A stretch of 64,000 nt of DNA. Source: Cetobacterium sp. NK01 (lineage in GTDB: Bacteria > Fusobacteriota > Fusobacteriia > Fusobacteriales > Fusobacteriaceae). The position numbers were made by a program, and so were the translations under genes. The stretch is taken from positions 186,001 through 250,000 of the forward strand of contig NZ_JANIBO010000001.1 in the NCBI RefSeq assembly GCF_024506395.1. Direction: 5' to 3'. A model generated the notes under the pieces. That model made no database searches. It had not been told where the DNA came from and saw only the letters and a list, made by a program, of their open reading frames with translations. The stretch's first letter is position 1. The number at the start of each line of letters is the position of its first letter. Below are positions 1 through 64,000 of the stretch, one piece after another.

Positions 1-536
1 ATCAATTTGTTAAAAATTTCTACTGTTTTTTCAATATCTCCCATTGCTGTATGTCTATTTTCAAAAGAAATATTAAAATATTTAATAGCATCATCCAATG
101 AATTAATTTGTTCATTTTTAAATTTTCCTGCTATAGTTAAAAATCTGAAAATACTTGCCGTATCTAACGATCTATAAGAAATAAATTCTTCATAATTTTT
201 TCCAACTTTATTATATAACTCTTTTATAAATCTAATATCAAAGTTAACATTGTGTCCACAAATAACGGCTTTTTCTTCTTTAAAATTTTTAATAATAAAG
301 TCATTAATTTTTTTTACTGCTTCTTCTTTTTTTATTCCAGCTTTTTTTACTACTTCTAAATTTAATTGATTAATTTCCATAGCTTTTTCTGTCACATTAT
401 AGCTTTCTTCTTTTATGAAAAATTCTAATCTGTCTACCACTAATTTATCGTTCCAACAAATCAATGCTACACTTAATAAACTATTTTCTTTTTCGTTAAT
501 TCCGCCTGTTTCTGTATCAATAAATAATAATTTCAT
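1..536 (-). CDS. DnaQ-like DEDDh 3'-5' exonuclease, partial (3' end outside window)
   Basis: The reading frame starts at ATG 536-534 and runs off the left edge with no stop, giving about 178 residues. It has the three exonuclease motifs of the DEDDh family: DTETGG near the N terminus (residues 7-12), HNVNFD in the middle, and HTAMGDIEKT near the visible end, where H and D would be the ExoIII-epsilon pair. Such enzymes remove nucleotides from DNA or RNA 3' ends with two metal ions. A GGAGG Shine-Dalgarno lies 8 bases upstream of the ATG, inside the upstream gene, whose stop codon lies 17 bases beyond this start. The 20-base overlap suggests translational coupling. A second complete DnaQ-like protein lies at 15284-15862. 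The substrate is unknown; the family call is secure. Confidence 0.85.
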   Translation of the reverse strand, partial: MKLLFIDTETGGINEKENSLLSVALICWNDKLVVDRLEFFIKEESYNVTEKAMEINQLNLEVVKKAGIKKEEAVKKINDFIIKNFKEEKAVICGHNVNFDIRFIKELYNKVGKNYEEFISYRSLDTASIFRFLTIAGKFKNEQINSLDDAIKYFNISFENRHTAMGDIEKTVEIFNKL

Positions 537-1359
537 TTTTTTTAACCTCCGATTTTAAGACTATTTTATAATATAATCCAACTAAAGTTTCATTACCACA
601 TAACGAGTAATATTTTTTATACTTTATATGAAATGTTAACCAACTAATAAACATCATCAATAAAAAAATTCCTGTAGGTATTTTCATTTTAACTTCAGTT
701 AAATAATCATCTTTAAAAACCAACAAACAAAAATTAATAAAGAAAATAAATGATAAAGATCTATATAATGTGTATTTTGCTAAGAATGTTGAACTTAAAG
801 ATTTTATATTTTCATTATCCTCATAAAATTTACTTATTTTATAAATACTATACCACTCTTTTTTTAAAGAAGTTTTTTTTTCTTTATTAATTTTTTCTAT
901 TATTTCCTCAATCATAAATTGATTTTCAGGAAAATATTTGGGAGCTTTAAAATAAAAAATATATCTTAAGTAATCTCTTAAAAATTTAGCTACGGGCCAT
1001 TTTTCTTCTTCTACAATTTTTCTAGAAAAACATAGAAAACATTTAATTATACCGCCACTTTCTTTACATTCATATTTTTTTAATATCCACTTATCAAATA
1101 AACTTGAAAAAAAATCATAAAATATTTGTGAAGCAATTTTAATAACATTTCCAACTAAATATAAGCATATACATATTCCTAAAAATAACCACCCTTTTTC
1201 AACTTTATGATCTTTCATAAAATCAAACAGTTTCTTTAAACTGATTGATAATTCTAAATCAAAGGTGTAGCATAGCATAACTGTAAATAACGTACCTGGT
1301 AAAATTAAGCCCAGTGTGTCATATGACCAATATTTTATTTTTTCAAGCCATTTTTCCAT
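517..1359 (-). CDS. Membrane protein of unknown function, coupled to exonuclease
   Basis: The product has 280 residues. I chose the ATG at 1359 because it follows GAGGGGG at good distance; an in-frame start 30 bases further upstream would fall inside a terminator hairpin (1376-1410). Hydrophobicity suggests four membrane segments: roughly residues 15-35 and 55-75, then a long charged cytoplasmic-type region with many Lys/Glu, then two more near 205-225 and 230-250. I recognise no catalytic motif or family. The gene overlaps the start of the downstream DEDDh exonuclease by 20 bases, so the two are probably made together. A membrane partner plus a nuclease is an arrangement seen in several phage-defence modules, but that is only an inference here. 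Confidence 0.65.
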   Translation of the reverse strand: MEKWLEKIKYWSYDTLGLILPGTLFTVMLCYTFDLELSISLKKLFDFMKDHKVEKGWLFLGICICLYLVGNVIKIASQIFYDFFSSLFDKWILKKYECKESGGIIKCFLCFSRKIVEEEKWPVAKFLRDYLRYIFYFKAPKYFPENQFMIEEIIEKINKEKKTSLKKEWYSIYKISKFYEDNENIKSLSSTFLAKYTLYRSLSFIFFINFCLLVFKDDYLTEVKMKIPTGIFLLMMFISWLTFHIKYKKYYSLCGNETLVGLYYKIVLKSEVKKNEIIIY

Positions 1360-1375
1360 TTGATCCCCCTCATAT

Positions 1376-1410
1376 AAAAAGACTATCATGTTAAAATGGA
1401 TAGTCTTTTT
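1376..1410. terminator. Bidirectional hairpin terminator
   Basis: AAAAAGACTATC and its reverse complement GATAGTCTTTTT are separated by 11 bases, giving a U-rich tail on both strands. It separates the 1521-1988 gene from the membrane protein/exonuclease pair. Confidence 0.7.
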
Positions 1411-1520
1411 TATGTTTTATTTTATTTTTTTAATATTTTTATATTTATTTAGTATCATATTTTTATCCCTAAGAAAGATTATATTATAACTTTTTCTTAA
1501 TGTCAATTCGCTACTATATA

Positions 1521-1988
1521 TCAACTTACTTTTATTTTTTCAAATGCGATTTTATAATATATTGCAATATAGCCTACTGTGAACATAAGCTCTTGCTCAG
1601 TATAATTGTGTTTTGAATTTTTTTGAACATAACCTATTATACTGTTGGCTTTTTGATGAACTTCTTCTGACATTTGGTATGTATTTCTTTTTGCATTCAA
1701 AACTTTTAATCCTGATGCTAAAACAGAACTCATATACGGTGTTCCAGTTTCAGTATCACAAAGATCAGCACAATGACTTTCCATATTTTTTAGTTCTGAG
1801 CTATAACTTCTTAAAAAACATACCAACTGTTCTTTGCTATAACTCTCTAATTTTTTAATAATTTCAGTATAATTTTTTCTTAATTTTTTCAAGTTGACTC
1901 CTTGCTTTTTCCAAGCATACAAAATAAGATAAAAAACTATTTCAATAGTACCATGTTGTAAATATTTTAGTTTTTTATTTGAATTCAA
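1521..1988 (-). CDS. Hypothetical protein, TTG start
   Basis: The product has 155 residues and I do not recognise it. The start is TTG at 1988-1986, only 3-4 bases after a perfect AGGAGG; no ATG is available near that Shine-Dalgarno. The protein looks mainly helical and soluble. It has several Cys/His residues around positions 56-80 (including HCADLC) that could bind a metal, but the spacing matches no family I know. The gene stands alone between a terminator (1376-1410) and a non-coding region, next to the RT-nitrilase gene, and so belongs to the same accessory stretch. Confidence 0.55.
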   Translation of the reverse strand: MNSNKKLKYLQHGTIEIVFYLILYAWKKQGVNLKKLRKNYTEIIKKLESYSKEQLVCFLRSYSSELKNMESHCADLCDTETGTPYMSSVLASGLKVLNAKRNTYQMSEEVHQKANSIIGYVQKNSKHNYTEQELMFTVGYIAIYYKIAFEKIKVS

Positions 1989-2102
1989 ATACCTCCTAGA
2001 TTAATTTTTAAATAAAATAATCTAGAATATTTCGCTTATTTTTTTAATGCTTGTAAGCAAAAATTAACTAAAAAGTAAATTTTTATCTTTACTTTTTCTG
2101 CT

Positions 2103-2128
2103 TTTTATGTAATAATTATTACATAAAA
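2103..2128. promoter_or_regulatory. Perfect 26-bp palindrome, candidate operator
   Basis: TTTTATGTAATAA is followed directly by its exact reverse complement, with no spacer. The core GTAATAATTATTAC resembles operators of Fur-superfamily regulators (Zur or PerR type), but no regulator gene is nearby. It lies just upstream of a structured, terminated RNA candidate (2131-2230) and 115 bases upstream of the minus-strand gene 1521-1988, so it could control either or both. Confidence 0.55.
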
Positions 2129-2130
2129 TT

Positions 2131-2230
2131 TGCACGAAAAAAGAGAGTAAAATCGCTGGGGAGCATTTTATTACTCATGAAGGAAATATCCTAGTAGAAG
2201 TATCTTAGTTGGCGCTAAGATACTTTTTTT
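2131..2230 (+). ncRNA. Candidate structured small RNA with intrinsic terminator
   Basis: Three hairpins stand in a row on the plus strand. The first (2145-2176) pairs GAGTAAAAT with ATTTTATTACTC around a GCT-GGGG-AGC tip. The second is AGGA-AATA-TCCT (2181-2192). The third is an 11-bp terminator stem (2198-2208 with 2215-2225) with loop TTGGCG, followed by seven T. No gene lies between this terminator and the previous plus-strand feature, so it terminates something non-coding. It matches no riboswitch, 6S or SRP consensus that I can recall. Length about 100 nt; the 5' end is a guess. Confidence 0.5.
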
Positions 2231-2576
2231 ATTTTATTGTAAAATTATGATAACATATTTTTTTTTAAAAATCTAGTTTTTTTATTTTTAAAACTGTTTT
2301 ATTTGCCTTTTTTTGCCTCTTTAAACATTTTTTAGTATTGGAGTATACATGTGTCACACCTGTGCCTTATTTTTAATTTTGTAAAGCATTTTGCTTTTAC
2401 AATATTTTAATAAATATTTTTGACTGCACCCAAAATGCACCCATTTTATTAAAAAAACAGTAAAAAATACTTATTTTTAAATTTTTGACCCATTAAAAAC
2501 CTAATAAAATCAATACATTTAAAAATAAACATTTTTTTCAAAGTTGAGTGGGAGTAGTTTTATATTACTTATAAAT
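2231..2576. other. Non-coding AT-rich spacer with TGCACCCA direct repeats
   Basis: No gene is visible. The segment contains a hairpin around 2381-2402 (TGTAAAGCA / TGCTTTTACA) and two TGCACCCA repeats at 2425-2432 and 2436-2443, exactly 11 bp (one helical turn) apart. Repeats of this type are typical of arm-type integrase sites near attachment sites of phages and integrative elements. No integrase gene is present, so this would be a remnant. Confidence 0.35.
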
Positions 2577-2661
2577 ATAGAATAAATAAGGCATTCTAAA
2601 TTCTTTGGACTTAGAATGACCTTTAAAGATTGAAAAGAGCCCTTTAAAGGCTCTTTTTCTT
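2577..2661 (+). ncRNA. Candidate structured RNA upstream of RT-nitrilase
   Basis: A stem-loop pairs CATTCTAA (2592-2599) with TTAGAATG (2611-2618), extended by GG/CC around a bulge. It is followed by a strong terminator: AAAAGAGCC (2633-2641), loop CTTTAAA, GGCTCTTTT (2649-2657), T-rich tail. The element ends 134 bases before the RT start codon. Several defence RTs use a neighbouring non-coding RNA as template or cofactor, so this may be part of the system. It may instead be only a leader attenuator or the terminator of an unseen short RNA. Confidence 0.45.
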
Positions 2662-2794
2662 TATTTACTTTTATACACAGAGTATATTTATTTTAATATT
2701 TTTAAATTCTATTTTTTATTAAAAAATTGTGTTGTTTTATATTTATTGTTGTATTATTATATTATCAATACTAGTAATTTTGGGAGGGGTTTTT

Positions 2795-5700
2795 ATGGCT
2801 TTTAAAGCTAAAGAAATTGAGTTAGCATATCTCACGTTTAAAGAATTAGTTTATTATGAAAATAATGTCTTACTTCATTTAAAAATGCAATTAGCAGATT
2901 TCGAGAATAAAAATAATTTTACATCAGAAGAAAGTCGATCATCCTTTTTTTACACTTTAGAAAATCTTTTGAATAATGGTAATACATTTGACAGTTTAAT
3001 TAATTCTCTTAATTTTAAAAAAGTTATAAAAAAATTAAATGATAATTCTAAAGATTTAGATATTTTAAATATTATTTCTCCATCTGATAAAAATTTATTA
3101 AGCGAAGATAAAATACAAAAAATTAACGATATTTTATTAGCAGATGATACTACTTTAACCTTACAGTATAATTATATAATTGATTGTGATATCACTTTAC
3201 ATATTTTATCTATATTATGGATTTTTAAAGTTGGATATAAATTTGATAAAACAGTACAAAGATACTCTTATGGATATAGATTAAATTTTACCAATGATAT
3301 CTTAGATACAAAACATCCTTTTAAAAGATATATAACACAATATCAAGCTTGGAAAAATAATGGAATAAAAAAAGCTAAAGAAATTACTCTTACTGATAAT
3401 GAAAATGCTGTTTTAATAAGTTTAGATCTAAAAAGATTTTACTATAGTATAAGTCATGAAATATTGAAGTCAAAAATGGAAAGTATTTTTGAAAATATTT
3501 CGGATAATTATCTAACAAAAATAATTCTAAATATAAATAAACAATATGATCTTCTTGTTTCAGAAGATATGAATGAAAACCGAGAAAAACATATTCTTCC
3601 CATTGGTTTATATAGTTCTCATATTCTCGCTAATATTTATCTAAAAGAATTGGATGAAAATATCCTAAAATTAAATCCGTCTTATTATGGAAGGTATGTC
3701 GACGATCTCTTTATTGTTTTTAAAGAATACGATTCTAGAAAGTTTATATCCAAGAAAAATTATTTAAAAGAAAAACTAGCTCCTCTTATAGAAAAAACTT
3801 TTATCGACAATATTGGCTTAGAAAAGTGTTTTAGTCAAGAACTTCTAATTGAAAACACAAAACATAAAACTATATTCTTAACTAATGAAAATAAAAAAGT
3901 TGAGATACTAAAAATTGAAAATAGCTTCTTGGAAAGAGCCAGCACCTTTACATTTTTACCAAATGAAAAAAATATTGAAGATTTATATAGAAAAATTTTC
4001 TCTGAAGAACATGAAGATACTAAAAGCAAAAAGTATGATGTTTCTGTTTACTTAGCAAAAATTTTAACTATTTTTTCAGGAATAAATAAAAATGAAAATA
4101 TTTCTCATATTAAAAAGAATACTAAAGATTTACTTGATTTCTTTGGAGAAGAAAATATTATCAAATATTCTGTTTACTTTGAAAAAATTTTTATTTTTTT
4201 AGTAATGATAGAAGACACAAAAGAAATTGAAAATTTCTATAAAAAAATCAATACTTATCTAAGTAAATTAGCTCAAAATGAAACCCCTAATAAACCTCAT
4301 ATTAATTATATTCATTTAAAAGAATACCTAAATAATTCTTTCTTTTTTGCTCTAAGTCTTAACCCAAAACTTTTAAAAAATTTTACTTTTGAATTTAAAT
4401 CTATTTTTAAAGATGATGACTTAGAAGAAACTTTATTTAAAATTTTTAATTCAAATATGTTAAAACAAAAAATGATACATTATCCTCTTCTAAGTTATCT
4501 TCCTTTAACTAAAGAAATTTATTTAAATTTTAATTTTTTTGAAGCTAGGTACTTTGATTTTGAAAAAAATCCTGATAATTTTGAAAATTTTAATCTCTGC
4601 GATCAAAAATTAAAATTATCTCCTCGTTTTATTCACTTAGATGAATTAAATATATTTTATATCAAAAGACATATCCTTAATCATGATAAAAATTTTGATT
4701 ATTTAGATATTAGTAAAGAAAAATTCACTCTTAATTTTAAAAGAAAAAACCAAGAAAAAGAAATTGAAGTATTTAAAAATAATATCTGTGATGTAGAATA
4801 TAATAATCTTCACTTATATAAAGTTAAATCTAATGATAAAAAAGAACTTAAAGAAGTAACTATAGGGATTGCAAGTTTGCTTATTGATGATCAAAAAGTG
4901 TTTAATGTTCTTGATGGAAATTACAATCTATCGTTTAATAAAAAAGAGCGTATTATGGATATTCTTAATTTGAGCAAAAAACATAACGTTAACATTTTAA
5001 TTTTTCCTGAAGTATCTATCCCTTTTCAATGGTTAAAATTTATTAATGAGTTCTCGAGAAAAAATCAAATTTTGATTACTGGCGGCCTTGAGCATATCCA
5101 TTGTCCTAGTATAAAATACAAGGATTCGTACAAAAAATATGCTTATAATTATTTATTTACAACATTGCCTTTTTCAACTAGTAGTTACAAATCTTCATTT
5201 ATAAAAATCAGACTAAAAAACCACTACGCTCCAGGTGAAAAAGATTTTATCGAAGGCAAAAACTTTTCGATTCCTAAACCTTTTCCAATAAAGTATGATA
5301 TTTTTTCATGGGAAGGTATTCACTTTTCAAATTTTAATTGTTTTGAATTATCTGATATTGAAGGAAGAAGTAAATTAAAAAATTATATTGATTTATTAAT
5401 AGCCTCTGTTTTTAATAGAGATCTTCATTACTTTAAAAATATTTTAGAATCCACTTGTAGAGATTTACATGTCTATGTTGCTCAAAGTAATACTTCTATT
5501 TATGGTGATTGTGAAATCATGCAACCTACAAAAAAAGAAAGTATGATTTTAGGATGTCTAAAAGGAGGAATTAATGATAATCTTTTAGTTGACAAAATTG
5601 ATATCCAAAAATTACGAGAATTTCAACTTTTAAACAATACCTTGCAGAAAAGTAATAATAAATTCAAAGTAACACCTCCAGGAATTGATCCTGATATAGT

Positions 5701-5893
5701 AACGGTCAGAAATAATAACTCTTTAGATCTTTTTTTCAAAGAAAATTTATCAAATCCTAAGATAGAATTATTAAAAGAATTATTATCCAATAATCTTCTG
5801 ATTACAAATGATTTTGATAAATTGTCCAATTCTATTTCAAAGATTTTAAAACTAGACTTGAAAAAAACCAAAGATATTATAAAAAAAGAATAA
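2795..5893 (+). CDS. Reverse transcriptase-nitrilase fusion, DRT type 1 (UG1)-like defence RT
   Basis: The product has 1,032 residues. ATG 2795 follows GGGAGGGG; upstream GTG starts would add only a spurious hydrophobic leader. The RT domain spans roughly residues 95-335. Motif A is SLDLKRFYYSIS with catalytic D211, motif B is IGLYSSHILAN (about 270-280), and motif C is YVDD at 301-304, the two aspartates being metal ligands. A long helical middle region (about 340-680) shows no family I recognise. From about residue 685 there is a carbon-nitrogen hydrolase fold with an apparently intact Glu-Lys-Cys triad: E739 in IFPEVSIP, K808 in RLKNHYAPGEK, C849 in NCFELSD. RT plus C-terminal nitrilase is the layout of defence-associated RT type 1 of the unknown-group RTs, which protect against phage. 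It is probably cytoplasmic. Structured elements flank it on both sides (2577-2661 and 5900-5962). The subgroup would need a tree to settle. Confidence 0.88.
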   Translation: MAFKAKEIELAYLTFKELVYYENNVLLHLKMQLADFENKNNFTSEESRSSFFYTLENLLNNGNTFDSLINSLNFKKVIKKLNDNSKDLDILNIISPSDKNLLSEDKIQKINDILLADDTTLTLQYNYIIDCDITLHILSILWIFKVGYKFDKTVQRYSYGYRLNFTNDILDTKHPFKRYITQYQAWKNNGIKKAKEITLTDNENAVLISLDLKRFYYSISHEILKSKMESIFENISDNYLTKIILNINKQYDLLVSEDMNENREKHILPIGLYSSHILANIYLKELDENILKLNPSYYGRYVDDLFIVFKEYDSRKFISKKNYLKEKLAPLIEKTFIDNIGLEKCFSQELLIENTKHKTIFLTNENKKVEILKIENSFLERASTFTFLPNEKNIEDLYRKIFSEEHEDTKSKKYDVSVYLAKILTIFSGINKNENISHIKKNTKDLLDFFGEENIIKYSVYFEKIFIFLVMIEDTKEIENFYKKINTYLSKLAQNETPNKPHINYIHLKEYLNNSFFFALSLNPKLLKNFTFEFKSIFKDDDLEETLFKIFNSNMLKQKMIHYPLLSYLPLTKEIYLNFNFFEARYFDFEKNPDNFENFNLCDQKLKLSPRFIHLDELNIFYIKRHILNHDKNFDYLDISKEKFTLNFKRKNQEKEIEVFKNNICDVEYNNLHLYKVKSNDKKELKEVTIGIASLLIDDQKVFNVLDGNYNLSFNKKERIMDILNLSKKHNVNILIFPEVSIPFQWLKFINEFSRKNQILITGGLEHIHCPSIKYKDSYKKYAYNYLFTTLPFSTSSYKSSFIKIRLKNHYAPGEKDFIEGKNFSIPKPFPIKYDIFSWEGIHFSNFNCFELSDIEGRSKLKNYIDLLIASVFNRDLHYFKNILESTCRDLHVYVAQSNTSIYGDCEIMQPTKKESMILGCLKGGINDNLLVDKIDIQKLREFQLLNNTLQKSNNKFKVTPPGIDPDIVTVRNNNSLDLFFKENLSNPKIELLKELLSNNLLITNDFDKLSNSISKILKLDLKKTKDIIKKE

Positions 5894-5899
5894 AATTAA

Positions 5900-5962
5900 T
5901 ATAATCCCCTCAAGGTAGAGAGATAGTAAAAAAGAGACGTATAAAGCCTTAAGGGGATTATA
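5900..5962. repeat. 16-bp inverted repeat after RT stop codon
   Basis: TATAATCCCCTCAAGG (5900-5915) faces CCTTAAGGGGATTATA (5947-5962) with a 31-base loop. The single mismatch is C-A on the plus strand but becomes a G-U pair on the minus strand, so the fold is perfect only if the minus strand is transcribed. There is no T-run, so it is not an ordinary terminator. It begins 7 bases after the RT stop codon. Confidence 0.6.
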
Positions 5963-6317
5963 CTGTCTTAATTATCTTTAAAATATTTATATTAAAGAAA
6001 TATTTTATCCAAACTCTAGCATTGCTAAAAAAATTCCATATTTTAAAACTACTAAAAATCTAAGTTTTTTATTATTTAATTTTATATTTTTAATTTTTCA
6101 ATTACAAGTATTATCTTGCTAAGATTTTCTTTTAAATTGCTATCCAACAAATTCAAACTCTTTATTTCTCAAAATACAACTTAAATTGTGTACATTTTTA
6201 AGATACGTTTTAAAAATTGTATCAAAAAACAACTATTTTTCTTCCTAAATTATAGAAAAACCCTTTTTTTTATGCTAAAATATTTATAACACTTACCGGG
6301 GGAGGGAATAATAAATT
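5963..6317. other. AT-rich intergenic region with a hairpin
   Basis: No gene is visible. A 10-bp hairpin (TAAAATATTT 5979-5988 with AAATATTTTA 5998-6007) follows the inverted repeat of the RT gene. The rest is AT-rich without clear structure. A weak -10-like TAAAAT lies about 45 bases upstream of the next gene. Confidence 0.4.
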
Positions 6318-6656
6318 ATGTTAAAAAAAATTAAAACTATTTCTGAAAATCTTTCTAATAGCGAAATTCCTAAAGTTTTTGATCATTTTGGAAAAAAGAT
6401 ACTTCCTTTTTATAGAAGAGAAGTAAGTACTCGAACAACTCATGGGGGAACTTGGGATATAGAGGAAGAATTTATCATTGGAATCACAAATCATGGTTGG
6501 GCAAAATATGACTATATTCTTAATTGCTCATCAGAAGCAGAAGTTAAGAATCATCTTTCTGAAGAGATTATGACACCTTTAACTTATGAAAATATACTAT
6601 TTTATTGTAATACAATACCTGAGCTTAAAGAGAAGATCCAAGAGTGTGGTATTTAA
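6318..6656 (+). CDS. Small hypothetical protein downstream of RT-nitrilase
   Basis: The product has 112 residues with no family I recognise. It starts with a Lys-rich helix, then a mixed region with a conserved-looking segment near residue 42 (THGGTWDIEEEFIIGITNHG) that could be a beta hairpin, then a charged helical C terminus. No signal peptide or membrane segment. An unusually G-rich tract, GGGGGAGGG, sits about 11 bases before the ATG; that is long spacing for a Shine-Dalgarno. The gene is monocistronic with a strong terminator (6661-6688). It lies 424 bases after the RT, too far to be sure of a shared transcript. Confidence 0.55.
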   Translation: MLKKIKTISENLSNSEIPKVFDHFGKKILPFYRREVSTRTTHGGTWDIEEEFIIGITNHGWAKYDYILNCSSEAEVKNHLSEEIMTPLTYENILFYCNTIPELKEKIQECGI

Positions 6657-6660
6657 ACAA

Positions 6661-6688
6661 AAAAAGAGAAGAAAAATCTTCTCTTTTT
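6661..6688. terminator. Bidirectional hairpin terminator
   Basis: AAAAAGAGAAGA, four A, TCTTCTCTTTTT: a perfect 12-bp stem directly after the stop of the 112-residue gene, with T-runs on both strands. Confidence 0.85.
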
Positions 6689-6970
6689 TTAGTTTTTATC
6701 ACTCTATTTTCCACCTTAAAACTACTTTGTAATACAATGTTTTCAAGGCTTTATATGAACATCTATAACTTGTTATATGACATTTTTCCACCCTCCTACT
6801 ACTAATTAGGGTAATTTCAAACGAACGCCTTAAAACTCATATTAGAGTGTCATTTTTATGTACTTTTGTCTATAAAATAGTAATTGACCATTATCATACT
6901 TAAATTACAATACTTTGATATAAATACTCTATTTTTTAAGCACTTTAAGGCTTTTTTTACAACTATTGCA
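6689..6970. other. Intergenic region without recognisable content
   Basis: An AT-rich spacer between two convergent genes. I see no ORF, long inverted repeat or promoter that I could defend. Confidence 0.4.
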
Positions 6971-7753
6971 TTATAATAAACCTTTATTTTTCAGCTCATT
7001 AATCCCAATATAAGGGTTTTTATACCTATTGTCATACTTGCTTTTACCACCACAAGATATAGCAACAGTTGGACATAGATTTGCGCATGCTAAGCAATCT
7101 TCGCAGTTTTTACCCCAAGCAGGTTTCCCATCAACTAGTTCTATATTTTCAACAGGACAAACATCTTTACATATTCCACAACTTATACATCTTTCATCAT
7201 TCAGTTTAAACTTTTTAGAAACTGTTTTTAATCCAAGTCTCCAAAACTTATAAATCAATAGAAATATTGGATATAAAAAGATATTACTATTCGCTGAAGA
7301 TTTTTTTCCTTTTAATATATCATCACAAATTATTTTCATCTTACCTTTAGATGATTCAATATCAATTTTAGCTTTATCTTCTGACATAGCCTTAAATAGT
7401 TTTAAATAGTTATCTGGCATATGGCAGTACTCAGAGTAGTCTAACACTCTTCCTTTCTCTGATAAAATATTATTAACTTGATTAAATGGTATTCCATAAC
7501 CACTTCCACCACAAGTTGCAACTGCAAATAAATAATCTACTTTTTCAATTTCAACTTTTTTTAAAAACTCTTCCACTATTTTCGGAATTCCCATTGCATA
7601 CACTGGAAATAAAAAACCTATCTCTCCATTTAATATTACTTTTTCATCTTTTACTGCTGATATATTCACTAAATTGTACGAACAATTTTCTTTTAAATAT
7701 TTTCCTAAATATAATGTATTCCCTGTTCCTGAAAAATAATATATTGTCTTCAT
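6971..7753 (-). CDS. EFR1-family flavodoxin-ferredoxin fusion
   Basis: The product has 260 residues. ATG 7753 follows AGGAGTGAAG; an ATG 18 bases upstream has a poorer site. The N-terminal half is a flavodoxin-like domain beginning TIYYFSGTGNT, the FMN phosphate loop. The C-terminal part has two 4Fe-4S motifs, CISCGICKDVCP and CEDCLACANLCP, typical of bacterial ferredoxins. Proteins of this architecture move electrons between a flavin and iron-sulfur clusters in anaerobes; the partner is not evident here. A promoter with TTGTTA and TATACT spaced 17 bp (7784-7812) lies just upstream. Monocistronic. Cytoplasmic; a short hydrophobic stretch near residue 165 may only be part of the fold. Confidence 0.85.
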   Translation of the reverse strand: MKTIYYFSGTGNTLYLGKYLKENCSYNLVNISAVKDEKVILNGEIGFLFPVYAMGIPKIVEEFLKKVEIEKVDYLFAVATCGGSGYGIPFNQVNNILSEKGRVLDYSEYCHMPDNYLKLFKAMSEDKAKIDIESSKGKMKIICDDILKGKKSSANSNIFLYPIFLLIYKFWRLGLKTVSKKFKLNDERCISCGICKDVCPVENIELVDGKPAWGKNCEDCLACANLCPTVAISCGGKSKYDNRYKNPYIGINELKNKGLL

Positions 7754-7783
7754 CTTCACTCCTATTTTCATCTCTTTTTACTT

Positions 7784-7812
7784 AGTATACCTTATGTAGT
7801 TATAGATAACAA
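7784..7812 (-). promoter_or_regulatory. Sigma-70-type promoter of the EFR1 gene
   Basis: On the minus strand the -35 TTGTTA (7812-7807) and -10 TATACT (7789-7784) are separated by exactly 17 bp, 30 bases upstream of the chosen ATG. Confidence 0.7.
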
Positions 7813-7918
7813 GATTAGAAATAGTTCTATCTCAATCAAATTTGCTTATTACTATAATTAATGTTAAAATCTATTTTAAGAAATAGACATTTTTTCATAT
7901 AAGAGGTGAAATAAATTT

Positions 7919-8404
7919 ATGACTAATGAAATAAAAATTGCTACTTTTTTAAAAGTTGCCAAAATATTAAATGAAAATAATATCACTTGGGCTGTTGGAG
8001 CCTCTCTATTATTATACCTTAAAGGGATTACTGATAAATTTAATGATATTGATCTTATGGTAGCTGAAAATGATATTGAAAAAACTAAAAATATATTTTT
8101 ATCTCTTGGAAAAGAATATGCTAAGAATCCTAATCTTCAATATAAATCTAAATGCTTTTTAGAATTTAATGTTGATGGTATAGATTTTGATATTATCAGT
8201 GGATTTGTTATAGTAAACAATAACTGCGACCACTATTTTCCACTTGAAAAAAACAGTATTGCAGAATACTTTTGTTTAGAAAACATCTCTATTCCTTTAC
8301 AATCAGTAAATGACTGGCTTACTTACTATAGCTTAATGAATAGAAAAGAAAAAGTGGAAATGATTAAGAATTATCTTAATAAAAACATTAAAGAATTAAA
8401 ATAA
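7919..8404 (+). CDS. Nucleotidyltransferase-like protein
   Basis: The product has 161 residues. Residues about 23-48 carry the nucleotidyltransferase signature: WAVGASLLLYLKG followed by FNDIDLMV, where the aspartates of DID would bind metal. A third acidic strand may be DGIDFDII at about residues 82-89. This resembles the small proteins of the polymerase-beta-like superfamily that includes aminoglycoside and tRNA nucleotidyltransferases and the toxins of MNT/HEPN pairs. No HEPN or antitoxin partner lies beside it. Shine-Dalgarno AGAGGTG lies upstream, a -10-like TATAAT at 7853-7858, and a strong terminator follows. Substrate unknown. Confidence 0.65.
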   Translation: MTNEIKIATFLKVAKILNENNITWAVGASLLLYLKGITDKFNDIDLMVAENDIEKTKNIFLSLGKEYAKNPNLQYKSKCFLEFNVDGIDFDIISGFVIVNNNCDHYFPLEKNSIAEYFCLENISIPLQSVNDWLTYYSLMNRKEKVEMIKNYLNKNIKELK

Positions 8405-8442
8405 AAGTACCCTTGAAGATAAAAATTCTTCAAGGGTACTTT
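8404..8442. terminator. Bidirectional terminator, 16-bp stem
   Basis: AAAGTACCCTTGAAGA pairs perfectly with TCTTCAAGGGTACTTT across a 7-base loop, then TTCTTT. It serves the converging genes 7919-8404 and 8445-9479. Confidence 0.9.
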
Positions 8443-8444
8443 CT

Positions 8445-9479
8445 TTATTTTTTATAGAAGCTAATAGGACTACTTAAATAAACTGGATTTTCTAATTTAT
8501 CTACAGTTAGATATCCTGCTGGAGCATTTATTATGCTTGGAATTCTATTTACAATAGTTGCACAAGTATGTTCAACTGTTGCTGGTTTTTTTACATAAAA
8601 CTCTGTATCTGGTTCACCTATAATTTTCCAATCACACATATCTCCATCTTCGGGACCATAAACTTTTCCAATACATTGAGTCTCTATTACTGGTCCTTGG
8701 AATGTTTCAGTTGTTACAACAGCACTCATTCCTATACACATTCCAACCTCTATTGTTTTATCTAAAGTTTTTGAATAGATCTCTTTTTCATGGAAGTATG
8801 GAACACATTTTTGAGTTTGACTCTTAATAGTCCATCCCATTAAATTACAAAGAGCTTCATTGGAATTCCAAACATAGCTTGGCTCTAAAGATTCTGGATG
8901 AGCTAAACTTTTTTCAAACTCCTCTTTTGTAAATCCAACTCCATGAGCTTTAGCCAAAGCTAAACCATAATCTTCAACATTATAACTAACAGCCCCTGTT
9001 ATTTTCTTTATATCGTGAACTCCACTTGCAACTAACGCTACCATATTTATCCAATAAAGATCTTGCATTCCTGAACCAGTTATCGTACATCCATTCTCCT
9101 TAGCTAATACATCTAATCTATTAGTTAAAGCTGATGCCGTTGTCCAAGGGTATATAGCCTCTTCACAAGTTGTTACCACATTTATTCCTCTTAACAGACA
9201 TTTTTCAAACTGCTCATAGCAATCCTTTATAAAGCTAAAAGTTGTTACTATCGCTATGTTTGGATCTGTTTCATCTAAAACCTTATCAGCATCGTTACTT
9301 ATTTTTACACCTAATTTAAATCCTAATCCAGCATATTCACCAACATCTACTCCTTTTAAAGCTGGATTTGAGTCTATTGCACCTACAATTTCAGCACCTT
9401 TCTCATATAAATATCTCAAAATATACTTAGACATCTTACCACAACCATACTGAACTACTCTAATTTTTTCATTTTTCAT
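8445..9479 (-). CDS. NAD(P)H-dependent DapB-like dehydrogenase (2,4-diaminopentanoate dehydrogenase-type)
   Basis: The product has 344 residues. The N terminus [18 protein letters not shown] is a Rossmann nucleotide-binding loop of the dihydrodipicolinate reductase-like family. Length and overall pattern fit 2,4-diaminopentanoate dehydrogenase, which oxidatively deaminates a diamino acid in the anaerobic ornithine degradation pathway. The other ornithine-pathway genes (aminomutase, thiolase) are not in this window, so the substrate could be another amino acid. A long C-terminal catalytic domain carries several Cys/His residues. Shine-Dalgarno AGAGGTGAG precedes the ATG. It appears monocistronic. 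Confidence 0.7.
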
Positions 9480-9571
9480 AACAACTCACCTCTTAAATTT
9501 TTGTATAAGTATATATACCCACATGTTACTATAAAGATCTCATAAATCCTTTAAATTTCAATAAAAGAAAA

Positions 9572-9600
9572 TAGACAAGAGCACTCTTTTATGATATTAT
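9572..9600 (+). promoter_or_regulatory. Promoter of the nitroreductase gene
   Basis: TAGACA (9572-9577), a 17-bp spacer, TATTAT (9595-9600), 42 bases upstream of the ATG at 9643. Confidence 0.6.
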
Positions 9601-9642
9601 TCTTTAAACTTTTAAAAATATTATTTATCAAGGGGGAGTTAA

Positions 9643-10425
9643 ATGAATAGTTTATTAAAAAATCTTGATGTATTGATGAATCGAAAATCTGTTAGAGCTT
9701 ACAGTGATAAGAAAATTCCTGAAGAGATTAAAAACGCAATTATTGAATCAACTCTAAGAGCTCCAACTGCTGGAAATATGATGATGTACTCCATTATTGA
9801 AGTTACAGATGAAAATTTAAAAAATAGATTAGTTGAAACTTGTGATAACCAACCTATGATTGGTAAAGCTCCATATCTTTTACTATTTTTAGCAGATTTT
9901 CAAAGATGGATGGACTATTTAGAAGCTTCTGGAGTAGATGAGTATAATAAAGAAAACAATCTTGAGATGTACCACCCTGGTGAAGGAGATCTACTACTTG
10001 CTATTAACGATGCTCTGATTGCTGCACAAACAGCTGTTACTTCTGCTGAAATGTTAGGTATTGGAAGTTGTTATATTGGAGATATTATGGAAAATTTTGA
10101 AATTCATAAAGATATGTTTAATCTTCCAAAATATACTTTCCCAATTACTCTTATCTGTTTTGGATATCCAACTGAACAACAAAAAAATCGACCTCAACCT
10201 CTTAGATACCCTAAAGAAATGATTGTTTTTGAAAATAGCTATAGACATATTGAAAGTGAAGAGTTTAAAGCTATGGAAATTGAAAGAAATAAAATTTCAA
10301 AACCTAATTTCCTTCTTGGATGTCACAACGAAGCTATCCACATGTATAAAAGAAAAATAACTTCTAGCTTTATGAAAGAGATGAATAGATCTGTAAAAGC
10401 TGCTATAGATTCATGGACTAAATAA
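9643..10425 (+). CDS. Nitroreductase-family FMN oxidoreductase
   Basis: The product has 260 residues. The N-terminal region NRKSVRAYSDKKIPEE and the following RAPTAGNMMMYSIIEV are the FMN-binding signature of the NfsA/FRP-type nitroreductases, and AAQTAVTSAEMLGIGSCYIGDI is the conserved second motif. Such enzymes reduce nitro compounds, quinones or flavins with NAD(P)H in the cytoplasm. The C-terminal extension past residue 200 (many Lys/Arg, several Met) matches the NfsA-like length class. It has a good GGGGGAG site, its own promoter and a terminator. The physiological acceptor is unknown. Confidence 0.85.
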   Translation: MNSLLKNLDVLMNRKSVRAYSDKKIPEEIKNAIIESTLRAPTAGNMMMYSIIEVTDENLKNRLVETCDNQPMIGKAPYLLLFLADFQRWMDYLEASGVDEYNKENNLEMYHPGEGDLLLAINDALIAAQTAVTSAEMLGIGSCYIGDIMENFEIHKDMFNLPKYTFPITLICFGYPTEQQKNRPQPLRYPKEMIVFENSYRHIESEEFKAMEIERNKISKPNFLLGCHNEAIHMYKRKITSSFMKEMNRSVKAAIDSWTK

Positions 10426-10431
10426 AAAATA

Positions 10432-10461
10432 AAAAGCTCCTTAATTGATTTAGGAGCTTTT
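10432..10461. terminator. Bidirectional terminator
   Basis: AAAAGCTCCT and AGGAGCTTTT flank a 10-base loop between the converging nitroreductase and lipocalin genes; a T-rich tract follows. Confidence 0.8.
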
Positions 10462-10468
10462 ACTTTTT

Positions 10469-10975
10469 TTATTGTCCATCTATTAAATTCTCTGTATTAA
10501 AACCTAGTGCTTTGGCTTTTTGGATCATCTCATTATAAATATTTAAAGGAATAGTTTTTTCTCTTGATAAAAACCATAAATATTTGAATGACGAACTTGT
10601 TACTATAGCATAGTTGTAATTATCACTTATCCACGCTATATTATATTGTGCTCCAATTATAGGAAACGAGTTAGGATATACTTTCAAAAAGTTTGGAACA
10701 TCTGTTTGCTTAGCTGTTGCATGAAATATACTCTCTTTATTTTTAGAATCTATCCCTCTATTAACAACAGATATTTTTCCATTTCTTTCCAATGTATAGT
10801 TTGCTGTTACTTCTTTTAATCCTTTTTCAAAACTATGATCAAATCTCTTTATCTCATACCATCTTCCTAAATATTTTTCTATTGAAAATTTGGAATTCTC
10901 CTCTATTTTTGGAGAGTTTGAGCAACTTATAAATAAAGTTGAAAACAATAAGACTAATATTTTTTTTAACATCAT
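10469..10975 (-). CDS. blc: Outer-membrane-type lipocalin lipoprotein (Blc-like)
   Basis: The product has 168 residues starting at the ATG-ATG pair following GGAGGTG. The signal peptide ends in a lipobox, LFISC, at about residue 18, so the mature protein is lipid-anchored. The bacterial lipocalin motif KYLGRWYEIKRFDHSFEKG (about residues 34-52) contains the invariant GxW of the calyx. Further strands, including NYNYAIVTSSSFKYLWFLSREK, match Blc. Blc proteins bind fatty acids or lysophospholipids at the envelope. The family call is strong; the symbol is by similarity to the E. coli protein. Confidence 0.85.
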   Translation of the reverse strand: MMLKKILVLLFSTLFISCSNSPKIEENSKFSIEKYLGRWYEIKRFDHSFEKGLKEVTANYTLERNGKISVVNRGIDSKNKESIFHATAKQTDVPNFLKVYPNSFPIIGAQYNIAWISDNYNYAIVTSSSFKYLWFLSREKTIPLNIYNEMIQKAKALGFNTENLIDGQ

Positions 10976-11089
10976 ATAATACACCTCCATATTATAGATA
11001 TACTTATTTATATTGCATTTCCTGATTTACAAAATAAAAAAATATTTTATCAAGCTTTCTATAAATTAACTAAAAGACTAGTTTACTAA

Positions 11090-11926
11090 TTACTCTAAGT
11101 ATAGATAATCTTTGAATGAACTGACTTCTTCCAAATCTTTATAAATTTGATCCTTATTTTTCTCATAAATACTAGTTAAAATAATATTACACAACTCCAT
11201 TGGAACCATATAAGAATTAAAAAAACTATCATTATCTACTGCAACTTTAAATATAATATCACTATTCATACTAATCTCTGAAAATAATTCGCTTGTCACT
11301 AAGATCAACTTAGCACCTTTTTTTCTTACTAATTTAGAAATTTGAACCTCATCTGTTAAATATCTAGGAAAAGTAAATAGCAATACACTATCCTCACCTT
11401 TTAAATGTATTAAACTTTCTAAAAGACCAATTCCACTCTCTTGCAGAAGCTCTACATTTATACCAATCCTTTTCATATGCCAAGATATAAACTGAGCGAC
11501 TCCTCTACTACATCCCATACCAACTATAAATACTTTTTTAGTCGAAAGTAAAACACTTACCGCTTCCTCTACTTTATTTGAATCTATTTGTAAAAGAAAA
11601 GATTCTATATTTTTTAGATCTGATTTTATTACTTTATTTACAATGTCATTTCCACTTTGAAAATTATTCCATTTTTCTAAAATTTTATTTTGAGGTTTTT
11701 TAAATGAATTTATCTGAATCTTTAAATATGTCTTCAAATCAGAAAACCCTTTAAAACCTATATTCTTTGAAAATCTTACAATTGAAGCATCACTGGTATT
11801 TAAAACTTTTCCTAAATCTAATGCTGACATATCCGAAACTTTTTCAGGATTTGATATTATGTACTCGGCTATTTTTTTTTCTCCTTTTGTTAAAGATTTA
11901 GTGGATAAATTTATTATTTTTTCCAA
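11090..11926 (-). CDS. RpiR-family transcription regulator (HTH plus SIS)
   Basis: The product has 278 residues. Residues 1-75 form the helix-turn-helix of the RpiR family (SLTKGEKKIAEYI, then ALDLGKVLNTSDASIVRFSKNIGFKGF). Residues about 120-250 form a sugar-isomerase (SIS) domain with KVFIVGMGCSRGVAQ, which usually binds a phosphosugar ligand. It is the last gene of a minus-strand series with a peptidase C26 amidase and an alanine/glycine symporter, but a terminator-like hairpin (11984-12012) separates it from the symporter, so it may also have its own transcript. It may regulate that pair; the ligand is unknown. Confidence 0.85.
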   Translation of the reverse strand: MEKIINLSTKSLTKGEKKIAEYIISNPEKVSDMSALDLGKVLNTSDASIVRFSKNIGFKGFSDLKTYLKIQINSFKKPQNKILEKWNNFQSGNDIVNKVIKSDLKNIESFLLQIDSNKVEEAVSVLLSTKKVFIVGMGCSRGVAQFISWHMKRIGINVELLQESGIGLLESLIHLKGEDSVLLFTFPRYLTDEVQISKLVRKKGAKLILVTSELFSEISMNSDIIFKVAVDNDSFFNSYMVPMELCNIILTSIYEKNKDQIYKDLEEVSSFKDYLYLE

Positions 11927-11983
11927 AACATCTCCTCCCTGCGATAATTTAATATACTATGATTATACTATATAATAATTAAT

Positions 11984-12012
11984 AAAAAAAGGAGGTAGTA
12001 CCTCCTTTTTTT
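11984..12012. terminator. Bidirectional terminator after symporter gene
   Basis: Seven A, GGAGGT, a 3-base loop, ACCTCC, seven T: a near-perfect symmetric hairpin between the symporter stop and the RpiR start. Confidence 0.85.
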
Positions 12013-13495
12013 ATATTACTTCAGCTATTTCTTCCTCAATATCTACATTTTCTTCCTCTAATTCTTGATAAAACAAAGGAATCTCTTTTTGATTTTCTTT
12101 TAAAATATATCTTTTTTTATAATCTTCAAAAAGTTTGAAAAATGTTCCACTTAAAAGTAAAAGTGTTGCAACATTTATAAATGTTGGAACTGCTGTTGTA
12201 AAATCTGCAAACAACCATACAGTACTACCTGGCATTCCTATTGTTACAGCTGCTAAAACCATTAGAAATCCAGGTAATGGGTAAAATATTCTATAAAACT
12301 TAAGGATAAAGTTTTTTAGTTTAACATTTTTTTTCATTAAATGTCTTAAAATTATTTCATAATAAGCATACCAACCTGATGAAGTTGTAACTCCAAATAT
12401 AAATATTCCACTTGCTATAAAAACTTTACTAAAACTTCCCATTCCTACTTCAAATGCCGATAATGTTAAAGTTGCACCTGTAAGCCCTGTTGACCATTGT
12501 CCTGTTATTATTATTACAAGAGATGTTATACTACAAACAACCATTGTATCAACAAAAACCTCAAATGCTCCCCATAATCCTTGTCTTATTGGATGATTTG
12601 TTTGAGCTGAAGCATGAATCATAGGAGAACTTCCCCATCCTGCTTCATTACTAAATACTGATCTAGCCATTCCTACTCTCATAACCTGAATAAAGCTTGC
12701 ACCTATAAATCCTCCAAGAGCAGCATTACCTGTAAATGCACTTTTAAATATTAAAGAAAACACAGATGGTAAAAGCGATATATTTTTAATGATTATAAAC
12801 ATTCCTGCAAATATATAGAAAAAACACATAACTGGAACTATTTTAGCTGCTAATTTTCCCAAATTTTTTATCCCACCGATTATAAGTATATAATTACAAA
12901 CAACATAAATTAAACTAGCTTGTAATATAGTTACTCCAAATGCAGAGCTAACAGCTTCAGACACAGTATAATTTTGAACTGTTATAAAGAATGTCGAAAA
13001 AATCCCTCCTCCGAATATTACTGCAAATATCCACCACCATTTATAACCCTTTTCTTTTCCTAATCCCTTTTCCATATAATAAGTTGGTCCACCATAATGA
13101 TTATCCTCTTCATCTTTTTCTCTATAATAAACTCCTAGCGATACTTCACACATTTTTAATATCATTCCAACAAAAGATGCTACCCATAACCAAAATAATG
13201 CTCCTGGGCCACCTGTTGCCATAGCTGTTGCAACCCCCCCTATATTTCCAACACCTACAGATCCACCAATGGCTGTTGCAACTGCCTCAAAAGGAGTTAT
13301 TAATCCGTGAGCTCCTTTCTCTGCTTTATTTCCTTGTTTTATAACTTTAAATATTGTCTCTCCCAAAATATGCTTTATATGAACTATTTGAAAAAATTTT
13401 GTTTTATAAGTAAAATAAAATCCTGTTCCTAATATTGTAATAATAAGTGGTAATCCCCATAAAAAACTAACAATCCATTCAAATATTTCTAACAT
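12011..13495 (-). CDS. Sodium:alanine/glycine symporter, AGCS family
   Basis: The product has 494 residues with about eleven membrane segments. The family signature lies near residues 65-100: GLITPFEAVATAIGGSVGVGNIGGVATAMATGGPGALFWLW, with the glycine-rich loop of AGCS carriers. It imports alanine or glycine with sodium across the cytoplasmic membrane. It has a good Shine-Dalgarno (GGAGATGGGGAG). It is placed 17 bases after the PuuD-like gene, so the two are probably cotranscribed. The acidic C-terminal tail is soluble. Confidence 0.9.
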   Translation of the reverse strand: MLEIFEWIVSFLWGLPLIITILGTGFYFTYKTKFFQIVHIKHILGETIFKVIKQGNKAEKGAHGLITPFEAVATAIGGSVGVGNIGGVATAMATGGPGALFWLWVASFVGMILKMCEVSLGVYYREKDEEDNHYGGPTYYMEKGLGKEKGYKWWWIFAVIFGGGIFSTFFITVQNYTVSEAVSSAFGVTILQASLIYVVCNYILIIGGIKNLGKLAAKIVPVMCFFYIFAGMFIIIKNISLLPSVFSLIFKSAFTGNAALGGFIGASFIQVMRVGMARSVFSNEAGWGSSPMIHASAQTNHPIRQGLWGAFEVFVDTMVVCSITSLVIIITGQWSTGLTGATLTLSAFEVGMGSFSKVFIASGIFIFGVTTSSGWYAYYEIILRHLMKKNVKLKNFILKFYRIFYPLPGFLMVLAAVTIGMPGSTVWLFADFTTAVPTFINVATLLLLSGTFFKLFEDYKKRYILKENQKEIPLFYQELEEENVDIEEEIAEVI

Positions 13496-13512
13496 TTTCT
13501 CCCCATCTCCTT

Positions 13513-14232
13513 TTAGTAACTTTTTTCTACTAATAATTTAAAAATCTTTACCATATCTTTGTTTCCTCTTGCTACCATCATTTCAGGATGCCACTGGATT
13601 CCCAAGCAAAATTTATGATCTATTTTTTCTATTGCTTCAACTACTCCATCACTAGATTTAGCAATAATTTTAAATCCTTTTCCTAAGTTTTTAACTGCTT
13701 GATGATGAAAAGAATTTGTTCTAATAGACTCACCATATAATTTTTCTAAAGTACTATTTTTTTCAATAAAGACATTATGAACTTCTAACTCAGGATAAAG
13801 ATCTTGTCTATGCTTTAAAACTTCATCTTTAAAGTAAGATAAATCTTGATATAATGTTCCTCCGAAATATATATTTAAAAGTTGATGACCTCTACAGATG
13901 CCCAATATTGGTTTTTCGGTCTTCAAAAATTCTTCTAATATTTTTATTTCGTTATCGTCTCTTTCAGGTGAGATAACTCCCATTTTTTCTTTAAAATCTT
14001 CTCCATAATAAATTGGATTTATATCTGGTCCACCTGACAAAATTAATCCATCCAATAATTTTAGTTGTTCTTTAATTACTTCAATATTACCTGTTGTAGG
14101 AATTATTATTGGTATTCCTCCCCCCTCTATAACTCCTTTTGTATAATCAATACTAACTGTTGTTCTATGATAATTTCTAAGTCCGTTTTCTTTTTCATGT
14201 GATGATGTAATTCCTATTATTGGTTTTCTCAT
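13513..14232 (-). CDS. Peptidase C26 / gamma-glutamyl-gamma-aminobutyrate hydrolase (PuuD-like)
   Basis: The product has 239 residues. The class I glutamine-amidotransferase fold carries a nucleophile Cys in PILGICRGHQLLN and the His-Glu pair in GIQWHPE; LDGLILSGGPDINP is the oxyanion strand. PuuD-type enzymes hydrolyse gamma-glutamyl amides. With the amino-acid symporter downstream it suggests gamma-glutamyl compound use. The ATG at 14232 has no Shine-Dalgarno; the only GGAGGG lies about 43 bases upstream beyond an 8-bp hairpin (14247-14268). A TTGACA -35 with a TAAAAA -10 (14342-14370) could be its promoter. Confidence 0.85.
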   Translation of the reverse strand: MRKPIIGITSSHEKENGLRNYHRTTVSIDYTKGVIEGGGIPIIIPTTGNIEVIKEQLKLLDGLILSGGPDINPIYYGEDFKEKMGVISPERDDNEIKILEEFLKTEKPILGICRGHQLLNIYFGGTLYQDLSYFKDEVLKHRQDLYPELEVHNVFIEKNSTLEKLYGESIRTNSFHHQAVKNLGKGFKIIAKSSDGVVEAIEKIDHKFCLGIQWHPEMMVARGNKDMVKIFKLLVEKSY

Positions 14233-14341
14233 AACTGCTTTGTATCATAAATACATAAAAGTATTTATTTATACACCCTCCTTTTTCTTAAAATTTATTG
14301 TTTGATATTCTCTAAATTCAAACTTTTTGTAGCGTTACTAC

Positions 14342-14370
14342 TTTTTACCTCATCTTTGTAGTTTTGTCAA
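14342..14370 (-). promoter_or_regulatory. Candidate promoter of the puuD-like operon
   Basis: On the minus strand, consensus TTGACA (14370-14365), a 17-bp spacer and TAAAAA (14347-14342). The -10 is weak. Confidence 0.45.
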
Positions 14371-14388
14371 ATTTTTTATATAAAATAA

Positions 14389-14430
14389 TAAAAGAGTAGC
14401 AACTCATGAATGTTAGCTGCTACTCTTTTA
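14389..14430. terminator. Hairpin with bidirectional T-tracts
   Basis: TAAAAGAGTAGCA pairs with TGCTACTCTTTTA (13 bp). It lies beyond the tRNA operon terminator and is likely a second backstop for tRNA transcription or part of the puuD region leader. Confidence 0.6.
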
Positions 14431-14454
14431 ACTTAATAATTCTATAAAATAAAA

Positions 14455-14478
14455 AAAAGATGTATTTCTACATCTTTT
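14455..14478 (-). terminator. Terminator of the tRNA operon
   Basis: AAAAGATGTA-TTTC-TACATCTTTT; on the minus strand the stem is followed by an eight-T tract, 11 bases after the tRNA-Asp CCA end. Confidence 0.85.
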
Positions 14479-14489
14479 AAAGACCTTAA

Positions 14490-14566
14490 TGGCGGGAGTG
14501 ACGAGGGTCGAACTCGCGACCTCATGCGTGACAGGCATGCGCTCTAACCAACTGAGCTACACCCCC
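14490..14566 (-). tRNA. tRNA-Asp (GTC)
   Basis: 77 nt with encoded CCA. Acceptor GGGGGTG pairs with CACTCCC (one G-U). The anticodon stem CATGC/GCATG encloses loop CTGTCAC, anticodon GTC. The T arm contains GTTCGAC. Last gene of a five-tRNA operon. Confidence 0.95.
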
Positions 14567-14571
14567 ATTAA

Positions 14572-14646
14572 TGGTACCCCGTAGGGGAATCGAACCCCTG
14601 TTTATAGAGTGAAAATCTATTGTCCTTACCACTGAACGAACGGGGC
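14572..14646 (-). tRNA. tRNA-Glu (TTC)
   Basis: 75 nt with encoded CCA. Acceptor GCCCCGT/ACGGGGT. The anticodon stem ATAGA/TCTAT encloses TTTTCAC, anticodon TTC. The T arm contains GGTTCGATTCC. Confidence 0.95.
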
Positions 14647-14652
14647 AAGTAT

Positions 14653-14728
14653 TGGTGCGTCATACTGGGCTCGAACCAGTGACAACACGATTAAAAGTCG
14701 TGTGCTCTACCATCTGAGCTAATGACGC
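14653..14728 (-). tRNA. tRNA-Lys (TTT)
   Basis: 76 nt with encoded CCA. Acceptor GCGTCAT/ATGACGC with discriminator A. The anticodon stem CACGA/TCGTG encloses CTTTTAA, anticodon TTT. Confidence 0.95.
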
Positions 14729-14733
14729 ATATT

Positions 14734-14809
14734 TGGTGGCGGGGGCTGGATTCGAACCAACGACCTTCGGGTTATGAGCCCGACGAGCTGCCAACTGCTC
14801 TACCCCGCG
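14734..14809 (-). tRNA. Initiator tRNA-fMet (CAT)
   Basis: 76 nt with encoded CCA. Anticodon loop CTCATAA. It is the initiator because position 1 (C) and position 72 (C) do not pair and the anticodon stem has three consecutive G-C pairs next to the loop (GGG/CCC). Confidence 0.93.
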
Positions 14810-14812
14810 AAA

Positions 14813-14900
14813 TGGTGCCTGGGGCCGGAATCGAACCGGCACGCTATCAGATAGCTCAGGATTTTAAGTCCTGTGCGTCTACCTATTCCGCCACCCAGGC
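14813..14900 (-). tRNA. tRNA-Leu (TAA)
   Basis: 88 nt, a class II tRNA with a long variable arm and encoded CCA. Acceptor GCCTGGG/CCCAGGC. The anticodon stem CAGGA/TCCTG encloses a loop with anticodon TAA. First gene of the operon. Confidence 0.95.
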
Positions 14901-14940
14901 GTTCAGTTAAGAAATTTGACTTCTTCCTGACGACTTAATT

Positions 14941-14969
14941 ATCATACCAACTTTTCCAAAAAAAGTCAA
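14941..14969 (-). promoter_or_regulatory. Strong promoter of the tRNA operon
   Basis: On the minus strand TTGACT (14969-14964), a 17-bp spacer, TATGAT (14946-14941), 40 bases upstream of tRNA-Leu. It is the closest match to the sigma-70 consensus in the window. Confidence 0.85.
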
Positions 14970-15053
14970 CTACTTTTTTATTTGTTTTCTTTTTTTTACC
15001 AATAATGATATAATAAAACAAAAGTAATTTAAATTTTTTTAAGGATGGTTTCT

Positions 15054-15260
15054 ATGATAAACAACAATTTTTTTCAAAACAAGAGAAAAAGAGCTCTTTT
15101 CTTTGCCAATATAATATTAATTTTATTTATATCTTTTCATTTATTTCAAATGGACTCTACTGATGAAGAGTTAATGACTTTTATTTTATTTTTAATCGGA
15201 GATATCGCTCTTTTAATATACCAAATAATCTCTATAATAAAAGGCCGAAACAAGCAATAA
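15054..15260 (+). CDS. Small membrane protein, two predicted segments
   Basis: The product has 68 residues. I place the start at the second ATG because AAGGA lies 8 bases before it, while the first ATG (15045) abuts the same site. A basic N terminus (QNKRKR) is followed by a membrane segment (about 14-32), an acidic turn (DSTDEE) and a second segment (about 42-60) with a basic tail, so both ends face the cytoplasm by the positive-inside rule. Family unknown. A terminator follows immediately. Confidence 0.6.
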   Translation: MINNNFFQNKRKRALFFANIILILFISFHLFQMDSTDEELMTFILFLIGDIALLIYQIISIIKGRNKQ

Positions 15261-15285
15261 AAAGTGCTTTTATAGCACTTTTTTT
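15259..15285. terminator. Bidirectional terminator
   Basis: AAAAAGTGC / GCACTTTTT around a 7-base loop, extended outwards by GCAAT/ATTGC; shared by converging genes. Confidence 0.85.
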
Positions 15286-15862
15286 ATTGCTTAGATTTTT
15301 CTAAAACTTTAGCTATATTTTTATAAACCTCTCTTGTTGCTTTTATATCTTCTAAAGCGTCATGAGCATTTTCTAAAGAAACATTGAAATATTTACACCA
15401 AGTTTCTAACTTATTATTTTCTAAAATTGGTAAAATTTGCATAACTTGAAGAGATTTAACTAAATTAAGAGTACATACATTTAATTTAAAATCTATAAAA
15501 CTTCCCATATATTTATTATTTAATCTATTATAAAAGTTATAAAGCATTCTAAAATCAAATGGATAATTGTGGCAAATCATAATTAATTTATCATTTTTAT
15601 CATACTTATCTACATATTTTGCAAAAATATTTTCTAATTCTTTTAATGCTTCTTTCGGTTCCTGTTCTTTATTAAGCTCTTCTAATGTCAATCCAATAGT
15701 TTTTAAAGCACTTTCTGAAATTTCCGCTCCTTTATGGGGTTTACATCTAATATTAAACCACTCTACAACCTCGTTATCTATCTCAATAGCACCTGCTATT
15801 TGAACTACTGCAGAGTTATCCGTTAATCCTGTCGTCTCTGTATCTAAATATAATAATTTCAT
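15284..15862 (-). CDS. DnaQ-like DEDDh 3'-5' exonuclease
   Basis: The product has 192 residues. ExoI motif LDTETTG at residues 6-12, ExoII HNYPFDFRML near the middle, ExoIII AHDALEDIKATREV near the C terminus with the catalytic His and Asp. No extra domains, so it is a stand-alone proofreading-type or RNase T/ExoX-like enzyme rather than a polymerase subunit. A strong AGGAGG site precedes the ATG. It resembles the partial exonuclease at the window start but lacks a membrane partner. Exact substrate unknown. Confidence 0.85.
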   Translation of the reverse strand: MKLLYLDTETTGLTDNSAVVQIAGAIEIDNEVVEWFNIRCKPHKGAEISESALKTIGLTLEELNKEQEPKEALKELENIFAKYVDKYDKNDKLIMICHNYPFDFRMLYNFYNRLNNKYMGSFIDFKLNVCTLNLVKSLQVMQILPILENNKLETWCKYFNVSLENAHDALEDIKATREVYKNIAKVLEKSKQ

Positions 15863-15993
15863 AAGATACCTCCTATTTCCCTTTAGTAAATTAATAATAC
15901 TCCATCATTTTTAAAATTACAACGCTATTTTTAAATCTTTTTTATTTTTTTTATAAATTTAAAACTTTTTTATAAAATCCCTGGTCTAAATTG

Positions 15994-16075
15994 TATAAAA
16001 GTGTTAAAAGTAAAAAATAATTTAATCCCCCCCAAGATAAGAACCTCTCTCCCCCCCAGAGGTTCTTATTATTTT
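15994..16075 (+). ncRNA. Candidate C-rich small RNA with strong terminator
   Basis: A -10-like TATAAA (15994-15999) precedes a roughly 70-nt segment. It has a single-stranded run of seven C (16027-16033), then a perfect 12-bp hairpin (ATAAGAACCTCT 16037-16048 with AGAGGTTCTTAT 16058-16069) whose 9-base loop is CT plus seven C, then TATTTTTT. No protein gene ends here in either direction. C-rich exposed loops in small RNAs of AT-rich bacteria usually pair with Shine-Dalgarno sequences. The promoter is weak, so the 5' end is uncertain. Confidence 0.55.
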
Positions 16076-16147
16076 TTGCAAATATAATCTAATAGTAATA
16101 TAATTAAAAAAATAGAATTTTTAATTTTTAAAATGGAGGTAATTTAA

Positions 16148-16855
16148 ATGAATGAAAAATGGGATAAATTAGCTAACATTATAAAAAATAGCAATAACAT
16201 TGTTTTCTTTGGCGGAGCTGGAACTTCAACAGAAAGTGGAATTCCTGATTTTAGAGGGAAAGATGGTCTTTATAGTAGAAAATATAAAGGATATGATCCT
16301 GAAGAGATATTACATATTGATTTCTTTTTAAAAAATAGAAAGCTTTTTAATGAATTTTTAGAAGAAAAAATGAATTTTAAAGATATCAAACCCAATAAAG
16401 GGCATAGAGCTTTGGTTAAATTAGAAGAGATAGGAAAATTAAAAGCTGTTATAACACAGAATATTGATAATTTACATCAAGATGCTGGATCTATAAATGT
16501 TTTAGAACTTCACGGTAATATTTCATATTTTTATTGTTTATCTTGTGGAAAAAAAGAGTCTCAAAATTTTAGATGTGACTGCGGCGGTATTACTCGTCCA
16601 CCTGTAACTCTTTATGGAGAAAATTTAGATGAAGAAGTAACAAACTTAGCTATTAATGCCATAAAAAAAGCTGATACTTTAATTGTAGCTGGAACTAGCT
16701 TAACTGTATATCCCGCCGCTTACTATCTACAGTATTTTAAAGGAAAAAATTTAATAATTATAAATGCTGATGAAACTAAGTACGATCAGTATGCGACTTT
16801 AGTAATTAGAGATAGTTTTGCACAAGTTATGGACTATGTAGTTAATAAAATATAA
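16148..16855 (+). CDS. cobB: Sirtuin NAD-dependent protein deacylase CobB
   Basis: The product has 235 residues. Signature motifs: FFGGAGTSTESGIPDFRG (NAD site), TQNIDNLHQDAG, the catalytic His in ELHGN, and a zinc module of CLSCGKK and CDCGG. VAGTSLTVYPAA is the sirtuin nucleotide loop. It removes acyl groups from lysines using NAD in the cytoplasm. Monocistronic, good GGAGG site, terminator at 16867-16901. The candidate C-rich sRNA sits just upstream. Confidence 0.93.
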   Translation: MNEKWDKLANIIKNSNNIVFFGGAGTSTESGIPDFRGKDGLYSRKYKGYDPEEILHIDFFLKNRKLFNEFLEEKMNFKDIKPNKGHRALVKLEEIGKLKAVITQNIDNLHQDAGSINVLELHGNISYFYCLSCGKKESQNFRCDCGGITRPPVTLYGENLDEEVTNLAINAIKKADTLIVAGTSLTVYPAAYYLQYFKGKNLIIINADETKYDQYATLVIRDSFAQVMDYVVNKI

Positions 16856-16866
16856 TTTTTTTAACC

Positions 16867-16901
16867 AAAGGTAGGTATTTTTTATTTAAAAACCTACCTT
16901 T
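16867..16901. terminator. Bidirectional terminator
   Basis: AAAGGTAGGT pairs with ACCTACCTTT across a 15-base loop, followed by TT; between cobB and the converging hxlR-type gene. Confidence 0.75.
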
Positions 16902-16913
16902 TTAAATTATCTT

Positions 16914-17285
16914 TTATTTTTTCTCTTGTTTTAACTCCTCTACTCGTTTTTTTCCCCAGCTATAAAGCATATCAATTATAGGAATTAAAGTTTTTCCTAA
17001 TTCCGTTAATGAGTATTCAACTTTCGGTGGAACTTGTGGATAAACTCTTCTTTGAATTATTCCATCTTCCTCCAACTCTCTTAGTTGATTCGTTAACATC
17101 TTATGAGATATTTTATTAAATAATCTTTGTAGCTCACTAAATCTATGAGTTCCCTCATGACCTAAATGCCAAAGAATTACTACTTTCCATTTCCCACTTA
17201 TTATAGATAAAGTTAATTCTTTTTCACAATTAAACTCATTATTTTCAATTTTCTTTTTTATCTCTTTTCTTAAGTTATCACTCAT
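16914..17285 (-). CDS. HxlR-family winged-helix regulator
   Basis: The product has 123 residues. The HxlR signature is [23 protein letters not shown] with the N-terminal conserved Cys (residue 20), followed by [31 protein letters not shown] (recognition helix) and [15 protein letters not shown]. Cys-based members sense electrophiles or oxidants. It is divergent from a DJ-1-like gene and a monooxygenase gene, with a perfect dyad in between (17319-17340), a typical arrangement for a local repressor or activator. Confidence 0.9.
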
Positions 17286-17318
17286 TAAAATCCTCCAATT
17301 GAAACTTTTTTTATAATC

Positions 17319-17340
17319 ATAGTTACAAAAAAGTAACTAT
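17319..17340. promoter_or_regulatory. Dyad operator for the HxlR-type regulator
   Basis: ATAGTTAC-N6-GTAACTAT, perfect 8-bp arms. It overlaps the TATGATTATAAA-type promoter of the regulator and lies upstream of TATAAT (17393-17398) of the divergent operon. Confidence 0.65.
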
Positions 17341-17443
17341 ATTACTAAATAGTGCATTCTTTACTAAAAAAAGTATTACTACTATAATGATAATATAATT
17401 TTTCACATAATACAAATTTTATACAATTGGAGGTTTACATTTT

Positions 17444-17962
17444 ATGAAAAAAAAAGTTTTATTTATTATTCCGCCTGAGCGTTTTAACGAAGAGGAATTA
17501 AATATTCCAAAAAATGTTTTAACAGATAATGGAATTGAGGTTGTAGTATCTAGTACAAGAATTGGTGAAATTACTGGTGATTATGAAGGAATAGCCATTT
17601 CTACAAATATTTTTTCTGATTTAAATATTAACGACTTTGATATAATCTCTGTTATTGGTGGTTCTGGAACTATTGACTATCTATGGGAAAATAAATCTTT
17701 AATAAAGTATTTAAATGAAGCTCATAAAAAGAATATTCTTATATCTGGAATATGTGCAGGAGCTGTTAGTATAGCTGAAACGAATCTACTTGCTAATAGA
17801 AGTGCAACATGTTATCCTGTTGATATTATGATTAATAAATTAATTAAACATCATGCGAATTATTTAGATAAAAATGTTGTTGTTCATGAGGATATAATTA
17901 CTAGCAATGGTCCTGATGGTGCAAAAGATTTTGGTTTAGCATTATTAAATCTTTATTTATAA
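17444..17962 (+). CDS. DJ-1/PfpI-family protein
   Basis: The product has 172 residues. The DJ-1 fold has the nucleophile-elbow Cys in ISGICAGAVSIAE and an upstream GGSG loop (VIGGSGTIDYL). Members act as chaperones, glyoxalases or peptidases; the exact reaction cannot be read from sequence. Good GGAGG site. The monooxygenase gene follows after 23 bases, so the two form an operon probably under the divergent HxlR-type regulator and used in electrophile or oxidant stress. Confidence 0.85.
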   Translation: MKKKVLFIIPPERFNEEELNIPKNVLTDNGIEVVVSSTRIGEITGDYEGIAISTNIFSDLNINDFDIISVIGGSGTIDYLWENKSLIKYLNEAHKKNILISGICAGAVSIAETNLLANRSATCYPVDIMINKLIKHHANYLDKNVVVHEDIITSNGPDGAKDFGLALLNLYL

Positions 17963-17985
17963 TTAAATTAAAAAGGAGTATATTT

Positions 17986-18273
17986 ATGATCAAAGTAGTT
18001 GCAAAGTTTTTTGTAAATCAAAACAAAATAGAGGAATTTCTTAAATTATCTAAAGAACTTATTGAAAATACTCGAAAAGAAAATGGATGTATTAAGTATG
18101 AGCTTTTTGAAGACAATACTAAAAGTACTATTTTTTCAATAATTGAAGAATGGGAAAATATTGAAGTTTTAGAATCTCATTTTGCTTCTGAACATTTTAT
18201 TAAAATCATACCTCAGTTAGAGATTCTTGTTACGCAACAAATAGAAGTAAATATTTATAAGCAAATTATTTAA
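17986..18273 (+). CDS. ABM-domain (YgiN-like) monooxygenase
   Basis: The product has 95 residues, one antibiotic-biosynthesis-monooxygenase ferredoxin-like fold: VVAKFFVNQNKIEEFLKLSKELIENTRKENGCIKYELFED, then WENIEVLESHFASEHF. The GCIKYELF strand and the W-x-HF segment are typical. These small dimers oxidise quinols or bind heme-like ligands. Second gene of the DJ-1 operon; AAGGAG site, terminator 18294-18322. Confidence 0.85.
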   Translation: MIKVVAKFFVNQNKIEEFLKLSKELIENTRKENGCIKYELFEDNTKSTIFSIIEEWENIEVLESHFASEHFIKIIPQLEILVTQQIEVNIYKQII

Positions 18274-18293
18274 GATAACTCTTATAAAAATAA

Positions 18294-18322
18294 AACCTCT
18301 AAGCTATATATCCTTAGAGGTT
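18294..18322. terminator. Terminator
   Basis: AACCTCTAAG and CTTAGAGGTT around a 9-base loop, then CTGTTTTTATTTT. Confidence 0.75.
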
Positions 18323-18328
18323 CTGTTT

Positions 18329-20881
18329 TTATTTTAAAACTATTCTTTTTGTTTCTAATCTATTGTGCATTCCATAATTTTCACTTCTTTTTTTGGCATC
18401 TTTTTTATAATAACACTCACCATGAATAAGCTGTAAAATATGAAGCGAATCTAATCCACCTAATTCCATACTACCTCTACAAGATCCACAATATGAAATT
18501 ATATGATCTTGAGTAGCATCCCTTACTCTTCTATCAACGATTTTCTTATATAAATCTGAATTTATACAACCAAGCATCCCTCCTACACCACAGCATCTTG
18601 TATTTTCTCTTATATTTGCCATCTCTTCAATTTTATATCCAAGTTGTGATAATATCCATCTTATACTGTCGTGATGTGATGTAACCTCTCTTGTAGGACA
18701 TGAGTCATGGATATTAAATATAACATCTGACACCTCTCCAATTCCTTTTTGTGATTTAGGTATCCCTATTATTTCCCTCATTAAATCCCAATATGAAATA
18801 ACTTTTCTTCCTGAATATTTTTCATATGTTAAATAACATGATGGACAAAGAGTTACAATTACATCAGCATCAATATCATCTATCTCTTTTTGTACTCTAG
18901 AGTATCTCTCTTCAAATAATTTTGTTTCTCCTATAATTTCAGTTGGTCTAGCACAACATTGAAGTATTATTCCTACATTCTCCTCTCCTAAAGTTTCTTT
19001 CATATGTTCATATGTTTTTTCAACTAATTCTGGAAATGATGCTGGAACAGTACATCCAGGAATTAATACATATTTACTTTGTTTTTTCCCAGGAATAGTC
19101 ACTGAATATTTTTTGCTGCATTCTAGTTCTTGACCATCATCTAATCCTATATGTCCGTCTAAAGGAGATATATCTCCATTTGCTTTTACATACTCTTTTC
19201 TCATCTCTATAAAGTTTTCTCTTATTTCAAAACTATTAGGACATTTTATAGTACATTGTTTACATTCATTACATGAATATGCAATGTTCATATCCATATT
19301 TTCATATCCATTTTCTAAATAATTTTTAAATAACTCCTTTGGACATGTTGTATATTCAGGCATCATCATACACTCTTTCATACAAAGTTTACATTCACAT
19401 TGTAAGCATCTATTAGCTTCTTCTAAAGCAACTTTATGTGTAAAAGTTTTTTCAACTTCTAAAAATGTTTTTATTCTTTCTTTAGGATCTAACTGCTCAC
19501 CTTTTCTTCTTTTTATTTTACTATCTAAATCCCAACTTTCTGGAAGATATTCTATCGGTAAATAAAGCTTAGTTTCACTTTTTCCACCCTCTAAAGCTAT
19601 ATCTCTTCCTGACCAAATATCCTCATTATTTAAAAATCTTATAATTGATTTAGCTGCTCTTCTTCCCTCTGCCATAGCTTGAACAACTATACTTGAAGAA
19701 GCACAATCTCCTGCATAAAAAACTTTTGGATTCTTTTTACTTTGTAAACTCTCTTTACAAAATTCAAATTTTTCTCCATTATTTATGCTTAAATCTATAT
19801 TTTGTCCTATTGCAAAAATTAAACTGTCTATTTCTAATTTTTCTATATTTTCCTCATTAAATTTCGGATTAAATTTTCCCTCTTCATCAAAAATAGATTC
19901 ACACTTTTTTATAGAAATCTCTTTAACTCTTCCATTTTTATCAACAAAAATCTCCTCTATTCCCGAGCTTGGAATAAATTTTACTCCTTCTTCTAATGCT
20001 GCTTCTACCTCATGTTTAGATGCCGTTAATGTATTAAGATCTTTTTCTAAAAACATTACATATGAATTTTTAGAATTTTTTAATCTCAAAGCAGATCTTG
20101 CGCAATCCATAGCAACATCTCCTCCACCAACTGTTAGAATATTTCCTCTGATATCTTTTGAATCCTTTGTTAATGATACCTCTTCTAAAAACTTTACAGC
20201 TGATAATATACCTTTAGCATCAAAGTTATTTAAAGATTTATCTATTCTACCAATTTGCTTTCCAATAGATATTAAAATAGCATCGTATTCTTTTTCTAAA
20301 ATTTCAAAACTTATATCTTTTCCAATTTCTACATTAAATTTTATTTTTCCCCCAAGTTTATTTATTAAACTAAATTCACTTTCTACTATCTCTCTTGGAA
20401 GTCTATACTCAGGAATACCATATCTCAACATTCCACCGCAAAAAGAATTTTTTTCAAATATAGTGACTTCATGTCCTTCTTTTAAAAGTGTTATTGCTCC
20501 TTGAGCTCCAGCAGGTCCAAATCCAATAACTGCGATCTTTTTTCCTGTTGATTCCTTTTTTGATAAATCCCACATTTTAGGATCATCAAAATTATCTGCT
20601 ATATATCTTTTTAATCCTGCTATAGATATTGCTTCATCTTCTTCTCCTCTTCTACAAGCCTTTTCACAAGGATGAGCACAAACTCTTCCTAAAACTCTTG
20701 GTATAAAAAGTTCTTCTCTTATAACTTTTATAGCCTCTTCTCCCTTATTTTCTCTGATAAGAGCTATATATTTTTTAGCATCCGTATTCATTGGACATGC
20801 TGTAGTACAAGCTGACTTTTCCTCTCCCATACAGTTATCCACAATATATTTCATATTTTCTATAATTTCTTTTTTCAACAT
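18329..20881 (-). CDS. Multidomain Fe-S flavoprotein: GltD-like FAD/NAD(P) oxidoreductase fused to heterodisulfide-reductase-type (CCG) module
   Basis: The product has 850 residues. The N terminus is a GltD-like 4Fe-4S domain (Cys at about 17, 25, 29; GRVCAHPCEKAC). Then FAD (AVIGFGPAGAQGA, about 117) and NAD(P) (TVGGGDVAMDCARSA, about 250) Rossmann loops, and YAGDCA near 390. A two-cluster ferredoxin-like module follows (CLQCECKLCMKEC near 490 and CNECKQCTIKCP near 540). The last 250 residues have two cysteine-rich CCG motifs (QCCARP and RCCGVGG with DSCP), as in HdrB/GlpC. It probably moves electrons from NAD(P)H to a disulfide, quinone or substrate; the acceptor is unknown. It starts 3 bases after the DMT exporter stop, so they are cotranscribed under the MerR-adjacent promoter. 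Confidence 0.8.
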   Translation of the reverse strand: MLKKEIIENMKYIVDNCMGEEKSACTTACPMNTDAKKYIALIRENKGEEAIKVIREELFIPRVLGRVCAHPCEKACRRGEEDEAISIAGLKRYIADNFDDPKMWDLSKKESTGKKIAVIGFGPAGAQGAITLLKEGHEVTIFEKNSFCGGMLRYGIPEYRLPREIVESEFSLINKLGGKIKFNVEIGKDISFEILEKEYDAILISIGKQIGRIDKSLNNFDAKGILSAVKFLEEVSLTKDSKDIRGNILTVGGGDVAMDCARSALRLKNSKNSYVMFLEKDLNTLTASKHEVEAALEEGVKFIPSSGIEEIFVDKNGRVKEISIKKCESIFDEEGKFNPKFNEENIEKLEIDSLIFAIGQNIDLSINNGEKFEFCKESLQSKKNPKVFYAGDCASSSIVVQAMAEGRRAAKSIIRFLNNEDIWSGRDIALEGGKSETKLYLPIEYLPESWDLDSKIKRRKGEQLDPKERIKTFLEVEKTFTHKVALEEANRCLQCECKLCMKECMMMPEYTTCPKELFKNYLENGYENMDMNIAYSCNECKQCTIKCPNSFEIRENFIEMRKEYVKANGDISPLDGHIGLDDGQELECSKKYSVTIPGKKQSKYVLIPGCTVPASFPELVEKTYEHMKETLGEENVGIILQCCARPTEIIGETKLFEERYSRVQKEIDDIDADVIVTLCPSCYLTYEKYSGRKVISYWDLMREIIGIPKSQKGIGEVSDVIFNIHDSCPTREVTSHHDSIRWILSQLGYKIEEMANIRENTRCCGVGGMLGCINSDLYKKIVDRRVRDATQDHIISYCGSCRGSMELGGLDSLHILQLIHGECYYKKDAKKRSENYGMHNRLETKRIVLK

Positions 20882-20884
20882 CTT

Positions 20885-21874
20885 TTATACCTCTTTTAAA
20901 TTTTGAACTTTTGATCTTTTCCCAAAAAACTCTTTAAAATCTACTGCAAATATAAATACTCCTAATATTATAACTAATCCACAAATAGCTAAATATGGTG
21001 TTATTTCTGTTCCTAAAATTAAACTACTAAAAGCAATTGCCCAAAATGCAGCTGTACTATTTAAAGCTGTTCCCATTGAAGCACCAATATAATTTACTGC
21101 TTTATACCATGATAAATAAGTTATTGCTCCTAATATTGCAATTCCTGGGAAATATATTAATTCATTGTTTGTTGCTAATTGCCCTACCACTTTATACCCA
21201 TCTACCATAGGCATTATTATTGCTCCATATGCAACAAATGATGTTAAATATCTCAGTGTTAAAAATTGTTCTGGAGAGGCTTTTATATGATCTTCATTCT
21301 TTATTTTTTTCATAGCATATCCAATTATAACTCCTTCTGAAGCCCATCCTAAAACTGCTAGTAATGTAAACGCCATCCCTTTATAAAACTCTGGATACAT
21401 ATTTAAATCTACTTTTGAATATCCAAGGGCCGCAGACCCTATTAAACTTACTGTTATTCCAATAATAGCTCTTTTTGAAAGTTTTTCTTTAAGTATAAAA
21501 TATGATAATATCGCTCCTACTCCTGGATATATAACTGATAAACTTGATGCATAGGCTGGCGCTGCGTATTTAATTCCTATTACATATCCACTCATTCCTA
21601 TTGGAGCTCCAACTAATGCTGCTAAAAATGTTACTTTTCCCTTTTTTGTTTTCAAAAGTTTTAAAGTATCTATAAGTTGTTTATTAAAAAGAGCTACTAG
21701 CACTAACCAGAAAAAACAAAAAGCATCATGTAAAAATGCTGAAACTAAAGTACTTGAAGATGATGTTTTTAAAATTGTACTCTCTCCTACAAGTCCCATT
21801 AATACAGTATCAAGTCCCCATGCAAATCCAACTAATCCCCCAAAAAATAATCCTTTTTTCAAATTTCCTTCCAT
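20885..21874 (-). CDS. DMT-superfamily (EamA-type) transporter
   Basis: The product has 329 residues with about ten membrane segments in two EamA repeats, GLFFGGLVGFAWGLDTVLMG at the start and FTLLAVLGWASEGVIIGYAM in the middle. I chose ATG 21874 because GAGGAGG precedes it; the longer frame would begin inside the operator. EamA carriers export metabolites or amino acids. The gene heads an operon with the 850-residue Fe-S flavoprotein and lies beside a MerR-type regulator. Confidence 0.85.
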   Translation of the reverse strand: MEGNLKKGLFFGGLVGFAWGLDTVLMGLVGESTILKTSSSSTLVSAFLHDAFCFFWLVLVALFNKQLIDTLKLLKTKKGKVTFLAALVGAPIGMSGYVIGIKYAAPAYASSLSVIYPGVGAILSYFILKEKLSKRAIIGITVSLIGSAALGYSKVDLNMYPEFYKGMAFTLLAVLGWASEGVIIGYAMKKIKNEDHIKASPEQFLTLRYLTSFVAYGAIIMPMVDGYKVVGQLATNNELIYFPGIAILGAITYLSWYKAVNYIGASMGTALNSTAAFWAIAFSSLILGTEITPYLAICGLVIILGVFIFAVDFKEFFGKRSKVQNLKEV

Positions 21875-21905
21875 AAAATCCTCCTCAAGTTTTTTCAATA
21901 ATGCT

Positions 21906-21934
21906 AGTATATTAAAAAAATAACGTAACGTCAA
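21906..21934 (-). promoter_or_regulatory. Promoter of the DMT/flavoprotein operon
   Basis: On the minus strand TTGACG (21934-21929), a 17-bp spacer, TATACT (21911-21906). The -35 lies within the proximal arm of a long inverted repeat. Confidence 0.7.
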
Positions 21935-21955
21935 TATTTTTTTGACGTTACGTTA
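21921..21955. promoter_or_regulatory. 14-bp inverted repeat operator
   Basis: TAACGTAACGTCAA (21921-21934) and TTGACGTTACGTTA (21942-21955) are perfect reverse complements with a 7-base spacer. The site covers the -35 and upstream region of the exporter promoter. Confidence 0.75.
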
Positions 21956-22008
21956 AAATTGATTTAAAATAAATTTTATATGATTAATTTATAATCTTTT
22001 TTGTAATT

Positions 22009-22782
22009 TTATGAAATCTTTATAAAAGCTTTTGTTATTAAAACAACTTTCCGCTCTCTTTTACAAAATATTCTAAATTTATTTTCTACGTAAATTTCAT
22101 TTTCGTAGTTTAACTCTTTCTCTTTTAAATATTTTTCCATTTTTTGAAAAACTTCAATTTGTTTATTTAAGCCATCTCTAGAATAAGCAACCACATATTT
22201 GCCATCCTGCAATATATAATCACCACTTTTATGAGAGTAAAGTTCTAAAGTGTATTCATCACTCTCTTTTAATAATAATTTCTTAAAATCTCCACAATAA
22301 GTTTTTTCATCCATTATGTCATAATTTTCTAAATTCCAAACACTTTCAACATCTGGGTCCTCATAAATTTTATTCATCTCTTTAACTGAAAAGTATCTTC
22401 TTAAAGGCATCTCTTCAATGGCTATATAAACATTTTCCATATCTAATTTTTCTATTATATCCATCTCTTCTAAAATTTTTTCATTTTGCCATTTTAAATA
22501 ATTTATTGTCTTTTCATTTTCTTCAACTCTAGATTTTAAAAATATATTTTTTTGATTGCAACATTTATTTCCCAAAAGACCCTCTATCTCTTTTAAACTA
22601 AACCCTCTATTTTTAAGCTCATTTAAATATATAAGTTTATTTATTTCCTCTTTAGAATAAAGTCTATTTCCTCTTCCTTCTTGAGTCGATTTTATTAATC
22701 CAATCTCTTCATAATATCTCAAAGTTCTTGTTGTTAAATCCATACTTTTTACAATATCTCTTATTGAGATATATTCCTTCAT
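22009..22782 (-). CDS. MerR-family regulator with effector-binding C terminus
   Basis: The product has 257 residues. The N-terminal MerR HTH is YISIRDIVKSMDLTTRTLRYYEEIGLI, wing NRLYSKEEINKLIYLNELKNRGFSLKEI. A coiled dimerisation helix follows (about 80-110, containing a CC pair at about 73), then a domain of about 140 residues that resembles the GyrI-like effector-binding domain of BmrR-type multidrug sensors, with low certainty. It is immediately upstream of the exporter operon, whose promoter carries a long dyad, and is the obvious candidate regulator, although MerR proteins usually bind inside a 19-bp spacer and the dyad here sits at the -35. Confidence 0.85.
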   Translation of the reverse strand: MKEYISIRDIVKSMDLTTRTLRYYEEIGLIKSTQEGRGNRLYSKEEINKLIYLNELKNRGFSLKEIEGLLGNKCCNQKNIFLKSRVEENEKTINYLKWQNEKILEEMDIIEKLDMENVYIAIEEMPLRRYFSVKEMNKIYEDPDVESVWNLENYDIMDEKTYCGDFKKLLLKESDEYTLELYSHKSGDYILQDGKYVVAYSRDGLNKQIEVFQKMEKYLKEKELNYENEIYVENKFRIFCKRERKVVLITKAFIKIS

Positions 22783-22942
22783 TTAATAACCTCCTTATAG
22801 AAAATTTAAATTTATATCCTCAATATTATATCAAAAAATCAAGCATAGAAAAAGATCTCGTACTAATTATTATTAACATCTTTTAAGAATTTTGTTATTT
22901 ATCTTGTAGTTTGTTATAATTATGAACTCTTACGTTATAAAT

Positions 22943-22977
22943 AAAAAGCTGCTAAAGAATCTCTCTAGCAGCTTTTT
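22943..22977. terminator. Bidirectional terminator
   Basis: AAAAAGCTGCTA and TAGCAGCTTTTT around an 11-base loop, downstream of the minus-strand gene 23006-23404. Confidence 0.85.
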
Positions 22978-23005
22978 TATATAGCAACTCAATCTCTTCA
23001 TACTT

Positions 23006-23404
23006 TTAACTCAATTTTCCAACAGTTACACCAATTACTTCATCATAAAATAGTGCTAAAAAGCTCAATTTAGTTATATGCTCAGAGTTGGCAATGGATA
23101 CATCTTTTAATGGTAAAAAATTATCATAAATAGAATTTTGTAAGTCATTGTCACGTAAAACTAAACTTAGAGGATTTACTTCTGATAAAGATTCATGCTC
23201 TTTTTTACTTGAACCGAACCCTAAAAACTCCTCTTTCAATTCTTCTAAAGTCATAATATCACCAGTTATTATTCCACCACCAGTGATAAAGGACAATCTC
23301 AATCTTGGAATTGTAACTCCTGTTGCAGTATTTTCCAATAATGATTTTTCTAAATTAAATTTACTTAATATATTAAGTTTTTTTATAAGTTCTTTTTTAT
23401 CCAT
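23006..23404 (-). CDS. Hypothetical protein
   Basis: The product has 132 residues; the start ATG follows GGAGG at 9 bases. A glycine-rich strand (RLRLSFITGGGIITGDI, residues about 33-50) and a C-terminal segment with repeated short hydrophobic strands suggest a small alpha/beta or beta-rich soluble protein. No family recognised. It has an excellent promoter (TTGACA, 16 bp, TATAAT) whose downstream part carries a perfect inverted repeat, so its expression is probably repressed under some condition. Confidence 0.55.
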   Translation of the reverse strand: MDKKELIKKLNILSKFNLEKSLLENTATGVTIPRLRLSFITGGGIITGDIMTLEELKEEFLGFGSSKKEHESLSEVNPLSLVLRDNDLQNSIYDNFLPLKDVSIANSEHITKLSFLALFYDEVIGVTVGKLS

Positions 23405-23419
23405 AAATCTCAACCTCCA

Positions 23420-23443
23420 ATACAGTTGCTATAATAACTGTAT
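23420..23443. promoter_or_regulatory. Inverted repeat operator in the 5' region of gene 23006-23404
   Basis: ATACAGTT-N8-AACTGTAT, perfect 8-bp arms, located between the -10 and the Shine-Dalgarno of the minus-strand gene. Confidence 0.55.
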
Positions 23444-23469
23444 TATATTCTTTTAATTTTTATTGTCAA
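23442..23469 (-). promoter_or_regulatory. Consensus promoter of gene 23006-23404
   Basis: TTGACA (23469-23464), a 16-bp spacer, TATAAT (23447-23442): both hexamers match the consensus. Confidence 0.8.
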
Positions 23470-23590
23470 CTACTATTCTTTTTTCAAATTTTTTCTTAAA
23501 TATTTTTTATTTTTTTAAAAGAAATCTAATTTTTTTTTGTATTTATATTTAAAAAGTATTGTTTGAATTTTTAAGGAGGAGGAGCTTGCA

Positions 23591-23956
23591 ATGTCCAATC
23601 AACTTCAAAATTTTATTAATTATTTAGCTATTACTAAAAATATCAGTTCAGCTGACAAAGTTATTATTTTACAAAAAGATATCTACTATACTAGAACTTT
23701 AATTTTAAAATCAAATCACACACCTATTGAGAAAATACAAAAGTTTATTATTGAAAAAACGGATACTTATTATGATGATTCAGATAAAAAACATTTATTA
23801 CAAACTTATAAAGATATGGAATTACTGCCCCTATATTCTCATCTGCATAATCTGCATAATTACTTAATTATGAAAAGAAATGGAATACTTTATAAAGAGT
23901 GCGGTAAAAATTTAACTGATTATATTTTAAAAGATATTCTTTTTGAAATATATTAA
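23591..23956 (+). CDS. Hypothetical protein, first gene of a two-gene unit
   Basis: The product has 121 residues, no recognised family. Soluble and helical, rich in Tyr, Lys and Asp, with HSHLHNLHNYLI (a His cluster, about residues 84-93) that could bind metal. No signal peptide. Strong AAGGAGGAGG site. A lipoprotein gene follows after 15 bases. Confidence 0.55.
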   Translation: MSNQLQNFINYLAITKNISSADKVIILQKDIYYTRTLILKSNHTPIEKIQKFIIEKTDTYYDDSDKKHLLQTYKDMELLPLYSHLHNLHNYLIMKRNGILYKECGKNLTDYILKDILFEIY

Positions 23957-23971
23957 TTTAGGAGGGGTATT

Positions 23972-24400
23972 ATGAAAAAATTATTGTTTACTTTAACTTT
24001 CATCTCTTTATTAGCAGGATGTAATACTGATAGCAACAATGCTCAAAAAGCAATTAATGATTCTGCAAGTCCATATAAAGAATATTCTATAAACGATACT
24101 AAAGTAGCAAATACTGTAGAAGAAAACATCTTAAAAGCAGAAGCTGAAAAATATGGCTTTGATTTGAAAACTTCTTCAGCACATATGATTAGCTTTAAAA
24201 AGATAGGAAGTTATGGATCAGGAGATATTAGAATTATTGCATTCTTAAATTCAAAAGGTATTGAAGCTGCCCAAGATAAGGGGTATATAAATATAAATAG
24301 ATTTGTTGCATATACTTGTAAATTTGAGTATAGTTATAAAACTGAGAAATACATATGGACATCTGATTATCCATATGCATCTACTAGTACTTTATTTTAA
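23972..24400 (+). CDS. Lipoprotein of unknown function
   Basis: The product has 142 residues. Signal peptide with lipobox LLAGC at about residues 13-17, then an Asn/Asp-rich linker and a globular domain (about 50-142). Nothing links it to a known family. It is cotranscribed with the preceding small gene and ended by a strong terminator (24405-24435). Confidence 0.7.
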   Translation: MKKLLFTLTFISLLAGCNTDSNNAQKAINDSASPYKEYSINDTKVANTVEENILKAEAEKYGFDLKTSSAHMISFKKIGSYGSGDIRIIAFLNSKGIEAAQDKGYININRFVAYTCKFEYSYKTEKYIWTSDYPYASTSTLF

Positions 24401-24404
24401 AGAT

Positions 24405-24435
24405 AAAATGGATGAACTTATTGTTCATCCATTTT
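24405..24435. terminator. Bidirectional terminator
   Basis: AAAATGGATGAAC and GTTCATCCATTTT around a 5-base loop, with T-runs both ways. Confidence 0.9.
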
Positions 24436-24987
24436 TTAATCTCTAAATTGACATTCTAATAAATGATCGTTTACTATTCCCACAGCTTGAAGATATGAGT
24501 AAACAGTTGTACTCCCTAAGAACTTAAATCCTCTTTTTTTCAGATCTTTCGCTATCATATCTGATAGATCTGTTTTTGCTGGAACTTCACTTAAGCTTGA
24601 CCAATTATTTTTTATTATTTTTTTTTCTGTAAAAGACCATATATATTCATTAAAAGATCCAAATTCTTTTTGAACTTTTAAAAACTCTTTTGCATTACTT
24701 ATAGATGACTCTATCTTTTTTCTATACCTTACTATTCCAGGATTTTCCAACATTTTTAATATTTTATTTTCATCATATAAGGCCACTATATTTGGATTAA
24801 AGTTATCATACTCCACCCTATAATTTTCTCTTTTTTTTAATATTGTTATCCAACTTAACCCTGATTGAGCTGATTCTAAAACTAAAAATTCAAAATGAAT
24901 TCTATCATCATAAACAGGCTTTCCCCACTCTTCATCATGATATTTTCTGTATAAATCGCTACTTTCACACCAAGGACATCTTATCAT
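24436..24987 (-). CDS. tag: DNA-3-methyladenine glycosylase I
   Basis: The product has 183 residues. The start at 24987 gives the family N terminus MIRCPWCESSDLYRKYHDEEWG; the longer frame adds only leader sequence. The conserved Tag zinc ligands (Cys near the N terminus, His and C-terminal LLECQF) and SGLSWITILKKRENYR, GIVRYRKKI, PAKTDLSD and KFLGSTTVYSYLQAVGIVNDH are all present. It removes 3-methyladenine from alkylated DNA in base-excision repair. Length fits the family. Monocistronic. Confidence 0.93.
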   Translation of the reverse strand: MIRCPWCESSDLYRKYHDEEWGKPVYDDRIHFEFLVLESAQSGLSWITILKKRENYRVEYDNFNPNIVALYDENKILKMLENPGIVRYRKKIESSISNAKEFLKVQKEFGSFNEYIWSFTEKKIIKNNWSSLSEVPAKTDLSDMIAKDLKKRGFKFLGSTTVYSYLQAVGIVNDHLLECQFRD

Positions 24988-25132
24988 ATAATCACCCACC
25001 AAGTTTTTATCACATAATATCATTTATATTTCTTCATTTCAATTTAATATTTTCTTAATTCATTGCTTCTTAAGTAGTTTTATGTTAGTATTTTCATAAT
25101 TAGATTAATCTTTTAAGAAAGGAGCTATGCTC

Positions 25133-25540
25133 ATGTTACTTTGGTTTATTATAGGGATCATTTTTTTAATTGTTGAAATCTTAACATTTGGACTTATATC
25201 TATTTGGTTCGCACTAGGGGCTTTTTTAACAATGATTTTTTATGAAGCTTCTTTAGAAAATCAGTTTTATATTTTCGTCGGTGCCTCTTTACTTTTTTTA
25301 TTTTTAATCCGAAAGCTTGCTTTAAAACATTTTAAAGGAAATAGCAAGGAATTAAATCGTATTAAAGGAAAAGTTGTAAAAATCGAAAAAATTGAAATTC
25401 GTGGAAGCAATAATTTCTATACTGTATATTTAGATGGGAAAATCTGGGAAGGTATATCTAAATCTAACTTCAGCGTTGGAGATGAAGCTATTGTCGAAAA
25501 AATTATGGGAAACAAATTAGTTTTAGCTAAAAAATATTAG
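25133..25540 (+). CDS. NfeD-family membrane protein
   Basis: The product has 135 residues. The second ATG (25133) is favoured because AAAGGAG lies 8 bases upstream. Two or three membrane segments occupy residues 1-65; the C-terminal OB-fold (about 78-135, GKVVKIEKIE ... GDEAIVEKIMGNKLVL) is typical of NfeD. NfeD proteins pair with SPFH proteins at the membrane, and the next gene 10 bases downstream is exactly such a partner. Confidence 0.88.
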   Translation: MLLWFIIGIIFLIVEILTFGLISIWFALGAFLTMIFYEASLENQFYIFVGASLLFLFLIRKLALKHFKGNSKELNRIKGKVVKIEKIEIRGSNNFYTVYLDGKIWEGISKSNFSVGDEAIVEKIMGNKLVLAKKY

Positions 25541-25550
25541 GAGGGATTAT

Positions 25551-26429
25551 ATGTTATTTTTATTTATTTTAATACTTATTGCTGTATTTTTAATTGGAAC
25601 ACATATTAGAATCGTTGCTCAATCACAAGCTTTCGTTGTAGAAAGATTAGGAGCATATTTAGCTACTTGGGATGTTGGTTTAAATGTTTTAATTCCATTC
25701 GTCGATAGAATTGCTAAAAGAGTATCTTTAAAAGAACAAGTTATTGATTTTCCACCACAACCTGTTATTACAAAGGATAATGTTACTATGCAAATAGACT
25801 CTGTTGTCTATTTCCAAATTACCGACCCTAAATTATATACTTATGGTGTTGAAAATCCTTTAAATGCCATTGAAAATTTAACAGCAACAACTTTAAGAAA
25901 TTTAATTGGAGAGTTAGAACTTGATGCTACTCTAACATCAAGAGATACAATCAATACTAAAATGAGAGTTATTTTAGATGAAGCTACCGATCCTTGGGGA
26001 ATAAAGATAAATAGAGTAGAACTTAAAAATATCATTCCTCCTGCTGAAATTCAAGATGCTATGGAAAAACAGATGAAGGCAGAAAGAGAGAGAAGAGAGT
26101 CAATTCTTAGGGCTGAGGGACAAAAAAAATCTGCTATATTAGTTGCTGAAGGAGAAAAGGAGGCTACTATCCTAAGAGCTGAAGCTAAAAAAGAAGCTGC
26201 AATTAAAGAAGCTGAAGGAGAGGCTGAAGCTATTCTTAGTATCCAAAAAGCTAATGCTGAAGCTATTAAACTTATTAAAGAAGCTGCTCCTGATAAAAGT
26301 GTTCTTATGATAAAAGGAATGGAAGCTTTTGAAAAAGTTGCAAATGGTCAAGCTACAAAAATCATTATTCCTAGTGAATTACAAAATATAGTTACTTTAA
26401 GTGAACTTTTCAAAGAGTCACAAAAATAA
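25551..26429 (+). CDS. qmcA: SPFH/Band 7 membrane protein QmcA
   Basis: The product has 292 residues. One N-terminal membrane segment (1-20), the SPFH domain with QSQAFVVERLGAYLATWDVGLNVLIPFVD and TATTLRNLIGELELD, then a long Glu/Ala/Lys coiled coil (about 165-245, EAEAILSIQKANAEA). Stomatin-like proteins assemble membrane microdomain cages. Operon with NfeD, as in E. coli ybbK-ybbJ. An unusual pair of RNA hairpins follows. Confidence 0.9.
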   Translation: MLFLFILILIAVFLIGTHIRIVAQSQAFVVERLGAYLATWDVGLNVLIPFVDRIAKRVSLKEQVIDFPPQPVITKDNVTMQIDSVVYFQITDPKLYTYGVENPLNAIENLTATTLRNLIGELELDATLTSRDTINTKMRVILDEATDPWGIKINRVELKNIIPPAEIQDAMEKQMKAERERRESILRAEGQKKSAILVAEGEKEATILRAEAKKEAAIKEAEGEAEAILSIQKANAEAIKLIKEAAPDKSVLMIKGMEAFEKVANGQATKIIIPSELQNIVTLSELFKESQK

Positions 26430-26557
26430 TTAATTATTATATTGCATGTGTAACAATTTATATATCACTTAAAAATATATTTTAAGAATTTTTATTTCAA
26501 AAAAATATTGTGTTTTTTTAAAAATTACGTTAAAATTATACCAACAACTTGGCTATT

Positions 26558-26614
26558 TACGATAAAATAAGTTGGATTTAGTTTTTATACTATATCGCAT
26601 GTATATTTTACGTA
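26558..26614 (+). repeat. RNA hairpin element, copy 1 (conserved 34-nt loop)
   Basis: Left arm TACGATAAAATA (26558-26569), 34-base loop 26570-26603, right arm TATTTTACGTA (26604-26614): 11 pairs with one bulge. The loop is the same as that of copy 2 (26675-26708) except for two bases, while the arms are unrelated in sequence. Confidence 0.7.
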
Positions 26615-26663
26615 GCGTTAATTTTTTTCAATATTAAAGATTTAAAATTTCAAAGCTAAGTTG

Positions 26664-26721
26664 AAAAGAGAGTAAGTTGGATTTAGTTCTTATACTATAT
26701 CGCATGTGTACTCTCTTTTTT
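26664..26721 (+). terminator. RNA hairpin element, copy 2, ending in a T-run
   Basis: Arms AAAAGAGAGTA (26664-26674) and TACTCTCTTTT (26709-26719) pair perfectly. The 34-base loop begins AGTTGGATTTAGTTCTTATA, continues CTATATCGCATGTG, and repeats copy 1. The following T-run makes it a terminator with an unusually long conserved loop. Confidence 0.7.
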
Positions 26722-26728
26722 TATAAAA

Positions 26729-26753
26729 AAAACTGAGAATTTATCTCAGTTTT
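26729..26753 (-). terminator. Terminator of the pirin gene
   Basis: AAAACTGAGA / TCTCAGTTTT around a 5-base loop; T-rich on both sides. Confidence 0.8.
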
Positions 26754-27447
26754 ATTTTTTCTTTATTTCAAAAATTAACATGTGAGTATCTTCTAAAGAG
26801 TTAATTTCGATATTTTCATCTCCCATTATTGCTTCATATTTATCCGCAATTAAATCTGATATTTTTGTCTTTCCCTGAAAAAATGCTATATAATAACCAT
26901 ATCCTTTATTTGGAGAAAATTTTATTTTTCTATTTTTTTCTAAATATAAAGCATATATATTTACACTCTGATTTATCTTTATAGGAGCTTCTTTCTCACC
27001 AGAGGCTATTAATAAAAGTTTATTAACTCTATCTTCCCATTTAAAATCAACTTGTCCATACTTTGGTTCATAACCATTTTTATCAGGAATTATCCAAATT
27101 TGCACTAATCTGGTTTCTATATTCTCCTTATTAAACTCTGAATGGGACACCCCTTTTCCTGCACTCATATACTGAACTGATCCTTTTTCAACTTTTTTTT
27201 CTTCATTATGGATGTTGTCTTTATGAGTTATCGCTCCTTCTAATATATATGTTAATATCTCCATATCTTTATGTGAATGAGTTTCAAATCCTGTGTGAGG
27301 AGCTATAATATCGTCATTTATAACTCTAAGAGGTCCAACTCCTAAATTATGAGAATCGTAGTACTCACCAAAAGAGAAATGATGCAGAGAATACAACCAG
27401 TCAAATTTGCTTTCTCCCATATGACTTTTTAATTTTTTTATTAACAT
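26752..27447 (-). CDS. Pirin-family bicupin
   Basis: The product has 231 residues. The first cupin contains the metal motif APHTGFETHSHKDMEILTYILEGAITHKD (His-x-His and Glu/His ligands) and GKGVSHSE, as in YhhW/YhaK quercetinase-like pirins. The C-terminal cupin lacks a clear metal set. Physiological role is usually redox or stress related and unknown here. Shine-Dalgarno is weak (AAGGGGG at about 10 bases). Confidence 0.88.
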   Translation of the reverse strand: MLIKKLKSHMGESKFDWLYSLHHFSFGEYYDSHNLGVGPLRVINDDIIAPHTGFETHSHKDMEILTYILEGAITHKDNIHNEEKKVEKGSVQYMSAGKGVSHSEFNKENIETRLVQIWIIPDKNGYEPKYGQVDFKWEDRVNKLLLIASGEKEAPIKINQSVNIYALYLEKNRKIKFSPNKGYGYYIAFFQGKTKISDLIADKYEAIMGDENIEINSLEDTHMLIFEIKKK

Positions 27448-27516
27448 TTTTTACCCCCTTACAACTACTCATGCTTTTGTAAAGTTTATTCTAAAAAGTA
27501 TGCTTCTATCCTTTTT

Positions 27517-28257
27517 CTAAATTATTGAGCTTTTTTTTATATAACTTGATGAATCTGTATGTATATAAAGTAATCTTCCATCTTTTATTTTATTTATAAC
27601 TTTATCAGATATATCTTTAGGTATTGCAGGGCATCCCAAACTTCTATCTAATTTTTTTGCACCTGGTTTGGGTTTTGCATATTGTGATCCATGAACTACT
27701 ATTGCTCTTTCTTTAGCTTTATCATTTATTCCTTTTTCTAATCCATCTATCCTCAACGAATATCCATATTCACCATTATACGTATTTTCAGTTCTATAAA
27801 ATCCAGGTGAACTTTTAAAAGAATTTACAACATTTGAAAACTCTCTCGGTATACTTTCTCCACTATTTTTTCCATGCATAACATATGTTGAAAATAGTGT
27901 CTTTTTATTTTTCAAATCAATTACAAAAAACCTCTCTTTAATCGAAGATTTTGTAAAATCTATTATTGTTATAATATCCTCTTTTACATCTTTTAATTTT
28001 TTCATCCCTGATATAGCATTAGAAAAAGTAGTAAATTCCATTTTATTTCTTAGATTTAACTCCTGATACAATTTTTCTATTGAACTATTTGGTGAAAAAG
28101 AAAATTTATCATTAGTAACACTCCTATTTTTTACCTTTATATTCTCGATTGAAAGAGATGGATTCAAATTTAATTTTTCATTAATCGAATAACTTCCCAT
28201 TGAAGCCATAGCAGAACTAGCTAAAGTAAACAAAATAAATATTGTACTCTTGATCAT
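27517..28257 (-). CDS. YkuD_2-type L,D-transpeptidase-like murein protein
   Basis: The product has 246 residues with an N-terminal signal peptide (about 1-18). The C-terminal half has the YkuD-type motif: AIVVHGSQYAKP followed by DRSLGCPAIPKD, with the catalytic His and Cys of L,D-transpeptidases. FVIDLKNKKTLFSTYVMHGKNSGE is the conserved preceding strand. Such periplasmic enzymes crosslink or modify peptidoglycan. A promoter (TTTACT, 17 bp, TATAAT; 28289-28317) lies 30 bases upstream. Confidence 0.82.
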   Translation of the reverse strand: MIKSTIFILFTLASSAMASMGSYSINEKLNLNPSLSIENIKVKNRSVTNDKFSFSPNSSIEKLYQELNLRNKMEFTTFSNAISGMKKLKDVKEDIITIIDFTKSSIKERFFVIDLKNKKTLFSTYVMHGKNSGESIPREFSNVVNSFKSSPGFYRTENTYNGEYGYSLRIDGLEKGINDKAKERAIVVHGSQYAKPKPGAKKLDRSLGCPAIPKDISDKVINKIKDGRLLYIHTDSSSYIKKSSII

Positions 28258-28288
28258 AAATACTCCTTATTATTTTCTATTATCTTAA

Positions 28289-28317
28289 ATTATATATTAG
28301 TGTATATAATTAGTAAA
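28289..28317 (-). promoter_or_regulatory. Promoter of the L,D-transpeptidase-like gene
   Basis: TTTACT (28317-28312), a 17-bp spacer, TATAAT (28294-28289). Confidence 0.65.
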
Positions 28318-28402
28318 GTTTTTTTTCTTTTTTACAGGAAAGTTTAATCAACTATTGTATTAAAAGTTAAGCCCACAATTTAAGTGAAGGAGTTTAAATT
28401 TT

Positions 28403-28861
28403 ATGGATCAACTAATTCAAAAAACTATAATCACTATTACATCTATCGTTATTACAACTGTAGTCGGTCAACTTTTTAATGTAGAACCTATTGGTCTTTT
28501 TTATACAGCAATAACTTGTGTTATTATAACTCATGTAGATTTTGATAAACTAATTGAAAATGCTAAAAATAGAGGCTTTGGTACTCTAATCGGAGGAGTT
28601 ATTGGTATTATCTTTTCGTATATTCCATTTCCATTAATATTAAAAGTTATTATTGGAGAATTTATCATCATTTTCTTTTGTGAGAAAAAATTAAATATAC
28701 CCTCTGCTATCGCTTCTGTAGTTTTTCTAATTATTGTCTATAGAATTACCTCTGAAGCTCCATACTTATATGGATTCAAAAGAGTTCTAGACACATTTAT
28801 TGGAATTATTATAACCGTGGTTATTACATATATCTTTAAAAAATTAAACATTTTAAAATAA
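28403..28861 (+). CDS. FUSC/aromatic-acid-exporter-like small membrane protein
   Basis: The product has 152 residues, about five membrane segments. TAITCVIITHVDFDKLIENAKNRGFGTLIGGVIGIIFSYI matches the N-terminal half of ArAE/FUSC-type proteins, including the GxxxGG repeat unit. It lacks the large soluble domain of full-length efflux proteins. Possibly an exporter of organic acids. Monocistronic; AGTGAAGGAG site. Confidence 0.75.
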   Translation: MDQLIQKTIITITSIVITTVVGQLFNVEPIGLFYTAITCVIITHVDFDKLIENAKNRGFGTLIGGVIGIIFSYIPFPLILKVIIGEFIIIFFCEKKLNIPSAIASVVFLIIVYRITSEAPYLYGFKRVLDTFIGIIITVVITYIFKKLNILK

Positions 28862-28862
28862 T

Positions 28863-28911
28863 AAAAGCCACTTTAGAGTATTTTTAATATATTTTACTCT
28901 CAGTGGCTTTT
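28863..28911. terminator. Terminator with two-part stem
   Basis: AAAAGCCACT/AGTGGCTTTT outside, AGAGTA/TACTCT inside; T-runs on both strands. Confidence 0.85.
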
Positions 28912-28924
28912 TTATTATCTTCTA

Positions 28925-30574
28925 TTATTTTATATCTTTTATAGCTGCATTTGGAATGAATACCTCTTTACCATTAAATACAACTATTCCATTAAACTTA
29001 ACTTTTTTTCCATCTGTTTCATAGTAATTTTTATTTTCATGGAATGTGTACTGCTTTCCATTTTTACTTAATTTGAATACAGGTTGGAATTTATTTGTTG
29101 AATCTATATCTAACTCTATTCCCATATCTTTAATTTTTTTACCAGATACAAATAACTCATCTGTTGCTTTATCTAAATCTAAATTCATAGCTTTTGCAAT
29201 ATACAAAGCTATATCAGAATTATTAACAGTTCCTGTTAACTGATTTGCATGGTTAGATGTGTAAACATAAAGAGGTACATCCTCTCCCGTATGCCCATTT
29301 GTTGTCCAACCTAAATGAGCTCTTTCACTCATAGCTTTTCCTAAAATTGTCTCTATCTCAGATGTTTTTTGAGTTTTTTCAATCATATTTAACTCTTCTG
29401 TTGTTAAGTCTAATCCTAACATCTCTTTAGCTAAACTTTTTGTATTAGCTTTATCTTTAGATATTTTTTCAGCTGTTAGAACCTCTGTAAATTTAGCTTT
29501 TTTCATATCTTTTGTAAATACATCTACTGGTAGCTCTGGATAATTTTTAGATGTTTTTAAGTTTCCTATAGATAATCCACCAGTTCCATGATCTGTTACT
29601 GCTACTACTAAAGTATCACTATTTTTCTTTGCATAGTCTAATGCTACTCCTACAGCTTTATCAAAAGCTGCATACTCTGATGTAATGGCAATTGGATTAT
29701 TTGCATGTCCAGCCCAATCAACTTTAGATCCCTCTACCATTAAGAAAAATCCATCTTTATCTTTTGATAAAAGTTCAATAGCTTTCTCTGTCATCTCTGC
29801 TAAAGATGGAGTTGTTGCTTTATCACGATCTAAATCATAAGGTATATCTTTTTCAGCAAATAGCCCCCATACGAAATCTTTATTTAAACTTTTCATCTCA
29901 TCTAAAGTTTGAACAATATTATAACCATTAGCTTGTAATGACTCTAACATGTCCTCTCCATCAGTACGCTTTTTAGAATTTGCTTCTATTGCATTATCCT
30001 TTTTAAGATAACTTCTTCCCCCTCCAAAAACTACATTTAGATTTTGATGAACTTGTTGCTCTCCTATTACAGAGTAGTTATTTCTATGTATTGAGTGTGT
30101 TGTAAAATCTGCTGGAGTAGCGTGTAAAACTTCAGAAGTTGCAACAATTCCAACAGCTTTCCCCTCTAACTTAGCTGCTTCTAAAACAGAAGCTGCTGGT
30201 GCTAACTCATCTCCTACCTCTGGAACTCTTGCTCCATTTAAAGTTGCTGCCTTAGGTTTTACCCCTATTAGTTTATCTTGTGTTTTCCATCCTGTTGCAA
30301 GAGCTGTTCCTGCTGGTGCTGAATCTGCTATAAAAGTATCTGAGTTATAAGTTTTTACCATTCCTGATGCCATCTCATCAATATTTAAACTTTCACCATT
30401 ATTATATACTGCTCTAGCTAAAGTTGAAACTGTTGAACTTGATCCATCTGGAATTAAAAAGATTACATTTTTAGCAAATCCTGGCTTTACATCTTTTAAT
30501 TGTACCCCTTGTGTCACTGCTGTCATTGTTAAAAATGCTGTTAGTGTAACTAACTTAATCTTCATTTTACTCAT
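28925..30574 (-). CDS. phoA: Alkaline phosphatase, PhoA family
   Basis: The product has 549 residues with signal peptide (about 1-24), so exported. Motifs: IFLIPDGSSS (metal Asp), DSAPAGTALATG (Ser nucleophile in D-S-A), VDWAGHANN and VAVTDHGTGG (metal His/Asp), LGWTTNGHTGEDVPLY (metal His). It releases phosphate from esters in the periplasm. Longer than E. coli PhoA. It follows the ABC importer ATPase by 85 bases, with a small dyad TAACAT-N4-ATGTTA (30613-30628) in between, so it is either last in that operon or separately controlled. Confidence 0.9.
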   Translation of the reverse strand: MSKMKIKLVTLTAFLTMTAVTQGVQLKDVKPGFAKNVIFLIPDGSSSTVSTLARAVYNNGESLNIDEMASGMVKTYNSDTFIADSAPAGTALATGWKTQDKLIGVKPKAATLNGARVPEVGDELAPAASVLEAAKLEGKAVGIVATSEVLHATPADFTTHSIHRNNYSVIGEQQVHQNLNVVFGGGRSYLKKDNAIEANSKKRTDGEDMLESLQANGYNIVQTLDEMKSLNKDFVWGLFAEKDIPYDLDRDKATTPSLAEMTEKAIELLSKDKDGFFLMVEGSKVDWAGHANNPIAITSEYAAFDKAVGVALDYAKKNSDTLVVAVTDHGTGGLSIGNLKTSKNYPELPVDVFTKDMKKAKFTEVLTAEKISKDKANTKSLAKEMLGLDLTTEELNMIEKTQKTSEIETILGKAMSERAHLGWTTNGHTGEDVPLYVYTSNHANQLTGTVNNSDIALYIAKAMNLDLDKATDELFVSGKKIKDMGIELDIDSTNKFQPVFKLSKNGKQYTFHENKNYYETDGKKVKFNGIVVFNGKEVFIPNAAIKDIK

Positions 30575-30658
30575 CTTTACTCCCCCTTAGTTTTTATTTT
30601 CTAAAATCAGTCTAACATATAGATGTTAAATAAGTATAAAATTTTCGTAAAAGTTTTG

Positions 30659-31672
30659 TTAATAATATCTAATCTCTTTTTTTAAAAACATTAAGTCCAA
30701 AACTGATTCCACTTCATAAAGTTTTCCTTCTCCTCTATTTAATACATCCACTCTTAAGCTTACACCTTTACATTCAACAAAATATCTTATTACATTTCCT
30801 AGTATAGAAAAATCTTTTACTACCCCTTTTTTTATTATGAAATTATCTAAGTTATAATTTCTTTCTATTTCTCTTATATAGATAGCCTCTGGTCTTATAG
30901 CTATATTCCCAAATATTTCATTTCCAAATATTCTTTTTGTTTCCTCATCTTTTAAAATATTATAGTTTCCAATAAATTGAGCCATAAAAACTGTCTTTGG
31001 ATTTGTATATATCTCTTCTGGAGTTCCCACTTGAACTATATTTCCCTTATCCATTATAAAAACTCTATCTGAAATTGTAAGAGCTTCCTCTTGATCATGA
31101 GTCACAAAAATTGTTGTAACATTAGTTTCTTTTTGAATCTCTTTTAATTGTTCTCTTAAAGATTTTCTAACTTTAGCATCTAAAGCTGATAGTGGTTCAT
31201 CTAAAAGCAGTATCTTAGGTTCTGTTGCTAAAGATCTAGCTATAGCAACCCTTTGCTTTTGCCCACCTGAAAGTTGAGCTGGATAAAAATCCCTTTTCTC
31301 TTCTAAATGAACTAATTTTAACATCTCATCAACTTTTTTTTCTATATAAGCCTTTTTCATCTTTTTCATCTCTAAACCAAAAGCTATATTTTCAAATACT
31401 GTCATATTTGGAAAAAGAGCGTAGTTTTGAAAAACCATTCCTATGCCACGATCTTTAGCTGATTTATCTGTTACATTTTCTCCATCAATATAAATATCTC
31501 CATTATTAACATCATTTAGTCCTGCAATACACCTCAACAATGTTGATTTTCCACAACCAGATGGCCCTAATAATGTTACAAACTCACCTTTTTTTATATT
31601 AAAGTTTATATCCTTAAAAACTTTAGTTTTATCATATCTTTTCTCTAAATTTTTTCCAACTATAAAGTTCAT
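30659..31672 (-). CDS. ABC transporter ATPase, Fe3+/spermidine/2-AEP type
   Basis: The product has 337 residues. Walker A GPSGCGKST, Q-loop VFQNYALFPNMTV, signature LSGGQKQRVAIARSLA, Walker B ILLLDEPLSALD, then a TOBE domain (about 240-337). It powers import together with the two permeases just upstream in the transcript. The TOBE class includes ferric iron, polyamine and phosphonate importers; clustering with two phosphatases favours a phosphorylated organic substrate, as inference. Confidence 0.9.
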   Translation of the reverse strand: MNFIVGKNLEKRYDKTKVFKDINFNIKKGEFVTLLGPSGCGKSTLLRCIAGLNDVNNGDIYIDGENVTDKSAKDRGIGMVFQNYALFPNMTVFENIAFGLEMKKMKKAYIEKKVDEMLKLVHLEEKRDFYPAQLSGGQKQRVAIARSLATEPKILLLDEPLSALDAKVRKSLREQLKEIQKETNVTTIFVTHDQEEALTISDRVFIMDKGNIVQVGTPEEIYTNPKTVFMAQFIGNYNILKDEETKRIFGNEIFGNIAIRPEAIYIREIERNYNLDNFIIKKGVVKDFSILGNVIRYFVECKGVSLRVDVLNRGEGKLYEVESVLDLMFLKKEIRYY

Positions 31673-31677
31673 AATAT

Positions 31678-32463
31678 TTATCTCCTATTATTTTTTTCCC
31701 CTATATAAAAAGCTGATCCTGTCAACATTAGAAGTATCATAAAGTATACTACTACTAAAGCACTTGAATAATGTCCACTATATCCAGATTTTATGCTATT
31801 TATGTACATCTGAACAGTCTGAAATTTTCCTCCAACTAGCATATTTACTAATAAAAACTCTCCAAATAACATAGAAAAAGTTAGCAACATTGAAACACTT
31901 AATCCCTTTGATATATTAGGAACTATCACTTTAAAAAAAGCTACTTTTGTGCTGGCCCCTAATATATTAGCACTTTCAACTAACTCTTTTATATTTAATC
32001 CATCTAAACTATTTTTTATCCCTCTATAAACAAATGGATAAGCTAAGACAAAATATACTCCCACTAAAATATAAGTTGTTCCTACTAATCTAAAAGGTTC
32101 ATTTGAATATAATTTTATAAGTCCTACAACTGATACTGCCCCAGGAACAGCAAAACAAATTAATACCAATAACTCCATCATTTTTTCTATTTTTTTAAAA
32201 TAATAAGTTGTCACAAACACCGTTGGGACAAGCACTATTCCTATAAAAAACAGAGAGATTAAACAAATCCAAAAGCTTTTTCCCACAGCATTTAAAAACA
32301 TTTCATTTTGAAAAATCTCTAAATACCATTTTAATGTCAATCCTTGTGGTAATAAAGTATTTGTCCATTTTGTACTTAACGAATACACCAATGTCCCTAA
32401 TATTGGTAAAAATAGTGCAGTTAATATAGTTGTTACAATCCACATATGAATTTTATTTTTCAT
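31678..32463 (-). CDS. ABC transporter permease (second)
   Basis: The product has 261 residues with six membrane segments and the EAA loop ELVESANILGASTKVAFFKVIVPNI. Its start overlaps the end of the other permease by 11 bases. It is the PotC/PhnV-type half of a heterodimeric permease. Confidence 0.88.
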   Translation of the reverse strand: MKNKIHMWIVTTILTALFLPILGTLVYSLSTKWTNTLLPQGLTLKWYLEIFQNEMFLNAVGKSFWICLISLFFIGIVLVPTVFVTTYYFKKIEKMMELLVLICFAVPGAVSVVGLIKLYSNEPFRLVGTTYILVGVYFVLAYPFVYRGIKNSLDGLNIKELVESANILGASTKVAFFKVIVPNISKGLSVSMLLTFSMLFGEFLLVNMLVGGKFQTVQMYINSIKSGYSGHYSSALVVVYFMILLMLTGSAFYIGEKNNRR

Positions 32464-33364
32464 ATTTTCCTCTTTTCTTTTTTAGCATCACTTCATTTAT
32501 TATTACAACAAAAATCAATATTCCCCCTAGTATTATTGACATTGCACTAGCTATGCCTGGTTCATAAGCTACTTCTCCAGCTATATAGCTAGTAATTCTT
32601 ATTGTCATTACATTATATGTTCCATTTGTTAAAGCTAACGTACATGCATAAGCTCCCATTGCATTGGCAAACATTATTAACATTGTTCCTAAAATTTCCT
32701 TTAACATAACTGGAATTCCAACTCTTTTCCAAAATGTAAAAGTACTTCCCCCCATTATATTAACCATTTCTTGCCATTGCGGATCTACTCTATCAAATAC
32801 TGGATATAATAAAAGCAATCCTAGTGGCAACTGAAAATATATGTACATAAGCATCAAACCAGTTTTTGAATAAACATCAAACCCATCTATTAGTCCAATA
32901 TTTTTCAGTAAAATTGTCATTACACCATTACTTCCAAGAAGAATTATGAAAGCAAAAGCAAGTGGTATTCCACTAAAATTTGAAAGCATATTTATAAATA
33001 GTAATATATTCTTTTTCGAACTATTTTTTAATCTGTTTAAGGAGTATGCTCCTTGAAGAGATATTAATAGTCCCATAAAAGTTGAAACTACAGCAAGTTC
33101 TATTGAATTAAAAATAGACTGCTTTATAAATTTACTTTTTAATATATATTCATAGTTCTCTAAAGTAATCTCATTAAATTCATTTAAAAAGCTTCCTATG
33201 AAAACTGAGATAAAAGGACTTATTAAAAACATTCCTATTAATATTATAAAGGGAATAAGTATTAAAAATCCTTTCTCATGTTCTTTTAATCCTCTTTTCG
33301 GTATACTTATTTTTTTGGATTTCTCAAGTTTTAAAATATTTTCCAAGGCTTCCTCCAATCTCAA
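32453..33364 (-). CDS. ABC transporter permease (first)
   Basis: The product has 303 residues. After a basic cytoplasmic N terminus there are six membrane segments; the EAA loop is QWQEMVNIMGGSTFTFWKRVGIPVM. Overlaps the phosphatase gene stop (4 bases, ATGA-type) and the other permease start (11 bases), so the operon is translationally coupled. Confidence 0.88.
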   Translation of the reverse strand: MRLEEALENILKLEKSKKISIPKRGLKEHEKGFLILIPFIILIGMFLISPFISVFIGSFLNEFNEITLENYEYILKSKFIKQSIFNSIELAVVSTFMGLLISLQGAYSLNRLKNSSKKNILLFINMLSNFSGIPLAFAFIILLGSNGVMTILLKNIGLIDGFDVYSKTGLMLMYIYFQLPLGLLLLYPVFDRVDPQWQEMVNIMGGSTFTFWKRVGIPVMLKEILGTMLIMFANAMGAYACTLALTNGTYNVMTIRITSYIAGEVAYEPGIASAMSIILGGILIFVVIINEVMLKKKRGKYEK

Positions 33365-34125
33365 CTTACTCCTAAAATATCACAACATATTTTCTTTATA
33401 TCTTTTTGATCTATTTTTTTCTCTTTATAATCTTTAGATATATCTCCTAAAATCCAAAGAGGAACTTCTCTTTCAAGTTTGTTATCTCCTCCGTGATTTC
33501 CCTTTTCATCCATTCCATGATCAGAAGTTATTATAATCTCATATCCAGCCTCTTGCCACATAGGTATATAGTGTGAGAAGTAGTAATTTAATTTGTGAAC
33601 TCTATTTTCATACTTTTTTGAAAGTCCGCCATATTTATGACCTGCATCATCAATATTCATTGTATGTAAAAGTAAAAAGTCTGGATTTTTATCTTTTATA
33701 AGCTTATTAGTTAAAGAGAATAGATGAGAATCTGGATAGCTATCTTCCCAATAAAATCTTCCATAGTTTATATTTTTTTCTAAATCTTCAACTTCAATAT
33801 CCTCTTCTGTATTGAAAGGTCCGTTATACAGTTCGTGTACCCAATGGTATGCAACTGCTGCTGTTTTTAAATTAGCTTTTTTTGCCAAAGAAAATATACT
33901 TTCCTCTTTAGACATTCTATTTATTTGATTATTTATTATTCCACTTTCTATTGGAGTCTTCCCTGTTAAAATAGTTTCATAAAGTGGCCTTGAAAGACTT
34001 GGAAGCTCACTTAATAAAGAAAATTTTTCTCCCATCTTAGCAGATTCTAACGCTTTTAAATATCCCATTTTATGACTTACATGATCTCCCATACCATCGA
34101 TTAAAACTAAAATTAACTTCTTCAT
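33361..34125 (-). CDS. Alkaline-phosphatase-superfamily phosphodiesterase/phosphatase
   Basis: The product has 254 residues. Motifs LVLIDGMGDH (metal Asp), TGKTPIESG (Thr nucleophile region), LLHTMNIDDAGHKYG and IITSDHGMDEKGNHGGD (metal Asp/His) place it among nucleotide pyrophosphatase/phosphopentomutase-like enzymes. No signal peptide, so it acts in the cytoplasm, presumably on the compound brought in by the ABC importer in the same operon. Substrate unknown. Confidence 0.82.
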   Translation of the reverse strand: MKKLILVLIDGMGDHVSHKMGYLKALESAKMGEKFSLLSELPSLSRPLYETILTGKTPIESGIINNQINRMSKEESIFSLAKKANLKTAAVAYHWVHELYNGPFNTEEDIEVEDLEKNINYGRFYWEDSYPDSHLFSLTNKLIKDKNPDFLLLHTMNIDDAGHKYGGLSKKYENRVHKLNYYFSHYIPMWQEAGYEIIITSDHGMDEKGNHGGDNKLEREVPLWILGDISKDYKEKKIDQKDIKKICCDILGVS

Positions 34126-34133
34126 TATTCCTC

Positions 34134-35174
34134 CTACTTTCTATTTACTAAAACTTCCTCTTGCCAAACTCTTCCTAAATTTTTTGAAGTTTTGTCCCAA
34201 GCCTCATGATTTTCAATAGCTCTTGCATTTTTATACTGCTCATCTGGAATCATTTTTTCCTTTATCTCTTTTGGTAAATCCACTTTTCTAATTGGCCTTG
34301 CATTTCCTTTAGCTAAGTTTATTTGTCCTTCATCACTAAATATATACTCTCTTGTTAATTTTGCTGCATTTGGATTCTTTGCCCATTTATTTATTATTGT
34401 CGTATACCCACTTATAAGAGATCCATCTGAAGGAATTAAAACTTCAAATCTATCTTTATCAATTGAATCTCTATAGCTCAAACCATTAAAGTCCCAAATC
34501 AATCCAACTTCAACCTCACCTTTTTCTAAATTTTGAATATTTGGTGCTGCTGCTGATACTCTTCCCTCTTTTGCTAAATTAGTAAAATACTTTATTGCTG
34601 GTTCAATATTATTTTCATTTCCACCTAATGCATAAGCTACTGCTAAAACTGCACTTGAAGCTTGAGCTGCCGTTCCTACATCTCCTGGACTTACTTTAAA
34701 TTTACTATTTTTTAAAGCTTCCCAAGATCTAGGTATATCTTTTTCTGGAACTTTATCTTTGTCTACTATAAAGGCTATTGTTCCTGTATATGCTAACATC
34801 CAATGTCCTTCTTTATCTTTAGCCCACTCTGGCACCTCTTCCCAATAACTTGTTTTGTATGGTTGAGTAACCCCTTGTTTCACAGCTATATTTGCAAATC
34901 CTGCTCCTATATCACCAATATCTGCTGTGGCATTTTTTCCCTCATTTTTAAATTTTGCAATCTCTTGAGCACTACTCATATCAGTATCGCTATGTTTTAT
35001 ATTATATTTTTCTTTTATTTGACTCCAAGTATCTTTCCAATTTGCCCAGTTATCAGGCATTCCTACAGATATTACTTCTCCTTCTTTTTGTGCTTTCTCT
35101 TGAATTTCTTGTAAAGTTTCCCCATATGTTAATACTGTTGATAAGAACGTTGCTAATAATATAATTTTCTTCAT
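34134..35174 (-). CDS. ABC transporter substrate-binding protein, type 2 periplasmic
   Basis: The product has 346 residues with a signal peptide cleaved near residue 18. Fold of the Fe3+/spermidine/2-aminoethylphosphonate binding proteins (PF13343-like): ADIGDIGAGFANIAVKQG, YTGTIAFIVDKDKVP, GLIWDFNGLSYRD. First gene of the operon with a cytoplasmic phosphatase, two permeases and an ATPase. The absence of a Tyr-rich iron site does not settle substrate, but AfuA-like proteins of this class bind sugar phosphates. Confidence 0.85.
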   Translation of the reverse strand: MKKIILLATFLSTVLTYGETLQEIQEKAQKEGEVISVGMPDNWANWKDTWSQIKEKYNIKHSDTDMSSAQEIAKFKNEGKNATADIGDIGAGFANIAVKQGVTQPYKTSYWEEVPEWAKDKEGHWMLAYTGTIAFIVDKDKVPEKDIPRSWEALKNSKFKVSPGDVGTAAQASSAVLAVAYALGGNENNIEPAIKYFTNLAKEGRVSAAAPNIQNLEKGEVEVGLIWDFNGLSYRDSIDKDRFEVLIPSDGSLISGYTTIINKWAKNPNAAKLTREYIFSDEGQINLAKGNARPIRKVDLPKEIKEKMIPDEQYKNARAIENHEAWDKTSKNLGRVWQEEVLVNRK

Positions 35175-35294
35175 TATTCCTCCTCAAATCTTAATCTACT
35201 TTAAATATATCACCTTCTTGTTAAGATAACATAAATTATCAGTAAATTAATTGTAAAAACTATTTTTAAACTTCAAATGAAATTTTAAATAAAA

Positions 35295-35321
35295 AAGTGT
35301 CAGAAACATTTTCTGACACTT
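35295..35321. terminator. Terminator hairpin
   Basis: AAGTGTCAGAAA-CAT-TTTCTGACACTT, a 12-bp perfect stem, after the alcohol dehydrogenase gene (minus strand); six A precede it, giving a T-run on that strand. Confidence 0.85.
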
Positions 35322-35346
35322 CATTTAAAAATATTTATATTATTTT

Positions 35347-36495
35347 TTACATTGCACTTTTATATATCTCAATAATCTCCTCTAAAGTAGCTTGTTTAGG
35401 ATTCGTAAATCCACATGCATCTTTCAAAGCATTTGTTGCTAAAATAGTAAAGTCTTCCTCTTTAGCTCCTAACTCTTTTATTCCTTTTGGAATTCCAATA
35501 TCATTTGATAATTTTACAATCTCCTCTATTGCTAAATCAGCTGAATTGTTTTCATTTAAAATATGAGGATTTATTCCTAACAATACTGCAACTTTTCTTA
35601 ATTTTTCTTTTGATACTTCAGCATTATATCTAACTACATGAGGTAGTAAAATTGCATTGCATACACCATGAGGTAAATCATAGAATCCTCCTAATTGGTG
35701 AGCCATTGCATGAACATATCCCAATGAAGCATTATTAAAAGCCATTCCTGCTAAATACTCTGCATAAGCCATATTATCTCTTGCTTTAATATCTTTTCCA
35801 TTGAATACAGCATCTCTTAAGTTTTTAGAAATCAGTTCTATAGCTTTTTCAGCACATGCATCTGTTACTGGAGTTGCAATTGTTGAAACATAAGCTTCTA
35901 TTGCATGTGTTAAAGCATCCATTCCTGTTGCTGCTGTTAAGCTCTTTGGCATATCTAGCATTAGTTCTGGGTCATTTACAGCTATTATTGGAGTTACATT
36001 TTTATCTACTATAGCCATTTTTACATGTCTATCTTCATCTGTTATTATACAAAATCTTGTCATCTCTGAAGCTGTTCCAGCTGTTGTGTTTATTGACATT
36101 AGAGGAAGTTGAGGATGTGCAGATCTATCTACTCCTTCATAATCCTTTATATCTCCACCATTAGCAGCTACTAAAGCTATTCCTTTTGCTGCATCATGAG
36201 GTGATCCACCACCAAAAGATATTACAAAATCACAATTATTTTCTTTTAAAATTTTTAATCCATCATTAACATTTGTCACTGTTGGATTTGGTTTTGTTTC
36301 ATCGAAGATTATATACTCTACTTTGCTATCATCTAATACATTTGTTAACTTTTTAACTAGTCCAATATTTACTAATATTTTATCTGTTACTATTAAAGAT
36401 TTTTTTAAACCTCTTGAGTTAATTTCTTTTCCTAGATTTTTAATACATCCCTCTCCCATATAAGAAATTGATGGCATAAAAAAAGCGTGTGACAT
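35347..36495 (-). CDS. Iron-containing (group III) alcohol dehydrogenase
   Basis: The product has 382 residues. NAD motif [33 protein letters not shown], and metal ligands Asp/His in [13 protein letters not shown] plus His in HAMAHQLGG and LPHGVCNA. The family includes FucO, DhaT and YiaY; closest in pattern to the latter two. Substrate not decided. AGGAGG site; a promoter and a 10-bp inverted repeat overlap just upstream. Confidence 0.9.
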
Positions 36496-36518
36496 AATGA
36501 CCTCCTATAAAATGTATA

Positions 36519-36564
36519 ATTATTAGTGCACACTAATAATAGCTCTTTTTGTACTAAAAATCAA
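36519..36564 (-). promoter_or_regulatory. Promoter and palindromic operator of the alcohol dehydrogenase
   Basis: On the minus strand TTGATT (36564-36559), 17 bp, TATTAT (36541-36536). The palindrome ATTATTAGTG-CA-CACTAATAAT (36519-36540) covers the -10 and transcription start, as expected for a repressor site. Confidence 0.7.
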
Positions 36565-36765
36565 TACTTTTTTAGTTTTTGTTGTTTTGAATTGGTATTC
36601 AAGTGATTTTTTTCACTCTTTCTAAATTTATCCTTTATCTCAAATCACTTTTCTAAAACTGGTTTTTCAAATTATTATATATATGATTTATAATTATTAT
36701 AGGTTTATTTTTTATTTTTTCAAAAGGTTTTACATATCTTTTGCAGTATATTTATTTAGAATATA
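36565..36765. other. AT-rich spacer between divergent promoters
   Basis: No gene or strong structure seen. A frame extending upstream of the 36-residue ORF has no ribosome binding site and is low-complexity. Confidence 0.4.
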
Positions 36766-36794
36766 TTGCTTTATAAAAAAATATATAGTATATA
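36766..36794 (+). promoter_or_regulatory. Candidate promoter of the 36-residue ORF
   Basis: TTGCTT (36766-36771), 17 bp, TATATA (36789-36794), 33 bases before the ATG. Confidence 0.5.
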
Positions 36795-36826
36795 TTATAT
36801 TAAGTAAGTACTTTGGGGGTGTTTTT

Positions 36827-36937
36827 ATGGATTTAAAAAAAATTCTAATTAAAGATTTAATGAGAAAAAAAGAAAAAGAGGGGATAGTTCTTAAGGAAAA
36901 TTCTCACATAGAAAGTCTAAGATTACAAAATAAATAA
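36827..36937 (+). CDS. 36-residue small protein of unknown function
   Basis: The short frame starts ATG after GGGGGTG at 6 bases and has its own promoter-like sequence and a strong terminator (36972-37011). The product is basic and helical (DLMRKKEKEGIVLKE), with no signal peptide or membrane segment. The combination of Shine-Dalgarno, promoter and terminator argues that it is translated or that the RNA itself is functional. No family recognised. Confidence 0.5.
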   Translation: MDLKKILIKDLMRKKEKEGIVLKENSHIESLRLQNK

Positions 36938-36971
36938 ATAAAAATTATTCTTAGAATAAGCAAGTAGCTAT

Positions 36972-37011
36972 GGAAATCACAGTCAATCAAATCAGTTGAC
37001 CTGTGGTTTCC
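36972..37011 (+). terminator. Terminator after the 36-residue ORF
   Basis: GGAAATCACAG faces CTGTGGTTTCC with an inner CAA/TTG pair, then TTTTATTTTTTTG. Confidence 0.8.
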
Positions 37012-37075
37012 TTTTATTTTTTTGATTTTTATGGTATAATAACTTAGTAATATTTTTTACAAGAGGTGAGGTTTA

Positions 37076-37585
37076 TTGAAATTAATATTTAAATTTGTTG
37101 CGCTATTTTTTATTTTAACAATCTGTGTATTTTCTAAAGAAGATGCTTCAACAGATAAAATAAAAAATTACGTAAAAAAACATACTAATACAGAAAAAAC
37201 TGCTACTAACATATATAAAAGTATTATTGAAAACTCTAAAAAACACGATGTTGAACCAGAGCTTATTGCTGCTATAATAAAAGTAGAAAGTGATTTTAAT
37301 CATAGTACTATTTCTACTGCCGGTGCAAGAGGTCTAATGCAACTAATGCCTAAAACAGCAAAACTTATGAAAGTTAATCCTTATGATATGAACTCAAATA
37401 TTAAAGGTGGTACAAAATATATAGCTTGGTGTTTAGAACAGCAAAATAATAATTTGAAATTAGCTTTAGCTGCGTATAATGCTGGAATTGGAAATGTAAA
37501 AAAATATAAAGGAATTCCTCCATTTAAAGAAACACAAAATTACGTTAAAAGAGTAATGAAAGAATACAACTATTTAAAAGCATAA
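37076..37585 (+). CDS. Lytic transglycosylase, SLT domain
   Basis: The product has 169 residues. The start is TTG, with GAGGTGAGG 5 bases before it. Signal peptide (about 1-20), then the SLT fold: VEPELIAAIIKVESDFNHSTISTAGARGLMQLMP with catalytic Glu (about residue 78), GGTKYI and ALAAYNAGIGNVKKYKGIPPFKETQNYVKRV. It cleaves peptidoglycan glycan strands in the periplasm. Monocistronic with a terminator. Confidence 0.92.
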   Translation: MKLIFKFVALFFILTICVFSKEDASTDKIKNYVKKHTNTEKTATNIYKSIIENSKKHDVEPELIAAIIKVESDFNHSTISTAGARGLMQLMPKTAKLMKVNPYDMNSNIKGGTKYIAWCLEQQNNNLKLALAAYNAGIGNVKKYKGIPPFKETQNYVKRVMKEYNYLKA

Positions 37586-37610
37586 AAAAAGGTCTATACG
37601 ACCTTTTTTT
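37584..37610. terminator. Bidirectional terminator
   Basis: Seven A, GGTC, TATAC, GACC, seven T between converging genes. Confidence 0.85.
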
Positions 37611-39552
37611 ATTTTATTCTTTTTAAATTTTCTTCTGGTAAATTTTTTCCAAATAAAATAGGTACTTTTTCAACATCTACAACACTTGTATCTATGCCAT
37701 ACCATTTTTGAGGAGAAACTGTGAATTTTTTTATAAATAACTGAGTGGAAATTATAAAACTATCCCATGCTGAGAAATCATTTTCTAAAGCTAATACCTC
37801 TTCTATTATTATAAATTTAAAGTTTCCAATACCTTTAAGGTTTTCATAATCTATCATATAGTTTCTTGGTTTAAATACGACCTCTCCTGATTTTATTAAA
37901 TCACGAATGACTTGAAACATAAGTGTATTTATTCCCTGAGATACTCTAAATCCTAGATTAAAGTCTATTACAAAAATTCTATTCTCTTCTATTTTGTTAA
38001 AAATATACTCTCTTGTATAAGGATCGTCTGTTACATTTATATTTATAAACCAATAGTTATCTGCTTTTTTAGGTTCATTATTAAATATTGAATAGATAAC
38101 CTTTGGTTCTACTTGATTCCATAATTTAGATTTTGTTAAATAAACTACATTCCCTGCATAAAGAGGTAGCTCACTGTCTGTTTTTAATATATTAAAATTC
38201 TCTTTATAATCAGTTAAATTAACAAACTTAAGATATCTTTTCTTAATTTCAAAGCTATACTGCCATACATACATTACAAATGCCAATGCCGCTGTAATTA
38301 TCAATGTTACATATCCACCACTTAATATTTTAAAACTATTTGCGTATAAAAATGATAGTTCTATAGTTCCAAAAACTAGTAAGACAACAATCCATAATTT
38401 TTTTTGATTTTTTACAAATCTTATATACTGAGATAAAAGTAGTGTTGTCATAAGCATTGTTATTGTTATAGATAGCCCATATGCCGCTTGCATATTTTGT
38501 GATTGTTTAAAAATAAATATTATTCCTACACATCCAATACATAGAGCTTTATTTACCGTTCCTATATAAACTTGTCCCTTTTCCTTTGTTGGATATCTTA
38601 TAGCTAATTTAGGAAAAATATTTAACTTTATCGCTTCAGATATTAAAGTAAATGATCCAGATATTAGAGCTTGGCTGGCTATAATAGCAGCTAGCGTCGC
38701 TATTATTACCCCTGGTATAATAAACCATCTAGGCATTATTAAGAAAAATGGACTATTTACAAATGTATGTCCCTCTCTTGAAAGTAGATATGCTCCCTGT
38801 CCAAAGTAGCTTAATAACAAAGTTATTTTTACAAAAATCCAACTATAATATATGTTTACTCTTCCACAGTGACCAAGATCTGAGTATAGTGCTTCAGCCC
38901 CTGTTGTACATAGAAACACAGCTCCTAATATATATGGGACATTTCCACTAACTAAAAGTTTAAAGGCATAGTATGGATTTATTCCCTCTAGTATTCTTGG
39001 GTTTTGTACCAACTGAACGATTCCAAAAAAACCAATCATAGAAAACCATATAAACATAATAGGACCAAAAATTTTACCTATTTTCTCTGTTCCAAATTTT
39101 TGCACAGAAAATAGTAATAGAATAATTACTAAAACTATAGTTACTGTTGTACCCTCTTTTAAAAATACAATTAAATTTAATCCTTCAATAGCTGAACTTA
39201 CTGATATTGGAGGAGTTAATATTCCATCAGCTAAAATTGCTGCGACACCAATTATTGCTGGAACTATTAACCATTTAAAATATCTTTTTACAAGAGCATA
39301 AAGAGCTAAAATTCCTCCCTCACCATTATTGTCAGCCTGCAAAGTTAAAACAACATACTTTATTGTAGTTTGTAGTGTCAGCGTCCAAAATACTAAAGAA
39401 ACTCCTCCTAATATTAACTCTCTTGTAGCTACATTGTTATTAGTGTATAAAATAGCTTGCATAACATAAAGAGGGGAGGTTCCTATGTCACCATAAACTA
39501 TTCCAAGAGCTACAAGTAAGGATCCTATTGTTATATTTTTATTTTTAAACAT
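37609..39552 (-). CDS. kup: Kup-type potassium uptake protein
   Basis: The product has 647 residues, twelve predicted membrane segments, then a soluble C-terminal domain of about 170 residues. Family signature near the N terminus: ALGIVYGDIGTSPLYVMQAI, and later NNGEGGILALYALV and ADGILTPPISVSSAIEG. Potassium/proton symport into the cytoplasm. The length fits Kup. Monocistronic. Confidence 0.93.
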   Translation of the reverse strand: MFKNKNITIGSLLVALGIVYGDIGTSPLYVMQAILYTNNNVATRELILGGVSLVFWTLTLQTTIKYVVLTLQADNNGEGGILALYALVKRYFKWLIVPAIIGVAAILADGILTPPISVSSAIEGLNLIVFLKEGTTVTIVLVIILLLFSVQKFGTEKIGKIFGPIMFIWFSMIGFFGIVQLVQNPRILEGINPYYAFKLLVSGNVPYILGAVFLCTTGAEALYSDLGHCGRVNIYYSWIFVKITLLLSYFGQGAYLLSREGHTFVNSPFFLIMPRWFIIPGVIIATLAAIIASQALISGSFTLISEAIKLNIFPKLAIRYPTKEKGQVYIGTVNKALCIGCVGIIFIFKQSQNMQAAYGLSITITMLMTTLLLSQYIRFVKNQKKLWIVVLLVFGTIELSFLYANSFKILSGGYVTLIITAALAFVMYVWQYSFEIKKRYLKFVNLTDYKENFNILKTDSELPLYAGNVVYLTKSKLWNQVEPKVIYSIFNNEPKKADNYWFININVTDDPYTREYIFNKIEENRIFVIDFNLGFRVSQGINTLMFQVIRDLIKSGEVVFKPRNYMIDYENLKGIGNFKFIIIEEVLALENDFSAWDSFIISTQLFIKKFTVSPQKWYGIDTSVVDVEKVPILFGKNLPEENLKRIK

Positions 39553-39625
39553 CTCTCTCCTCCATTCTCTTTTTTAATTTTATTCGCTATTTTTTACTAT
39601 TTCATTTAAAAAATTATAAAAAAAT

Positions 39626-39656
39626 AAAACTTCACCCTTAAATTAGGTGAAGTTTT
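39626..39656 (-). terminator. Terminator of the opp operon
   Basis: AAAACTTCACC and GGTGAAGTTTT around a 9-base loop, directly after the oppA stop on the minus strand. Confidence 0.75.
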
Positions 39657-39661
39657 TAATT

Positions 39662-41311
39662 TTAATTTTCTACATAAGCTTTTTTAAAGTAATATCCTCC
39701 TAAAGGTGATTTTACCCATCCTTTTACTTTTGGATTAGCTGCAACAACACTTGTATAATAATAAAGTGGAATTATTGGCATATCATCCATTAAAATATTT
39801 TCAGCTTTATGAAGCAATGCTGTTCTCTTTTCTGGATCATTCTCCTTTTGAGCTTCCTTAATTAAATTATCATACTCTGGATTAGAATATCCCGATACAT
39901 TGTTTCCTCCTCCAGTTACCCAAAGGTCTAAGAAGTTCATCGGATCATTATAATCAGCTATCCAACCATGTCTTGCAATATCATAATTTTTATTATTTCT
40001 AGTTGTTTGGAATACTGCCCACTCCTCATTTTTTAAATCTACATCTACACCTAGATTTTTCTTCCACATATCTTGAACTGCTTGAGCCACCATTGCATGT
40101 CCATCCCCTGTATTAAATGTAAATGTTAATTTTGGTATAGATTCTGGTGTTGTGTAACCAGCCTCAGCCATTAATTTTTTAGCTAATTCAACATCTCCCT
40201 CTCCAGGAAGATATGTACTATTTTTTGTAAAGTCATTTCCATCTGTGGCAACTATTCCCTCAGGAACAAAACTTCTGGCTGGGAGCTGTCCAGCTTTTGT
40301 AACCTCTTCAACAATAAGTTTTTTATTCAAACCTAAAGCAAGTGCTTTTCTCACTTTTGGATTTCCTAAAAACTTTACTACTTCTGGATTGCTATTGTTT
40401 CCAGACACATTTACAACATAAAAATATGTTCCTAAGTATGGATATATTTTTCCCTCTCCACTAGCTAAAAGTGATGGTATCTCACTAGCTGGTGGAGCAT
40501 CAATTATGTCAACTTCTCCAGCTTTAAATGCATTTAAATATGTTTTATCATCTACAATTATATCCAATCTAAGCTCATCTAATTTTACATCATCTTTTCC
40601 CCAATAATTTTCATTTGGAACCAATAATATATTCTCTTTTGGACTCCATGATTTAATTTTAAATGGTCCATTTCCTATGTAAGTTTTAGCATCTATAGCC
40701 CATGCTGGGTTATCTTTTACAACATCTTCTCTAAGTGGAAAATATGATGGAAGAGATGTTAAAGATAAAAAATATGGTGTTGCATTTTCTAAAGTTACCT
40801 CTAATGTTTTATCATCTAATGCTTTTACTCCAACTTCCTCTTCTGTAACCTCTCCATTATAAAACTTTTCACCATTTTTTATGTAGAACAACATATATGC
40901 GTACTCCATTCCTGTATCAGGTGTTAATCCTCTTTTCCACGAATAAACAAAGTCTTGTGCTTTTACTGGTTTTCCATCAGACCATTTTCCATTTTCTTTC
41001 AATTTAAAAGTATACACCTTTCCATCAGGAGATACTTCAACACTTTCTGCTGCTGCTGGAACTAACTTTCCGTCATCTCCCTCCATGAAAAGCCCTTCAA
41101 ATATGTTAGATGCAACAATTGAACCATCTACTGCTGTATTTAACTGCGGATCTATTGTTCTTGGATCAGTTGCTAAATTATATGATATTGAATTTTTCTT
41201 ACTCTCTGTTGAAGCCTGTGTTTTTTTCTCTTCATCTTTCCCACCACATGCAACTAAAAATAAAACTGCTGATGCTATTGCTAAACTTTTTCCATTTAAT
41301 CTCCCGAACAT
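39662..41311 (-). CDS. oppA: Oligopeptide ABC transporter substrate-binding lipoprotein
   Basis: The product has 549 residues. Signal peptide with lipobox LVACG (about residues 18-22). The family 5 binding-protein pattern is clear: SYNLATDPRTIDPQLN, KVYTFKLKENGKWSDGKPVKAQDFVYSWKRG, and WIADYNDPMNFLDLW. It captures peptides outside the membrane. It is the last gene of oppBCDFA, the order being B, C, D, F, A in transcription. Confidence 0.93.
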   Translation of the reverse strand: MFGRLNGKSLAIASAVLFLVACGGKDEEKKTQASTESKKNSISYNLATDPRTIDPQLNTAVDGSIVASNIFEGLFMEGDDGKLVPAAAESVEVSPDGKVYTFKLKENGKWSDGKPVKAQDFVYSWKRGLTPDTGMEYAYMLFYIKNGEKFYNGEVTEEEVGVKALDDKTLEVTLENATPYFLSLTSLPSYFPLREDVVKDNPAWAIDAKTYIGNGPFKIKSWSPKENILLVPNENYWGKDDVKLDELRLDIIVDDKTYLNAFKAGEVDIIDAPPASEIPSLLASGEGKIYPYLGTYFYVVNVSGNNSNPEVVKFLGNPKVRKALALGLNKKLIVEEVTKAGQLPARSFVPEGIVATDGNDFTKNSTYLPGEGDVELAKKLMAEAGYTTPESIPKLTFTFNTGDGHAMVAQAVQDMWKKNLGVDVDLKNEEWAVFQTTRNNKNYDIARHGWIADYNDPMNFLDLWVTGGGNNVSGYSNPEYDNLIKEAQKENDPEKRTALLHKAENILMDDMPIIPLYYYTSVVAANPKVKGWVKSPLGGYYFKKAYVEN

Positions 41312-41323
41312 AAACTCCTCCTT

Positions 41324-42304
41324 TTAGATATTAGTATATAAATGACATGCAACTTTGTGATTTTCTCTTACCTCTATTAATTTGGGTTCTATCTCTTCAC
41401 ATTTTTCAAATGCTTTTGGACATCTGCTTTTAAATCTACAACCATCCTTTGGATTTATTGGAGTTGGTATATCTCCTTCTAAAATTATTCTTTCTTTTTT
41501 TAAAGATATATCTGGATCTGGAATTGGAATTGCTGATAATAATGCCTCTGTATAAGGATGTAGTGGAGTTTTATATATACTATCACTCGTTGAAAGTTCT
41601 ACTAATTTTCCTAAATACATTATTCCTACCCTATCAGAAATATGTTTTACCATAGATAAATCATGAGCTATAAAAAGATAAGTCAATCCTAATTTTTTTT
41701 GTAACTCTTCTAGAGTATTTATTATTTGAGCTTGAATAGAAACATCTAAGGCAGATATCGGTTCATCACAAACTATAAATTCTGGATCACAAGCCAAAGC
41801 TCTAGCTATTCCAACTCTTTGTCTTTGACCTCCTGAAAATTCATGAGGATATCTACTTATATGAGACGGGTTTAATCCTACTAACTCTAAAATTTCCAAA
41901 ACTTTTTTATCTCTCTCATTTTCCTTGTATAAATTGTGAATCTCCATAGGCTCTTTTATTATATCTCCAATAGTTTGTCTTGGATTTAAAGAGGCATATG
42001 GATCTTGAAATATCATTTGAATTTTTCTTCTAAACCCTTTCATCTCTTGAAAATTTAAATCGGTTATATTTTTATTATTATATATAATAGTTCCTGACGA
42101 GGGTTCATATAGTTTTACTACAGTTCTTCCAAAAGTTGTTTTTCCACATCCTGATTCTCCTACAAGTCCTAGAGTTTCTCCTTTTTTTATTTCTAAGCTT
42201 ACATCATCAACTGCATGAAGTATTTTTTTATTTTTAGTGAATATACTTTTTTTTAAGTTAAAATATTTGCATAGATTTTTTATCTCTAGTAAATTTTCTT
42301 CCAT
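41324..42304 (-). CDS. oppF: Oligopeptide ABC transporter ATPase OppF
   Basis: The product has 326 residues. Walker A GESGCGKTT, Q-loop FQDPYASLNPRQ, signature FSGGQRQRVGIARAL, Walker B FIVCDEPISALD, and the C-terminal oligopeptide_HPY domain with its Cys cluster (CRFKSRCPKAFEKC). That cluster is the 4Fe-4S-type motif of Opp/Dpp ATPases. Coupled to oppD by 9 bases. Confidence 0.92.
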   Translation of the reverse strand: MEENLLEIKNLCKYFNLKKSIFTKNKKILHAVDDVSLEIKKGETLGLVGESGCGKTTFGRTVVKLYEPSSGTIIYNNKNITDLNFQEMKGFRRKIQMIFQDPYASLNPRQTIGDIIKEPMEIHNLYKENERDKKVLEILELVGLNPSHISRYPHEFSGGQRQRVGIARALACDPEFIVCDEPISALDVSIQAQIINTLEELQKKLGLTYLFIAHDLSMVKHISDRVGIMYLGKLVELSTSDSIYKTPLHPYTEALLSAIPIPDPDISLKKERIILEGDIPTPINPKDGCRFKSRCPKAFEKCEEIEPKLIEVRENHKVACHLYTNI

Positions 42305-42313
42305 ATTTCCTCC

Positions 42314-43306
42314 CTATTTTATATTAACTTTAGGTGCGTCCTTATGATTTAACCAACAAGCTGACTTATGATTATCATCAATTTGAAAAAATGGTGGCAT
42401 ATTATCCTTGCACATCTTCATTGCAAAATCACATCTTTGATAAAAAGGACATCCTTTTGGAGGATTTAAAAGATCTGGTGGTGTTCCCATTATTGGTTTT
42501 AGTGGTTCTTTTCCTAATCTTTCTGGGTTTGGTACACTTTTTAAAAGTCCTGCTGTGTAAGGATGCTTCGTATTATAAAATATATCTCTTGTAAATCCTT
42601 GTTCTACAATTACTCCTCCGTACATCACATTTACACGATCACACATCTCTGCTACCACGCCTAAATCATGAGTTATTAAAATTATTGATGTATTTATTGT
42701 TTGTTTTATCTTTCTCATTAAATCTAAAATTTGTGCTTGAATTGTTACATCTAAAGCTGTTGTTGGTTCATCTGCTATAAGTAGCTCTGGATTGCAAGCT
42801 AGTGCCATAGCAATCATAACTCTTTGTCTCATCCCACCTGAAAACTCATGTGGGTACTGATTCATTCTAGCTCTTCCCATGGGAATCCCCACCGCATCTA
42901 AAAGTTCCACAGCTTTTTCAAAAGCCTCGCTATTACTCATCCCTTTATGAACAATAAGTGTTTCCATTATCTGCTTTCCTATAGGAATTAAAAGATTTAA
43001 CGATGTCATAGGATCTTGAAATATCATTGACATTGTATTTCCTCTAATTTTATTCATCTGTTTTTCATTTATATTATCAATTCTTTGCCCCTTAAAAATT
43101 ATTTCACCCTCTTTTATTTTTCCATTCTCTTCAAGAAGTTTCATTATACTCATCATAGTAATACTTTTTCCACTTCCTGATTCCCCTACTACTCCTAAAA
43201 CCTCTCCTTTTAAAAGGTCAAAGGTAACTCCCCTAACTGACTGAACCTCTCCATGATGTGTGTCAAAAGATGTTCTTAAATTTTTTACTTCTAATAACTT
43301 TTCCAT
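42314..43306 (-). CDS. oppD: Oligopeptide ABC transporter ATPase OppD
   Basis: The product has 330 residues. Walker [10 protein letters not shown]-loop [10 protein letters not shown], signature [16 protein letters not shown], Walker [13 protein letters not shown], and the C-terminal [14 protein letters not shown] cluster. It forms a heterodimeric ATPase with OppF. Two-base gap to oppC. Confidence 0.92.
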
Positions 43307-43308
43307 AA

Positions 43309-44307
43309 CTACCCCCTTACCTTAGGATCTAATGCATCTCTTAATCCATCCCCTAATAGATTAAATGCCAATATTGTTAAACATATTGCTAAAGTTGGAA
43401 ATACTAATTGATACGGATATAATCTAAATCCACCTAATGCATCATTTGCTAATGTTCCCCAAGAAGCTGCTGGTGGAGTAATTCCTAAACCTATAAAACT
43501 TAAAAATGCTTCTGTAAAAATTGCTGATGGTATTTGTAAAGTTAGTGTAACTATTATTGAACTCATGCTATTTGGCAAAAGATGTTTAAAAAGTATTCTT
43601 CTATTTGAAGCACCTAAAGTTCTTGCTGCTAAAATATATTCCTGCTGCTTTAGTTGTAATATCTCTCCCCTAACAATTCTTGCCATTCCAATCCAATATG
43701 ACAAAGCTAGCGCTAAGACTATATTAAAAAAACCTCCTTTTTCAAAAGTAACCATTATTAAAATCACATAAATTGTCATTGGAACAGAGTATATAATATC
43801 AACAATTCTCATCATTATCATATCCACTCTTCCACCAAAATATCCTGAAATTCCACCATATAAAATTCCGATTATTAGGTTTAAAAAAGATGCTATAAAT
43901 GCAATTGCTAAAGAATAACGTGCCCCATACATAACTCTCACAAAAATATCTCTTCCTAATTGATCTGTTCCAAACCAATGAGCTGCATTTGGAAATCTAT
44001 TTGTCATACTTAAATTTGTTTCAAATATACTATATTTCGAAAATATAGGAACAACAACTGCTAGTGTTGTTATTATTACAATAAATATCAACCCTAATAT
44101 AGAAAGTTTATTTTGTTTTAATTTTCTCCATGCATCTTCAGCAAAAGTAAAACTTTTTCTGTGAATCTCTTCTTTTACTTTTTCATTTTCTTTTACAAAG
44201 GTAAAATCTAACTCTATATTTTCAGGATTACTATATTTAACTGCTTTTGGCGCAAACGTTTGTTCTCTAAAGTTAGCAAAATCTACTTCTATATTTCTGT
44301 AAACCAT
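43309..44307 (-). CDS. oppC: Oligopeptide ABC transporter permease OppC
   Basis: The product has 332 residues. A long soluble N-terminal region (about 70 residues, charged) precedes six membrane segments; FGTDQLGRDIFVRVMYGARYSL is the OppC/DppC signature and the EAA loop is YILAARTLGASNRRILFKHLLPN. Pairs with OppB. Confidence 0.92.
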   Translation of the reverse strand: MVYRNIEVDFANFREQTFAPKAVKYSNPENIELDFTFVKENEKVKEEIHRKSFTFAEDAWRKLKQNKLSILGLIFIVIITTLAVVVPIFSKYSIFETNLSMTNRFPNAAHWFGTDQLGRDIFVRVMYGARYSLAIAFIASFLNLIIGILYGGISGYFGGRVDMIMMRIVDIIYSVPMTIYVILIMVTFEKGGFFNIVLALALSYWIGMARIVRGEILQLKQQEYILAARTLGASNRRILFKHLLPNSMSSIIVTLTLQIPSAIFTEAFLSFIGLGITPPAASWGTLANDALGGFRLYPYQLVFPTLAICLTILAFNLLGDGLRDALDPKVRG

Positions 44308-44316
44308 AGTTCCTCC

Positions 44317-45237
44317 TTATTTATCTAACTTAATTCTTGGGTCAATAACTACATAAAGCAAGTCCACAATCAAATTACAAATCATTAAAAATGCACTATA
44401 AAATATAGTAACTCCTAAAATAACAGTATAGTCTCTATTTGTTATTGTTGTTACAAATTCACTTCCTAAACCTGGAATTGCAAATATTTTTTCTATTACA
44501 AAACTTCCTGTCAAAATACCTGTTACTAAAGGACCCAAATAAGTCACTATTGGAATAAGAGTATTTCTTAAGGCATGTTTCATTATTATTCTTCCCCTAC
44601 TTAACCCCTTAGCTCTTGCTGTTCTTATATAATCTGATTTCATAACCTCTATTAATTTAGATCTTGTCAATCTTGCTATGAAAGCAATTGAATAACCAGA
44701 TAAAGCTATACTTGGTAAAATATATGATTGCCAACTTTTAAGACCTACAATTGGAAAAATTTTTAATTTTACTCCAAAAATATACATTAGAAAAACTCCT
44801 ATAACAAAACTTGGAATAGTTACCCCAAAAGTTGAAAGTAACATACACATAGAATCTGGCCATTTATTAAAATTTAATGCTGCTAAAATTCCCAAAGATA
44901 TACCTATAATTAAAGATAATACCACCGCTACTAAACCTAATTTTGCTGACGTTGGAAAAGAATATCCAATAATCCAGTTTACTGTTCGTCCCTCCCTTTT
45001 CATACTAGGTCCTAAGTCACCTTTAGAAAGATCTTTTATATATCCTATATATTGTTCTCCAAGAGGCTTATCTAAACCAAATTTTTCCTCCAATTTCATC
45101 TTAATTTTTGGAGGAATATTTTTTTCTCCATCAAAAGGACCTCCAGGCATAAGTCGCATTAAGAAAAAGGTTAACGTGATAACTAAAAAAAGTGTGCAAA
45201 GTGTTGTGAAAACTCTTTTTAAAATGTATAAAAACAT
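44317..45237 (-). CDS. oppB: Oligopeptide ABC transporter permease OppB
   Basis: The product has 306 residues, the E. coli OppB length, when started at ATG 45237. An ATG 9 bases upstream abuts the GGGGG site and is too close. Signature FGLDKPLGEQY, EAA loop YIRTARAKGLSRGRIIMKHALRN, six membrane segments. First gene of the operon; promoter at 45270-45298. Confidence 0.92.
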   Translation of the reverse strand: MFLYILKRVFTTLCTLFLVITLTFFLMRLMPGGPFDGEKNIPPKIKMKLEEKFGLDKPLGEQYIGYIKDLSKGDLGPSMKREGRTVNWIIGYSFPTSAKLGLVAVVLSLIIGISLGILAALNFNKWPDSMCMLLSTFGVTIPSFVIGVFLMYIFGVKLKIFPIVGLKSWQSYILPSIALSGYSIAFIARLTRSKLIEVMKSDYIRTARAKGLSRGRIIMKHALRNTLIPIVTYLGPLVTGILTGSFVIEKIFAIPGLGSEFVTTITNRDYTVILGVTIFYSAFLMICNLIVDLLYVVIDPRIKLDK

Positions 45238-45269
45238 TTTTATCATCCCCCTATTGAAATTTTAAAAAG

Positions 45270-45298
45270 ATTATACATGTTTATTTCAAAATTTGCAA
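45270..45298 (-). promoter_or_regulatory. Promoter of the opp operon
   Basis: TTGCAA (45298-45293), 17 bp, TATAAT (45275-45270) on the minus strand; 32 bases before the oppB ATG. Confidence 0.7.
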
Positions 45299-45416
45299 AT
45301 ATTTTTTTATTTTTTTATTTTTTAAAATTTTATTTCAAATTTATTTTTTATAAACCAAGAAGGAATAAGAATCTATTTTTAGTAAATTTATTTAACAAGA
45401 TTTAGGAGGTTTTTTA

Positions 45417-46094
45417 ATGAAAAAAATTTTAATGGTTGTAACATCTCATAGTTCTCTTGGAGATACTGATAAGAAAACTGGAATATGGCTATCTGAATTT
45501 ACTGAGCCTTATTTTGCTCTTATTGAAAACGGTATTGACGTAGTTGTTGCTTCTATTCATGGTGGCGTTGCTCCTATAGATCCTAATAGTCTTCATAAAG
45601 AAGCTCTTGACGAGAGTACTGAAAAATATTTTAACTCTGACAAAAAAGTTTTAGATTACACCCTTCCTATTAAAGACATTGATTTTAAAGATTTCGACGG
45701 AATTTTCTATCCAGGTGGGCACGGACCTATGTGGGATTTATCTAGTGATGAAAAAAATGCTGAACTTGTTTCAAATTTTTATAATAATGGTAAAATTGTG
45801 GCTGCTGTTTGTCACGGTCCTGCTGCATTGTTAAAAGGAAAAACTCTTTCTGGAGAATCTATTTTAAAAAATAAAAAAGTTACTGGCTTTTCTAACGAGG
45901 AGGAAAAAACTGTAGGTTTAGATAAGGTTGTTCCATTTCTTTTAGAGGATAAACTTCAGGAGTTAAGTGGGCACTATGAAAAAAGTGATGTTTTATTTGC
46001 TCCTTATACTGTCCAAGATGGAATTATATTAACTGGAGAAAATCCAGCTTCAGCTCTTCCTTTAGTTAAAGAGGTTTTAAAACTTTTAAAATAA
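45417..46094 (+). CDS. DJ-1/PfpI-family Hsp31-like protein
   Basis: The product has 225 residues. Nucleophile elbow VAAVCHGPAALL, Glu in the GGHGPMWDL loop (YPGGHGPMWDL), and HSSLGDTDKKTGIWLSEFTEPYFAL at the N terminus are the Hsp31-like glyoxalase III group features. Probably detoxifies methylglyoxal or acts as a chaperone. Monocistronic; TTAGGAGG site. Confidence 0.88.
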   Translation: MKKILMVVTSHSSLGDTDKKTGIWLSEFTEPYFALIENGIDVVVASIHGGVAPIDPNSLHKEALDESTEKYFNSDKKVLDYTLPIKDIDFKDFDGIFYPGGHGPMWDLSSDEKNAELVSNFYNNGKIVAAVCHGPAALLKGKTLSGESILKNKKVTGFSNEEEKTVGLDKVVPFLLEDKLQELSGHYEKSDVLFAPYTVQDGIILTGENPASALPLVKEVLKLLK

Positions 46095-46106
46095 TATATT
46101 AAAATA

Positions 46107-46136
46107 AAAAGACAGCATTTTAAATCGCTGTCTTTT
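46107..46136. terminator. Bidirectional terminator
   Basis: AAAAGACAGC and GCTGTCTTTT around a 10-base loop, inside the 3' end of the converging MATE gene. Confidence 0.8.
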
Positions 46137-47469
46137 GTTTTGATAAATTTCTTTTTAACATTATAACTGTAATAATAGAACTTATTGTATCTGAAATAGG
46201 CTGTGCTAACCATATTCCACGTAATCCTAAAAGCTTTGAACATATCGTTATCAAAGGAATTAATAAAATAACTTGTCTCAGTAAACTTAAAAACATTGCC
46301 ATTTTTCCCTTTCCAACTGCTAAAAAATAATTACTTCCAGCCATTGCCAATCCAATTGCCGGCATTGCTATTAAATATATTCTCATTCCTTCAACAGACA
46401 TTTTAATTATTGTAGGATCACTGTTAAACATTTTAATTATTGTTATTGGAAAACTTTCTATAAAAAATAAAATTATAAGAAATATTAAAGTTCCAACTCC
46501 CATAGATATTTTTAAAGCTTCTTTCATTCTATGGAACTGTTTTGCACCATAGTTATACCCAATAATAGGCTGAGCTCCTTGAGATATTCCATACACAGGC
46601 ATAAAACAAAGTAATGCCACAGCGTTAACTGTCGTCATCGCTCCAATAGCTAAATCCCCACCATAAGTTTTTAAAGCATTATTATTTATAACTTGAACCA
46701 TACTTGTTGCTAATTGCATTACAAATGGTGATATTCCAATCGATAAAATCAATTTTATAATATTTAAATCTAAAGAAAAATACTTTTTTCTTATCTTTAA
46801 CTCTGACCTTTCACTTTTAAAATATAAATACGATAAAACTAGTGTTACAATTTGAGAAAGTATCGTTGCATAAGCAGCTCCTTTTACTCCTAAATTTAAT
46901 ACAAATATAAATATTGGATCTAAAATAATATTTACTAAACAACTAAAAACCATAATAGCCGAACAAATTTTGGGACTCCCATCAGCTCTGATAATATTAT
47001 TTAGAGCATATCCCATTATATTAAATACCGTTCCACATAAAATAATACTAATATAATCCTTAGCATATTTAAATGTTATATCACTAGCACCAAATATTTT
47101 TAATATGGGATCGATAAAAAATATTCCTAAAATTGTTATCCCTATTCCTAGAATTATAGATAATGTTATTATATGTCCTACTATTTTTTCTGCATCTTTT
47201 TTTCTGTCCTCTCCCAATTTTATAGATATATTTGCTGTAGCACCTATTCCTATTAACATTGAGAAAGCTAAAACTATATTAGCTAATGGCAAAGTAACTC
47301 CTACTCCTGTTATAGCTAACGTTCCAACTTCTGGCATATTTCCTATATAGATTCTATCAACTACATTATATAGGGCACTTACTAACATACTTATTATTGC
47401 TGGTACAGAATATTTAAGTAACAGGCTTTTTATATTTCCATCTTTTAAAGTCATATTTTTTTCACTCAT
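46120..47469 (-). CDS. MATE-family multidrug exporter
   Basis: The product has 449 residues, twelve membrane segments. MATE signature in the first repeat: SALYNVVDRIYIGNMPEVGTLAITGVGVTLPL, and the second QGAQPIIGYNYGAKQFHRM. Exports cationic compounds or metabolites with sodium or protons. The start codon has no close Shine-Dalgarno (AAAGGAG is about 23 bases upstream). Its promoter and an adjacent dyad are nearly identical to those of the PL6 lyase gene at 52931-54388. Confidence 0.9.
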   Translation of the reverse strand: MSEKNMTLKDGNIKSLLLKYSVPAIISMLVSALYNVVDRIYIGNMPEVGTLAITGVGVTLPLANIVLAFSMLIGIGATANISIKLGEDRKKDAEKIVGHIITLSIILGIGITILGIFFIDPILKIFGASDITFKYAKDYISIILCGTVFNIMGYALNNIIRADGSPKICSAIMVFSCLVNIILDPIFIFVLNLGVKGAAYATILSQIVTLVLSYLYFKSERSELKIRKKYFSLDLNIIKLILSIGISPFVMQLATSMVQVINNNALKTYGGDLAIGAMTTVNAVALLCFMPVYGISQGAQPIIGYNYGAKQFHRMKEALKISMGVGTLIFLIILFFIESFPITIIKMFNSDPTIIKMSVEGMRIYLIAMPAIGLAMAGSNYFLAVGKGKMAMFLSLLRQVILLIPLITICSKLLGLRGIWLAQPISDTISSIITVIMLKRNLSKQKTAI

Positions 47470-47519
47470 ATTTTTATCTTCTAAGATTACACTCCTTTAT
47501 TTTTTTAGTCCTAATAATG

Positions 47520-47572
47520 AGCTTACACCTTTTATTAAAAATAGTCAAGAAAAAAAATGACTGATCAGTCAT
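47520..47572 (-). promoter_or_regulatory. Promoter and TetR-type dyad of the MATE gene
   Basis: On the minus strand: palindrome ATGACTGATCAGTCAT (47572-47557), 8 bases, TTGACT (47548-47543), 17 bp, TAAGCT (47525-47520). The palindrome plus an eight-T run could also end transcription from the gene upstream (47585-48613). Confidence 0.7.
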
Positions 47573-47584
47573 GAGGCTTTTTAT

Positions 47585-48613
47585 TTATTTTTCTATTTTC
47601 ATATCTCCATCTTTTATAAAACCTTTTCTCCTCATAAAAATATATATTAAATAAGTCACTAAAGCTGGACATAATATATATATAACAATTATTAAAATAA
47701 TTGTTTCTAATCCTCCTCTTCCTATTTTTGTCATTGTTATATAACTTTCTAATACTCCAACTAATCCACTTGTTCCCATTCCAGCTCCAGCCGAACTATT
47801 TTCTATTTTAAAAACTATAGTTACTAAAGGGCTTAATATAATTGACGCTAATATTTGTGGAATCCATATTCGCCAACTTTTCACAATATTGGAAAATTGA
47901 AGCATAGAAGTTCCAAGGCCTTGGGCTATTACCCCTCCCCATCCATTATCTTTATAACTTGTAACTGCAAAGCCTATCATCTGAGTACAACATCCTAAAG
48001 TTGCTGCACCAGCTGCTATTCCTTCTAATTTCAACATCATGGCTATTGCTGCACTACTAATAGGAAGAGTTAAAGCCATTCCCATAAAAACAGATATCAC
48101 TATTCCCATTAAAACTGGATGTAATTCTGTTGATTCCATTATCAAAAATCCTATTCCTGTCATTATTTTTCCTAAAATTGGACCAATCGTTGTTCCTACT
48201 AAACCTCCTATTAAAATAGTTATTGCTGGAGTAAGTACAATATCTATTTTAGTTTCTTTCGAAATCGCCTTTCCGAACTCAGTTGCTATCAAAGAGGTTA
48301 TATACGCTCCAACTGGTCCACCTAGAGAATAACCAATCATACCTGTAAAAGTTGATGAAAATAAAACTAAAGGTGGTGCTTTCAATCCATAAGCAATGGC
48401 TACTCCTATTCCGGCACCAGTTATATCCCTTGAAATAGGCCAAATAATATCTGTTAAAAATTTAATATTTAATTGTTGACCAATCATATTTAAAATTGAA
48501 CCTGTTATTAAAGTTGAAAACATACCTAAAGCCATAGCACTTAGGGCTTCTACAAAATATTTTTTTCCAGATAATTCAATATCTTTTTTTCTTAAAAATT
48601 TACGTATCTTCAT
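47585..48613 (-). CDS. PTS_EIIC_2-type (PfoR-like) membrane protein
   Basis: The product has 342 residues, about eight to ten membrane segments. The pattern AGIGVAIAYGLKAPPLVLFSSTFTGMIGYSLGGPVGAY and WGGVIAQGLGTSMLQFSNI fits the family once named after PfoR. It has no phosphorylation-site domain, so it may transport a sugar or act as a regulator. The ATG lies only 8 bases after a TATAAT -10, with no Shine-Dalgarno, so the mRNA may be leaderless. Confidence 0.8.
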   Translation of the reverse strand: MKIRKFLRKKDIELSGKKYFVEALSAMALGMFSTLITGSILNMIGQQLNIKFLTDIIWPISRDITGAGIGVAIAYGLKAPPLVLFSSTFTGMIGYSLGGPVGAYITSLIATEFGKAISKETKIDIVLTPAITILIGGLVGTTIGPILGKIMTGIGFLIMESTELHPVLMGIVISVFMGMALTLPISSAAIAMMLKLEGIAAGAATLGCCTQMIGFAVTSYKDNGWGGVIAQGLGTSMLQFSNIVKSWRIWIPQILASIILSPLVTIVFKIENSSAGAGMGTSGLVGVLESYITMTKIGRGGLETIILIIVIYILCPALVTYLIYIFMRRKGFIKDGDMKIEK

Positions 48614-48621
48614 AATTTATT

Positions 48622-48651
48622 ATTATAGCATAACAACTCTAAAAATGTCAC
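48622..48651 (-). promoter_or_regulatory. Promoter placed for a leaderless or near-leaderless mRNA
   Basis: GTGACA (48651-48646), 18 bp, TATAAT (48627-48622), then AATAAATT and the ATG (48613) of the PfoR-like gene. Confidence 0.6.
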
Positions 48652-48706
48652 TTTTTAACCATAACAGAACTTTTCACCTGTTTTAATTACTTATATTTCT
48701 ATTTAT

Positions 48707-48747
48707 TTGACACCTCATAATGCTAGTGATAGAATAAAATTATCACT
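48707..48747 (+). promoter_or_regulatory. Promoter of the YjeM-type gene with overlapping inverted repeat
   Basis: TTGACA (48707-48712), 17 bp, TAGAAT (48730-48735). AGTGATA and TATCACT (48725-48731 and 48741-48747) flank the start site as a possible operator. Confidence 0.65.
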
Positions 48748-48767
48748 TTAATATAAGGAGGAAACTA

Positions 48768-50303
48768 ATGAGTAATCACACTAGAACAGATCAGAACAAA
48801 ATGGGAATGATGGCACTTGCATTGATGATTTTCACTTCAGTTTATGGATTTGCCAACATAGCGCTTTCTTTCTTTAATATGGGATATTCTGCTATTCCAT
48901 ATTTTCTTTTATCCGCAGTTTTATATTTCGTTCCATTCTCTTTAATAATTGCAGAGATGGCACAAGCTTTTAGAAATGACCATGGTGGTATCTATACCTG
49001 GATGGAGAAATCCGTTGGTATAAAATGGGCATTCACAGGAATTTTTATGTGGTGGATATCCTACGTTGTATGGATGGTTGGAAAGGCCACTAATATGTGG
49101 ATTCCATTATCCTTTGGTATCTTTGGTAAAAATATCTTCACTGATGCCAACGTTATGGCATGGACAGGTTTAAAATCTTCTCAATTTTTCGGAATTATTG
49201 GAATTGTATTCATGATTTATACTACTTATGTTGCCATTAAAGGTATTAAGGGTATTTCTAAAGTTGCATCAATTGGTGGTATAGCCGTTATTGCACTTAA
49301 CATTCTTCTTTTTATTGGTGGAGTTATTGTACTTATTACGAAGGGATTAACTCTTGGTGAAACTAACTTTAATTTATTTCAATCTCCTAATCCTAACTTT
49401 GGAACTCCTGTAGCAGCTTTAGGATTCTTAGTTTACTCTATTTTTGCATTTGGTGGAATGGAAGCATCTGGTGGATTAGTTGACAATGTAAAAGATAAAA
49501 AATCATATATTGGTGGACTTACTTTTGCAGGAGCAATTATCTCTATTGGATATGCTATTGGAGTATTTTTAGTAGGAACTTTTACAAACTGGTCTGATAT
49601 TATGGCTGCTAAAGATATCAACGGCGAAGCTCTTGTAAATTATGCCACTGTAACTTATGTTATTGTTGGTCAATTGGGATATACTCTTGGAAAAGTATTT
49701 AATATGAGTCATCCTGAAGTTTTACAAGTTATTTTCTCCAGATTTGCTGGATTTGGTATGTTCTTTGCATATGTTGGAGCTTTCTTTACTTTAGTTTATG
49801 CTCCATTGAAGCAGATGATTGATGGTACTCCAGAAGAGCTATGGCCTTATGGAATTGGAAAGGATGATGAAGTTACTAAAACTCCTAAAAAAGCTTTAAC
49901 AATGCAAGCTATCTTTGTAATAGTTATGATTGCCCTTGTTGCTTTTGGTGGTTCAGGAGCATCTAAATTCTTTGCTACTTTACAAGGAATGACAAATATT
50001 GCTATGACTCTTCCTTATATATTTATTTCATACGCTTATATAAGATTTTTAAACAACGATAGTATTGAAAAACCATTTAGAGTTTTATCTAAAAATAAAA
50101 GTTTTGGTGTCTTTGCTGGTTGGATTGTTACTTTAGTGGTAGCATTTGGTAATATCTTTTCAGTAATGGATTTAAATGGCTCAGATGTAGGTATTTTTGG
50201 TATAAATATTCCAGGAGTTTATGATGAATTTATAATTGGACCTGTTATATTTTCTATAATATCATATTTAATTGTTCATCATTACGAAAAAAGAAAAAAA
50301 TAA
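48768..50303 (+). CDS. APC-family glutamate/GABA antiporter-type permease (YjeM-like)
   Basis: The product has 511 residues, twelve or more membrane segments. N-terminal TSVYGFANIALSFFNMGYSAIPYFLL and FRNDHGGIYTWMEKSVG match the YjeM/GadC group. Amino-acid transport across the cytoplasmic membrane. Excellent AAGGAGG site; a strong terminator follows (50316-50355). Confidence 0.87.
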   Translation: MSNHTRTDQNKMGMMALALMIFTSVYGFANIALSFFNMGYSAIPYFLLSAVLYFVPFSLIIAEMAQAFRNDHGGIYTWMEKSVGIKWAFTGIFMWWISYVVWMVGKATNMWIPLSFGIFGKNIFTDANVMAWTGLKSSQFFGIIGIVFMIYTTYVAIKGIKGISKVASIGGIAVIALNILLFIGGVIVLITKGLTLGETNFNLFQSPNPNFGTPVAALGFLVYSIFAFGGMEASGGLVDNVKDKKSYIGGLTFAGAIISIGYAIGVFLVGTFTNWSDIMAAKDINGEALVNYATVTYVIVGQLGYTLGKVFNMSHPEVLQVIFSRFAGFGMFFAYVGAFFTLVYAPLKQMIDGTPEELWPYGIGKDDEVTKTPKKALTMQAIFVIVMIALVAFGGSGASKFFATLQGMTNIAMTLPYIFISYAYIRFLNNDSIEKPFRVLSKNKSFGVFAGWIVTLVVAFGNIFSVMDLNGSDVGIFGINIPGVYDEFIIGPVIFSIISYLIVHHYEKRKK

Positions 50304-50315
50304 TTATGTAATAAA

Positions 50316-50355
50316 AAAAATCTTAGTTCTATTAAATATAGAACTAAGATTTTTT
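50316..50355. terminator. Bidirectional terminator, 17-bp stem
   Basis: AAAAATCTTAGTTCTAT faces ATAGAACTAAGATTTTT across a 5-6-base loop. Confidence 0.9.
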
Positions 50356-50380
50356 AATTTTGAAAAATGTTTCTAGTTTA

Positions 50381-51001
50381 TTAAAATAGTTTCTTCTTAT
50401 AGTATGCATCAGCTTGATATATAGCTGCCACTGGATTATGACACAACACTCTATCTTTTACTGCAAATACAGTAACCGGTGCTTCTGAATGCTTAATAAA
50501 TAATGTATCATGTCCTACACAAAGACCAAATAAAATATTTAAATCTGTTTTCTCTTCATTTAAATGTAAAGCTTGACCTATCGGATTACACATTATATCA
50601 TTTTTTACATATGTTTCTTTTTCCTCTTGAGGGATTCCTAAGAATCCTTTTAAAATAGCTCCATTTTTACAAATTACAGAAACTACCTTTAATCCATGAT
50701 GTTCTAATATTTTTACAAATGTTTTAGCCTCCTCATGTAATCCTGTACAAAAAGCTAATCCTATACGTTCATAACCACATTTTTTAGCAAAAGCTATAGT
50801 TTCTTGAACACGAGTCCAATTTGTATTTCCTTCAGCTTCAACAAGTGCTGACTGAACTGCAATTGTTAAGTCGTCTCCCACGTGTAGCTCCTTTGCTTTA
50901 TTTTGCATTTCCTCATTTCTACTAGGACAAAATACCTTTGGCATCTTTTCTTGATCCTTTGATAAACAACCTCTTGTCATACATTTTGCACAAATACTCA
51001 T
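50381..51001 (-). CDS. DUF1847-family metal-binding protein
   Basis: The product has 206 residues. N-terminal CAKCMTRGC and CPSR form a Cys cluster; further Cys/His occur in LAFCTGLHEEA, ICKNGAI, MCNPIGQA, LCVGHDT and VLCHNP. The pattern is that of DUF1847, thought to bind a metal or Fe-S cluster; no reaction is known to me. It follows the sulfite-exporter-type gene with a 39-base gap, so the pair is likely one operon. Confidence 0.78.
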   Translation of the reverse strand: MSICAKCMTRGCLSKDQEKMPKVFCPSRNEEMQNKAKELHVGDDLTIAVQSALVEAEGNTNWTRVQETIAFAKKCGYERIGLAFCTGLHEEAKTFVKILEHHGLKVVSVICKNGAILKGFLGIPQEEKETYVKNDIMCNPIGQALHLNEEKTDLNILFGLCVGHDTLFIKHSEAPVTVFAVKDRVLCHNPVAAIYQADAYYKKKLF

Positions 51002-51040
51002 TTTTTCTCTCCTAACTCATTGTTTTTTTATTTTTAATAT

Positions 51041-51826
51041 TTATAAAACTCCTAAATAGTTCATTCCATTATAAACACTTATTAATATTATTCCAACAAC
51101 CATACAAAGGTATATTTTATCTACTCCCTTTAAAGATAGTTTTTTTGAAATTATAGGTCCAACAGTACCTCCTAAGATTCCTCCTGCTACCATCATAACA
51201 AAAGCTAACCAAACAAATTCTGGCATACCTTTAAATAAAGTTTGAATAACACTTATTCCTTGAGAGAATAATATTATATAGATCGAGTTTATAGCTGCCT
51301 CTTTAGAATTAAGTCCAAAGAATAGATATAAAACCATAAGATTAATTGGTCCTCCTCCTATTCCTAAAAATGATGATAATGCTCCTAGAAAAAATCCAAT
51401 AATTAATGATACAACTTCACTTTCTATATCAAAAGGTTTTATTTTTGACTTCTGAATTGTAAATATAAGAACTCCAACAGTTACAACTGCTAATACAAAA
51501 GATTGTACAGCTCCTGCCATATTTGGATCTCCACTAGCCACTTTAACCCAATCAAAAAGTTGCTTTCCTAAAAGTCCTCCTACTGACGCTCCAATAGCTA
51601 AACATGTTCCTCTTTTCTTTTCTGGCTTTATTCCCGCCTTACTATTACGATATAATGTCATACTTGTCATTCCAAGTACTGTACATCCTGACAAAAAGCT
51701 AATTGCTGATACATTCATTGTCCCCATTGCATCAAGAACTGGCTTAATAATAACTCCTCCACCGATACCACTTATAGCACCTAAAATCGATGCTCCTAAA
51801 CAAACTAAAAAATAAAACATTTCCAT
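51041..51826 (-). CDS. TSUP/TauE-SafE-type membrane transporter
   Basis: The product has 261 residues in two repeats of four segments each. Repeat motifs GASILGAISGIGGGVIIKPVL and LGALSSFLGIGGGPINLMVLY are the TSUP signature. These carriers move sulfur oxyanions or organosulfur compounds. Coupled with the DUF1847 gene downstream. Confidence 0.88.
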   Translation of the reverse strand: MEMFYFLVCLGASILGAISGIGGGVIIKPVLDAMGTMNVSAISFLSGCTVLGMTSMTLYRNSKAGIKPEKKRGTCLAIGASVGGLLGKQLFDWVKVASGDPNMAGAVQSFVLAVVTVGVLIFTIQKSKIKPFDIESEVVSLIIGFFLGALSSFLGIGGGPINLMVLYLFFGLNSKEAAINSIYIILFSQGISVIQTLFKGMPEFVWLAFVMMVAGGILGGTVGPIISKKLSLKGVDKIYLCMVVGIILISVYNGMNYLGVL

Positions 51827-52094
51827 TCTTTTTACTCTCCCTCGTGTTTCATTATTTTTATAACTTATTTTATATATTTATAACATAATTAGTCAATGAT
51901 ATGTTTTTGTATTATTTTTTTTGTTCACAATTTAATCTTTTAATGTTTTTTTAATTCGCTTTTTAATTATTTTTATTCTAATTTCTATTTTAAAATATTT
52001 TTTCACATACTAGTATATTTATAATAATATATTTATTGCCAAAAAACAACATTTTATCTTAATTTTAAACTTATATTTTTTAAATAATAAAAAA
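51827..52094. other. AT-rich intergenic region, no gene
   Basis: Upstream of the TSUP gene. I see no ORF and only a low-complexity T-rich tract; the promoter is not clear. Confidence 0.4.
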
Positions 52095-52121
52095 AAGTGA
52101 CATATAATTTATATATCACTT
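52095..52121. repeat. Imperfect 13-bp inverted repeat
   Basis: AAGTGACATATAA faces TTATATATCACTT with one mismatch and a one-base centre; possible operator or hairpin. Confidence 0.5.
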
Positions 52122-52200
52122 CATTGTTTTTCTCCAAAAATAGCTCTTCTATTTTTTTAGCTACTGAATATTGAAAAGAAAAGAATAGGCTACTATTTAT

Positions 52201-52340
52201 AAAACAAAAAAAACAGATACTTTTTCAGCACCTGTTTTTTTGTTTTATTTAACTTGTGAGTAGTCAAATAAATTATTAAAAGTTCAGTTAATTTATTGTA
52301 CCGAAAAAATGTCTATTTGTACAAAAATTAACTGATTACT
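52201..52340 (-). ncRNA. Candidate structured RNA in long intergenic region
   Basis: A long stem-loop: CAGTTAATTT-A-TTGTAC (52285-52301) faces GTACAAAAATTAACTG (52319-52334), 16 pairs with one bulge and a 17-base loop. Minus-strand transcription would then meet a terminator (CTGTTTTTTTGTTTT arm 52232-52246, AAAACAG arm near 52201-52216) with a T-run. No gene is present. The orientation is a guess from the T-run. Confidence 0.4.
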
Positions 52341-52363
52341 TTTTTATCTGAACTTGATCAAAC

Positions 52364-52385
52364 AAAAAGTTTTTTCGAAAAACTT
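52364..52385 (-). terminator. Terminator of gene 52401-52784
   Basis: AAGTTTTT-TCG-AAAAACTT; on the minus strand it is followed by a T-run. Confidence 0.6.
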
Positions 52386-52400
52386 ATTCACTTAGATATT

Positions 52401-52784
52401 TTATAACGAATAATACCAAACTATAAATTCATTTTTAGTTTCTTTAATTTTTACTTGTTTTGACATTAAAAGTCTATTCAAGATTTTTTTTATCTCCTCT
52501 GGATCTTCTTCTAATTTAGCTAAGACACCTTCTCCTTCAGCAGTTTTATCTGTACTGAAAAATTCCACCAAAAATTCTTCTGCATCTGTAAAAGAATCCA
52601 TATTTCTAGTATATCTTAGAATTTCATCTCTTTTCACATTAGGATTTTCTTTAAAAATGTCTTCTATAAACTTTTCCAAACAATCAATCTTATAACTTAA
52701 AACTGAACTTTTTAAAGTTTCATAAAACTTGTCAGATTTTTCTTTAGTCCAATGCTTATAAAAAATTTCTCTAATTTTTTCCAT
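52401..52784 (-). CDS. Hypothetical protein
   Basis: The product has 127 residues, acidic and helical, soluble, no recognised family. Pairs of Asp/Glu-rich segments (EEDPEEIKKILNRLL) near the C terminus look like helical repeats. AGAGAAAA is a weak Shine-Dalgarno. Monocistronic. I cannot assign a role. Confidence 0.5.
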   Translation of the reverse strand: MEKIREIFYKHWTKEKSDKFYETLKSSVLSYKIDCLEKFIEDIFKENPNVKRDEILRYTRNMDSFTDAEEFLVEFFSTDKTAEGEGVLAKLEEDPEEIKKILNRLLMSKQVKIKETKNEFIVWYYSL

Positions 52785-52930
52785 ATATTTTCTCTCCCAT
52801 AAAACGATTTTTAAACTTTTTCTAATTTAAATACTAAACTTTTATTTGTATAAAATACTCTTCCCATGACTATTATAACACTTTTTAGCACTTTAGTTTA
52901 AAAATATTGTATTTCTATATATAACTATAC

Positions 52931-54388
52931 TTAATTTTCTATTTTATAATTAGGTCCAATTATATTTTCTGTTAAAATCAATAGATTTTTGGCACCTATA
53001 TTTTTATTTTCTTCAATTAAAATCCCTTGTTTTCTTTTTAAAAAAGGTTTATTTCTATCAATTCCTTTTGGAAGATTTAAAACTCCCTTTATTTTTCCAA
53101 AATAAACTTCATTTTCATATTCAGAATCCAAAGGATTCATATCTTCTGCTCCTATTAATGCATAATTATTAGGATTCTCTTCATAAGAAAGATTATTTTT
53201 AAAATATAGATTATAACCTGGATAAACTTTCTCTACAACAAGATTATCCCGCTTATTTGGAGAATGTATTTTATCACTATATAAAATGTTTTGCTCTGAA
53301 TTTATAAAAGAATTATTTTCTATAAGTATATTATTAGGTGTCCACTGACTAATTATTTTATTTTGAGATTCTTCTCCATTTTTCGTATCAATAACTCCCG
53401 TAGCTGATACAAGTCCTCCTGTGGCATTACCTTTTCCTCTAAGTCCTTCTATATAATTATTTCTTATAACGTGACCTTTATCATAAAATCTTATGCCCCG
53501 TGTGCCTTCTTTTTCCATTCCTAAAATAACATTATCTTCTACAACATTATCTCTTCCTTGTCTTAAAGTTATTCCTGCAATACTAGAAATAACAGTATTT
53601 CCCTTTAGTAAGGTATTCGAAGATTTTACTGAAATCAATTCAGGTTCAGCATCCATATTTATAAAAAGATTGTATAAAATTTCAATTTCAGAATTTCTAT
53701 GTAATGCTGTTTTTCCTGTTCCTGTTCTTATAGCTTCCCAACCATTAGCCTCATTTTTTAAAATAGAATCTTCTGATTTATGATTTTTAAATATATTCTG
53801 TGCTATGATATGCTTATCTTGTTTTTTCAAATTTTTATTTATTACAATAATTTGTCCTCTCTTTGTTTTTCCTTCAAAATAATTATTTAAAATTTTATTT
53901 TTTGAACCTTTTAAAGTTATCCAGTCACTTTCTTTTTCATCATGTATATTGAAGTTTATAAAAGAATTGTTAACAATTTTATTTTCATTTCCTAAGAGGC
54001 ATATAATTCCCGATGAATTTGCAGGTCCTCCTTTTACAAAAATAAAATCTGAAAAAACATTGCAATCTCCAGATATAAGAATTTGAACTTTTCCAGAAAA
54101 AATTACTTGACCTGGATTTTCTGCTGAAATTTTTATATTATTTTGTTTAATTTTAATAATCCCTAGATCTTTATATTCTCCATTAGGTATGACCAATTTT
54201 TCACCGTTTTTTAATTTTTTTAATCTCTCTAACAAATCTTGTGTTTTTTGTTCTTTTAAATTAGATAACGAAACTTTTTGTTTTTCAATTACTTTTACAG
54301 GTTTATAATTTTCTCCTTCCCATTGGGCAAAAGAAAAAATACTCTTCGTAAAAAAAAGCATTGAAACAAAAATGGTACTTTTTTTCAT
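52931..54388 (-). CDS. PL6-family polysaccharide lyase (alginate/chondroitinase-B-like)
   Basis: The product has 485 residues with signal peptide (about 1-22). The right-handed beta helix is visible as repeated N-x-I/F-x-N strands. The PL6 active-site pattern is present: AEPELISVKSSNTLLKGNT (Lys base, Glu calcium ligand) followed by AGITLRQGRDNVVEDN (Arg acid), corresponding to Lys and Arg of chondroitinase B. It should cleave uronate polysaccharides by beta-elimination in the periplasm or outside. Start ATG 54388 follows AAAGGAG at 6 bases. It shares its promoter/dyad architecture with the MATE gene. Substrate is not decided. Confidence 0.83.
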   Translation of the reverse strand: MKKSTIFVSMLFFTKSIFSFAQWEGENYKPVKVIEKQKVSLSNLKEQKTQDLLERLKKLKNGEKLVIPNGEYKDLGIIKIKQNNIKISAENPGQVIFSGKVQILISGDCNVFSDFIFVKGGPANSSGIICLLGNENKIVNNSFINFNIHDEKESDWITLKGSKNKILNNYFEGKTKRGQIIVINKNLKKQDKHIIAQNIFKNHKSEDSILKNEANGWEAIRTGTGKTALHRNSEIEILYNLFINMDAEPELISVKSSNTLLKGNTVISSIAGITLRQGRDNVVEDNVILGMEKEGTRGIRFYDKGHVIRNNYIEGLRGKGNATGGLVSATGVIDTKNGEESQNKIISQWTPNNILIENNSFINSEQNILYSDKIHSPNKRDNLVVEKVYPGYNLYFKNNLSYEENPNNYALIGAEDMNPLDSEYENEVYFGKIKGVLNLPKGIDRNKPFLKRKQGILIEENKNIGAKNLLILTENIIGPNYKIEN

Positions 54389-54421
54389 TAACAACTCCTT
54401 TAATTATAAGTTATAAAAATA

Positions 54422-54473
54422 AGTTTACACTTATTTATATAAATAGTCAATATTTTTATGACTAACCAGTCAT
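54422..54473 (-). promoter_or_regulatory. Promoter and TetR-type dyad of the PL6 gene
   Basis: On the minus strand: palindrome ATGACTGGTTAGTCAT (54473-54458), 7 bases, TTGACT (54450-54445), 17 bp, TAAACT (54427-54422). Nearly the same as the region before the MATE gene. Confidence 0.7.
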
Positions 54474-54564
54474 CAGTTTAGCAAATAATTTTATACTGTA
54501 ATATATCATCAAAATAGCTTTCTCTAATAATTTCATATTATTAAAGAAAGCTATTTTTAATTAT

Positions 54565-55350
54565 TTACATTAATTCAAATGGGTGAAAAATATTTATCAA
54601 AGAGTACTCCTCATTTTTATTATCTAATTTTGAAATATAATATATTTCAAGAAAACTTTTAAAATTGGTCAATTTATTTTCATTTTCAAAATTTATTATT
54701 TTTTCAAAATAAACTTTATTTTTAAATGCAGCTCCTTCCACATACAAAGAGACTCCTTTCCTTTTATAAATCTTATCACTTTTTATAGATTTAGAAGCCA
54801 CAATAACTTCTTGATAAAAATTGTAATTTTCTTCATCTGTTTTCAAAATAATAAAAGTATCACTCAGATTATAGTAAAGATCTATATTTTTTAGAACTTT
54901 TCTTATATGAGTTTCAATATCATTATTATCTTTTATCTCTCCTTTTGAACTTCCTAAAATAAAAAATTCTACGTCTTCTATTTCTAAAGCTTTATTTAAA
55001 CTGTTCATTGCATGATTTAATGTATTTTCTAATCTATTTAAATTAAGTTTTATATTTTTTAAATTTTTAATCTCTTTTTCAATTATACTTTTTTGAAATG
55101 TAATTGATTTTAAAATATTCTCTAAATTATTTCCTTCATATAAAATTTCCTTTATTTTTTCTAAAGAAAACCCTAAAGATTTGCATCTTTTTATAAAATC
55201 TATTTGTAAAAATTGATCTATAGAATAATATCTATACTTTGTCTCTTCATCAACATAAATAGGTTTCAAAAGTCCCTCTTTATCATAATGGCGTAGAGCT
55301 TGTATAGAAATTTTTGTTAATTTCGATGTCTCTCCTATTGAAAATATCAT
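54565..55350 (-). CDS. MerR-family regulator of the divergent MATE exporter (BmrR/BltR-like)
   Basis: The product has 261 residues; ATG 55350 follows TTGGAGG. MerR HTH FSIGETSKLTKISIQALRHYDKEGLLKP, wing YRYYSIDQFLQIDFIKRCKSLGFSLEKIKEIL, then a coiled dimer helix and an effector-binding domain of about 140 residues. It is divergent from a MATE gene whose promoter has the 19-bp spacer and dyad that MerR proteins distort, so it is probably its drug-sensing activator. Confidence 0.88.
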   Translation of the reverse strand: MIFSIGETSKLTKISIQALRHYDKEGLLKPIYVDEETKYRYYSIDQFLQIDFIKRCKSLGFSLEKIKEILYEGNNLENILKSITFQKSIIEKEIKNLKNIKLNLNRLENTLNHAMNSLNKALEIEDVEFFILGSSKGEIKDNNDIETHIRKVLKNIDLYYNLSDTFIILKTDEENYNFYQEVIVASKSIKSDKIYKRKGVSLYVEGAAFKNKVYFEKIINFENENKLTNFKSFLEIYYISKLDNKNEEYSLINIFHPFELM

Positions 55351-55368
55351 ATTTTCCTCCAATTTTTT

Positions 55369-55399
55369 TTGACTCTATTGTTACAATAGAGTATATACT
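55369..55399 (+). promoter_or_regulatory. MerR-type promoter (19-bp spacer with dyad)
   Basis: TTGACT (55369-55374), 19-bp spacer, TATACT (55394-55399). ACTCTATTG-TTA-CAATAGAGT (55372-55392) is a perfect dyad within the spacer. Confidence 0.9.
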
Positions 55400-55424
55400 A
55401 TTCCTTAGTAAAGGAGGAAGTAAA

Positions 55425-56753
55425 ATGTTAAAAAAATTTATCAATTATGCTGTACCATCTGTTTTTGCTATGTTTGTATCATCACTTTATGTAATTATTG
55501 ATGGAATTTTTGTTGGTCAAGGAGTAGGAAATTTAGCTCTTGCTGCTGTTAATTTAGTTGTGCCTGTATCAATTTTCTTTTTTGGAATAGCTACAATGTT
55601 CGCTGTTGGAGGAGGTACTCTTATCTCTGAAAATTTCGGAAAAAAGAATATAGCGAAAGGAATTCATATCTTTAGAGAAGCTTTTATTGTTCTTTTAATA
55701 CTAAGTTTTTTTCTAAGTTTTATATTTGTTGTTTTTTCAAAAAAGATAGTTGTTCTCTTAGGAGCTAAGGGAAATATTTTAGAAGAGGCTAATATTTATT
55801 TAAAATATTATGTTATGTTTTGTATTCCAAATATCTTAGGAATATCTTTAAGCAGCTTTATAAGAAATGATGGTAACCCTAAACTTGCTATGACTGCTAC
55901 TATCTCAGGAGCTTTTTTAAATATAATTTTAGATTATATATTTATTTTTATTTTTAAATGGGGAATAAAAGGAGCAGCAATAGCTACTGGACTTGGACAG
56001 ATTTTAACTGTCTTAATTATATTACTTCATTTTATATTAAAAAAAGGGTATTTATCTTTTGGAAACACCAAGCTTCACAAAGAAAATATTTTAAGATTTA
56101 TTACTCTTGGATTTCCATCATTTTTTATGGAAATTACTTTTTCTATAATGGTATTTTGTATGAATATAGCAATCTCTAAAATTGGGAACAATAGTCAATT
56201 AGCTTCATTTGGAATAATTAACTACTTAACGACTATAATTTACATGCTTCTACTTGGATTATCTTTCGGTGTACAACCTTTATTCAGTTTTAATCATGGA
56301 GCAAAAAATCATGAAAATGTTTTTAAATTTTATAAATTTACAATTGTATCCTCTATAATTATTAATTTTCTCTATTTTATAGTCTCTTATTTTGGAGGAT
56401 ACGATATCATTAGATTATTTACTAAAGATTCAAACATTTTAAATGAAACATACATAGGACTTACTCTTTTTAATCTTTCATTTTTTGTTATAGGAATAAA
56501 TGTTATTCAATCTGGATACTATCAAGCTATAAATAATCCTAAAAATTCTAATATTATATCTTTTTTAAGATCATTTATATTTTTTCCAATAACTATTTTT
56601 ATAAGTAGTCATTTTTGGGGATTAAATGGAGTCTGGTTAAGTCCACTATTTTCTGAAACTTTTTGTTTTATTACTTGGAATTGTTTATTTAACAAAAATT
56701 TAGGTTCTATATTATCAAATTATTTTATAAAATCTTTATCTAAAGAGAAGTAA
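55425..56753 (+). CDS. MATE-family multidrug exporter
   Basis: The product has 442 residues starting at ATG 55425 after AAAGGAGG; upstream in-frame ATGs fall within the divergent regulator and are not used. Twelve segments; SSLYVIIDGIFVGQGVGNLALAAVNLVVP and GVQPLFSFNHGAKN are MATE signatures. Probably activated by the MerR-type regulator divergent to it. It has no close relation to the other MATE gene in the window beyond family. Confidence 0.9.
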   Translation: MLKKFINYAVPSVFAMFVSSLYVIIDGIFVGQGVGNLALAAVNLVVPVSIFFFGIATMFAVGGGTLISENFGKKNIAKGIHIFREAFIVLLILSFFLSFIFVVFSKKIVVLLGAKGNILEEANIYLKYYVMFCIPNILGISLSSFIRNDGNPKLAMTATISGAFLNIILDYIFIFIFKWGIKGAAIATGLGQILTVLIILLHFILKKGYLSFGNTKLHKENILRFITLGFPSFFMEITFSIMVFCMNIAISKIGNNSQLASFGIINYLTTIIYMLLLGLSFGVQPLFSFNHGAKNHENVFKFYKFTIVSSIIINFLYFIVSYFGGYDIIRLFTKDSNILNETYIGLTLFNLSFFVIGINVIQSGYYQAINNPKNSNIISFLRSFIFFPITIFISSHFWGLNGVWLSPLFSETFCFITWNCLFNKNLGSILSNYFIKSLSKEK

Positions 56754-56778
56754 AGTTTAAAACTTTACTTCTCTTTTT
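56742..56778. terminator. Bidirectional terminator, 17-bp stem
   Basis: AAAGAGAAGTAAAGTTT pairs with AAACTTTACTTCTCTTT; the MATE stop codon lies within the left arm. Confidence 0.9.
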
Positions 56779-56783
56779 AATTG

Positions 56784-58079
56784 CTAATTATTTAATTCTT
56801 TTTCAAGCATAATATCTAATATAACTTTATCAGTAGTCTGCATTCCTAATTTTGAAACTCGACCCAAATTTTTTATAGTATTTTCTGGAGTAGATGCACA
56901 AATTCCATTGCTTGAAGGAATTACCACATCTGAATAAGCTAGATATGCACTCATCACTGCCGCATTACTCGCTGTTGCAAGTTTTAATGAACACCCTATT
57001 TTTCCACCATCACATATCATTCCTGTAAGATTTGCAATCATATTAATAATTGTTTTTCCCATTTGTTCTATACTTCCATCCATAAGATAAACCATTGCAC
57101 TTGAAGCACTAGTAGCCGCTGCAACACCACATCCACATGTCGCAGAAAGTTTTCCTGAAAATTGTTTAATATAAACATTTAAAGTATGTGCTATAGCCAA
57201 AGCTTTCAAAAGTTTAATTTTTTCAGATTTCACATATTTTGCAAACTCAACAACAGGTATTATAGTTGTTAATCCATGATTTCCACTTCCCGCACTACTC
57301 ATAGCAGAATATGGACATCCTGACATTCTGCTTTCTGATGCACTCGCAACTTTGACCATTATTCTGCTAAAAAGAGTATCTCCTAAAATATCATTTTTTG
57401 TAAGTTTTTCTAAACTATGCGCTATTCCAAGTCCATCCTTATTCTGTTCTGATAATCCAAAATCTGCCAAAGCAGTATTCATTAATACTCCATCATACAT
57501 AAATGAAAGCTCATCTTCTGTACAACTTTCAATAAGATTAACTATTTCTTCTATTTTTAAATTTGACAATCTCTTATGTAATTTATTCTCTAAAGCAGTT
57601 ATTTCTTTTTCTTCACTTAATAAAACACCATTTTTTTCTATTAAAAAAATATTGTCATGAGAATTTTTAATTATGCATCTTCCAGTTTCTTTAGTAGTTT
57701 TAATAAAAGCTTCAATATAAAGTGCCTCTTTTGATCTATCAATAGTAATAGTAACTACTTTTTTTTCAACTAACTCCATTGCTTTTTTACTTATTTCATC
57801 TGTTATTTTATTAAAAAGTTGAAGTTTATCTTCTGGATTTGAAAGTAGCGCTCCTAAAGCAGCTGCATAATTTAATCCTACATGTTGAAAACCAGGTATT
57901 CCTACAGCCATTCCATTTTTATATATGCTAGGATTAACAGCAACTTCAATTTTTTCAATAGTTCCATCTATTATTTCAGTAACTGCAGCAGTTGATAAAG
58001 CTACTGCCACAGGTTCTGTACAACCTAGGGCTGGTATAACCTCTTGGTGTAAAAGCTCAAGTAATTCAATTTTATTCAT
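56784..58079 (-). CDS. cyuA: L-cysteine desulfidase (CyuA/UPF0597)
   Basis: The product has 431 residues. Family motifs: PALGCTEPVAVALSTA near the N terminus, SESRMSGCPYSAMSSAGSGNHGLTTIIPVV, KLSATCGCGVAAATSAS and MICDGGKIGCSLKLATAS, with Cys residues that bind a 4Fe-4S cluster as in serine dehydratase-like lyases. Converts cysteine to pyruvate, ammonia and sulfide. Last gene of a thiol/cysteine cluster with the glutaredoxin-like protein just upstream. Confidence 0.92.
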   Translation of the reverse strand: MNKIELLELLHQEVIPALGCTEPVAVALSTAAVTEIIDGTIEKIEVAVNPSIYKNGMAVGIPGFQHVGLNYAAALGALLSNPEDKLQLFNKITDEISKKAMELVEKKVVTITIDRSKEALYIEAFIKTTKETGRCIIKNSHDNIFLIEKNGVLLSEEKEITALENKLHKRLSNLKIEEIVNLIESCTEDELSFMYDGVLMNTALADFGLSEQNKDGLGIAHSLEKLTKNDILGDTLFSRIMVKVASASESRMSGCPYSAMSSAGSGNHGLTTIIPVVEFAKYVKSEKIKLLKALAIAHTLNVYIKQFSGKLSATCGCGVAAATSASSAMVYLMDGSIEQMGKTIINMIANLTGMICDGGKIGCSLKLATASNAAVMSAYLAYSDVVIPSSNGICASTPENTIKNLGRVSKLGMQTTDKVILDIMLEKELNN

Positions 58080-58092
58080 TAATCTCTAACCC

Positions 58093-58338
58093 CTATAAAA
58101 CGTCATCTAAATTCAATGTGATTTCTTCGCCTTTTAAAAAACAAGGAATTCCAAGTCCACCTTTAATTTTTACTTCCTCATATATAGGATTAGCTTCTCT
58201 AAGACTTAAATATTCCTTTAAAGCTGTAAAATTTGATGATATATCTCTAAAATCAAAATTTATTTTTTTCTCTTTAAGTTTACATACAGCGTAAATTGTA
58301 TCTGGACATAAATGACTACCTATAACTATTATTTTCAT
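58093..58338 (-). CDS. Glutaredoxin-related small protein
   Basis: The product has 81 residues. IIVIGSHLCPDTIYAVCKLKEKKINFDF is a thioredoxin-like start in which the usual CxxC is replaced by a single CP, with a second Cys five residues later; GGLGIPCFLKGE supplies the cis-Pro region, also with a Cys. Belongs to the short glutaredoxin-related group. Sits between a symporter and cyuA, so a thiol-handling role in cysteine breakdown is likely. Confidence 0.78.
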   Translation of the reverse strand: MKIIVIGSHLCPDTIYAVCKLKEKKINFDFRDISSNFTALKEYLSLREANPIYEEVKIKGGLGIPCFLKGEEITLNLDDVL

Positions 58339-58369
58339 AAAACTCTCCTTTTATACTTTAGTTTTTATT

Positions 58370-59617
58370 TTAAACTGTTAAAATCTCTTCTTTATTTTCC
58401 TCAATCCACTTTTCTCCCTCTACAACTCTAGAAACCATCATAGAAGCAATTGTATCTCCAGCTGCATTTAGACAAGTTGCCATTGGATCAACTAAAAATC
58501 CTAGTGTAGCAACAATTGGAAACGCTTCAGGTGGAAATCCAAATAGACTCACTATTAACATTTCACCAACTAATCCCCCTCCTGGAGCTCCAGATAATAC
58601 AAATGCACTAAGTATTGATACAACTAATGCCATAAGATATGTTTCTACTCCTGCAAATTCAAGATCGAATATTCCAAATAAAAAACTTATTTTTAAAATA
58701 GATGAAATTACTGATCCATCCATATGCATTGTTGCTCCCATAGGTAACACAATTTCATATACATCTTTTGGAACACCTATGTTTTTACATGCTGCCATAT
58801 TTGTTGGTAATGTGGCAACTGAGCTTTGTGTAGCAAATGCTGTAAGAGCTGGTGTCAGTATATACTTTGACATTCTACTTACTCCCTCTTTTCCTCCAGA
58901 AATATAAGCATATAATGGAAATGCTAATACAGCATATAAGATACAAGTTGGATAGTATATTAACATCGCTCTTCCATAATCACCTAATAATTTAGGTCCA
59001 AACTCGCCAATTAAACTTGCAAAATATGCTCCTAAACCAATTGGAGCTAATTTCATAATTAATTCAACAAGTTTCATTATAATATTGTTCATATTATTTA
59101 ATAGTTTTCCAACTGGACTTTCCTCTCCACCACAAACAGATACACTAAATCCAAATCCAATAGAAGCAATAATAATAGGTAACATATTTTTACGACTAAA
59201 TAACCCACTAAAATCATTAACCGTTAAAGAGTTTACTATTAAATTTGCTGCACTACTAGGAGTCCCCATATTCCCAGAATTTAAAACAATTTTTGCTCCG
59301 ACTGCAGGTGGAAAAATATTAACAACCACAAATATTAAAATAGCTGCTACTATACCAGTTCCTATAAAAATAGCCATTAAACTTCCTAAAATTTTTCCAA
59401 GTCTTTTCATATTTAACATATTTCCAACTGCTGTTGAAATTGATATAAAAACCATTGGAACAACAATTGTAAACATTAAATTTAGAAAAATATCCCCAAT
59501 TGGTGAAAGAATCATAGCCTTTTCTCCTAAAATAACGCCTACAATACTACCTACAATAATTCCCAATAAAAGTAAAATTGAACTTCCATAATTTCCCCAA
59601 AATTTTGATCTTTCCAT
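58370..59617 (-). CDS. Dicarboxylate/amino acid:cation symporter (DAACS family)
   Basis: The product has 415 residues with eight segments and two re-entrant loops. TPALTAFATQSSVATLPTNM is the HP1/serine-rich signature, and GATMHMDGSVISSILKISFLFG and LSGAPGGGLVGEMLIVS match GltP/TcyP-type carriers, where Asp/Asn binds the substrate. TcyP-like members import cystine; the cluster suggests that here. Confidence 0.88.
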   Translation of the reverse strand: MERSKFWGNYGSSILLLLGIIVGSIVGVILGEKAMILSPIGDIFLNLMFTIVVPMVFISISTAVGNMLNMKRLGKILGSLMAIFIGTGIVAAILIFVVVNIFPPAVGAKIVLNSGNMGTPSSAANLIVNSLTVNDFSGLFSRKNMLPIIIASIGFGFSVSVCGGEESPVGKLLNNMNNIIMKLVELIMKLAPIGLGAYFASLIGEFGPKLLGDYGRAMLIYYPTCILYAVLAFPLYAYISGGKEGVSRMSKYILTPALTAFATQSSVATLPTNMAACKNIGVPKDVYEIVLPMGATMHMDGSVISSILKISFLFGIFDLEFAGVETYLMALVVSILSAFVLSGAPGGGLVGEMLIVSLFGFPPEAFPIVATLGFLVDPMATCLNAAGDTIASMMVSRVVEGEKWIEENKEEILTV

Positions 59618-59637
59618 TTTTAACTACCTCCCTCAGT

Positions 59638-60807
59638 TTATAATTTGTCAACCGCTTTTTTCAATTGTTCTAATGCCTGTTTTAAAACACTTTTTGGACA
59701 AGCAACATTTAATCTCATAAATCCATTTAACTCTTTATCAAATGCTGTTCCACTATTTAAACCAAGTTTTGCTTTTTCAATCATAAATTTCTCTAATTCT
59801 GTACTACTCAGATTTAAAGCTCTACAATCTAACCACATTAAATATGTTGCATCAGGAGCATAAGTTTTAATTTTTGGAATATTTTTCTTACAATATTCAA
59901 CTACAAAATCAAAGTTACTGCTAATATAAGGTAACAATTGATTTAACCACTCCTCTCCTTCGTTGTAAGCTACTTCCATAGCAATAGATGAAAAAGAGTT
60001 ATTACGATGAATATCTTTTGAGAACCACCATTTGTCAAACTCATCTTTCAACTTATTATTTGGAAAAACAATAGTGCAAGCTTGTAGTCCTGCTAAATTA
60101 AATGTTTTTGTTGCTGAAAAACAAGTTACCACTGTTTTTTTAGCTAAATCACTCACTGTTGCTGTTGGAATAAATTTCTTGTTATGAAAAATTAGATCCG
60201 AATGTATCTCATCACTTATTAATAAAACATCATTCTCTGCACAAAGATTTACAATCTTTTCAATCTCCTCTTTTTTCCATACTATACCTAATGGATTGTG
60301 GGGATTACAAAATAAAAACATAGATACTTTTTTTATCTTATTTTCAAAATCCTCCCAATCAACAGACCATTTCCCATCTTTTTCTACAAGACGATTTATT
60401 AATACACGATTACCTGAATTTTCAACTATTTCATAAAATTCTCCATAAATTGGTGGTTGAATTAAAATGCTACTTCCACTTTTACACCAAATTTCAGCCA
60501 TCACTGTCATAGCAGGAACCACTCCCACAGAAAATGAGCATAATGATTTATTAATTTCCCATCCATTTCTTCGCTTTTGCCAATCACATCCAGCTTTAAA
60601 ATAGCTATCTGGTCTTGAAACATACCCAAATATCCCTTCTTCAGCTTTAGTTTTTAAAGCATCTATAATTGGTTGAGCAGTTTTAAAATCCATATCTGCT
60701 ATCCAAAGTGGTATTAAATCATCTGTTCCAAATTTTTTTATTCGTTCATCATATTTTGCACATCTAGTATTTGCTCTAGAAATTACTTCATCAAAATTAT
60801 ATTTCAT
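59638..60807 (-). CDS. PatB/MalY-type PLP-dependent C-S lyase
   Basis: The product has 389 residues. PLP fold I with IPLWIADMDFKTAQPI at the N terminus, CNPHNPLG (binding loop), ISDEIHSDLIF and the Schiff-base Lys in FSATKTFNLAGLQ. MalY/PatB enzymes split cystathionine or cysteine conjugates into a thiol, pyruvate and ammonia. First gene of the cluster with symporter, glutaredoxin-like protein and CyuA; AAAGGAG lies 13 bases before the ATG. Confidence 0.9.
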   Translation of the reverse strand: MKYNFDEVISRANTRCAKYDERIKKFGTDDLIPLWIADMDFKTAQPIIDALKTKAEEGIFGYVSRPDSYFKAGCDWQKRRNGWEINKSLCSFSVGVVPAMTVMAEIWCKSGSSILIQPPIYGEFYEIVENSGNRVLINRLVEKDGKWSVDWEDFENKIKKVSMFLFCNPHNPLGIVWKKEEIEKIVNLCAENDVLLISDEIHSDLIFHNKKFIPTATVSDLAKKTVVTCFSATKTFNLAGLQACTIVFPNNKLKDEFDKWWFSKDIHRNNSFSSIAMEVAYNEGEEWLNQLLPYISSNFDFVVEYCKKNIPKIKTYAPDATYLMWLDCRALNLSSTELEKFMIEKAKLGLNSGTAFDKELNGFMRLNVACPKSVLKQALEQLKKAVDKL

Positions 60808-60866
60808 CTTCTAGTTTTCAACTCCTTTTGTAGTTTGTGACCAGATATTAACATAAAATAATATAG

Positions 60867-60895
60867 TTGTAAAATTGAATATATCGATATATAAT
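60867..60895 (+). promoter_or_regulatory. Promoter of the LysR gene with internal palindrome
   Basis: TTGTAA (60867-60872), 17 bp, TATAAT (60890-60895). The spacer and -10 include the palindrome ATATATCGATATAT (60879-60892), a plausible autoregulatory site. Confidence 0.6.
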
Positions 60896-60946
60896 ATAGA
60901 AAAAAATTGTATTTTAGAACACCAATTACAATTGTACGGAGTTAAT

Positions 60947-61882
60947 ATGAATAATACTGATGTAATAGCTTTTTCAGAAGTTGTTAAACAAGGAAGTTTT
61001 TCTAAAGCTGCAGAAAAACTTTTTATTACTCAATCTGCTTTAAGTTCAAAAATTAAAAATCTTGAAGAGGAACTTGATTGTAAACTTTTTTATAGAAAAA
61101 AAGGTGTAAGATATGTTGAACTTACCAAAGCTGGAAAAGATTTCTTAAATTTAATTGATCGATGGAATAAGCTTTGGTTTGAGATGTCTAATATTAAATC
61201 TACAGTGTCTGATATTTCTTTTGTAGTTTCTGCATTGAATAGCATTAGCACTTCTCTTCTTCCACAAGTTTTTCTAAATTTTTTAGAAAGAAATAGTAAA
61301 GTTTTTTTAAAAACAGAGGATTTATCTAGTTATGCCTCTTACGATGCCATTGAAAATAGAACTGTCGATTTTGCTATTGTAGTTGATCAAAGATACTCTT
61401 TAAATGTTTCTTGTAATCCATTATTCTCAGAAAAAATGGTAATAATCTCTGGAAATAACTCTAATTTTTCTGATAATATTGATTTATCAGAACTAAATCC
61501 TTCTAAATTTATCTATTGTCCTTGGTTTTTAGAATTTGAACAATGGTGCCAAATTTATTTTGGAAAAAACTTCAAACCTTATATTCAAATTCAAATAGTA
61601 CACCAAATAGATTTTATGCTCACAAATAAAGATTGTTGGTGTATTGTACCAAATACCGTTGCTCAAATGCTTGCAAAAAAATCAAATATAAAAATTCATG
61701 AAATAAACTTTAGTATTCCCAAAAGAAAAATATTTTATTTACATACTGTTGAGAATAGACATGAAAATTATCTCATTTCTGAATTAATTTATTGTCTAAA
61801 GCAAGAGCTTATTGAGTTGGAAAAAAATAAAGTTTTAAAGTGCGATTTTCAATATATTGAAAATGATTTTGGATTGATATAA
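60947..61882 (+). CDS. LysR-family transcription regulator
   Basis: The product has 311 residues from ATG 60947 (CGGAG 6 bases upstream). N-terminal HTH VIAFSEVVKQGSFSKAAEKLFITQSALSSKIKNLEEELDCKLF, then a periplasmic-binding-like effector domain (about 90-295). Divergent from the C-S lyase/cysteine cluster and followed after 24 bases by an SDR gene, so it may control either. The effector is not known. Confidence 0.88.
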   Translation: MNNTDVIAFSEVVKQGSFSKAAEKLFITQSALSSKIKNLEEELDCKLFYRKKGVRYVELTKAGKDFLNLIDRWNKLWFEMSNIKSTVSDISFVVSALNSISTSLLPQVFLNFLERNSKVFLKTEDLSSYASYDAIENRTVDFAIVVDQRYSLNVSCNPLFSEKMVIISGNNSNFSDNIDLSELNPSKFIYCPWFLEFEQWCQIYFGKNFKPYIQIQIVHQIDFMLTNKDCWCIVPNTVAQMLAKKSNIKIHEINFSIPKRKIFYLHTVENRHENYLISELIYCLKQELIELEKNKVLKCDFQYIENDFGLI

Positions 61883-61906
61883 AAAATTAAAAAAGTTAGG
61901 TGAATT

Positions 61907-62632
61907 ATGGAAAACGATAAGTTAAAAAAGATTTGTATTATCACTGGAGGAGCTGGTGGCATTGGTTACCATCTTTCAGAAGGATTTTTAAAAAAAGGAT
62001 ATAAAGTAATTGTTTTAGATATTAATAAACACAAAGAGCTATCAAAAGGTATCGACTTTCTTAAAGTGGATTTAAGATTTGAAGATGATATAAAACATGC
62101 TTTTTCTCAAATTATTGAAAAATATGGAACTGCTCACATACTCATAAATAATGGAGCTATTTCAAATTTTAGTAAAAGTATCGAAGATATCTCTATCAAT
62201 GAATTTGATGATGTTATAAATGTCAATCTTCGTGGAAGTTTTATTTGTTGTAAAGAGTTTATAAAAGTAAATAAAGGACAAAACTATGGCCGGATAATAA
62301 ATATATCCTCTACTCGATGGAATCAAAATGAAGCCAACTGGGAAGCTTATGGTGCTTCAAAAGGTGGATTAATCTCTATGAGTAACACTCTTGCTATCTC
62401 TCTTTCTAGAACACCTATTACTGTTAACGCAATAAGTCCTGGATGGATACAAGTAGATAATTATGATGATTTAACAGAAGCCGATCACTCTCAACATCCT
62501 TCAGGCAGAGTGGGTATTCCTCGAGATATCCTTAATGCTTGTTTATTTTTAGCTAATCCTGAAAATGATTTTATTAATGCTACAAATTTAGTCATTGATG
62601 GTGGCATAACTAAAAAAATGATTTATGAATAG
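61907..62632 (+). CDS. Short-chain dehydrogenase/reductase
   Basis: The product has 241 residues. Nucleotide motif ITGGAGGIGYHLSE, NNGAIS, catalytic Ser-Tyr-Lys region NISSTRW...YGASKGG with YxxxK, and ISPGWIQVD. Classical SDR length. Substrate unknown. Probably cotranscribed with the LysR gene; a hairpin (62653-62686) follows. Confidence 0.88.
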   Translation: MENDKLKKICIITGGAGGIGYHLSEGFLKKGYKVIVLDINKHKELSKGIDFLKVDLRFEDDIKHAFSQIIEKYGTAHILINNGAISNFSKSIEDISINEFDDVINVNLRGSFICCKEFIKVNKGQNYGRIINISSTRWNQNEANWEAYGASKGGLISMSNTLAISLSRTPITVNAISPGWIQVDNYDDLTEADHSQHPSGRVGIPRDILNACLFLANPENDFINATNLVIDGGITKKMIYE

Positions 62633-62652
62633 TAAATAATTTATAAATAAAA

Positions 62653-62686
62653 AAGTAGAGGGCAACCATCACAAATCCCTCTACTT
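62653..62686 (+). terminator. Hairpin after the SDR gene, poor T-run
   Basis: AAGTAGAGGG faces CCCTCTACTT around a 14-base loop; no strong T-tract follows, so it may be a transcript-end structure rather than a classical terminator. Confidence 0.5.
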
Positions 62687-63117
62687 AACTACTAAATCAC
62701 CTTCTAATAACTTTAAAACTTTCAATCATTTTCTTAAAAAACTTTTTAAATCTCTTAAAAGTAAAACAGTTTACTGACTTTAAATCTATTACCTCATATA
62801 ATAGTTAGAAAAACAACTTCATGATTTGTTAAAATTAATTAAAATACTATTTTTCTTCATTTTTTAAAAATTAAAACATCTTTGAAACTGTGTGATGGCT
62901 ATTTTACTACTTTAAAATTAAATATTAAATCCTTTTCTACCTTCTAACTATTATTATAACTTTTAGACGTTTATTTCTTAAATAAAAGTTTGAAAAATTT
63001 ATTTTTTTGAAGCAATCAAAATTATTTAATATCTATTGTGCTTCTTTGAAAAAAGTTATATAATATTCTATAGTCTTAAAAATTCTATATTGATAAAATA
63101 TACCTAGGAGAAAATAA
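62687..63117. other. Long AT-rich intergenic region
   Basis: No ORF of note or strong dyad. It separates the SDR from a small helical protein gene that has its own CTAGGAG site. Confidence 0.4.
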
Positions 63118-63549
63118 ATGGAAATAATTATAAAAGATTTAAAAAATGAGTTATCTTATAAAACTAGATTAGAAGCTTTAGATAAAATTAAAGATTATGA
63201 TTTAAATGATGAACAGTATTTTCATATAAAAGCACTTGTTATTAGATTAGCTTTAACTGATAGAGTATTTGCTGTAAAACATGCCGCTTTTTTACTTTGT
63301 CAAAAAAATAAACTAAAAAAAAATAATGAACCTATTAACTTAGGAAAAAAGAATACTGGTTATTCTCCTAATGACGTTAGAAAAATGTTTTTAAAAATTA
63401 AAAAACAAACTGGAATGCAAGCTTTAGATTTAGAGCTTTTTAAAGAGTACTTTCAAACTATCGCTCCTCAAATGTATGATGTTATGTCTTCTGAGCATAT
63501 GTATTTTGATAACTGGATAAGAGGTATTTATAAATATTTATCTAAATAA
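63118..63549 (+). CDS. Hypothetical helical protein
   Basis: The product has 143 residues. Alternating hydrophobic/charged helices (YHFIKALVIRLALTDRVFAVKHAAFLLCQK-like spacing) suggest an alpha-solenoid such as HEAT repeats, but no motif is decisive. Soluble, no signal. Monocistronic, terminator 63559-63598. I cannot name its function. Confidence 0.5.
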   Translation: MEIIIKDLKNELSYKTRLEALDKIKDYDLNDEQYFHIKALVIRLALTDRVFAVKHAAFLLCQKNKLKKNNEPINLGKKNTGYSPNDVRKMFLKIKKQTGMQALDLELFKEYFQTIAPQMYDVMSSEHMYFDNWIRGIYKYLSK

Positions 63550-63558
63550 TTATAAATT

Positions 63559-63598
63559 AAAATTACCCCCTACTTTAATATAAGTAAGGGGTAATTTT
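63559..63598. terminator. Bidirectional terminator
   Basis: AAAATTACCCC-C-TACTT faces AAGTA-A-GGGGTAATTTT; the inner mismatch becomes a G-U pair on the minus strand. Confidence 0.8.
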
Positions 63599-63690
63599 AT
63601 ATGTTTATTTTAAGTCTAATTAATTTTAATTAATAGAAATTTACTATCTATTTTAGCTTTTATTTCATTATGTTACTTTTTTAATAATTT

Positions 63691-64000
63691 TTAATTTTTT
63701 TCATCTAAAATTAATTTATAAATAACTCCTGCAATGATAGCACCTGCTAATGGAGCCACCCAGAATATCCATAGCTGATTAAGTGCTTCTCCTCCTGCAA
63801 TAAGTGCAACTGCTGTACTTCTAGCAGGATTTACAGATGTATTAGTAACTGGAATACTAATTAAATGGATTAAAGTTAATCCCAATCCAATAGCTATTGG
63901 AGCAAATCCTTTTGGAGCCTTTTCAGATGTTGATCCTAATATTATAAATAAAAACATAGCTGTTAATACTACTTCTGTTAATACTCCAGAAGCTAATGAG
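63691..64000 (-). CDS. aqpZ: Aquaporin Z, partial (5' end outside window)
   Basis: The frame is open to the right edge and covers the C-terminal 103 residues. [34 protein letters not shown] is almost identical to AqpZ, including the second NPA box and the following Arg of the selectivity filter; [26 protein letters not shown] is the last segment. It is a water channel of the cytoplasmic membrane. An internal ATG at 63957 is not the start, since the frame runs on upstream in the same fold. Confidence 0.93.

Follow-up and report, generated by a model that had tools for sequence, protein, structure and literature searches.

Organization of the locus

The window, i.e. the whole stretch of 64,000 nucleotides of Cetobacterium sp. 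NK01 DNA that was analysed, contains at positions 2795 to 5893 (+) an intact open reading frame for a protein of 1,032 amino acids, as the preliminary description of this DNA had stated. A mechanical ORF listing puts the start of the gene at GTG 2729. However, ATG 2795 is the likelier start, because the Shine-Dalgarno-like sequence GGGAGGGG (2781 to 2788, +), read directly from the DNA, lies just 5′ of it.

The genomic context had been described as lacking an integrase, which has to be corrected. A tyrosine recombinase of 355 amino acids (G000:C1:184879-185946, L028:8880-9947; Pfam Phage_integrase 3e-22) ends 54 bp before the window start. It follows guaA, which ends at L028:7743, and the corresponding element is bounded by attL, located in the 3′ end of guaA (L028:7732), and by attR at window position 2546. 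The window starts just inside this element and the RT gene lies beyond attR. The terminal region of the element up to attR (2425 to 2556, +) shows 98% identity to sequence beside the integrase element of genome G005 and 79-88% elsewhere. The attR core GAGTGGGAGTAG, together with native sequence downstream of guaA (2546 to 2618, +), matches the 3′ region of guaA in G007 and G010 with 85% and 82% identity, respectively. The integrase element is small (window 1-1988 plus L028:8880-9947), with a DnaQ-like exonuclease, a membrane-type protein of 290 amino acids and a protein of unknown function of 155 amino acids as cargo. Its 132-bp end was seen in another genome with 98% identity (window 2425-2556; L021:7375-7506; L023:3943-4138), and the element copy in G048 adjoins a Ppl-like defence gene.

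The RT gene occupies a slot between the native guaA-downstream sequence and a conserved ORF of 112 amino acids (6318 to 6656, +; 98% identity in G008 and G010), and collinearity with the sister genomes resumes at window 6149-6181. In G008 this slot is occupied by an RT of 501 amino acids and in G010 by Hachiman HamA/HamB; the gene immediately after guaA in G007 encodes a UG31 RT, and its right neighbour is a different one. The guaA-downstream slot is a defence hotspot, and in Streptococcus suis, too, guaA is known to serve as a site of integration (PMC12479173). The slot coordinates are window 2546-6148, L022:7991-9496, L027:1342-5258 and L026:7584-9107. Further downstream, a nucleotidyltransferase-like gene for 161 amino acids (7919-8404; weak PF14907) is absent from the otherwise collinear locus of G008. 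For the RT gene itself, phage protection is the predicted role, in keeping with the defence genes that fill the same slot in sister genomes.

Assignment to the UG5-nitrilase family

The preliminary description had recognized a fusion of RT and nitrilase of the defence type and had assigned it to DRT type 1. The architecture was borne out by PADLOC, but the subfamily is a different one. The RT_UG5-nitrilase model reaches 617 bits over residues 3-970 and a second UG5-nitrilase model 279 bits, whereas Drt1a (UG1) scores 81 bits. The profile searches suggested at that time gave 77 bits for the PADLOC RTasNitrilase model and, with Pfam, a match to RVT_1 only (E=2e-11). In the PDB, the best match of a UG5 profile is DRT1 (9YFD; E=2.6e-32), with both the RT and the nitrilase domain covered. 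In a tree of 45 RTs, obtained by a quick search and with some forks unsupported, UG1 and UG5 are sister groups (SH-aLRT 97 for the joint clade and 96 for UG5), and the window RT falls into the UG5 clade and outside the UG1 clade. The label DRT type 1 (UG1) is ruled out by the profile scores and this position in the tree. The window protein is a UG5-nitrilase of the large form, a sister of DRT1 within the class 3 UG/Abi RTs. The enzymes DRT5S and DRT5L of a recent study (PMC13275509) are taken here as the small and large forms of UG5, which is one reading of the labels in that paper. UG5 is a widespread, yet less studied part of the class 3 DRTs.

Domain organization and catalytic sites

Palm and fingers of the RT were located by Pfam and the UG5 alignment to residues 126-317 (3170 to 3745, +), with D211 of motif A (3425 to 3427) and YVDD at 301-304 (3695 to 3706), the motifs that had been noted before. 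YVDD is kept in all 82 UG5 homologues, and D211 is invariant at every covered position. The nitrilase (CN-hydrolase) domain comprises residues 683-968 (4841 to 5698, +). Here, the triad E739, K808 and C849 named in the preliminary description was confirmed as nitrilase catalytic residues and is completed to a tetrad by E815. E739, K808 and E815 do not vary and C849 hardly varies; the tetrad is kept in nearly all fused relatives and in 15 of 15 separately encoded nitrilases. Both catalytic centres, which had looked active in the preliminary description, are conserved.

An AlphaFold2 model of the whole protein (pLDDT 82.6, pTM 0.84) gives a CN-hydrolase fold for residues 683-968, with Z of 21-23 (up to 23.0) to amidases, Nit2 and nitrilases. 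Together with the conserved tetrad, this fold speaks for a genuine nitrilase site. The long middle region, for which a structure prediction had been proposed, is nearly all helical in this model, and residues about 384-680 (3944 to 4834, +) form helical repeats also when modelled alone (pLDDT 84.2). A specific fold relative did not emerge: Foldseek with the alpha-repeat domain alone returned nothing significant (best E 0.08), and matches to helical repeats reached middling Z of up to 10.4. As these fold matches are weak, no function is drawn from the repeat region. AbiA, AbiK and DRT entries match the whole model, a match that the RT may drive. DRT1 is likewise described with an alpha-helical repeat domain (PMC13275509).

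A segment of the form LR-x-FQ...FK-x-x-PP is conserved C-terminal to the nitrilase core, also in the split nitrilases. In the window protein, the segment at residues 950-962 (5642 to 5680, +) contains FK-x-TPP, and K958 and P961 are nearly invariant, again including the split nitrilases. In the UG5 profile the segment aligns with residues 1204-1226 of DRT1, the C terminus of which closes the nitrilase site (PMC13275509). The part around F957-K958 is perhaps a lid of the nitrilase site in the window protein as well. The tail past K958 is long, with 74 amino acids (5669 to 5890, +) compared to 80 in the nearest relative and about 20 in most others. This tail, without counterpart in most relatives, might alter the assembly of the protein.

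A candidate priming serine

DRT1 primes DNA on its own S402, and the exchange S402A abolishes defence (PMC13275509). The same study left the priming residue of UG5 unnamed and reported that S402 lacks conservation in the remaining class 3 DRTs. In the span from RT to nitrilase (residues 309-690), only four columns of the UG5 alignment reach at least 90% identity, namely K356, S383, a tryptophan at 462 and P610, and S383 is the sole hydroxyl residue among them. Column 383 is a serine in 81 of the 82 homologues and in 49 of the 50 representatives at less than 50% identity. The lone exception is a threonine in L071, probably an alignment shift, since a serine stands two residues earlier. K356 (codon 3860 to 3862, +) is invariant (82/82), and its distance of 27 residues to S383 (codon 3941 to 3943, +) is kept in 78 of the 82. 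The same arrangement is found in the sister group: the S402 column of six UG1 sequences, among them DRT1, is serine throughout and lies 25-29 residues past the counterpart lysine (29 in DRT1 itself). HMMER sets S402 of DRT1 three columns apart from S383, an offset which arises because the following proline gets aligned.

The near-invariance of S383 and its DRT1-like spacing from the lysine therefore suggest this residue as the candidate for UG5 priming; as the putative counterpart of S402 it is a strong match by position, and the role as primer is what we infer from it. We are inclined to think, with some reserve, that S383 primes DNA across the whole UG5 branch and that UG1 and UG5 share an ancestral serine site which is set by the distance to the lysine. 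This reading runs contrary to the published statement on non-conservation (PMC13275509), which can be counted in favour of a primer elsewhere in the same protein acting by the same mechanism, such as an invariant tyrosine close to the RT site (Y179, Y183) or one at the N terminus. Such residues exist: Y179, Y298 and Y301 are invariant in the UG5 alignment, and Y183 and Y12 nearly so (Y179 80/80, Y183 78/80, Y12 74/80). However, Y298 and Y301 are part of the YYGRYVDD motif, so that their conservation requires no role in priming, and of the four conserved columns between the domains only that of S383 has a hydroxyl residue, at the spacing known from DRT1. A tyrosine primer is a serious alternative but the less probable one. 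The proposal of S383 as the candidate UG5 primer is new here, together with the corrected genomic context, and naming it turns the question of DNA attachment in UG5 into a test of one mutant.

Structured DNA in the flanks

Structured, apparently non-coding DNA had been noted on both sides of the gene. Structure is indeed present on both sides, but its reading as a non-coding RNA (ncRNA) was not confirmed. Upstream, a terminator search found two intrinsic-terminator-like hairpins compared to 0.2 expected, one inside the integrase element (2196 to 2227, +) and one 5′ of the RT gene (2632 to 2658, +; fold z=-5.3 for 2590-2680). Downstream, a hairpin at 5904 to 5963 (+; fold z=-3.8) is like the left end of an IS3-like element. 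Its 5′ half resembles the IS3-like end by a transposase of 391 amino acids in G046, which belongs to another genus (84% match), and it is a probable IS remnant. The structure in both flanks fits the att/guaA 3′-end region (2425-2618), two terminators and an IS-end-like hairpin.

These assignments bear on the idea of an RNA-templated DRT, in which a structured stretch in one flank would encode an ncRNA for the RT to copy, like the ncRNAs of DRT2, DRT9 or retrons. The folding of three stretches in the flanks (z from -3.5 to -5.3) would agree with it, but the upstream structures are accounted for by terminators and the att/guaA region and the downstream one by its resemblance to an IS end. In addition, Rfam gave only tRNAs across the window, and a DNA-similarity search did not find the flanking DNA of the window beside other UG5 genes. 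Of 72 UG5 loci, 28 have an upstream ORF at a distance of 100 bp or less, and the loci as a set offer no regular room for an ncRNA. A conserved ncRNA, as is associated with class 2 DRTs (DRT2/DRT9-like), was found neither by Rfam in the window nor by DNA similarity beside UG5 genes. Since class 3 enzymes are moreover active in the absence of RNA and also when RNase A is added (PMC13275509), templating by RNA is very improbable. A conserved flanking ncRNA was rejected after the checks by Rfam, DNA similarity, folding and intergenic space.

Relatives and their fused and split forms

Any match at all occurs in only 4 of the 98 genomes of the phylum sample, the genome of the window counted. Two of the sampled genomes encode full-length relatives, G022 with 46% and G047, of the same family as the host, with about 36% identity, so that the protein is a divergent member, as had been expected. 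G018 contains a remnant of a UG5 gene, a decayed piece of its nitrilase domain at L020 about 5981-6086. The sparse occurrence and the remnant in G018 would also be expected of a decaying passenger gene beside a mobile element that has lost its function. We give this little credence for the window gene, as its frame is intact over the full length, the catalytic residues and those invariant in the family are all present, and a Shine-Dalgarno-like site precedes it.

A search of genome contigs for close relatives with the single sequence found none. With a profile from an alignment of five sequences, at least 498 of the 586 candidate stretches from genome contigs proved to encode a UG5 relative, and 80 of these loci were retained. 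Distant relatives are present on plasmids of E. coli and Sinorhizobium. Named phage records gave no UG5 match, and a few near-full-length matches are present in viral contigs. The relatives at L018, L019 and L031 adjoin restriction-type genes, an Orf5/HEC-06-type gene and an AbiEi/AbiEii pair.

The relatives come in two forms, either as fused proteins of about 950-1,150 amino acids or as an RT of about 640-700 amino acids followed by a separate nitrilase gene. In the latter, the nitrilase starts -50 to +4 nucleotides from the stop of the RT gene, i.e. the genes overlap or abut. The split forms sit in two distinct neighbourhoods of fused forms in the tree of 45 RTs, which suggests that splitting or fusion of RT and nitrilase arose repeatedly. 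Such repetition would show that the pair is a functional unit. The split forms may also be helpful on the way to the nitrilase substrate, because there the effector can be purified alone.

The preliminary description had named a grouping with retrons or group II introns as the outcome that would speak against it. In the tree, which includes group II intron-like RTs and no confirmed retron, the joint clade of UG1 and UG5 is separate from the group II intron-like RTs of the genus, and the UG5 profile scores 115 bits with DRT1, 42 with the best retron and 23 with a group II intron RT. The chance that the protein is a retron, a group II intron or another non-defence RT with a nitrilase domain adjoining by accident is negligible, as its weak generic RT likeness to 6AR1 is contradicted by the UG5 family score, by the tree and by dozens of RT-nitrilase pairs, fused or adjacent, across phyla.

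Proposed mechanism

We consider it likely that the window protein works as DRT1 does, with template-free, protein-primed DNA controlling a nitrilase that aborts infection. The mechanism of the family is largely understood through its sister DRT1. Purified DRT1, DRT5S and DRT5L synthesize DNA without template, and covalent, protein-bound DNA was reported for DRT1 and DRT5; in DRT1, control is exerted through a filament and both active sites are required (PMC13275509). In the window protein, the RT would add deoxynucleotides to its own chain without an RNA template, most likely at Ser383, where the segment behind the RT domain ends. The single-stranded DNA adducts would drive and control the assembly of the protein via the helical repeats and the nitrilase domain. 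Once this assembly is disturbed by a phage, the nitrilase site (E739, K808, E815, C849), perhaps closed by a C-terminal lid around F957-K958, would act. Hydrolysis of a C-N bond in an essential metabolite, or formation of a toxic product, would then abort the infection. From the sequence, several features are consistent with this: the UG5 family, the apparently intact catalytic residues, the near-invariant serine at the priming position of DRT1, the conserved C-terminal segment and the tight linkage of RT and nitrilase even when split. The DRT1-like action of the window protein and the use of Ser383 as its primer are what we infer from these features.

Comparison with known systems

Other UG/Abi RTs that were found in the structure search, i.e. 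AbiA, AbiK, DRT4, DRT6 and DRT9, likewise combine an RT with a helical region. They differ from the window protein in being without a nitrilase and in belonging to other classes, some with an ncRNA. The small form of UG5 with a separate nitrilase gene (PADLOC PDLC03781, PDLC03804) has the same RT with an invariant counterpart of S383, and its nitrilase has the tetrad and the FK-x-x-PP segment as in the window protein. However, these are two overlapping or abutting genes instead of a single fusion. With the large form of UG5-nitrilase (PADLOC PDLC03780; taken as DRT5L, PMC13275509) the window protein shares the full-length profile match and the succession of RT, helical middle and C-terminal nitrilase tetrad on one chain, although its identity to the collected UG5 relatives is only 19-46%. 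DRT1 of the sister family UG1 (PDB 9YFD) is longer, with 1,229 compared to 1,032 amino acids, its serine motif and lid sequence are unlike those of the window protein, and some DRT1 loci contain drt1b. Nevertheless, DRT1 likewise consists of an RT, helical repeats and a C-terminal nitrilase and has a serine 25-29 residues past an invariant lysine, and for the C-terminal segment that closes its nitrilase site the window protein has a candidate counterpart.

What the first reader, a model, noticed from the sequence alone, without database searches (positions are those of the whole stretch)
26437..26721. Tandem RNA hairpins with an invariant 34-nt loop and unrelated, intact stems
Copies at 26558-26614 and 26664-26719 have loops differing in two bases while the stems share no sequence and still pair (11 pairs each). 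That covariation-like pattern points to a functional RNA element whose loop is the conserved part. A third degenerate copy (TATATTGCATGTGTA near 26440-26452) lies closer to qmcA. I know no family with this loop.
Basis: seen in the sequence. Interest (0 to 1): 0.65.

Follow-up and report, generated by a model that had tools for sequence, protein, structure and literature searches.

The report
New tandem-motif small RNA in Cetobacterium
A fish-gut bacterium carries a previously undescribed small non-coding RNA that shows the same folded recognition site twice, probably so that an unknown protein can bind it; its parts have clearly evolved together to keep the fold, but its function has not been tested.

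Summary
The two hairpins (26557-26615, 26664-26719) belong to one structured RNA of about 180 nt, about 26541-26722 (+). The genus is Cetobacterium. The RNA has a conserved promoter-like position, an enclosing helix P0, hairpin P1, a small hairpin P2, and terminator hairpin P3. The '34-nt loop' is not an open loop. It is a folded core: AGU-UG-GAU ... AUC-G-CA-UGU, capped by a short variable apical hairpin.

A covariance model finds it in 5 of 98 Fusobacteriota genomes, all Cetobacterium and all close relatives of the window's species, plus two Cetobacterium somerae 'ceto' plasmid records. Twelve of 21 pairs show two-sided changes (0/500 shuffles). P0 arms pair only with their own partner, not with those of other lineages. 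The RNA sits at unrelated sites in different genomes, usually as a tandem pair, but singly on plasmids and on one MAG contig. Rfam has no match. CsrA is absent from 12 of 12 genomes. No antisense target sites, conserved peptide or shared neighbour was found.

Best reading: a new small-RNA family that presents a duplicated docking motif to a protein. The RNA family is very likely real; the protein partner is inference.

The parts
26508..26536 (+). putative promoter: TTGTGT - 17 nt - TAAAAT
   Evidence: In alignment A7 the aligned positions keep TTG ... TAaAAT with a 17-nt spacer in 5 of 5 tandem loci from four lineages. The scan tool finds it in G009 (TTGCAA/TACAAT) and G002 (TTGCAA/TAAAAT), but not in G000 or p1. 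Several equal-scoring sites exist in G000 and p1, so it is only suggestive.
26541..26722 (+). whole small RNA (start inferred from the promoter, end from the U tract)
   Evidence: 193-nt fold -45.3 kcal/mol, z -4.7, 0/200 shuffles; the same architecture was folded independently for C. somerae p1 and G009
26545..26554 (+). P0 5' arm (enclosing helix)
   Evidence: fold; pairs with its own linker at -13.7 kcal/mol, with other lineages' linkers at -3.3
26557..26615 (+). P1, first motif hairpin
   Evidence: R1 63.4 bits; fold
26570..26602 (+). motif copy 1: AGUUGGAUUUAG (26570-26581) and CUAUAUCGCAUGU (26590-26602)
   Evidence: AGUUGG and the CGC of the 3' arm are invariant in 12 of 12 aligned hairpins
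26618..26645 (+). P2, small linker hairpin, sequence not conserved
   Evidence: predicted at the same place in three independent folds; absent from G002, which has no linker
26654..26663 (+). P0 3' arm
26664..26719 (+). P3, second motif hairpin; also the stem of the intrinsic terminator
   Evidence: R1 77.4 bits; fold z -4.2
26675..26707 (+). motif copy 2: AGUUGGAUUUAG (26675-26686) and CUAUAUCGCAUGU (26695-26707)
26716..26722 (+). U tract of the terminator
   Evidence: read from the sequence; a run of 6 or more U at the 3' end in 5 of 8 loci (G000, p1, G008, G006, p3), weaker in G009, G002 and plasmid C7

Best explanation
It is a stand-alone gene for a structured, trans-acting small RNA of about 180 nt, specific to the Cetobacterium somerae group. 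Shown computationally: RNA-level structure with compensatory change, a tandem pair of near-identical internal-loop cores, a terminator formed by the second hairpin, and no dependence on any neighbouring gene. Inferred: the core (AGU-UG-G ... C-G-CA-UGU) is a docking site for one protein partner, because its sequence is fixed while every helix around it and the apical loop are free to vary. With two sites, the RNA would act by capturing or delivering that protein, as CsrB- or 6S-type RNAs do. My probabilities: real structured RNA 0.95; free-standing small RNA gene 0.85; works through a bound protein rather than by base pairing or a small ligand 0.5.
For: Two-sided changes at 12 of 21 pairs in 12 distinct hairpins, covariation score 0.343 against 0.157 shuffled, 0/500. 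P0 arms pair within a lineage at -13.7, -11.0 and -10.1 kcal/mol but across lineages at only -2.8 to -6.9. The same P0[P1,P2]P3 fold comes out independently in three lineages. The apical helix is remade in p3 as UAGG-GAAA-CCUA, and GAU/AUC becomes GGU/ACC in the second copy of G002. Same-position promoter-like hexamers in 5 of 5 tandem loci. Neighbours differ at every distinct site, and in G000, G008 and G009 no same-strand gene directly follows the terminator. Both copies in a genome share lineage-specific changes: G000 has 3 extra apical bases in both, G002 has CUUG for CAUG in both, as expected if one partner reads both. Antisense sites to either arm are not enriched in RNA-bearing genomes.
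Against: No transcript has been seen and no partner is known. The first hairpin of G008 and the whole unit of G002 do not fold better than shuffles (z -0.24; z -0.74). The promoter match is weak in G000 and p1. CsrA, the best-known partner of such RNAs, is absent. Single copies on plasmids and in G006, the latter with a C-rich apical loop, do not need a two-site mechanism and could be base-pairing RNAs. Shared changes in both copies could also come from gene conversion.
Confidence: 0.5

Rival explanations
1. Base-pairing (antisense) small RNA: the conserved arms are seeds that pair with target mRNAs, and the hairpins hold and present them.
For: Most bacterial trans-acting small RNAs work so (established knowledge). 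FoxI and FoxJ of Fusobacterium nucleatum use C-rich seeds, FoxJ in a hairpin loop (passages of PMC11005410), and the G006 copy has a C-rich apical loop.
Against: The conserved letters lie inside a helix and internal loop, not in an open loop, and apical loops vary freely. Outside the RNA itself, the 5'-arm complement CTAAATCCAACT occurs 6 times in the 5 RNA-bearing genomes and 11 times in the 7 others. The 3'-arm complement, 1 mismatch allowed, occurs 0 and 4 times. The 8-mer TCGCATGT is not over-represented in G000.
Confidence: 0.2
2. A small-molecule aptamer or riboswitch-like element, tandem as in the glycine riboswitch, whose ligand stabilises the terminator hairpin.
For: An invariant internal loop within freely varying helices, two tandem copies, and the second one part of a terminator.
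Against: No gene of a common pathway follows it: pirin lies convergent in the window, nrdH-nrdAB starts over 600 nt away in p1, other genes elsewhere. The terminator hairpin holds the motif inside its own loop, so binding would not switch between alternative folds.
Confidence: 0.12
3. A passenger of mobile DNA: a terminator or regulatory hairpin of plasmids or other mobile elements, copied to chromosomes, with no trans-acting role in the host.
For: Copies on a 4.1-kb plasmid, a 188-kb plasmid and a 664-kb plasmid. Chromosomal copies lie at unrelated, rapidly changing sites.
Against: All four sampled lineages with the tandem form keep the same unit, from promoter-like hexamers to terminator, with P0 re-made by compensatory change in three of them. 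That implies host-level selection.
Confidence: 0.13
4. A folded single-stranded DNA site such as an integron attC site or a transposon end.
For: GTTGGAT and GTTGGGT fit the attC core GTTRRRY (recalled, not from a call). Site positions differ between genomes.
Against: The 3' arm ATCGCAT is not the RYYYAAC partner. Only 1-3 sites per genome, no array. A G-U pair, a conserved promoter-like position and a one-sided U tract point to RNA.
Confidence: 0.03

Closest known systems
CsrB/RsmY-type protein-sequestering small RNAs (features recalled)
   Same: stand-alone RNA with repeated, sequence-fixed protein-site hairpins in variable stems; an intrinsic terminator at the end
   Different: CsrA is absent from all 12 Cetobacterium genomes searched; GGA is in a helix and not in an apical loop; two sites rather than many
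FoxI and FoxJ small RNAs of Fusobacterium nucleatum
   Same: free-standing small RNAs in the same family of bacteria; F. nucleatum lacks Hfq and ProQ according to PMC11005410 (passages read)
   Different: those act by C-rich seeds under sigma-E, and foxJ lies upstream of ylmH (passages); the tandem RNAs have no C-rich loop (only the G006 single copy does), another gene context, and the model finds nothing in the 86 non-Cetobacterium Fusobacteriota genomes
ANTAR target RNAs (recalled)
   Same: two hairpins, the second overlapping a terminator
   Different: ANTAR sites have conserved hexaloops, whereas here the apical loop is free and the internal loop is fixed
Type III toxin-antitoxin RNAs, e.g. 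ToxI (recalled)
   Same: tandem structured RNA repeats near a terminator, found on plasmids
   Different: no toxin gene seen next to it; copies share only the core, not whole repeats

Membership tests
any Rfam 15 family | covariance model score at or above the gathering score | tested here: not met
   whole window: only five tRNAs; 26200-26900 at E<=10: nothing near any gathering score
CsrB/RsmY sponge | CsrA protein in the genome | tested here: not met
   PF02599 in 0 of 12 Cetobacterium genomes; rings in 3 of 14 control genomes, E. coli and B. subtilis among them
CsrB/RsmY sponge | GGA in hairpin apical loops | tested here: not met
   both G of GGA and the A are in pairs of the inner helix (G-C, G-C, A-U); apical loops vary
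FoxI/FoxJ | C-rich seed | tested here: not met
   no C run in the tandem RNAs; one in the single G006 copy only
FoxJ | position upstream of ylmH | tested here: not met
   the window RNA lies between qmcA and a pirin gene
FoxI/FoxJ | sigma-E dependence | not testable with these tools
   needs expression data
type III toxin-antitoxin RNA | toxin gene directly downstream | tested here: not met
   the neighbours scanned are pirin, NfeD, HxlR, GNAT, Rep3, Band_7 or without a Pfam match (10 proteins from four of the seven distinct sites; some had no Pfam match, so an unknown toxin is not excluded there)
integron attC | paired RYYYAAC ... GTTRRRY cores | tested here: not met
   only the GTTRRRY half fits; the other arm is AYCGCWT
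ANTAR target RNA | conserved hexanucleotide apical loops in both hairpins | tested here: not met
   apical loops differ in length and sequence, from a GAAA tetraloop in p3 to a long arm in G006

The most novel reading that the evidence does not exclude
A lineage-specific RNA regulator that travels between chromosome, 664-kb replicon and small plasmids, and that carries a new internal-loop recognition motif read by a still unknown RNA-binding protein, in a phylum where the usual small-RNA proteins (Hfq, ProQ, CsrA) appear to be missing. It would be a direct handle for finding a new bacterial RNA-binding protein.
Probability: 0.3. Interest if true: 0.7.

Novelty: new member of a known kind. Interest (0 to 1): 0.55.

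Why it matters
Little is known of RNA regulation in Fusobacteriota outside F. nucleatum. My searches for Cetobacterium with sRNA or non-coding RNA returned no paper on a Cetobacterium small RNA in their listings. A compact, fixed motif in two copies is an ideal bait: one pull-down could name the protein or ligand that reads it. The motif also gives a clean case of a small RNA that keeps its structure by compensatory change while its gene moves between sites and replicons.

Tried and rejected
Third copy at 26440: rejected. It has the 3' arm only, no model hit, and is not seen after qmcA in the three relatives read.

Spread beyond Fusobacteriota: the full pattern gave 0 in genome contigs and 0 in viral contigs. 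235 matches with full flanks showed no excess of pairing flanks over shuffled partners. R1 over 80 of 116 and 80 of 120 of those loci gave best E 0.99 and 0.071. I judged these chance.

Weak R2 matches in the genus (26.2 bits and below, against 46.6 for the weakest accepted copy): the best lies in a coding gene; the others shown lack parts of the core and most are plain hairpins. The G002:C8 pattern match is inside a coding gene. Short hits in three genomes of family f4 had only the 3' arm.

Small protein: in G000 and G009 both motif copies can be read LDLV..LYRM or similar, but p1 and G008 have stops in that frame and G002 is shifted (frames of p1 and G008 read by eye).

Phages and E. coli: no meaningful match; plasmid matches outside Cetobacterium are weak AT-rich matches.

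Left out before counting: alignment A5 holds 12 of 13 hairpins found in distinct records, because the first copy of C. somerae p1 has the same letters as that of G008; NZ_CP092525 is identical to G009:C7 and was not counted twice.

Full report
Observation. The window holds two 38-nt copies, 95% identical, at 26568-26605 and 26673-26710. No third match exists in 64 kb at up to 3 mismatches, with 0 expected. The flanking stems are different in the two copies and pair in both. The supposed third copy near 26440 has only the 3' arm and is not found by either model.

What genus. The 4,104-base contig C7 of G009, a genome in the window's genus, is identical to plasmid NZ_CP092525.1 of Cetobacterium somerae CS2105-BJ. 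The window's genus is therefore taken to be Cetobacterium (Fusobacteriaceae), 12 genomes held.

Homologues. A pattern for both arms found tandem pairs in G000, G008 and G009. A covariance model from those six hairpins (R1) was run on 98 Fusobacteriota genomes: 5 of 98 match, all in this genus. They are G000 two copies, G008 two, G009 two plus one on C7, G002 two and G006 one. A second model from 12 hairpins (R2), run on the 12 Cetobacterium genomes, gives the same 10 copies at 46.6 bits or more; the next match has 26.2 bits and lies in a coding gene. Named records add the C. somerae 'ceto' plasmids p1 (two copies, upstream of nrdH-nrdAB, the same site as G008) and p3 (one copy). By qmcA identity the five carriers form the group closest to the window (97-100%, G006 over 178 residues only), while the other seven, at 92% or less, lack the RNA. 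It is thus an invention, or an acquisition, of the somerae group.

Structure. In 12 distinct hairpins the outer helix (12 pairs) has two-sided changes at 9 pairs and the inner helix at 3. In all, 90.3% of cells are paired; the covariation score is 0.343 against 0.157 in shuffles (0/500) and at most 0.141 for slid partners. AGUUGG and CGC are identical in 12 of 12. p3 closes the apical part with a GAAA tetraloop on UAGG/CCUA; G006 has a much longer apical arm with a C-rich loop; C7 has almost none.

The whole unit. Folded separately, the units of G000, C. somerae p1 and G009 give the same plan: a helix P0 enclosing P1 and a small hairpin P2, then P3 (z -4.7, -2.3, -4.6). P0 is the sharpest test. 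Each leader pairs with its own linker (-13.7, -11.0, -10.1 kcal/mol) but poorly with those of the other two (-2.8 to -6.9). Against 2,000 mononucleotide shuffles, 0, 0, 16 and 20 are at least as stable for G000, p1, G008 and G009. G002 lacks the linker, and its whole unit does not fold better than shuffles (z -0.74). That result is against a fixed P0 and is reported as such.

Gene borders. In five aligned tandem loci from four lineages, TTG and TAaAAT hexamers lie 17 nt apart at the same place upstream. The scan tool confirms them in G002 and G009 only, and in G000 and p1 other sites score as well. The last hairpin ends in six or more U in 5 of 8 loci. No peptide frame is kept.

Context. Sites are unrelated: qmcA-pirin in G000; upstream of nrdH in G008 and p1; near a sirtuin gene in G009; between a cas-like gene cluster and a CRISPR array in G002; next to GNAT and HxlR genes in G006; plasmids p3 and C7 (sirtuin and cas-like genes named by eye). 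At the qmcA site G008 and G009 carry another gene of about 500 nt in place of the RNA. At the nrdH site the similarity between p1 and G009 begins right after the RNA's 3' end. The RNA moves as a unit, but I saw no transposase or repeat that moves it and did not search for one by family.

Mechanism. There is no cis gene in common, no enrichment of antisense sites, and fixed letters confined to an internal loop. I think a protein-docking motif in two copies is most likely (0.5). CsrA itself is excluded for these genomes. F. nucleatum is said to lack Hfq and ProQ (PMC11005410, passages); I did not test those two here. Base pairing (0.2), a small ligand (0.12), a mobile passenger (0.13) and a DNA site (0.03) remain.

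Known or new. No Rfam family matches. Searches of the paper library for Cetobacterium with sRNA (1 paper, on carp) and Cetobacterium somerae with non-coding RNA (9 papers, 8 listed, none on a Cetobacterium RNA by title) gave nothing (listings only). Two further term searches gave no account of such a motif (listings only). It is a new family of a known kind, bacterial structured small RNAs.

Noticed in passing
L028 3763-12785 (G002:C25): A type III-like CRISPR-Cas cluster (cas genes recognised by eye, not searched) with two arrays of different repeats (15 and 9 copies listed); the tandem RNA lies between the cas cluster and one array.
   Followed up: partly
window 26430-26750 and L297/L298 2385-2892: The gap between qmcA and pirin is a turnover site: an RNA gene in G000, an unrelated gene of about 500 nt on the other strand in G008 and G009.
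   Followed up: partly
L315 297-1069 (G000:C2): At the nrdH site where p1 and G008 have the RNA, G000 has a gene resembling chloramphenicol acetyltransferases by eye, not searched.
   Followed up: no
L029 8178-8245 (G006:C67): Single copy of the motif with a long apical arm ending in a C-rich loop, like the C-rich seeds of FoxI/FoxJ; it might be a base-pairing variant that uses the same docking core.
   Followed up: partly
window 26570-26602 and 26675-26707; L028 6304-6415: Both copies in one genome share lineage-specific changes (concerted evolution, G000 and G002) although their stems stay different.
   Followed up: partly
L284 7532-9052 (C. somerae p3): An SPFH/Band_7 gene lies 2.4 kb from the p3 copy, and the window copy lies next to qmcA, also SPFH; probably coincidence.
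   Followed up: partly
window 26729-26753: A symmetric terminator-like hairpin follows the RNA and could serve the convergent pirin gene as well.
   Followed up: no
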